From a virus, in IMG/VR virus record IMGVR_UViG_3300006921_000132, positions 1-25,563 of that record: a stretch of 25,563 bases of DNA; one strand, given 5' to 3'. A program made the position numbers and the translations under genes. Each line of letters opens with the position of its first letter. Within the stretch, counting starts at the first letter, position 1. The notes beneath the pieces are model-generated. The model was not told where the DNA came from and did not search any database. It worked only from the letters and a program-made list of their open reading frames with translations. Below, piece after piece: positions 1 to 25,563 of the stretch.

Positions 1-3000
1 AAATAATGCTTTTTGTAAAGCGTTAAATATAATGTTTTGAATCATACCGTAATAAGTAATTTTAGTCATTTTGTCTAAACGATCACCTCTGCCGGCTATC
101 AAGTCTTGTAAATTTCTTTTTATAATTCGGTTATACTGCATTGGCGTATTAGCAAATGCTAACATAAATCTACCCAAGCTACTTGCTTGTTGTTCAGATA
201 TTCTATCTGGTCTGCTTGATTGCTGCGTTTCTTCTGTAATTTTCATAAAATCCGTAAATGCTTTTTCTTTTGCAGCCTTTTCAGATAATCCTTGTTTTCT
301 GTAGGAGTTAAATCTATTCCTGTACATTGTTGCGCCACCTGTTGCAATTGCAAAACTATCAGCCATTCTTGTTAATACAAAACCTTTATTAAGCATTAAA
401 GCTATAACACCTTGTACACCACCTTTTTGCTGAGCTAATGCTAATTCACTTTCATTTATATTTATTTTATTCCCTCCTCTTCTACTTTGTAAGTATTCTG
501 AATTAAATAAAGTATTAAAATCTGTCCAGTATTGTTTTTGATTTGCAAAAGCTTTAGCCGCTTGTAATGGATTATTATCTTTAAAATTTAAATAGTTTAT
601 ATTAGATATAGTCTGTAGCACAGCTGATCTAGTATTTAAAAACATAATAGCACCAACTGAACCATTAATCCAATCATTCCATTTTTCAACTGTTTCGTTA
701 GCCCCCCATTTTCTATTTGAACCAGATTTCATTCTAGCCAATGTTGATTTTAAAGTTTTGACATATTTAGGACCATATGCAGCCTCTAATTTAAATAAGT
801 TTTCTTTACTAAATATTTGGTCAACATTCTTTTGCCAAACTTCTAAATGCTTCGTTCTTTTAGTTGTATTTAATAAATCAACCATGTCCATTGCAATATT
901 ACCTGCAACCCAACTTTCTTTAGGCTTTGCATATCCATCGCCTTTTGTAATTTTTATTATTTCATTAGCAAATGTATGCAAGTCAGCATTCTTTTCAACT
1001 TCTTTTAATAATTCACTTTTAACTTTTTTACTTATGCCTGGAATTTCATAACCTAATTTATTCCACATATACACTCTTACAGCCTGTTCTTTTGTAAATA
1101 CTCCACCTTCAGTAAATTGTTTTAATGTTTTAGGAACATTACTCAATTGTTTTTTTATTGCTTTAAAATCATTTTTCAATCCCATTGCTTCATTAGTCAT
1201 TCTTTCTACAGCTTTATTATATGGTTCATATAATACTTTGTCGTAAAACTCTAATTGCTTTTCTCCTTGTTTTCCTCTAGCTAATGTTTTGTGCATCAAT
1301 CCCGCAAAATCTTCAGCGCCTACAGGTATGAAATAATCACCAAAATCTGTTTTAGCTTGTTTACCTCTAGCCATTGCTGTTGCGGCACCAAATACAGATT
1401 CTTTTTTAATACCAGTAGATTTTTCTAAAAAGCCATTAAATTGTTTTGAAATATTTTGTTTTGAAAATTTAGCAGTTTGTTCTTCTCTTATTTCTTTATT
1501 TTTAGTTTCTTTTCCTTCTATAACTTCAACAATATCTGTTGTTTTACCTTTAGAATATTTAGATGCTGTTCTACCTTGCTCTACAGATATAGGTAATGTT
1601 TTATCTAATCTTTTTCTTGCTTGAGCAGGTGTTATTTTACCAGCAACTATATCTGATATTAAATTATATTGATTTTTTACAACAGTAGCATTTTTTCTTA
1701 AACTAGCAGGCACTTCCACATTATATTCTTTTGCTTTTGATATACCGTTACCGTTTATTATATTATTAGGATTAATAACTTTACCGCCAAAAAATTCATT
1801 AAAAAATCTAGTATCTACACTTGGTATTTTAGTTTTTGTATCACCATTTTTAACTTTATTCCAGGCCTCTCTAACTATTGGGTGCAATGATTTTTTTGCT
1901 TCCCATACTGTACCATCTGCTAATCTATATGTGCCATCAACTATTTTTTCTGTTTCTTTTGATATAATGTATTGTCTATAATTTTTCTTAAGCCAATCAA
2001 CCATTATTTTTTTAGCTTCAGGGCTTTTAGCTTCAGAAACATCTTTTATCATTAAGTTAAACTCCCCGTTTTGTAATACATGCTCAAATCTATTTGATTT
2101 ACCAACACCAACTTCACGAGCAATTGCTTTTGCTAATGATCTATTTAAGCCACCACTTGCATTTTGATTATATATTAAATCCCACGCGGCTCTTTCTTCT
2201 ACTTTAAATAATTTAGCAACATCTTCAACATACTTTTCAATTGCTTTTTCAGTTAAAGCTTCTTTGCTTATATTTTCTTTAGTTATTCTTTTAACACCCG
2301 CAGCTACACTTTCTTTAGGTTTAACCCGAGGGTTGGTACCCCCATGCTCTATTTCTTTTGTTTTAGGAGCTTCTGCTTCAGCTAATCTACTAAGTATTCT
2401 TTGTTGAAAAATATTTATGTTAGATCGACCCACTGTAGCGCCTGATATGTCAATAATAAAACCTGACTTAAGTCTTTCTTGATTAGCCTCTTTGTTTCTG
2501 CTTGCTATGTCTTTACCCATAACAAAGAAAGAACCTTTCTGACCATTATTTTCATATCTAGCCCCCCATGAAACTAAATTATTTGACGCATATAAATCAT
2601 ATAAAGTTGGTAATAATTCTTTAGGAGCGTTTTCTATAAGTGTAAAATGTGCCGTTTCTTGTTCTTTAGCATTTTTAAAAGATCCTTTAGAGCCAAAACC
2701 AAACTCTCTCTTTTTCCCTATTTTTTGTTGTTCTTTACTTGAAAAGAAAACATCATGCTCTTTTTGAAACTTTTCAGCTATTCTTGCTTTTTCAGTTGCA
2801 GAATATAAATCTTTATTTTTTTGACCAATAACAGCGTCAATCATAGCTTGATTGAACAATGTTTTAATAAATCTTTCTTTTGTATTTTGAACTTTAAAAA
2901 ATTCTTTTATTTTATTATTTGATTCCCCTCTAATATTTAATCTATTGTAAACAGTAACACCATTAGCCCCAGGATTTTCAGTATAGCTAGCTTTGCCTTC

Positions 3001-6000
3001 TTTAATAGCAAGTAAAGCCATTTCTGTTTTTGTTGCTCTACTATAACCCTGTGAACCAGGATTTTCACTATTATAGCCTTCACCTCTTGCTTTCTTTAAA
3101 TATTTAGACTTAGGATTTGCATCTGCTTCTTTTACAACAAATAATGGTTCTCTACCTAATTTTTGTGAAAACTTTTCAGCTTGAACATAAAATGATAAAG
3201 GCAAACCTTTTGGATTTTTTATAATGCCAGGCATTACAGCATTAAGAAAAGTATCATAATTTTCTTCACCAATTTTGTTTTTAAATTCTTCAAATAATTC
3301 TTTTTCTTTTAATAATTCTTTTCCTAGTTCTTTTCTAAATTCTTTACTTTCTGGTGATAATTTTAAATCTAATAATCTTTCAGAAATTTTTACAGCTGCG
3401 TCAACAAACTTGTTTCTTAATGGTGTTCCTTGATCTAATATAGCTTCACCATTTACTTTAAGATTTCTTTGTATTATAGAAGGTGTACCGTTACTAATTC
3501 TAGATACTTCACTTCTATTACCAAAACTTACGTTAATAGCGTCTTCGATATTTTGTTTTTCTGCGGCTAGTTCTTTAACTCTAATATCGTCTATGCTTGT
3601 AGTTCTACCTGCTTCAGCTAGTTTTTCTTGTTTACCATATAAAGCGGCACCTCTTCTACCAATAGTATTATATATATATGTTGTAAAATCTATTTTTTTA
3701 CTGGTCCTAGGGTCTCTAGCTCTATAGTTTCTAGCAATAGTTGTGAAGGCTTCATTAACAAAATCTTCTGCTTCTTTTTGTTTTACTGTTCCTTTACCTA
3801 CATTATATCCAATAGCCGCTAAAGCTGTATTTGTATATTGATTTTTAATAGCCTCTATTTCTTTTCCTGTAAGATTATCAAAACCTTTTTTAGCCATATT
3901 AACAGCTAATTCATTTATATTTCTTTTTGAAAATTTTGCTTCACCTGTTTTAATATCTATACCTGATGTTTTTACTTCAGCCTCAAATCCAGCAAATTTT
4001 TCTTCTAACGCCAGTTCTAAATCCTCTTTGTTTTTTCCTTTTGCTTTTTTAATTTTAGCTCTTAGTTCAGCAGCGCTAAACTGAGTTTCTAAATCTTCAA
4101 CTTTTTTTATTTGGTCTTTAAATTCTTGCTCAATTCTTTTATTTAATATTTGATTGCCAGGGCCCATATCCCTGTTTTCTTGTATCTTAGCTTTTAGTTT
4201 TGCTACGCCTGTTTTCTTATCTGATTCTAATTCTATTTTTGAAGCTTTGCCTTCACCTTTAAGACCTTTTACAGGTGCATCTTTAGATATTGCTTTAGCT
4301 GCTTCAATACCTAATGTTTCATTTTTAGAATAGCTTTTTATTAAATTAAATAATTGCTTACCAGTTCCAACACCAATTTCAAGATTTTCAAATCCTCTTT
4401 TTCTCATGCCAGGAATAAAATCTAATAAAGAATTCCCAACATTTTCTTTAAAAGCAATTTCTCCAGTTGCTATAGCTTCAGACAGCGACGTTAAATATTC
4501 TTCGTAGTAATCTCCTTTAGCTTTTTCTTTCCCAGTTTTACTGTCATACCTATACGATTCATCTATCCTATCTTGCACAACTTTTCTTTGTTCAGGTGTT
4601 AACTCATTAAGAACGTCGTCAATTATTTTAATGCCTTCTTTATTTATTTTACCATCCTCACCTTTTAAAACATCTCTTAAAACATGGTGTAATACTTCGT
4701 GTTTACCTGTTGTTATTGTTCTTGTTCGTAAAGCAAGCTGTTTATTTATAACCATTTTTTGTGTAGCAGGGTTATAAAAAGCAAATTGATTTCTTACATC
4801 TCGTGATTTTAATCCTGTACCGTTATATATTTCTTGAAATTCTTTTTCTGATTGAGCCTGTTTAAGACCTTTGGCTTGCCCTGTAACTCTTAATATATCT
4901 TTTGTAAAAGCAATATCTTCTTGATATTTTTTATTTACGTAATCTTCTATAGATTCTTTAAGTTTTTTATGACTTTCTCCTTCGCTTAACTCTTTAAAGT
5001 TTTCTTTTAAGTTTTTTAATTGTTCTTTTTCTGCATCTGTTTTTTCTGATTTCATTTCAAGACCTTGAATCTTGTAAAAATTGTCATGCAATTTGGACAC
5101 ATGCTCATACGCCTCTTGTCTTAATTTTCCATTATTAAAATCAACTTTATAATTAGGGTTGCTATTTAAATATTCTTGTATTTGTTGCGCTTTAAACTGC
5201 TGAAACTTCATTATATCCATTCCATCTTTACCTTCCGCTATTTTTCTTCCTCTAGCGCCTAAAGAATTAAGAACATATATAGGGTTTACATTTGAAAATT
5301 TTCTACTTTCTTTTTCAGTTAACTCTTCGCCTTTTAATAATTTTTGCCCAACACCATTAGCATCCGCTTCATTTACAAAATAGTGTTCATTACCTTTTTT
5401 TCCTTGCGCAGACTCTATTGTTTTTTTAGCGGTAACTAAAGCTAATTTATTTTCTAAAATTAATTTATTTGTTATGGCTTCACTTTGTTGCTCTTTTGCT
5501 TCTTGTTCTGTAATTTTACCATTTTTTTGGTTTGATTCAATTTCATTTAACTTATTTTGATAAGCTTTATTAATATCTTTTTCTAATGTATTTTGTTTAT
5601 ATCTTTTATCGCCCTCAGTAAATTTATCAATTCTATTATGGTCAATACTATAATAATTTGCAGCTCCTTCTGATTTAGCATCCCTACCTTTCATTCTAAG
5701 AACGTCTTCACGCATACTATGATACAGGTTATTGAAACCTTTTTGGGACATTGGAATATTTTTTGTACCACTCAACAATGTCATTTTAACAAACTCCGCC
5801 GTCCAACTTTGTAAAAGCTTTTGACCAAAATAATTAGAATAATTAGGATCATTTTTATCAACTTCTATAAGCTTCATAAACTCATCAGAGTCTGTCATTA
5901 ATTGCGCAAAATGATAAACAGTAGAACCTGAAGCACCACCTGCAATTACATTAGTGGGGTTCATATTGTAGTGTATCATTTTATGAGTTGCTGGCATAAA

Positions 6001-8151
6001 AAACTTAGACTTAGGGTCCATTAATCTACCAACAATTGCTCCTCCTATTTTATTACCACCACCAAGCGCTCCACCAAACAACGCACTCTGCTGTATTTGT
6101 TCTCTATTTTCATCTTTTAATAATGATAAAGTCACAAATAAAGCCGCTTCATCAACTGCGCCTAAAGTAAATTTAGTTGCGCCTCTAGTAATACGGTTGC
6201 TATATAATACACCTCCTTTTAAAGCTTTATCAGCTTTATTTATTCCTTTAGAAATTGCATTACCAGAAAGTTTTCTTGTAGCATATACTTCTCCTGCAAA
6301 CTTAGCTAAATCAACAAATCCATCACCAATATACCTCATATTGCCAAATCCTTCATATAATCTTTCATCTGCTTGTTTTTGGTCTACATATCTAAGGCTA
6401 GTATTCTTATTTATAGCTGCATCAAAAAATCTTACTGCTTCTTGTTTACTTTCTAATTTTTCATTAAGCCCTAATGTTCTACCTGCGTTATCTAGAACAC
6501 CACCCAAAAATGTATCTCTATCTAATTGTATAGGGTCAATATTCATGGCTACAGCTTTACCAAATGCTAAATATTCTTTTAAAGCATTATTAAAATTATT
6601 AGCATTAGGAGTTGTACCGGCTATAGTAGTTAAATTTTCAGGTAGTTCATTATTTTCAAAAATGCTTTTTAAATTTCTTAAGTCCGCATTAAAATTAGTA
6701 TCATCCCCAAAAAAATCAAGTATATCAGCCATAGCCCTTTGGCCTGGATACTTAAATGTTTTGTTTTTAAAGTTTTGTTCACCTGTTTTTGTTATGTCTC
6801 CATAAGCCGCTTTAGCCGCTGCTTTAAGATTAGAATAAGCCCTTGATAAACCGGTTTTTAGCATGTCTACTTCAGTGGTTTCTAAAATTTCTGTAGATCT
6901 TTCTTGAATTTCCAAAGCATCACCTGAAGCTTGGTCTAAAGAAACTACATTGCCTTTATTAGGGCCCGATACTTCATATAATTTTTCAGGCGCATTATCC
7001 ATATAAGCTTGAAAAATAGGATTGTTTTCTAATTCTTTTCTTTTTTCTGGAGAAGCTGTTTCATAATTTTTACGTAAATCTGCAAAGATTTTTTCATTAA
7101 ATGGTAAACGGCCGTAGCTGTCTTGCTCAACATAAGTATTAAACTTGTTTTGATCACCAAACTTTATTAAATCTTCAGCATTTTCTTTATTTGTTAAAAT
7201 ATTATTATAAATTGACCTAAGTGTGTTTATATTAAAACTTTTAGTTTTATATTTTTGATTTCTTGCTGTTCTTCCCTCATCATCATATGTAATAACAAAA
7301 CGACTACCATCTCCCACTTCATTCAAATTTTCTTCGCTAAAAATATATGGATTACTTGATTCTCCTATTGACATTCCCGCAAGCTTATGTAAAACATTAT
7401 TACCATCAAATTTTACCCTAGAGTAAGGCTCGTTATATAACTCTGAGTCATCGTCAGAAAAATTATATTTGGTATTACTAAGTGAAGAGGCCAATTGTTG
7501 GGTCAGGGGGTTTACTTGACCGGCAAGCTTTAACATCTCCTCCTCTTCTGTCATCGTGCCCATACCACCACCCTCAATCATTTTTTGTAAATAAGGATTA
7601 GAAACTTCTGAAAAACCTGGCATTAATTCTTCAAGTAATTTATTTCTATTTAATAATTCTTTAGGGTTTTGCGTTGCTGTAAGTAAACTAGCATATCTTT
7701 CAGGATTAGCTGCTATTTTTTTAGCTATATCATCATAATCAAAACCTGACTCACCGCTTAAAGTACTAATATAATCTTTAAGTTTTTTTTCGTCTTCTTC
7801 ATTTAATTCTGAAATAACATTTTCATCTTTATTTCCGAATTTTTTTCTAATATTGTTAATTTTTTCTAAATCCAAAGAACCAGGATCCGAAGTAGAGCCC
7901 GTACTGCTTGTATTGTCCGACCCCGCAACCGCAGTCTCCTTTACAGGGTCTTTTGTCTTTACCTCTAGATCTGCACCAAAATTTGGATCAATATCAACAG
8001 GCTTTTGATCTGTTGGCTGAGGATTATTATATTGTTCAACCCTTTTTATTTCTGGGTTTTTTTGCAAGTAATCGTCTATTGATAAATCTAATTCTAAAGC
8101 TTTTCTTTCTATGTCTTGCATAGAAAATGTTACACCATTATATTCAAACAT
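1..8151 (-). CDS. Giant multidomain virion protein, C-terminus beyond the left edge
   Basis: An uninterrupted minus-strand frame from ATG at 8151-8149 to base 1 (2,717 codons, no in-frame stop; checked line by line). The product starts MFEYNGVTFSMQDIERKALE and has an acidic, low-complexity N-terminus to about residue 110. Residues about 690-715 are glycine-rich and hydrophobic (FGGALGGGNKIGGAIVGRL), possibly membrane-active. A zincin motif HEVLHH lies at 1151-1156, a sigma-70 region 2-like stretch at about 1430-1510, and AKFSK(R/Q)NI elements at 1405 and 2227. From about 2498 the sequence becomes strongly patterned and alpha-helical (FLNTRSAVLQTISNINYL, FMLAFANTPMQYNRIIKR, TYYGMIQNIIFNALQ), like the C-terminal regions of giant proteins I recall from marine phages. 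No DxDGD RNA polymerase motif is visible. Position after two presumed ejection proteins suggests it is packaged and injected; the polyvalent-protein class is an alternative. Confidence 0.85.
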   Translation of the reverse strand, partial: MFEYNGVTFSMQDIERKALELDLSIDDYLQKNPEIKRVEQYNNPQPTDQKPVDIDPNFGADLEVKTKDPVKETAVAGSDNTSSTGSTSDPGSLDLEKINNIRKKFGNKDENVISELNEEDEKKLKDYISTLSGESGFDYDDIAKKIAANPERYASLLTATQNPKELLNRNKLLEELMPGFSEVSNPYLQKMIEGGGMGTMTEEEEMLKLAGQVNPLTQQLASSLSNTKYNFSDDDSELYNEPYSRVKFDGNNVLHKLAGMSIGESSNPYIFSEENLNEVGDGSRFVITYDDEGRTARNQKYKTKSFNINTLRSIYNNILTNKENAEDLIKFGDQNKFNTYVEQDSYGRLPFNEKIFADLRKNYETASPEKRKELENNPIFQAYMDNAPEKLYEVSGPNKGNVVSLDQASGDALEIQERSTEILETTEVDMLKTGLSRAYSNLKAAAKAAYGDITKTGEQNFKNKTFKYPGQRAMADILDFFGDDTNFNADLRNLKSIFENNELPENLTTIAGTTPNANNFNNALKEYLAFGKAVAMNIDPIQLDRDTFLGGVLDNAGRTLGLNEKLESKQEAVRFFDAAINKNTSLRYVDQKQADERLYEGFGNMRYIGDGFVDLAKFAGEVYATRKLSGNAISKGINKADKALKGGVLYSNRITRGATKFTLGAVDEAALFVTLSLLKDENREQIQQSALFGGALGGGNKIGGAIVGRLMDPKSKFFMPATHKMIHYNMNPTNVIAGGASGSTVYHFAQLMTDSDEFMKLIEVDKNDPNYSNYFGQKLLQSWTAEFVKMTLLSGTKNIPMSQKGFNNLYHSMREDVLRMKGRDAKSEGAANYYSIDHNRIDKFTEGDKRYKQNTLEKDINKAYQNKLNEIESNQKNGKITEQEAKEQQSEAITNKLILENKLALVTAKKTIESAQGKKGNEHYFVNEADANGVGQKLLKGEELTEKESRKFSNVNPIYVLNSLGARGRKIAEGKDGMDIMKFQQFKAQQIQEYLNSNPNYKVDFNNGKLRQEAYEHVSKLHDNFYKIQGLEMKSEKTDAEKEQLKNLKENFKELSEGESHKKLKESIEDYVNKKYQEDIAFTKDILRVTGQAKGLKQAQSEKEFQEIYNGTGLKSRDVRNQFAFYNPATQKMVINKQLALRTRTITTGKHEVLHHVLRDVLKGEDGKINKEGIKIIDDVLNELTPEQRKVVQDRIDESYRYDSKTGKEKAKGDYYEEYLTSLSEAIATGEIAFKENVGNSLLDFIPGMRKRGFENLEIGVGTGKQLFNLIKSYSKNETLGIEAAKAISKDAPVKGLKGEGKASKIELESDKKTGVAKLKAKIQENRDMGPGNQILNKRIEQEFKDQIKKVEDLETQFSAAELRAKIKKAKGKNKEDLELALEEKFAGFEAEVKTSGIDIKTGEAKFSKRNINELAVNMAKKGFDNLTGKEIEAIKNQYTNTALAAIGYNVGKGTVKQKEAEDFVNEAFTTIARNYRARDPRTSKKIDFTTYIYNTIGRRGAALYGKQEKLAEAGRTTSIDDIRVKELAAEKQNIEDAINVSFGNRSEVSRISNGTPSIIQRNLKVNGEAILDQGTPLRNKFVDAAVKISERLLDLKLSPESKEFRKELGKELLKEKELFEEFKNKIGEENYDTFLNAVMPGIIKNPKGLPLSFYVQAEKFSQKLGREPLFVVKEADANPKSKYLKKARGEGYNSENPGSQGYSRATKTEMALLAIKEGKASYTENPGANGVTVYNRLNIRGESNNKIKEFFKVQNTKERFIKTLFNQAMIDAVIGQKNKDLYSATEKARIAEKFQKEHDVFFSSKEQQKIGKKREFGFGSKGSFKNAKEQETAHFTLIENAPKELLPTLYDLYASNNLVSWGARYENNGQKGSFFVMGKDIASRNKEANQERLKSGFIIDISGATVGRSNINIFQQRILSRLAEAEAPKTKEIEHGGTNPRVKPKESVAAGVKRITKENISKEALTEKAIEKYVEDVAKLFKVEERAAWDLIYNQNASGGLNRSLAKAIAREVGVGKSNRFEHVLQNGEFNLMIKDVSEAKSPEAKKIMVDWLKKNYRQYIISKETEKIVDGTYRLADGTVWEAKKSLHPIVREAWNKVKNGDTKTKIPSVDTRFFNEFFGGKVINPNNIINGNGISKAKEYNVEVPASLRKNATVVKNQYNLISDIVAGKITPAQARKRLDKTLPISVEQGRTASKYSKGKTTDIVEVIEGKETKNKEIREEQTAKFSKQNISKQFNGFLEKSTGIKKESVFGAATAMARGKQAKTDFGDYFIPVGAEDFAGLMHKTLARGKQGEKQLEFYDKVLYEPYNKAVERMTNEAMGLKNDFKAIKKQLSNVPKTLKQFTEGGVFTKEQAVRVYMWNKLGYEIPGISKKVKSELLKEVEKNADLHTFANEIIKITKGDGYAKPKESWVAGNIAMDMVDLLNTTKRTKHLEVWQKNVDQIFSKENLFKLEAAYGPKYVKTLKSTLARMKSGSNRKWGANETVEKWNDWINGSVGAIMFLNTRSAVLQTISNINYLNFKDNNPLQAAKAFANQKQYWTDFNTLFNSEYLQSRRGGNKININESELALAQQKGGVQGVIALMLNKGFVLTRMADSFAIATGGATMYRNRFNSYRKQGLSEKAAKEKAFTDFMKITEETQQSSRPDRISEQQASSLGRFMLAFANTPMQYNRIIKRNLQDLIAGRGDRLDKMTKITYYGMIQNIIFNALQKALF
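1450..1473 (-). repeat. AKFSKQNI element, copy 2 in the giant protein
   Basis: Residues 2227-2234 of the giant product, again after a charged linker (VIEGKETKNKEIREEQT) and before a new helical region (KQFNGFLEKSTGIKKESV). Compared with copy 1 at residues 1405-1412, seven of eight residues match. The codons differ in places, so this looks like a conserved peptide, not a recent DNA duplication. Confidence 0.5.
3622..3864 (-). other. Sigma-70 region 2-like stretch inside the giant protein
   Basis: Residues about 1430-1510. The order of features follows sigma region 2: a helix with YTNTALAAIGYNVGKGTVKQ, then an EAEDFVNEAFTTIARNY segment corresponding to the DLvQEgf..l..a helix (E1462, D1463, E1467, F1469), then a basic RARDPRTSKK turn, and KIDFTTYIYNTIGRRGAAL, corresponding to the FsTYa...IR..i recognition helix with aromatic residues F1489, Y1492 and Y1494. 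TTSIDD follows about 15 residues later, like the S-hD element seen after sigma region 2 or 3 in many factors. I saw no convincing region 4. Resemblance was judged by eye. Confidence 0.42.
3916..3939 (-). repeat. AKFSKRNI element, copy 1 in the giant protein
   Basis: Residues 1405-1412 of the giant product. The same octamer with one change (R to Q) recurs at 2227-2234. It follows a Lys/Glu-rich linker and precedes the sigma-like stretch by about 20 residues, so it sits at a likely domain boundary. Repetition suggests a linker or processing signal, but two copies are few. Confidence 0.5.
4471..4701 (-). other. Zincin (HExxH) metallopeptidase region inside the giant protein
   Basis: Residues 1151-1227 of the giant product. 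HEVLHH at 1151-1156 supplies the two zinc-binding histidines (H1151, H1155) and the catalytic glutamate E1152. Downstream, DYYEEYLTSLSEAIATGEI has E1217, E1218 and E1225, spaced 62-70 residues from the second histidine and in the EE-hydrophobic-TxxSxAI pattern I associate with phage gluzincin-like domains, where the third ligand is a glutamate. The approach helix (GKHEVLHHVLRDVL) is consistent with the active-site helix. Likely roles are virion protein processing or degradation of a host target after ejection. Activity is inferred from the motif only. Confidence 0.58.
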
Positions 8152-8165
8152 AATTAATTATTTAT

Positions 8166-10112
8166 TTATTCTGCTCCTGGTAACTGTGTGCTAATATAGG
8201 TATTATAAGCAGCTATATTGTTATCTCTATATTTTTTCATAGCTTCGTTTAAGCTACCACTATTAGTCTTTATAAAATCAAATAAAACATTCTGGCCGCC
8301 TTTGTTTCCAACAAATTTAATCCATTTGTCCATTGGCTGACCTTTAGCATTTAATCTTTTTAAACCATCTGGGCTAGCGTATTCTTGTAACATGTACCTA
8401 TCATAACCCGCTGAATAAGCATTTCTAGCATATTCGCCAGAACCACCCGCTTCCGTTGCAATAGCATCAAAATATTTTCTCATACTTTCTGGATTATATA
8501 AATTAAATGATAATGTATCATTTTCAACAGGTATTGAGTCAATTCTAGTCACTACGCCTTGTTCATTTTTAATTTCTTTTTCAATTGTTTTAGGTTCAAA
8601 ATAAAGTTTAATTCGACCATCTCCGCTAAATTCTACTCTAGATGCATTTTCTTTTCCACCTCTATAAGTAAACTCAGCATTTATAAATGAATCACCAAAT
8701 TCTTTTAAAGCTTCTTGTTGTTCAAGTTTTAAATTTGCTTCAGAGCTAGGCGTCCCCATAGACCCATCATCCATTTGGAATGCAACAACACCGTCAGTAT
8801 ATGAAAACTTAGAAAAATTAGAAGGCATCTTTATATTTTTAATCACCTCTGATTGAGTATCTACAAAAGCATTTACGTTTATTGCAGTTTCTTGTCTAAT
8901 TTTTTGATTTAAATATGCGTCAACTTTGTTTGGATCATTTCTATTTTTTCCGCTTGGGGCTTCAACAGTTTTTCTATTAGCTTTATTAACTAATCCCATA
9001 TCCCTTAACTCTTGCATATAAGACTCTTCTACAATTTGTCTTTTCCCATCTTCTACACCTTTTTTAACAAGATTCCAATCAACGTCATCGCTACCATATC
9101 TTTTAGCATATGTTTCATCACCTATATCAAAAGGCTCGTTAGCTATTCTTTTTATTTCGTTTTCGGTAAAATTAAATCCTTTTAATTTTTTTGATAAAAT
9201 ACTAATCTTATTTGCTTCACTGATGTTAGCATGATTATTATATTCGTCATTTATAAAATCTTTGCTCATTTGGCTTAATTCACCATCTTGAGCAATACCC
9301 ATTCTTCTTCTAACTATTCCTAAAGCTTGGTCTTCAGAAATTGCAATTTCACTTCTATTTTTATATTTTGCATCTGCCATTATATTATCTACAGCAGCAT
9401 TTGTTTCATTAAAAATTCCTTTTACTGTTTCATCATGCTTAGCATCAATAATATCTCTTTGTTCTTTTCCTGAAGCTGAAAATATAGATTGTATTTGTGC
9501 TGTAGTAAAAGTTTCAGATTTCATTTTGCCAGGATTTTCATCATCTGGAACTTGCACTGTAATACCTCCATCAAATTTGCCACCTGCGTAATTAAAATTA
9601 GGATTAGCAGACCCATTTTTAATTTGATCATAAATAGCTTTCTTTATTTTAAATTGTGGGTGACCTCTATCTTCATTTTCCATTATATCAACTTCAGGGT
9701 CATAAGTATAATTAAAAGCTGTATTAATACCTGTAACAGCATCTGTAAAACTTTGTGATGCTTCTTGTAAATCTAAATCACCTAGTCTTCTTTCTTTTGC
9801 TTTTACAAATAAACCACCTAATCCTTTTTTAGTGGGTATATCAACTTTTAAAGCATCATCGTAGAATTGTCTCAACGCACCCTGCACTTGGTCTTTAGTC
9901 ATTTGACTATTAGCAACCGCAGCATCTAATTCTTCTTTTAACTCAGATCCTTTATCATATATACCTTTTTCATATTCTTTTCTATCTGCAATAAGGTCTT
10001 GACCTTTTTGAAATTCTTCTTCAAAGCCCTTTTTAAAAGTAGTTAAAAACGCTTGTGTTCCTGCCATATAGTTTGGCGCATTAAAGAATTTTGGATTTTC
10101 GTATGCTCCCAT
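8166..10112 (-). CDS. Probable internal virion (cargo) protein, function unknown
   Basis: A 648-residue hydrophilic protein without signal peptide or obvious catalytic motif. Residues 1-85 are helical and charged (FLTTFKKGFEEEFQKGQDLI, EYEKGIYDKGSELKEELDAA). The central part alternates helices with short strands, including a beta-looking stretch (GGITVQVPDDENPGKMKSET). A later part has a strand-rich area (RVEFSGDGRIKLYFEPK), and the C-terminus carries GQPMDKWIKFVGNKGG and a helical tail. It starts 2 bases after the 286-residue gene's stop and ends 14 bases before the giant gene's start, so the three are probably one translational unit encoding ejected proteins. The cargo assignment is from position and architecture only. 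Confidence 0.6.
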   Translation of the reverse strand: MGAYENPKFFNAPNYMAGTQAFLTTFKKGFEEEFQKGQDLIADRKEYEKGIYDKGSELKEELDAAVANSQMTKDQVQGALRQFYDDALKVDIPTKKGLGGLFVKAKERRLGDLDLQEASQSFTDAVTGINTAFNYTYDPEVDIMENEDRGHPQFKIKKAIYDQIKNGSANPNFNYAGGKFDGGITVQVPDDENPGKMKSETFTTAQIQSIFSASGKEQRDIIDAKHDETVKGIFNETNAAVDNIMADAKYKNRSEIAISEDQALGIVRRRMGIAQDGELSQMSKDFINDEYNNHANISEANKISILSKKLKGFNFTENEIKRIANEPFDIGDETYAKRYGSDDVDWNLVKKGVEDGKRQIVEESYMQELRDMGLVNKANRKTVEAPSGKNRNDPNKVDAYLNQKIRQETAINVNAFVDTQSEVIKNIKMPSNFSKFSYTDGVVAFQMDDGSMGTPSSEANLKLEQQEALKEFGDSFINAEFTYRGGKENASRVEFSGDGRIKLYFEPKTIEKEIKNEQGVVTRIDSIPVENDTLSFNLYNPESMRKYFDAIATEAGGSGEYARNAYSAGYDRYMLQEYASPDGLKRLNAKGQPMDKWIKFVGNKGGQNVLFDFIKTNSGSLNEAMKKYRDNNIAAYNTYISTQLPGAE

Positions 10113-10114
10113 AA

Positions 10115-10975
10115 TTAAAATGTTGCTTTTCCAGCGTTTGCAAGCGCACCGCTGTATTGATTATAAAAGTTAAAATCTGCTCTAGTTCCGGTAAAACCTC
10201 CCTTTTTAGCTTTTCCATAAGCACCAAATTTAGGTAAGTTAATTTTAGTACTTGTATTATCGCCTAGGTATTGATTATATGCAGCTGTACCGCCCACAGC
10301 ACCTAATAAACTACCAACTGATCCTAATGCTTGACCTGTCATTGCGCTTGCTTGGCCTTGTAATTGTGCTGATTGTCCTTGCATATTTTGTTGTTGACCT
10401 GCTAATCTATTTAGTTTAGCAACATCTCTTTTTTCTTGAGCGGAGAATTGGAATGCTCTACCTTGTGCTTCTGCTTGTTGCACTCTTGCGGCTTCTCTCA
10501 TTTGCAATTGTTGCATTTGTTGTTCACCCTGTGCTCTTAATCTTGTGTTTTGAGCCTCTTGTTGTTCTATACTTGCGGCAATATTAGATTTACTTCTTGA
10601 TGCCGCTTGCGCTAACGCTGTAGCACCACCCGCTCCTGCACCTGTTGCCCTTAGTGTATCTAATGTTGTTGCTAATGATAAATCTTGTTCTCTAGCCTTC
10701 ATTTCTGCAGCTTCAGTAGCAACTTGTAAATTTTCAAATGGATTTGTAATCATACTGCTTAAATCCTTAACATTAGAATAGGGATTTATAACCGCTTGTC
10801 TATTGTTTTCTAAATTTGTTATTTGTCTACCTAAAGCTGCGGCTTGTCGCCTTGCTCTTCTTGCTGCACGTCTGGCTTTTCCAGCGCCAATCAATCCACC
10901 AATAAGACTAATACCTGCGCCTATTAAAGAACCGCCTCCGCCGCCGAGAAATTTCATGAAACCACCTTCTGCCAT
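10115..10975 (-). CDS. Internal virion / ejection protein, glycine-rich N-terminus and coiled coil
   Basis: Probable packaged protein ejected at infection, analogous in architecture to small internal core proteins of T7-like phages. Residues 9-32 form a glycine/isoleucine/leucine stretch (LGGGGGSLIGAGISLIGG) able to insert in a membrane, followed by a strongly basic patch at 33-43 (KARRAARRARR). Residues about 85-205 are an Ala/Gln/Glu/Arg-rich helix, mostly coiled coil (SIEQQEAQNTRLRAQGEQQM). A second small-residue segment at 212-238 (TGQALGSVGSLLGAVGG) may be another membrane-active helix, and the tail is Lys/Gly/aromatic-rich. DTLRATGAGAGGATALAQAA at about 106-125 is a motif I recall from equivalents in marine phages. 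It sits between the muzzle halves and two large presumed ejection proteins, supporting this role. Confidence 0.72.
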   Translation of the reverse strand: MAEGGFMKFLGGGGGSLIGAGISLIGGLIGAGKARRAARRARRQAAALGRQITNLENNRQAVINPYSNVKDLSSMITNPFENLQVATEAAEMKAREQDLSLATTLDTLRATGAGAGGATALAQAASRSKSNIAASIEQQEAQNTRLRAQGEQQMQQLQMREAARVQQAEAQGRAFQFSAQEKRDVAKLNRLAGQQQNMQGQSAQLQGQASAMTGQALGSVGSLLGAVGGTAAYNQYLGDNTSTKINLPKFGAYGKAKKGGFTGTRADFNFYNQYSGALANAGKATF

Positions 10976-10981
10976 AATTTT

Positions 10982-12241
10982 TTATTTTGATGATATTACA
11001 ACTTCACTTAATGTTGTAAATAATTCTTGTTTACTATTTTCTATTGTTTTTAATTTAGTATGTAGATACATTCCTTTTATACCTGATACATCATCTCCAA
11101 ACAACACTTCGTCTTCTTGACCGGCTATTGAACCATTTTGTAATATTGAAAAATACTTGTTTTCTTTTTTCTTAAACATTGATGGCAATATATAATCAGT
11201 TGTAAAACTATAATCAGCTTTAGCAATATCTACACCTAAATCTGTATAATTTACATCATCTAAATCTGTTTTTATATCACTTGCTGACCAACCTGTTGTG
11301 CCCTCGTAACCAAATGTTTTAAATGTTTTAACTACTGAACTATCTGTATTCATAATCGATGTTATACTAGATTCAGCTGCAGGTTCGCCATAAAATACAT
11401 TATAGTCTGTATTTTTATAATGTGCATATACATTTCCTTTTTTGAAAGTATACATAGTGCCATTTAAAGTAAATCCATCTTCAGGATAAAAAGTATAAAA
11501 ACTAGTCCAGCCCTTTGAAGATTCATCAAACCCAATGGTTTTACTTTGTTCTTTTAAATGTAAAATATATTGGTCTTTTTCATTGTCATACATGCCAATA
11601 AGATTTGTGTTTAACTTAAGATTATCTTTAAAATAATCTCTCATACCTGTATTTGATATTTCAGTTAATCCATCTCTTGTTAACCTTAAAACAACACCTC
11701 TTTTTTTATCTGTAAAATATTTCCTATTACCTTTAACCGCAAAGCTTTCAGGATTTGTGCTTATTCCGTATATACCTAAAAACGTTCTTACTTGTCCAAT
11801 AACTATATTTGATGCTGTTCTTAACGGACTTCCTTCAGCTGTAAATATAAAATCTTTATTTATACCGGCAGCATTACATTTATCTTCTTGTAATATATAT
11901 AACTCGCGATCTTCTGCGTGTAGCTTTTGTATTGAGCCATCTGTTATATCAACCGCTTTTGTAATATTAGCACCAATAGGAAATTGATTTGTTTCGTTTA
12001 CTCCAGTTCTTGAATTATAAATACCAGAATAAATCATTGCATTTTTTCTATTTATAACAGTGTAATCATCATTAGTAGCATAGGCCCTAACGCCTGGCTC
12101 CATGAAAGCTTCATTAAATCCACCTTTTATTCTTGCTTCTTCTATATAATATCTTTCGTTTGCAATATTATCCGTTTCTCCAAAATCAAAACTTTTAATA
12201 AATATAGAGTTAAAATAACCGATTTCTTTTGTTGCTGCCAT
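10982..12241 (-). CDS. Second half of the muzzle/stabilization protein, encoded separately
   Basis: A 419-residue structural protein. The sequence YYIEEARIKGGFNEA (31-45), VRAYATNDDYTVINR (51-65), IYSGIYNSRTGVNETNQFP (70-88), DGSIQKLHAEDRELYILQED (101-120) and VRTFLGIYGISTNPESFAVK (151-170) match, as I recall, the C-terminal part of muzzle-family proteins. In many relatives this lies in the same polypeptide as the preceding gene product. Regular strand-turn repeats are consistent with a beta-propeller-like fold. It starts 33 bases after the previous stop; the spacer is A/T-only, with no Shine-Dalgarno. The N-terminus (MAATKEIGYFNSIFIKSFDF) matches the internal linker of one-piece relatives, so the two gene products probably assemble together. 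It could instead be an independent tail-hub protein. Confidence 0.68.
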   Translation of the reverse strand: MAATKEIGYFNSIFIKSFDFGETDNIANERYYIEEARIKGGFNEAFMEPGVRAYATNDDYTVINRKNAMIYSGIYNSRTGVNETNQFPIGANITKAVDITDGSIQKLHAEDRELYILQEDKCNAAGINKDFIFTAEGSPLRTASNIVIGQVRTFLGIYGISTNPESFAVKGNRKYFTDKKRGVVLRLTRDGLTEISNTGMRDYFKDNLKLNTNLIGMYDNEKDQYILHLKEQSKTIGFDESSKGWTSFYTFYPEDGFTLNGTMYTFKKGNVYAHYKNTDYNVFYGEPAAESSITSIMNTDSSVVKTFKTFGYEGTTGWSASDIKTDLDDVNYTDLGVDIAKADYSFTTDYILPSMFKKKENKYFSILQNGSIAGQEDEVLFGDDVSGIKGMYLHTKLKTIENSKQELFTTLSEVVISSK

Positions 12242-12274
12242 GTTATATTAATTATTACATATTTTATTAATTCT

Positions 12275-15200
12275 CTAATTACAAGGATAACCATCACAAC
12301 CGTTATCATTACCTACCGACTGTATTGCTCCGCCTGAAACATCAACATATTCACCATCAACCATATTATTTGTAATTATAGCACCACTATTAAAAACAGT
12401 TGTTGCCGCAGCATCTGTATATACTAAATCATTAAGCTGGGGAGTTAAACTACTTGATGTATTTGTTGTTGGTCTTTTAATATAAAAGTTTTGACTTGGT
12501 GAATTTGCGCATAAAACGCCACAAACACCAGGTGCACCTCCACTAGAAAATAAAAAGTTATTCCAAAACCAAACACCAATTGTAACAAGACATTCGCCAT
12601 CAGCGGTATTAGAACCGTTTACGCCACTATTATCATTAACTTCAACAACTATCTTATAAACTTTACCAACTTCGGATGCTGGAAATACATGATTATTTGC
12701 CGTAACAGTACCATTTGCGGTATTAATACTAAATTTAGCTTTATGTGTATCATTAGTTTGATTAACACCGGTTGGATCATAAGTAACACTTTTTATACTA
12801 TAAAGTAAATTTAATTGATTTTGCGTAGTGTCTGCGCTTCCATTTGAAGCTGATGTTTTTGTAAAAATTGCAGAAGTTGATGCAAAATGCGCATGGGCCG
12901 CGGTACCTGGTAAAACTAACGATGGTGTTGAATTCGTTACAGATATTAAAAAATCTTGTATTGTAGAATTATTACTACCGTCTTCCGCTTTAATTCTTAC
13001 TGTATATGTGTCGCTTGATGTTCCAAAGTAAGCAAAATTATTTGTTGTTTTAAGTTGCTGTTGATTATTTCCAGCATCTTGTATGTCAAAAAACAAATTA
13101 CCTGTTGTATCTATTTCAGTGTCATTTTTTAATACCTGAACAACTGAATAAGTTATATCTCCGTTAGATATTTGTCCGGGCGCTTGACCATTAAGGCCTT
13201 GATTAAATGTTTGAAGATGCGCTGAACCTACAACATTACCAGCTGTTTGATTTTCTGGTAAATTAGCCGCGGTTGTTCCGTCGCTAAACTTAATACTTGT
13301 TGGTACGCCTGAAGCACCAGGGCCTTGTAATATTTCAGTATTTAATTCTGATATTAATCCACAAGTCACTGTTTCATAATATATATCTAATGCACTTTCA
13401 AATCCTTTTGTTTCCCACACTGAAAATCCAGTTGAACCCTGAAATGTCAACGGTTGTTGATTATTTTGAGTAACAGTTATTGAAGTACCAAAGCCGTCGG
13501 GTAATTCAGCTAATAAAGGATTTTTTCTCCAATTATGAAAAACCATATATGTATGACCTCTTTTTGAATCTGAAGCTGGATTAGTATAAGCAGGATCAAT
13601 TAATTCTAATCCGTGATCTAAAGCTTTACCAACACCAGTAATATTTAAAAGTGGGCTATCAGACATTATATTAACTTGCGCATTAGCAAAAGGGCTGCTA
13701 ATAATTTTTGGATATAAGTCCGTGTCAGTTGGAAATACAGAATTATCATCTTCTGATTGTTCTGTTGTATCTCTAGGAACTTTGTTTACGTTATCTCCGT
13801 GTAATACTAGCCATGTTCTTTTATCATCATTGCTATAATATAATCCTAAATCTGATAAAACATTAGCATTAGGTATGTTATGGATTGCAGACGGCGCATA
13901 TATATTATAATATTCATATTCATTTTGCTTTACAACAATTTTATATGTATACCACCCTGTTGGGTTTGATGCGCTATACAAAACACTTCTTCCATTTGCA
14001 TCTGTTTCAGGTATTTTTTTATTAAATGTTATTTGCAAAGCTTCTCCATTAAAACCTGTAGGTGTGTCATTACCAGTTTTAGCAGGAGCAGCTATAATAG
14101 AGTTTTCAGTATTGTCAGATAAAAATACAGGAGATTGTCTACCATACCTATCAGCTAACACAATACCAACTTGATATTGTCTTCTTGTTTTAATTGTATG
14201 ATAAGGATATTGTTTACTAAATTTTTGTGTATCAGTTTTATCGCTTATAGCTAAAGTGTAATCAAAAGAATAATTTTGTCCAACGTTACCATCATAAGGT
14301 TTATTCTGCGCTCCTTCTTGATAGTTACCATAAACAACTCTATTGCTAATTATTTCTTGTGCTCTTGCTTTTGCAGGCACATTATCATATACTCTTGTTA
14401 ATTGTTGTTCAGGTAATGTTTTATATGGTAAACTACCTTTATAGGTATAATTATATATTTTATCGCTGCTAACACTATTGTCTGTTATATCAAATTGAGC
14501 TATACTTTTTATATCAGGTCTATTAGATTCTTTTATTAATAGTTCTATTTTTTCAATTTCAAAATCAGTTGTTGGTTTGTCAGAAGGCATTTCAATTTGT
14601 AAATTAACATGCGAGGCATCATTAATCATGCTTTCTAGTATTGTTGATTCGGCCGCTGCTAATTCTTGAGCATCAGTTAATCCTTCTGCATTATGTCCGT
14701 CATAAGAATTATTATAAGTTTGAGGCATAAAGCAATGCTGAGTAAAAGGCGATATTAAAGAGTATTCACTATCTTTAAATTGAAACCTATATGCAAATCT
14801 TACAAATTTTTCTTTAAGCCTATCATTTTGATTTAAAAATGTTAATAAAGTATTGTCAGCTTTAGTTATGTTAGTATCTGAAGTAATTGTTAAACCATCA
14901 GCACTTACTGCTGTAACTACACCTAAAAAAGTTGTACCATCATAAATTTCTTGGCCAACATGCGTATCATGTGAAATATTTGCAGTGGCAGTAACTCCTC
15001 TCTCTTCATCTATAACTAAAGTTTTACTAGCGTTAACCGCTCCATTTAATCTTGCTTGTGTTTTTAAAGTTTGCATTCCAAAATGATCCGTGCCATCAAC
15101 TTGTCTCAATACTTTTGGAGCTATATATGGATAATACTTTGCAACAGATATTTTATCTTCATTACTATAATGTGAATTATCATTAATAGCAGTTACAGTG

Positions 15201-15952
15201 TTTATTTTTCTTGGTTGATTTTTATTATCAGTCCAAAACAATAATTCATCAATTACATTTACACCTGTTATTAAAAAATCAGTATCAAATTTTAAAAAAT
15301 TACTAGAGTTATTTATTAATGGTATAGGTGCTGTAGTTCCTTCTTGATAATAATATATATTGTCTCTATGCTTTGAATTACCTTTTACAAAATAGTATAT
15401 TGTGTTTTTACCATTTTTTTCTTCACCATCTGCATAATGGCCAATCACAGTACCAACATCTTCGGTAATTAATAAATCTTCTTCTCTTAGTGTTAATACA
15501 ACACTTGCAGATCCACCAATCGCAGGAGTACCTGTATCTTTACTTATTGTTATAGTATCGCCAACTTTATAACCAGATGATGTTCCGCTAAATGTAACTT
15601 TAGTTACTGTTCCGCCATCTATAATAATATTAACACTTCCGCCAATACCATTGCCGTTTGTTGTAAATCCAGAGGTAACATTAGGTACACCACTATAACC
15701 TGCGCCTGCAGCATTAATTCCGTCTGTTGTATTTGTAGTAACAATCCCTATAGTTCTTTCACCAGATTTAAATGCACCAGTTGTGTAATTTAATTTATTA
15801 CCTAAAATGTTTTGCACAGTACCCACGTCAGAACCTTCAGACTTTGTTACATGGATATTCTGCGCATCAAAATATTCTCCGTTTTTTAATAAACGAGCAT
15901 CAAGGTCTTTATTCATTTTACCTTCTAAAAAGGTATTCTTGATTTCTGGCAT
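12275..15952 (-). CDS. Tail stabilization / muzzle-type protein, N-terminal and central part, with inserted beta domains
   Basis: Large structural protein expected at the end of the short tail. The first residues (MPEIKNTFLEGKMNKDLDAR, then GEYFDAQNIHVTKSEG) are the hallmark of the stabilization/muzzle family of crAss-like and marine phages. Residues about 73-160 look like an inserted glycine/threonine-rich beta domain (GTSSGYKVGDTITIS), and a second beta insert follows around the ADGLTITSDT motif. Core signatures between and after them include DELLFWTDNKNQPRKI, VRFAYRFQFKDSEYSLISPF, and FSVWETKGFESALDIYYET. About 930-1130 is cadherin- or Ig-like (YTVRIKAEDGSNNSTIQDFL). The last 95 residues hold four cysteines (1144, 1148, 1219, 1224) around LVYTDAAATTVFNSG. 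The region that normally continues this family (GFN..GVKAY and YSGIYNSRTGVN) is missing here and found in the next gene. Confidence 0.78.
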   Translation of the reverse strand: MPEIKNTFLEGKMNKDLDARLLKNGEYFDAQNIHVTKSEGSDVGTVQNILGNKLNYTTGAFKSGERTIGIVTTNTTDGINAAGAGYSGVPNVTSGFTTNGNGIGGSVNIIIDGGTVTKVTFSGTSSGYKVGDTITISKDTGTPAIGGSASVVLTLREEDLLITEDVGTVIGHYADGEEKNGKNTIYYFVKGNSKHRDNIYYYQEGTTAPIPLINNSSNFLKFDTDFLITGVNVIDELLFWTDNKNQPRKINTVTAINDNSHYSNEDKISVAKYYPYIAPKVLRQVDGTDHFGMQTLKTQARLNGAVNASKTLVIDEERGVTATANISHDTHVGQEIYDGTTFLGVVTAVSADGLTITSDTNITKADNTLLTFLNQNDRLKEKFVRFAYRFQFKDSEYSLISPFTQHCFMPQTYNNSYDGHNAEGLTDAQELAAAESTILESMINDASHVNLQIEMPSDKPTTDFEIEKIELLIKESNRPDIKSIAQFDITDNSVSSDKIYNYTYKGSLPYKTLPEQQLTRVYDNVPAKARAQEIISNRVVYGNYQEGAQNKPYDGNVGQNYSFDYTLAISDKTDTQKFSKQYPYHTIKTRRQYQVGIVLADRYGRQSPVFLSDNTENSIIAAPAKTGNDTPTGFNGEALQITFNKKIPETDANGRSVLYSASNPTGWYTYKIVVKQNEYEYYNIYAPSAIHNIPNANVLSDLGLYYSNDDKRTWLVLHGDNVNKVPRDTTEQSEDDNSVFPTDTDLYPKIISSPFANAQVNIMSDSPLLNITGVGKALDHGLELIDPAYTNPASDSKRGHTYMVFHNWRKNPLLAELPDGFGTSITVTQNNQQPLTFQGSTGFSVWETKGFESALDIYYETVTCGLISELNTEILQGPGASGVPTSIKFSDGTTAANLPENQTAGNVVGSAHLQTFNQGLNGQAPGQISNGDITYSVVQVLKNDTEIDTTGNLFFDIQDAGNNQQQLKTTNNFAYFGTSSDTYTVRIKAEDGSNNSTIQDFLISVTNSTPSLVLPGTAAHAHFASTSAIFTKTSASNGSADTTQNQLNLLYSIKSVTYDPTGVNQTNDTHKAKFSINTANGTVTANNHVFPASEVGKVYKIVVEVNDNSGVNGSNTADGECLVTIGVWFWNNFLFSSGGAPGVCGVLCANSPSQNFYIKRPTTNTSSSLTPQLNDLVYTDAAATTVFNSGAIITNNMVDGEYVDVSGGAIQSVGNDNGCDGYPCN

Positions 15953-15957
15953 ATTTA

Positions 15958-17061
15958 CTATTTAATTTGTTTAGACTTACCTCTCATTACCTGAGTTATT
16001 TCCTCAGTTTTTAAATTTGATAATCTTATTTTAGCATTACGCATTGCTGCTCTTTTTTCTTTTCTAAATCTATTTATTATATATTCAGGCATATTAGCTT
16101 TAGCAGAACCAATAGCGTGAGTTATATATTTATATATTGCATCTTCAGCAAATTTATGTATTTTTATTTCTTCGTCAGTTCCTAAGCTGTCAGATATGTA
16201 TCTAAGCGTTATTACTTTTTCAACTAATTGATTACTAAAATTAATTGTACCACCTGCTTCATCAATTACAAAAAATCCATTTTCAGTTGTAGTTTCAGGT
16301 GTTAAACCAAATCTAGCACCGTGTAATGACATTCTATCTACTGAATCATCATATACAGAATGATTTACTCTTTGATTTGGTAATGATCCTGTAATTTTAG
16401 TTGTATCAAAATCTTTAAATCTAGCATCTATTATAGAAGATCCGGTTAACGGTTTACCATCAGCATCGAACATATAATTAAAGTCTTCATCTTGTAAAAG
16501 TGGTTGTGAAGCTTTTGATGTAAGTCTTGTTGGCATAATTAATCTTTCTATACCAGAATCATCAACCCATGATATCTTAACATAATTAACATAATCATTT
16601 GGCATTGGCATTGCTAAGCTAGGGCCCAATTCTATTTCTTGTATTTTTTCAACTCTAGATATGTCATAAGCAAATTCTTGTATACCACGTTGTGCATGAA
16701 ACATTATATCAGTTTTCTTAGCACTATCTATAATTTTACCATCACCAACAAAAGCAACTAAATAGTTGTTTATAATATCTTTTAAAGTTATATATCTATA
16801 ACTACCTAAACGACTATTTATTAATGCTACTCTTATTACATCTTGTTCAGCTCTTCCTGCTGTAAAAGTTAATACACCATTTACATAAGTAAATCCTGAA
16901 GATACTTCAACTTCATTAACAAATAAAAGAAATTTACCAGCATCATTTTTAATAGCTAGTTCTATATCTTCATTTACTGTAAATTGAGTTTGATTTGCTG
17001 TAGCAATAAATACCTGAGCGTTTTCGTAATACTGATATGCTGATGTTTGTAGTAATGCCAT
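15958..17061 (-). CDS. Head-tail adaptor / ring protein with an N-terminal beta domain
   Basis: Probable connector between portal and tail. The 367 residues split into two parts. Residues about 15-88 are beta-rich (TANQTQFTVNEDIELAIKND, FTYVNGVLTFTAG, DVIRVALINSR), like a small beta-sandwich seen on phage adhesion or tail proteins. From about residue 90 the core begins with YITLKDIINNYLVAFVGDG, continues DIMFHAQRGIQEFAYDI and reaches PMPNDYVNYVKISWVDD, the pattern of adaptor proteins in crAss-like phages. Near the end FAEDAIYKYITHAIGSAKAN and IINRFRKEKRAAMRNAKIRL form a basic helical tail. The beta domain looks fused onto the core, since many relatives I recall start near the TLKDII motif. 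The gene overlaps its upstream neighbour by one base and ends 6 bases before the muzzle-like gene. Confidence 0.75.
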   Translation of the reverse strand: MALLQTSAYQYYENAQVFIATANQTQFTVNEDIELAIKNDAGKFLLFVNEVEVSSGFTYVNGVLTFTAGRAEQDVIRVALINSRLGSYRYITLKDIINNYLVAFVGDGKIIDSAKKTDIMFHAQRGIQEFAYDISRVEKIQEIELGPSLAMPMPNDYVNYVKISWVDDSGIERLIMPTRLTSKASQPLLQDEDFNYMFDADGKPLTGSSIIDARFKDFDTTKITGSLPNQRVNHSVYDDSVDRMSLHGARFGLTPETTTENGFFVIDEAGGTINFSNQLVEKVITLRYISDSLGTDEEIKIHKFAEDAIYKYITHAIGSAKANMPEYIINRFRKEKRAAMRNAKIRLSNLKTEEITQVMRGKSKQIK

Positions 17062-17813
17062 TATCTAGTTATTTCAAGTTGTATTTTCTTTTGTTCTTCT
17101 TGCCCTGCTATTTGTATTAGTGTAGGATCTTTTACAATTACACCTGCATGCGCAAGTATTTTTATAACTAAATTAACTTGTTCAGATTTATGCAATTCAA
17201 AATCATAAGCATTCCCTGGCTGGAATTCATAAGCATTATTAGCTGTTCTTGTAAAACTCCATTTAGGTTGTTGTGGAATTTTAACGTAATCTATCTGTGC
17301 CGATGTTAATGTAGTTGGTAAAAATTTTATATTGGTATCTATTGTAGAGGTAGCAGCCGTTTCTTGATTGCTAGTGTTAGCAGATAACGACTCCAAATAA
17401 TATACCGGATAGTCTAAACTAGGTTTAGTTAATTTTGAAGCATTTATATATGATAACTCAGATTTTTTAACTTCTTGTAGGTTAATTGTTCTGCTTCCTG
17501 ATGTTATATTTATAATTCTATATAAGTCAACAGGTAATATAGATGACCCATTGCTTATACTTAATGTAGCTTCTTTAGATAGTATATCTATCTTTTCTTT
17601 TATGTTTCTTGGCAAATCTCCATACTCATCGTTTACAACAAAACTTTTTTTCCTGTTCATTGCTCTGTTATAATCAAAGAATGATTTTTCAAGTAAGTCT
17701 AATTGCACTTGTGCACCGATTTTATTAAATTGATCAGGTGTCAAATATCCTCTACCTTCTTTGTTCATTATAGAAAGTACGGTTCTATATACTGCATTTA
17801 CTGATATTGCCAT
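17061..17813 (-). CDS. Head-tail ring / tail-connector protein (crAss-like and marine phage type)
   Basis: Probable component of the rings stacked under the portal. It has 250 residues. The N-terminus reads VNAVYRTVLSIMNKEGRGYL then TPDQFNKIGAQVQLDLLEK, a helical pattern I recall from connector genes of crAss-like and marine phages. The middle contains LPVDLYRIINITSG and short strands, followed by IDYVKIPQQPKWSF. The C-terminal helices include FELHKSEQVNLVIKILAHAG and end with a Gln/Glu/Lys-rich tail. Its stop codon and the next gene's ATG overlap by one base (TAATG), which suggests translational coupling and stoichiometric production with the next ring protein. I cannot tell which ring it forms. 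Family resemblance is from memory, not from a search. Confidence 0.72.
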   Translation of the reverse strand: MAISVNAVYRTVLSIMNKEGRGYLTPDQFNKIGAQVQLDLLEKSFFDYNRAMNRKKSFVVNDEYGDLPRNIKEKIDILSKEATLSISNGSSILPVDLYRIINITSGSRTINLQEVKKSELSYINASKLTKPSLDYPVYYLESLSANTSNQETAATSTIDTNIKFLPTTLTSAQIDYVKIPQQPKWSFTRTANNAYEFQPGNAYDFELHKSEQVNLVIKILAHAGVIVKDPTLIQIAGQEEQKKIQLEITR

Positions 17814-17836
17814 AATATTTTTTTATATAATGATTA

Positions 17837-17852
17837 AGCCGCCGTAGCGGCT
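17837..17852 (-). terminator. UACG-tetraloop hairpin after the 264-residue gene
   Basis: On the minus strand the RNA reads AGCCGC-UACG-GCGGCU, a perfect six-pair stem closed by a C(UACG)G loop, another member of the very stable UNCG tetraloop class. It lies 15-30 bases after the stop of the 264-residue gene and 24 bases before the start of the next gene. There is no U-run after it (the following RNA is UAAUCAUUAUAUAAAAAAAU), so a simple rho-independent terminator is doubtful; RNA processing, mRNA protection or partial attenuation are alternatives. Confidence 0.65.
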
Positions 17853-17866
17853 CAACCACTACTGAC

Positions 17867-18661
17867 TTATTTTAGTCTTTTTTCAATTGTTTGGTAAACT
17901 TCAACACCTTCATCCGTTTTAAACCAAGCAGCTAATGCTGAATATGGATTTTCATCGAATGGAACTGTTATAAGTTTTCTACCTGTTGATCCCCAAGTAA
18001 ATGTTCTTTGGTCGTCAGATAATTTAATAATATGATTTTCTGCGGCTTTTATACCTAGATTTCTAATACTAATGTTTTCATCTTCCGCTAATTCTAAGAA
18101 CAATTCTGGATTGTTTCTAGCAAATAGTAATAAATCTCTTTTAAGTTCCTTAGAAGTCATCGTAGATACCTTAGATCCCAATTCTGACCTCAATATTGCT
18201 TCTGCATGATCAGGTTCAATTGTTTGTGCAGCTGTTAAAGCTGTAATTTCTAATTGTAAATAATCTAATTCATTTTCCGCAACTTTAACTGCGTCATATT
18301 CTTGGAAAGATAAACCATTTTTTGGATGTACTGCAAGAAATTTTTGTAATGTTTGTTTTTCTTTTGGTACAAAAAGTTTACCATTTCTAAAAGCAATATG
18401 ACTTAATCTTTGAGAACCTTTCATTTCATCTACAAATATTGTTTTTTGATTTTCACAATATTTAACTTCTCTTTCATAGCCAAGCTTATCATCAAAATGT
18501 AAAAAGCCTCTACTATTTAATATATACGTGATAGGTGTATCATTAATTGTTAATTCATATAACCTATCTTTGTATTCTATTTTTTCTTTTTGTTTTTGTT
18601 TTGTTGTGGCAACCACTTGCTGTTCCTCAACAGCCACCTCTGCTATTTTCTTTTTTGCCAT
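17867..18661 (-). CDS. Conserved late protein downstream of the capsid gene, function unknown
   Basis: A 264-residue protein. Residues 1-30 are a charged, low-complexity leader (Lys/Gln/Glu-rich). The remainder looks folded: an N-terminal beta-rich part (YELTINDTPITYILNSRGFL), a middle with the pattern VDEMKGSQRLSHIAFRNGKL followed by FVPKEKQTLQKFL, then a helical part (AVKVAENELDYLQLEITALT) and a C-terminal WGSTGRKLITVPF segment. I recall similar proteins next to capsid genes in uncultured marine phages and crAss-like relatives, always unassigned. The location between capsid and ring-protein genes suggests a head-completion, decoration or assembly role, but no catalytic motif supports a more precise call. 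It is isolated from both neighbours by stable hairpins, which may give it its own expression level. Confidence 0.85.
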   Translation of the reverse strand: MAKKKIAEVAVEEQQVVATTKQKQKEKIEYKDRLYELTINDTPITYILNSRGFLHFDDKLGYEREVKYCENQKTIFVDEMKGSQRLSHIAFRNGKLFVPKEKQTLQKFLAVHPKNGLSFQEYDAVKVAENELDYLQLEITALTAAQTIEPDHAEAILRSELGSKVSTMTSKELKRDLLLFARNNPELFLELAEDENISIRNLGIKAAENHIIKLSDDQRTFTWGSTGRKLITVPFDENPYSALAAWFKTDEGVEVYQTIEKRLK

Positions 18662-18685
18662 AATATAATATAATAAAAGTTTAAA

Positions 18686-18722
18686 ATAAAGGCATTGGGT
18701 GCCGAAGCACCCGTACCTTTAA
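18686..18722 (-). terminator. UUCG-tetraloop hairpin after the capsid gene (possible terminator or RNA-stabilizing element)
   Basis: Read on the minus strand, the RNA would be GGGUGC-UUCG-GCACCC, a perfect six-pair GC-rich stem (18697-18712) closed by a C(UUCG)G tetraloop. An outer AAAGG/CCUUU pairing (18716-18720 with 18688-18692) extends it. It lies 9-43 bases after the capsid stop codon, and the following RNA is A/U-rich (AUUUUAAACUUUUAUUA), though not a clean U-run. It stands out sharply from the otherwise AT-only spacers. It could attenuate transcription after the capsid gene or protect the upstream mRNA end. Confidence 0.7.
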
Positions 18723-18728
18723 TAGATA

Positions 18729-20135
18729 TTAAGAATCAAATCTAATGAAGTTGTTTGCAGCTTGTACTACTAAACATCTTTCAGATAGATAATGAATTTC
18801 CATTTTATCAACTCCAGAAGCAGTTGCACCACCTACTGAACCTGTAACCCAAGTTTTCATCTTTCTATCATCAGCTTGAGAAGCTCTATATCTTACGTGT
18901 AAGAATGGTCTTCTAACATTTGATGCTAATACTTGATCATAAACTGAGCTACTACCAGCTGGTAATAACACTCCTTTTAAACCTCCAGTTAAACCTCTTG
19001 TAGATTTATCATTAAGATATTTCCAGTCAGTTTTATAGAAGTCATAAGAACCTCTTCTGAAACCAGAGAAGCCAAGATTAAGCGCCATATCTTCAGAGTT
19101 GTTAAATACACCGTAAGATGTACCACCTGAATAGTATGCGTTTAAGCTCGCTAATAAATCATCCATTACGATGTTAGCGTCTCTATCTAAGAATAACATG
19201 TTTTCTTCAATAGCTCCTTGCTTATCTAATTCTTTTAACAAGTCATCAAATTCACCGATCTCAGGAGATGCGTTGAACTGTTGAGTTGCTACAATACCTC
19301 TTGAACCAATAGCTGAAAGTAAACCTTCAGATCCATCAGGAATATCAGAATCAGCGTTTGAAGCAGATTTTTCAGCTTCAACCATTGCCATTTCCATATA
19401 CTCTTCAAATCTAACGTTTGTATCACCACTAGCTTTTAAGTACCATAAATAACCTCCTTGTCCGCTTTCACCAGTTACTTCAACCCAGCCGATTTGTGCT
19501 GTGTCAGAACCATTGATTTCAAAGTGATCTTTAAGAATCATTGGCTTGTTAGTGAAAGTTTTAAAGCTAGGCTCAACCGATTCAGTCATTGAGTCAGTTC
19601 CTTTTTTGAATTCAGAACCGTAAACAAATAACTTAATAGTTTGATTTGAGTCATCTGTAATACCAGATAAGTGTCCAATTACATCATTACCATAAGGTAC
19701 GATAATTGGGTTTGTACCTACTGATTTTACAAAACCTTTAAATACTACACCTTCAACTTCACATACAACTGTATTACCAATTCTTAACGAATGTGCAATA
19801 TCAGAACCACCTGTGTTGTCAATATCTTTAATTTGAGATAATGATCCAGTAGCAGTTGCTACAGTTGCTTGATAAGCGATGTGTAATCTTCCTTGCTCAG
19901 ACCAAATAATTTGATCAGATTGTAATGGTGCTTCTGCACCTGCCATTTTTAAGAATCCAGCTACGGTTCTATTACCGTATCTTTCAACTTCTTTTTCATA
20001 CAGCTCTGGTAAAAATTGTTTAGCCCATCCATCATTTTGTATATCTAAATAACTACCTGCAGTAGTCATTTTTTGTACATTTGGACTTACTAAACTACTA
20101 GCACCAGGTCCTGTAAATACATTATTGTTTGCCAT
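18729..20135 (-). CDS. Major capsid protein (HK97-fold expected)
   Basis: Shell-forming protein of the head. Its 468 residues fall in the usual size range for crAss-like capsid proteins. The N-terminal arm (MANNNVFTGPGASSLVSPNV) leads into a strongly patterned region around WAKQFLPELYEKEV and GRLHIAY. Residues about 110-190 are beta-rich (NTVVCEVEGVVFKGFVKSVG), possibly an inserted domain or E-loop. A long acidic helix at about 240-260 (VRFEEYMEMAMVEAEK) looks like the spine helix, followed by GSRGIVATQQFN and a helical segment with DLLKELDKQG. The C-terminal part contains MKTWVTGSVGG. It follows the scaffold-like gene directly and is followed by a stable hairpin, a common layout for the most highly expressed late gene. 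The fold is inferred from family resemblance and position. Confidence 0.87.
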   Translation of the reverse strand: MANNNVFTGPGASSLVSPNVQKMTTAGSYLDIQNDGWAKQFLPELYEKEVERYGNRTVAGFLKMAGAEAPLQSDQIIWSEQGRLHIAYQATVATATGSLSQIKDIDNTGGSDIAHSLRIGNTVVCEVEGVVFKGFVKSVGTNPIIVPYGNDVIGHLSGITDDSNQTIKLFVYGSEFKKGTDSMTESVEPSFKTFTNKPMILKDHFEINGSDTAQIGWVEVTGESGQGGYLWYLKASGDTNVRFEEYMEMAMVEAEKSASNADSDIPDGSEGLLSAIGSRGIVATQQFNASPEIGEFDDLLKELDKQGAIEENMLFLDRDANIVMDDLLASLNAYYSGGTSYGVFNNSEDMALNLGFSGFRRGSYDFYKTDWKYLNDKSTRGLTGGLKGVLLPAGSSSVYDQVLASNVRRPFLHVRYRASQADDRKMKTWVTGSVGGATASGVDKMEIHYLSERCLVVQAANNFIRFDS

Positions 20136-20154
20136 TTTAAATTAATTTTTTAGT

Positions 20155-21339
20155 TTAATAATTTTTCAGTTTTAATTTTGCTCCCGAAAGATTATCACCT
20201 GAAATAACTTTCACTTTCATTCCACCGGCATCAACAAACCCATCTGCGGTTTTACGCGGATTCATGTTGATATTTTTAGCGTCTGCTGTTATTTGTTTAA
20301 CTGCATCAGCTTTACCTTGTTGATAAAAATGATTTGCTATAGAGTCAGGATTTGAAGCAGCAAATAAAGCTTTATGAAAATCACTTGCATTTGTTAATAA
20401 TTGATTTTTATCAACGTATTTATCAAAGACACTTGATAAATTCTGCGGTTTCACTTTGCTTACATCTTTAACATTAAACCTGTACTTCTTTTCTCCAACA
20501 TTGAAATTAAAACCTTTAAAATCTTTGTTGAACAACTTGTTAGTTTCTTGTTTAAAATGATTTGATTGCTTCTCTAATAATTCGTCAGCCTGCTTTTGCT
20601 CATTATTATAACGATTGAAAAATTCTATTGCTTTTTGCTGTTCAGGTAGTAACTTAGAGCCCAACTTGATCTCATCGTAATACTTATCCTTCAACTGTGT
20701 CAAAAAGCCTTTAGCTTTTGCAATCGCTTCTTTATAAGCTAATTTTTTTCTTTTTATTGTTCTTTCCTCGTCTATTTCTTCGTCATATGAAAATTCATCT
20801 TCCACAAGGAATTGTATTTCATCATAACTAAGATGAGGTTTAGTTTGTTTGTAATATTCAGTTAACAATGTGTTATCATCTACATTACTATAATCTGCGT
20901 TTAATCTAACGTAATCTTCTAAACTACCGCCAGTTTCATTCATAAAGTCTACAACTTTTTGAATATTTTCTGGTAAAGGTTGCGCGGTTGATTGGGCCTC
21001 TTCTATTGCTTCTTCAACTTCTTCTTGTAACTCTTCAACCTTTTCTTCAACTTCTTCGTCTGTAATTTCTTCTAAAACTACTTCTTCTTCTTCGCGTACT
21101 CCTTGCAGTTCCACTTCGGCTTCTTGCCCAGCTTCTTCATCTTCGCCGCTTCCGCGTAGCACGCCATCTTCTGTTTTTTGTTCTTGAACGGCATCTTGTT
21201 CTTGTTTAGGTGGTTTACTTAAATCTACTTTGTACATGTCAGTCTCTTTGTCATACTGAGAATCTTTCTGTACTTCTTGTTCTTTTTCGGCTGGAGTCTT
21301 CACTTCGTCTTCCAACACTTTTGCTTTAATTTCTGCCAT
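20155..21339 (-). CDS. Scaffold-like head assembly protein, acidic and helical
   Basis: Probable internal scaffold for capsid assembly. The 394-residue protein has a strongly acidic, Glu-dense stretch at about 65-117 (for example REEEEVVLEEITDEEVEEKV), a charged helical middle (about 190-270) and a more conserved-looking C-terminal segment (FHKALFAASNPDSIANHFYQ, then GKADAVKQI and NPRKTADGF). The ALFAASN...YQQGKADA type tail is familiar from scaffold genes just upstream of short-tailed-phage capsid genes, where the C-terminus contacts the capsid shell. It sits 19 bases upstream of the capsid gene, the classical scaffold position. No protease catalytic motif is evident. An alternative is a cargo or head-decoration protein. 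The call rests on position, composition and the C-terminal pattern. Confidence 0.72.
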   Translation of the reverse strand: MAEIKAKVLEDEVKTPAEKEQEVQKDSQYDKETDMYKVDLSKPPKQEQDAVQEQKTEDGVLRGSGEDEEAGQEAEVELQGVREEEEVVLEEITDEEVEEKVEELQEEVEEAIEEAQSTAQPLPENIQKVVDFMNETGGSLEDYVRLNADYSNVDDNTLLTEYYKQTKPHLSYDEIQFLVEDEFSYDEEIDEERTIKRKKLAYKEAIAKAKGFLTQLKDKYYDEIKLGSKLLPEQQKAIEFFNRYNNEQKQADELLEKQSNHFKQETNKLFNKDFKGFNFNVGEKKYRFNVKDVSKVKPQNLSSVFDKYVDKNQLLTNASDFHKALFAASNPDSIANHFYQQGKADAVKQITADAKNINMNPRKTADGFVDAGGMKVKVISGDNLSGAKLKLKNY

Positions 21340-21368
21340 AATAAAATATTATATAATTATTTAAAAAT

Positions 21369-23786
21369 TTATCTTGGATCAAATTGCTCTAATCCAAATC
21401 CACCTAAGTTATCCATACCTGCGGATTCAAAGTTTTTAGGTGGTTTACCAGTTTTTCTCTGGTCTATTAATTCACTTTGTTGAGAAGCTTGAATTTTTGT
21501 TCGCTCATCTTTACGATCTTCCTTCATCTTCTCTTTATCATTAATTACATTTGATTCAGCTTCTTTAAGCTGTATATTTAAATCAAATTCAAATTGCATT
21601 AATTCTTTTTTAATTGCTGCTTCTCTTTCTAATTTTTGTATATCAAATTGAGATTGTGCTTGTGCAATTTGTACTTTACTTTCTGCAATACCTTGTTGCT
21701 TTTGAACTTCTGCTTGAGCTGCTGCTTGTGATGATTGAGCGTTAGCTTCAGATTGTGATTGAATATTTTGTTGTGCTATTTGCTGATCAAGTTGTTGTTT
21801 TCTTTTTCTTCTTACTTTTAATAATTGATTAGCAAGTTTTAAATTTCTAACTTCTCTAACATCAATTGCGTCTTCAAGATTTATTTGTTGTTGTTGAATA
21901 GCCATTTGAATATTGTTTTCAAGAAGTTGTTTTTCTTCTGCATCCGGTGTTAATTCTAAAAATATTCCAAAGTCGTGTGTATGTAACTCTGTAATTTCAT
22001 TTAAGTTACCTACATTAAACTTACCTAGGGATTGCATAAATTGGTTATTTGTATTTGAGTATTCTAATACATCAGCTATTCTTAATGATACAGCTTCAGC
22101 GGTTTTTAAAGTTAAATACAAACCACCTTGTAATATATGTCGTGTTGCTGTATTACTATTAGCTGCTGCTATTTTTTGTAAACCAACTAAAGAATTTTTA
22201 TCAGGGCTGCTACCATCTCTTGCTTCATTTAATCCTGTAACATCTCGCATCATTTGTAAATAATAATTGTAAGATTGTATTAAGCTTGCAATTTTATTAT
22301 TACCACCACCTGTACGTAATTCTTGAATAGGTATTCTACCTGGGTTCATATCACCGTCTTGCGTCATTGATCTTCCTATAACAGAACCAGTTTGGAAATA
22401 CATATTCAATGCTTCCTGCGGATTGTAATTTGTACCATTACCTAAATCCACTTCAGCAAGGCCGTCCGCATCTAAATACACACCGTCTGGTACAAGCCTG
22501 GAAAGAACTTGTTGTAATTTTAAATGCGTTATTTGAATCATGTCTGCAAAAGATGTCATTCTGCCAACTAAAGATTCAGGCTTTCCTTTATATATTCTTG
22601 GAGCTACTATATTGTAACTCATTTGTACTTTTGTAATATCGGACTTAGGGCGTGTCATATTAACACACTTTTTCCATTTTAATAATTTTTCGTGTCCAAC
22701 TATTTTTGTTCCTTCATATAAAACCTCTATTGACCTACTTACTCTTTCAAATCTAGGTTCGCTTGAAGGAGGTGGATTGAATGCGTCTGTTTTTTCAATT
22801 GCTTTATCACCACCTGTTGCACCTTCTTTAATTTTATATACTTGATCTTCAAAAGTTTTATATTCAAAATGTAATACATAAACGTAATTAGCATCAATAC
22901 TATCTGCTGAGCTAAACTTTCTACCTAGCATATTACTTCCTGAACCGTACTGCTCTAATTTTTTAATGTCATCATTAGTTAATTCAGGAAATTGTTTTTT
23001 AAGTTCTGCTATAGTTAATTTTCTTACTTCACCTACATAATATAAATCATCAAAGTATGGTGATTCTGTATAAGAATAAACTAAATCAGAAGGGTCTACA
23101 TATTCTAATTTAATTCCTTCTGCTGTATTAAAACTATTTTTAACACAAGATATACCTAATACAGTTGTGTCATAATCTAATCTTTTCTTAAGTAAATGAT
23201 ATTTATTTAAATCAAATACATTTGCTAAAGCTTGTTCTTGCGCAATTTCTATACTCTGTTTATAGTTTAATTGCATGTGTAATTCTAGCTCTTCGTCAGA
23301 TTCAGGTAAATTGTTTGGGTCATTATTAAACGTATCTAATCCTGTCTGAGCTTCTACGTTTTGTTTAAATTCAAACAAACGCATATCTTCTAAATATCCT
23401 TTAACATATTCTGTTCTTGCTTCCGACGCAACACTATCAACTGAATATGCTTTTAAATTATATGTTCTTTCCTGTATACCGTTTACAACTATATCTACAA
23501 ACTTAGGTATAATAGGAACGGGCTTCCAGTCTAAATTAAGATATGATAAATCACCATTAATTGATAATTCGTTTTTATATTTATCTACACTCTGTTCGCC
23601 TCTTGCATATAATCTTAATCTATGAAAATTATCTCTATTAGCAAAGTAACGTGTATCTGACCCGTCTTTTCTAAACCATTCTGCCTCTATAGCATTACCG
23701 ATCTGTAAACCATATTGTTCACTAGCTTTCTCAGCGCCGCTTACAGCTTGACTTGGAAAAATACCTTTTTTAATTATCTTAGCCAT
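21369..23786 (-). CDS. Portal protein (crAss-like type)
   Basis: Twelve-fold ring at one capsid vertex through which TerL pumps DNA. At 805 residues it is in the large portal class of crAss-like and related short-tailed phages. The N-terminal half has the pattern I associate with these portals: a WF..DGSDTRYF start, then DWKPVPIIPKFVDIVVNG near residues 90-110 and a core with many short strands and helices. Roughly residues 630-775 are a long Gln/Ala/Glu/Lys-rich helical stretch (QQQINLEDAI, QAQSQFDIQKLERE, KEKMKEDRKDERTK), probably a coiled-coil barrel or crown. The last 30 residues are Gly/Pro-rich. The start ATG lies immediately after the terminase stop codon with no spacer and no Shine-Dalgarno, suggesting translational coupling. 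Position between TerL and the scaffold/capsid genes supports the call independently of sequence. Confidence 0.88.
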   Translation of the reverse strand: MAKIIKKGIFPSQAVSGAEKASEQYGLQIGNAIEAEWFRKDGSDTRYFANRDNFHRLRLYARGEQSVDKYKNELSINGDLSYLNLDWKPVPIIPKFVDIVVNGIQERTYNLKAYSVDSVASEARTEYVKGYLEDMRLFEFKQNVEAQTGLDTFNNDPNNLPESDEELELHMQLNYKQSIEIAQEQALANVFDLNKYHLLKKRLDYDTTVLGISCVKNSFNTAEGIKLEYVDPSDLVYSYTESPYFDDLYYVGEVRKLTIAELKKQFPELTNDDIKKLEQYGSGSNMLGRKFSSADSIDANYVYVLHFEYKTFEDQVYKIKEGATGGDKAIEKTDAFNPPPSSEPRFERVSRSIEVLYEGTKIVGHEKLLKWKKCVNMTRPKSDITKVQMSYNIVAPRIYKGKPESLVGRMTSFADMIQITHLKLQQVLSRLVPDGVYLDADGLAEVDLGNGTNYNPQEALNMYFQTGSVIGRSMTQDGDMNPGRIPIQELRTGGGNNKIASLIQSYNYYLQMMRDVTGLNEARDGSSPDKNSLVGLQKIAAANSNTATRHILQGGLYLTLKTAEAVSLRIADVLEYSNTNNQFMQSLGKFNVGNLNEITELHTHDFGIFLELTPDAEEKQLLENNIQMAIQQQQINLEDAIDVREVRNLKLANQLLKVRRKRKQQLDQQIAQQNIQSQSEANAQSSQAAAQAEVQKQQGIAESKVQIAQAQSQFDIQKLEREAAIKKELMQFEFDLNIQLKEAESNVINDKEKMKEDRKDERTKIQASQQSELIDQRKTGKPPKNFESAGMDNLGGFGLEQFDPR

Positions 23787-25563
23787 TTATTGTATTATTT
23801 TTGAAATATCGCCTTTATTGTTATATTTAGCAAAGCTAAAGTTAACTTTATCTTTTAATTGCACCATAGCTTTTGGTGTATACAAATTTTTATTACATGC
23901 CATAATTGCTAAACCTGAACTTATTGCGGCATCAAATTTTGTTCTTTTATTTATATCAAACTTAGCCCAATCATTTAATGTAGTATTAAAATACATATCT
24001 CCGTAATCCCCATTTCCTTTATCACCTACATATGAGTTTATGTAGCTTTCAATTGCAGCTGCGTGAGCTTGTCTAATATCTTCACTTGAGTTTGGTATAC
24101 CACCTATTTCTTTTTCAGCAACAGATAATCTGTTCCAAACTTTATCAGGTCTATTCATCGAATAACCCCTATATCCTCTTCTTTTTAAATAGTATAATAA
24201 TCTTGGTTTATTATTTTCTGCAAGTATCGGCATACCGTAAAAATGCAATGCCATTAATATATCCTCAAAAAACATTTCTGCTGTTTGAGGTCTTGCAACA
24301 TATTCTAAAAAGAACCTGTGCGGTGGAGCATTCTCCATACTAAATTTCGTAAGACCGTGTAATGAACCTTTAGATCCTTTGCCGTCGGTAGTTCCGGATA
24401 TATCATAACTATCGCAACCAAATGCACCAATATGTTCATTGCCAGGATATTTGAGTCCATTTTTTGTTATTACTTTATTTTGTAAATTTAAACTTGGAAC
24501 CCAACTTACTTTAAATCTTCCGTTAGGATTCGGTGTAAATTGGACCTTTGTATCTTTAATACCGTTCTGCCACGAAAAAGATCCAGTATTGACATTACCA
24601 TCATGTCTAGCTTCTTCATTGTAGTCAATTTGTTCGTAAAGCTTAACAAGATTAAATATGCTATTCTTAGTTTCATCCCTGAAAGCATGTTCTTCAGTCC
24701 TTGGAAATTGTCTATAAAATTCATTTAATGCGTCTTGATCTCCTTTTAATCCTTCAACTTCATTCTCCCAATGTTCGATAACCCCGATGTCAATAAGTTG
24801 TTTGTAGTTATCCTCAACCGGTTCTTCCGGTGTATTGAATACAGGTATTCCATAAGAATCAATGAATCCTTCGAAGTTCCATTCCATAGGTATGAACAAA
24901 CTATATAATCCTGAGCGAGTCTGTCCATTGCGGTTTCTTTTTGTAACGTCTGAATCATTATATAGTTTTTTAAAGTTTCCTCCACCTTTGTCAAGTGAAT
25001 TACTTGTTGATCCCATCATACACTTACCTATGACTCTAGATCCTAACCTTAATGTAGTTTTAGTTACACGCCAGTTATTTAATATGTTTTCTGGTCTTTC
25101 CCATTTCCCTGCCTCATCATGTACAAGTAACGCAAGCTTCTCACCATCATAACTATTGTCACCAGTATTCTTCCAATCAATTGTAGTGTCGAGACCAGCA
25201 AGCTCTTCAGTTTTTTCATTTACAATTATTTTACGTCTAGTAAATTTACTTGCGGGAACACGATATGCCAACTCTGTTTTTGGTCTATCCATTCCATCTT
25301 GTATTGGTTTAAAGAAGAAAGGATAGTTGACGGATATTGGTACAACCTTGTCGGTAAACATTTTTTTAGCATCAGCCCCGGATTTTGATAAGATACCAAA
25401 TCTTGAATCTGAGGAGATAGTAGCTTGGTTAACAGTCTCCGATGATGCCATGAATGAAAAGCCACTCCGTCTATTTTTGAGGTAGCACATTCCGTAGCAT
25501 CTTGTATCTGCTTTGCAAGCTTCCCAGAATATAAAGAATAATCTGTTTGCTTCTCTAAACTCT
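23787..25563 (-). CDS. terL: Terminase large subunit (TerL), N-terminus cut off by the window edge
   Basis: DNA-packaging motor: ATPase plus headful or cohesive-end nuclease acting at the portal. The frame stays open upstream of the Met at 25490 to the window edge (upstream residues include FFIFWEACKADTRCYG), so that Met is internal and the gene is 5'-partial. Numbering from it: a deviant Walker A, KNRRSGFS, at 5-12; Walker B LALLVHDE at 119-126 with D125/E126; a GSTSN coupling motif at 160-164; and the terminase-typical QFPRTEEHAFR at 261-271. The nuclease domain shows GCDSYD with D360, the acidic motif LAENN with E425, and KFDAAISSGLA with D520. The stop codon directly abuts the portal start, as expected for a packaging operon. 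The fold assignment is confident. The crAss-like affiliation, from the overall pattern around KFDAAISSGLAIMA, is from memory of that family. Confidence 0.93.
   Translation of the reverse strand, partial: EFREANRLFFIFWEACKADTRCYGMCYLKNRRSGFSFMASSETVNQATISSDSRFGILSKSGADAKKMFTDKVVPISVNYPFFFKPIQDGMDRPKTELAYRVPASKFTRRKIIVNEKTEELAGLDTTIDWKNTGDNSYDGEKLALLVHDEAGKWERPENILNNWRVTKTTLRLGSRVIGKCMMGSTSNSLDKGGGNFKKLYNDSDVTKRNRNGQTRSGLYSLFIPMEWNFEGFIDSYGIPVFNTPEEPVEDNYKQLIDIGVIEHWENEVEGLKGDQDALNEFYRQFPRTEEHAFRDETKNSIFNLVKLYEQIDYNEEARHDGNVNTGSFSWQNGIKDTKVQFTPNPNGRFKVSWVPSLNLQNKVITKNGLKYPGNEHIGAFGCDSYDISGTTDGKGSKGSLHGLTKFSMENAPPHRFFLEYVARPQTAEMFFEDILMALHFYGMPILAENNKPRLLYYLKRRGYRGYSMNRPDKVWNRLSVAEKEIGGIPNSSEDIRQAHAAAIESYINSYVGDKGNGDYGDMYFNTTLNDWAKFDINKRTKFDAAISSGLAIMACNKNLYTPKAMVQLKDKVNFSFAKYNNKGDISKIIQ

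Follow-up and report, generated by a model that had tools for sequence, protein, structure and literature searches.

A putative sigma-70 domain 2-like module in a giant, presumed virion protein of a probable crassvirus relative

The window analysed here, 25,563 nucleotides of viral DNA from IMG/VR record IMGVR_UViG_3300006921_000132, carries on its minus strand a giant open reading frame (ORF) with an internal module that, judged from profile searches and predicted models, is a sigma-2-like domain diverged from sigma-70 domain 2 and not a sigma factor. We draw this distinction because the module scores below the Pfam cut-off, narrow sub-profiles fail to find sigma factors, and region 4 is absent. 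The explanation that we consider best, and to which we incline with modest confidence, is that the giant protein brings a virion-delivered sigma-70 domain 2 (regions 1.2/2.1 to 2.4) into the cell, where it would dock on host RNA polymerase early in infection; the virus may in this way deliver a switch for the host transcription machinery together with its DNA. The features on which this account is built are collected in Table 1.

Table 1. Features of the giant ORF, its sigma-2-like module and the preceding gene block
Feature	Position in window	Strand	Remarks
Giant ORF	1..8151	(-)	2717+ residues, 3' end cut by contig end; presumed virion cargo/ejection protein
Conserved C-terminal region of giant ORF	1..1464	(-)	Residues 2230-2717; common to all relatives used
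TTSIDD linker	3586..3603	(-)	Residues 1517-1522, just past module
Sigma-70 domain 2-like module	3604..3918	(-)	Residues ~1412-1516; AlphaFold2 model, fold and profile searches
FTTYIYNTIGRR, region 2.3/2.4-like helix	3652..3687	(-)	Residues 1489-1500
EDFVNEAF, region 2.2-like helix start	3745..3768	(-)	Residues 1462-1469
HEVLHH, zincin-type HExxH motif upstream of module	4684..4701	(-)	Residues 1151-1156
648-aa ORF between muzzle and giant gene	8166..10112	(-)	Crassvirus cargo protein gene place; by position only
286-aa ORF, glycine-rich hydrophobic start	10115..10975	(-)	Crassvirus cargo protein gene place; position and sequence only
Crassvirus muzzle protein, C-terminal part	10982..12241	(-)	PF25731 E 6.7e-13, PF25729 E 1.1e-10, both above cut-off
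ORF with N-terminal part of muzzle family	12275..15952	(-)	PF25731 positions 4-160, E 1.7e-5
Module versions compared	3559-3954; in relatives L003:7448-7807, L012:7415-7774, L005:4095-4532		

A sequence-only reading of this DNA had placed a sigma region 2-like stretch at 3622-3864, and the stretch is real, lying on the minus strand as residues 1430-1510 of the giant ORF; the module itself is larger than this interval according to the AlphaFold2 model. The motifs EDFVNEAF and FTTYIYNTIGRR fall within the interval as described, but TTSIDD, also assigned to it, lies a few codons outside. TTSIDD resembles the SLDD/SID linker by which region 2 is followed in many sigma factors, and a similar SLD/SID motif occurs in the relatives L022, L053, L067, L073, L020, and L024. 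The same reading had set the module next to a zincin domain, and a position past a zincin-type HExxH motif recurs across the lineage, the module starting ~120-400 residues past HExxH in most giant ORFs where the motif is present.

The least biased test of a link to sigma factors is the six-frame scan with Pfam's own Sigma70_r2 model, which gave a single match in the window, within the module (3655-3783, E 5.4e-4). Across 42 related phage records the same scan returned 17 matches, comprising 11 stand-alone sigma factors of ~255 aa and six giant-ORF modules and none elsewhere, and five of the giant-module matches had E <= 1.5e-3 where about 0.06 would be expected. The curated cut-off of Sigma70_r2 (PF04542), 24 bits, lies above the scores of the window (14.1-14.9) and of the other giants (up to 19.3). 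Searches with a 146-aa stretch point the same way with weak scores: the best match among 24736 Pfam models was Sigma70_r2 (E 0.041), and the best PHROG was an RNA polymerase sigma factor family (E 0.015). Single modules compared with sigma families gave E-values of 6.4e-6 and 2.6e-5 for L016, 0.0035 for L047, 0.0071 for L008, 0.015 for the window, and 0.027 for L001.

A profile of 35 modules (A4), whose members were partly chosen by an F/L-x-x-Y pattern, was run against all PDB sequences, and all 20 matches up to E 10 were sigma factors (best E 4.5e-4). As a check on this pattern-based choice, one entire lineage at a time was left out, the remaining modules were aligned anew, and with the resulting profiles the module was still the best place in 35/35 giant ORFs. 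For the window, the profile made from the modules of other lineages had its best place at residues 1430-1507, with 6.6 bits, a score reached by none of 200 shuffles; the window type is nevertheless among the weakest in this leave-lineage-out test, and for L001 two of 200 shuffles reached the score. Overall, sequence comparison gives statistical support at the family level to homology between the module and sigma-70 domain 2.

Narrower queries had less reach. Run against the PDB, the window-type profile (A3, four sequences) missed the sigma factors and matched an unrelated enzyme best (E 0.009), and the narrow A5 profile likewise found no sigma factor there; hhalign gave no alignment of A3 with A5. 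Single-sequence searches (phmmer against the PDB and tblastn in phages) had no match, and a scan of genome contigs for relatives found none. Region 4 (PF04545), the part of a complete sigma factor that recognises the -35 element and binds the beta flap, appeared in the giant ORFs only as fragments in the zincin region: these partial Sigma70_r4 matches (window 4555-4614, just past HExxH, and L003, L005, and L012) span only 20-30 model positions and were taken as chance.

Predicted structures agree with the profile searches. The AlphaFold2 model built on A4 has helices at residues 1412-1422, 1429-1446, 1458-1475, and 1489-1516, with pLDDT at or above roughly 90 along most of its length, and a VIA-align comparison of the window module lists sigma domain 2 in each of its first 33 rows (Z 7.9 to 5.8), followed by KIX as the first unrelated helical domain (Z 5.8). 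For a second model, based on 14 L050-type modules with the window type left out, sigma factors occupy 49 of the best 50 Foldseek rows and 50 of the best 50 VIA rows, E. coli sigma-70 being the best match (Z 9.3, 2.8 A over 90 residues). Because VIA Z-scores under about 13 can be common among helical bundles, the likeness to sigma domain 2 rests on the uniformity of the match list, and neither model reaches significance by its Foldseek E-values. With this limit, the module has the helical fold of sigma domain 2 in the predicted models.

These results bear on the reading in which the resemblance is convergent helical patterning unrelated to sigma factors. The weak Foldseek E-values and the failure of A3 and A5 to find sigma factors would fit such convergence, but searches of independent libraries, of sequences and of folds, give almost nothing but sigma factors, and this for several sub-lineages; convergence is thus largely refuted, and we regard it as very improbable. 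The sequence-only reading had called for structure prediction and fold comparison, and had named a missing profile match together with an unlike fold as the outcome that would speak against it. Neither came about: both models match sigma domain 2, and the A4 search of the PDB, the Sigma70_r2 scan, and the fold comparisons together indicate homology and a shared fold, not only patterning.

Across the 35 modules the best-kept columns are Y/W 1492 (Y in 31, W in 4), L/I 1497, Y/F 1476, R/K 1500 (R/K in 33/35), and F/L 1489, with the region 2.2-like glutamate E1467 kept less strongly (23/35). These include an aromatic where region 2.2 ends and, in region 2.3, an F/L and a further aromatic. From the alignments and the sigma-70 numbering, we take residues 1492, 1476, and 1489 to occupy the places of Y430, F419, and F427, and D1463, N1466, and E1467 those of D403, Q406, and E407. 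The region 2.3 tryptophan pair W433/W434 of sigma-70 is absent, the window having N1495/T1496; ECF sigma factors also lack this pair. The module version of the close relatives L003 and L012 has kept hardly anything of the acidic motif of region 2.2.

This pattern might suggest an exapted fold, that is, a descendant of sigma domain 2 that now serves as a helical building block for packing, scaffolding, or DNA contact without binding RNA polymerase. Such a role would be in keeping with the great divergence of the module, with the predominance of core-type positions among those kept, with the one version that lacks the acidic region 2.2 motif, and with the absence of region 4. However, the region 2.2 glutamate and the region 2.3 aromatic are among the best-kept columns, and the fixed place past HExxH and the swaps between close relatives described below suggest a selected interaction; we consider exaptation doubtful.

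With the conserved C-terminal region of the giant ORF as query, 127 related places were found in IMG/VR and 80 loci were fetched, and a diverged module sits at the same place in the giant ORFs of over 40 of these loci. The giant proteins of the cultured, more distant relatives Gundel, elemo, Panino, and ctfjg026 have no detectable module. Maribacter phage Panino has, where the giant gene would stand (L098:35408-40897), a gene for a protein of 1829 residues that is annotated as a tRNA methyltransferase, which is unexpected there. The giant protein of L001, an IMG/VR contig, has 2261 residues and shares with the window only the C-terminal region (37% identity; this region also has a weak match to Gundel gp74) and a module island, 130 aa long with 61% identity, between otherwise unrelated flanks. 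L003 and L012 show the converse, many flanking stretches being 80-100% identical to the window and the module versions only 33-38% identical, and L005 carries a third version. Three module versions among phages whose flanks are up to 95-100% identical suggest replacement by recombination. The dN/dS of the module, about 0.32 (window-L001) and 0.37 (L003-L012), shows purifying selection, and because of this ratio, the conserved island, and the version swaps between close relatives, the module is a selected, exchangeable domain.

Two further observations concern the same proteins. L003 has an insert of about 150 residues directly before the module. A second low-identity stretch at window ~2272-2751 (residues 1801-1960) is only 7-20% identical to L003 and L012 between better conserved flanks and is perhaps another exchangeable slot.

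Many related phages also encode, elsewhere in the genome, a sigma factor that is complete, well conserved, and about 250-259 residues long. In L086-L097 this is a highly conserved ~255-residue protein, most copies of which end in SQVLDYL. One such ~255-residue sigma factor had no match in a search of 50,697 phage records. Since module and sigma factor occur in the same genomes, the module might have been copied recently from the phage's own sigma factor gene, but a profile of 12 phage sigma factors has no match in the giant modules; we rejected this origin for that reason and give it a negligible probability.

The separate sigma factor also enters into the idea of a sigma mimic, in which the module binds a host anti-sigma factor, or is a competitor of host sigma that starts no transcription itself, and so shuts down or frees host transcription. 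PhyR, for example, mimics a sigma factor. A lone domain 2, lacking region 4, could fill the sigma site, and the complete phage sigma factor could then take over; we consider this role unlikely.

By analogy, the surroundings of the module suggest a virion protein. The window is a virion gene block with terminase, portal, capsid, and tail genes, muzzle, two medium ORFs, and the giant ORF, the virion structural protein being assigned by position as the major capsid protein, and the order terminase-portal-capsid-muzzle-two ORFs-giant is also found in relatives. The muzzle is of the crassvirus type, with PF25731 and PF25729 above cut-off, and crassvirus muzzle matches are present in 14/14 records tested, at two separate places in 13 of these. 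For the ORF at 12275..15952, PF25731 is under its cut-off in the window and above it in several relatives. The spread of the muzzle family over this ORF and the one at 10982-12241 has the look of a split or rearranged muzzle, and the larger ORF also has a weak cadherin-like match. A family search with the 648-aa ORF gave no match. In crAss001, the muzzle gene is followed by genes for cargo proteins and giant RNA polymerase-associated proteins, which were found in virions by mass spectrometry (PMC10172136). The giant ORF of the window occupies, after the muzzle, the place of these virion RNA polymerase protein genes, and 'structural protein' is the annotation of the proteins encoded there in phages Gundel and elemo. 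The virus is probably a crassvirus-related marine podovirus that carries the giant cargo protein in its virion.

Searches for a virion RNA polymerase gave no match above cut-off. PF00623, an insensitive test for the crassvirus enzyme, found nothing above cut-off; PF00940 had no match anywhere, controls included. The crassvirus enzyme may be too diverged for these models, and the records are incomplete. The window protein showed no polymerase motif of the DxDxD type, and the giants none that was convincing. The giant protein combines an HExxH motif and the sigma-2-like module in one polypeptide, and because the HExxH region has no Pfam peptidase match, HEVLHH is taken as a motif only. Pfam matches to ubiquitin, Phosphorylase, Mis12, and Peptidase_S49 elsewhere in the protein were far under cut-off and were disregarded. 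Many giant ORFs (L056, L068, L046, L029, L047, and others) contain, at residues ~1500-2300, a HAD-type phosphatase-like region, FDFDDTLA.TK...FVLTARPQ...NDFYFADDA.

In the explanation that we favour, the giant protein would leave the virion through the tail, either before the DNA or together with it; we infer this from the position of its gene past that of the muzzle and from the precedents of crassviruses, N4, and polyvalent proteins. Once in the cell, it may be cleaved by the zincin-type domain nearby, and the released module would dock on the beta' coiled coil of host RNA polymerase via its region 2.2-like helix, which would promote early transcription from the incoming phage DNA or displace host sigma. 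Docking soon after entry would be expected because phages must transcribe at once and their polyvalent proteins are believed to enter by injection and to be cleaved by zincin domains of their own (PMC5512222), and because T4 gp55, a sigma with similarity confined to domain 2, works with partners on host RNA polymerase (PMC2988020). Redirection of host RNA polymerase at DNA entry, as the sequence-only reading had proposed, is plausible. A broader scenario, possible but less likely than not, is that in a branch of crassvirus-like marine phages a self-processing giant cargo protein replaces the virion RNA polymerase, that its sigma domain 2 turns host RNA polymerase to early promoters, that the domain is exchanged among close relatives to fit different host polymerases, and that a later-made phage sigma takes over.

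Known virion-borne starters of transcription are whole RNA polymerases (N4, crassviruses, P23-45, and jumbo phages) or modifiers of the host polymerase (T4 Alt). If the favoured explanation is true, a sigma-type domain in the particle would be a third virion-borne answer, testable with a small purified domain, and a function would be in hand for one portion of the giant virion proteins, so far uncharacterised, that belong to a widespread group of marine phages. We found no earlier description of a virion-borne sigma domain in the open-access literature, and the word 'sigma' is absent from the main text of the survey on polyvalent proteins (PMC5512222), the crassvirus structure paper (PMC10172136), and the Crassvirales review.

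With domain 2 of the sigma-70 family (PF04542; ECF, sigma-S, sigma-K, and FliA) the module shares the four-helix arrangement, the order of the 2.1-2.4 features, the region 2.2 glutamate, the region 2.3 aromatic, and an SxDD-type linker, but it stays under the Pfam cut-off, lies inside a protein of 2700+ residues, has no region 4, and lacks W433/W434. The setting recalls crassvirus gp47/gp49/gp50 (PMC10172136), whose giant cargo genes come behind the muzzle gene and a pair of smaller cargo genes; here, however, an HExxH/sigma-2-like protein stands in that place, and no DxDxD was seen in the window protein. Polyvalent proteins (Iyer et al., 2017; PMC5512222) and the N4 virion RNA polymerase are likewise giant multidomain proteins, with a zincin-type HExxH and thought to be injected; N4-like proteins start early transcription, whereas no polymerase domain was found in the giant protein described here. 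For those proteins, in turn, no sigma domain is reported. Finally, T4 gp55 (PMC2988020) is likewise a case of phage sigma similarity confined to domain 2, but it is a small product that serves late genes with gp33 and gp45, whereas the module described here is part of a presumed virion protein.
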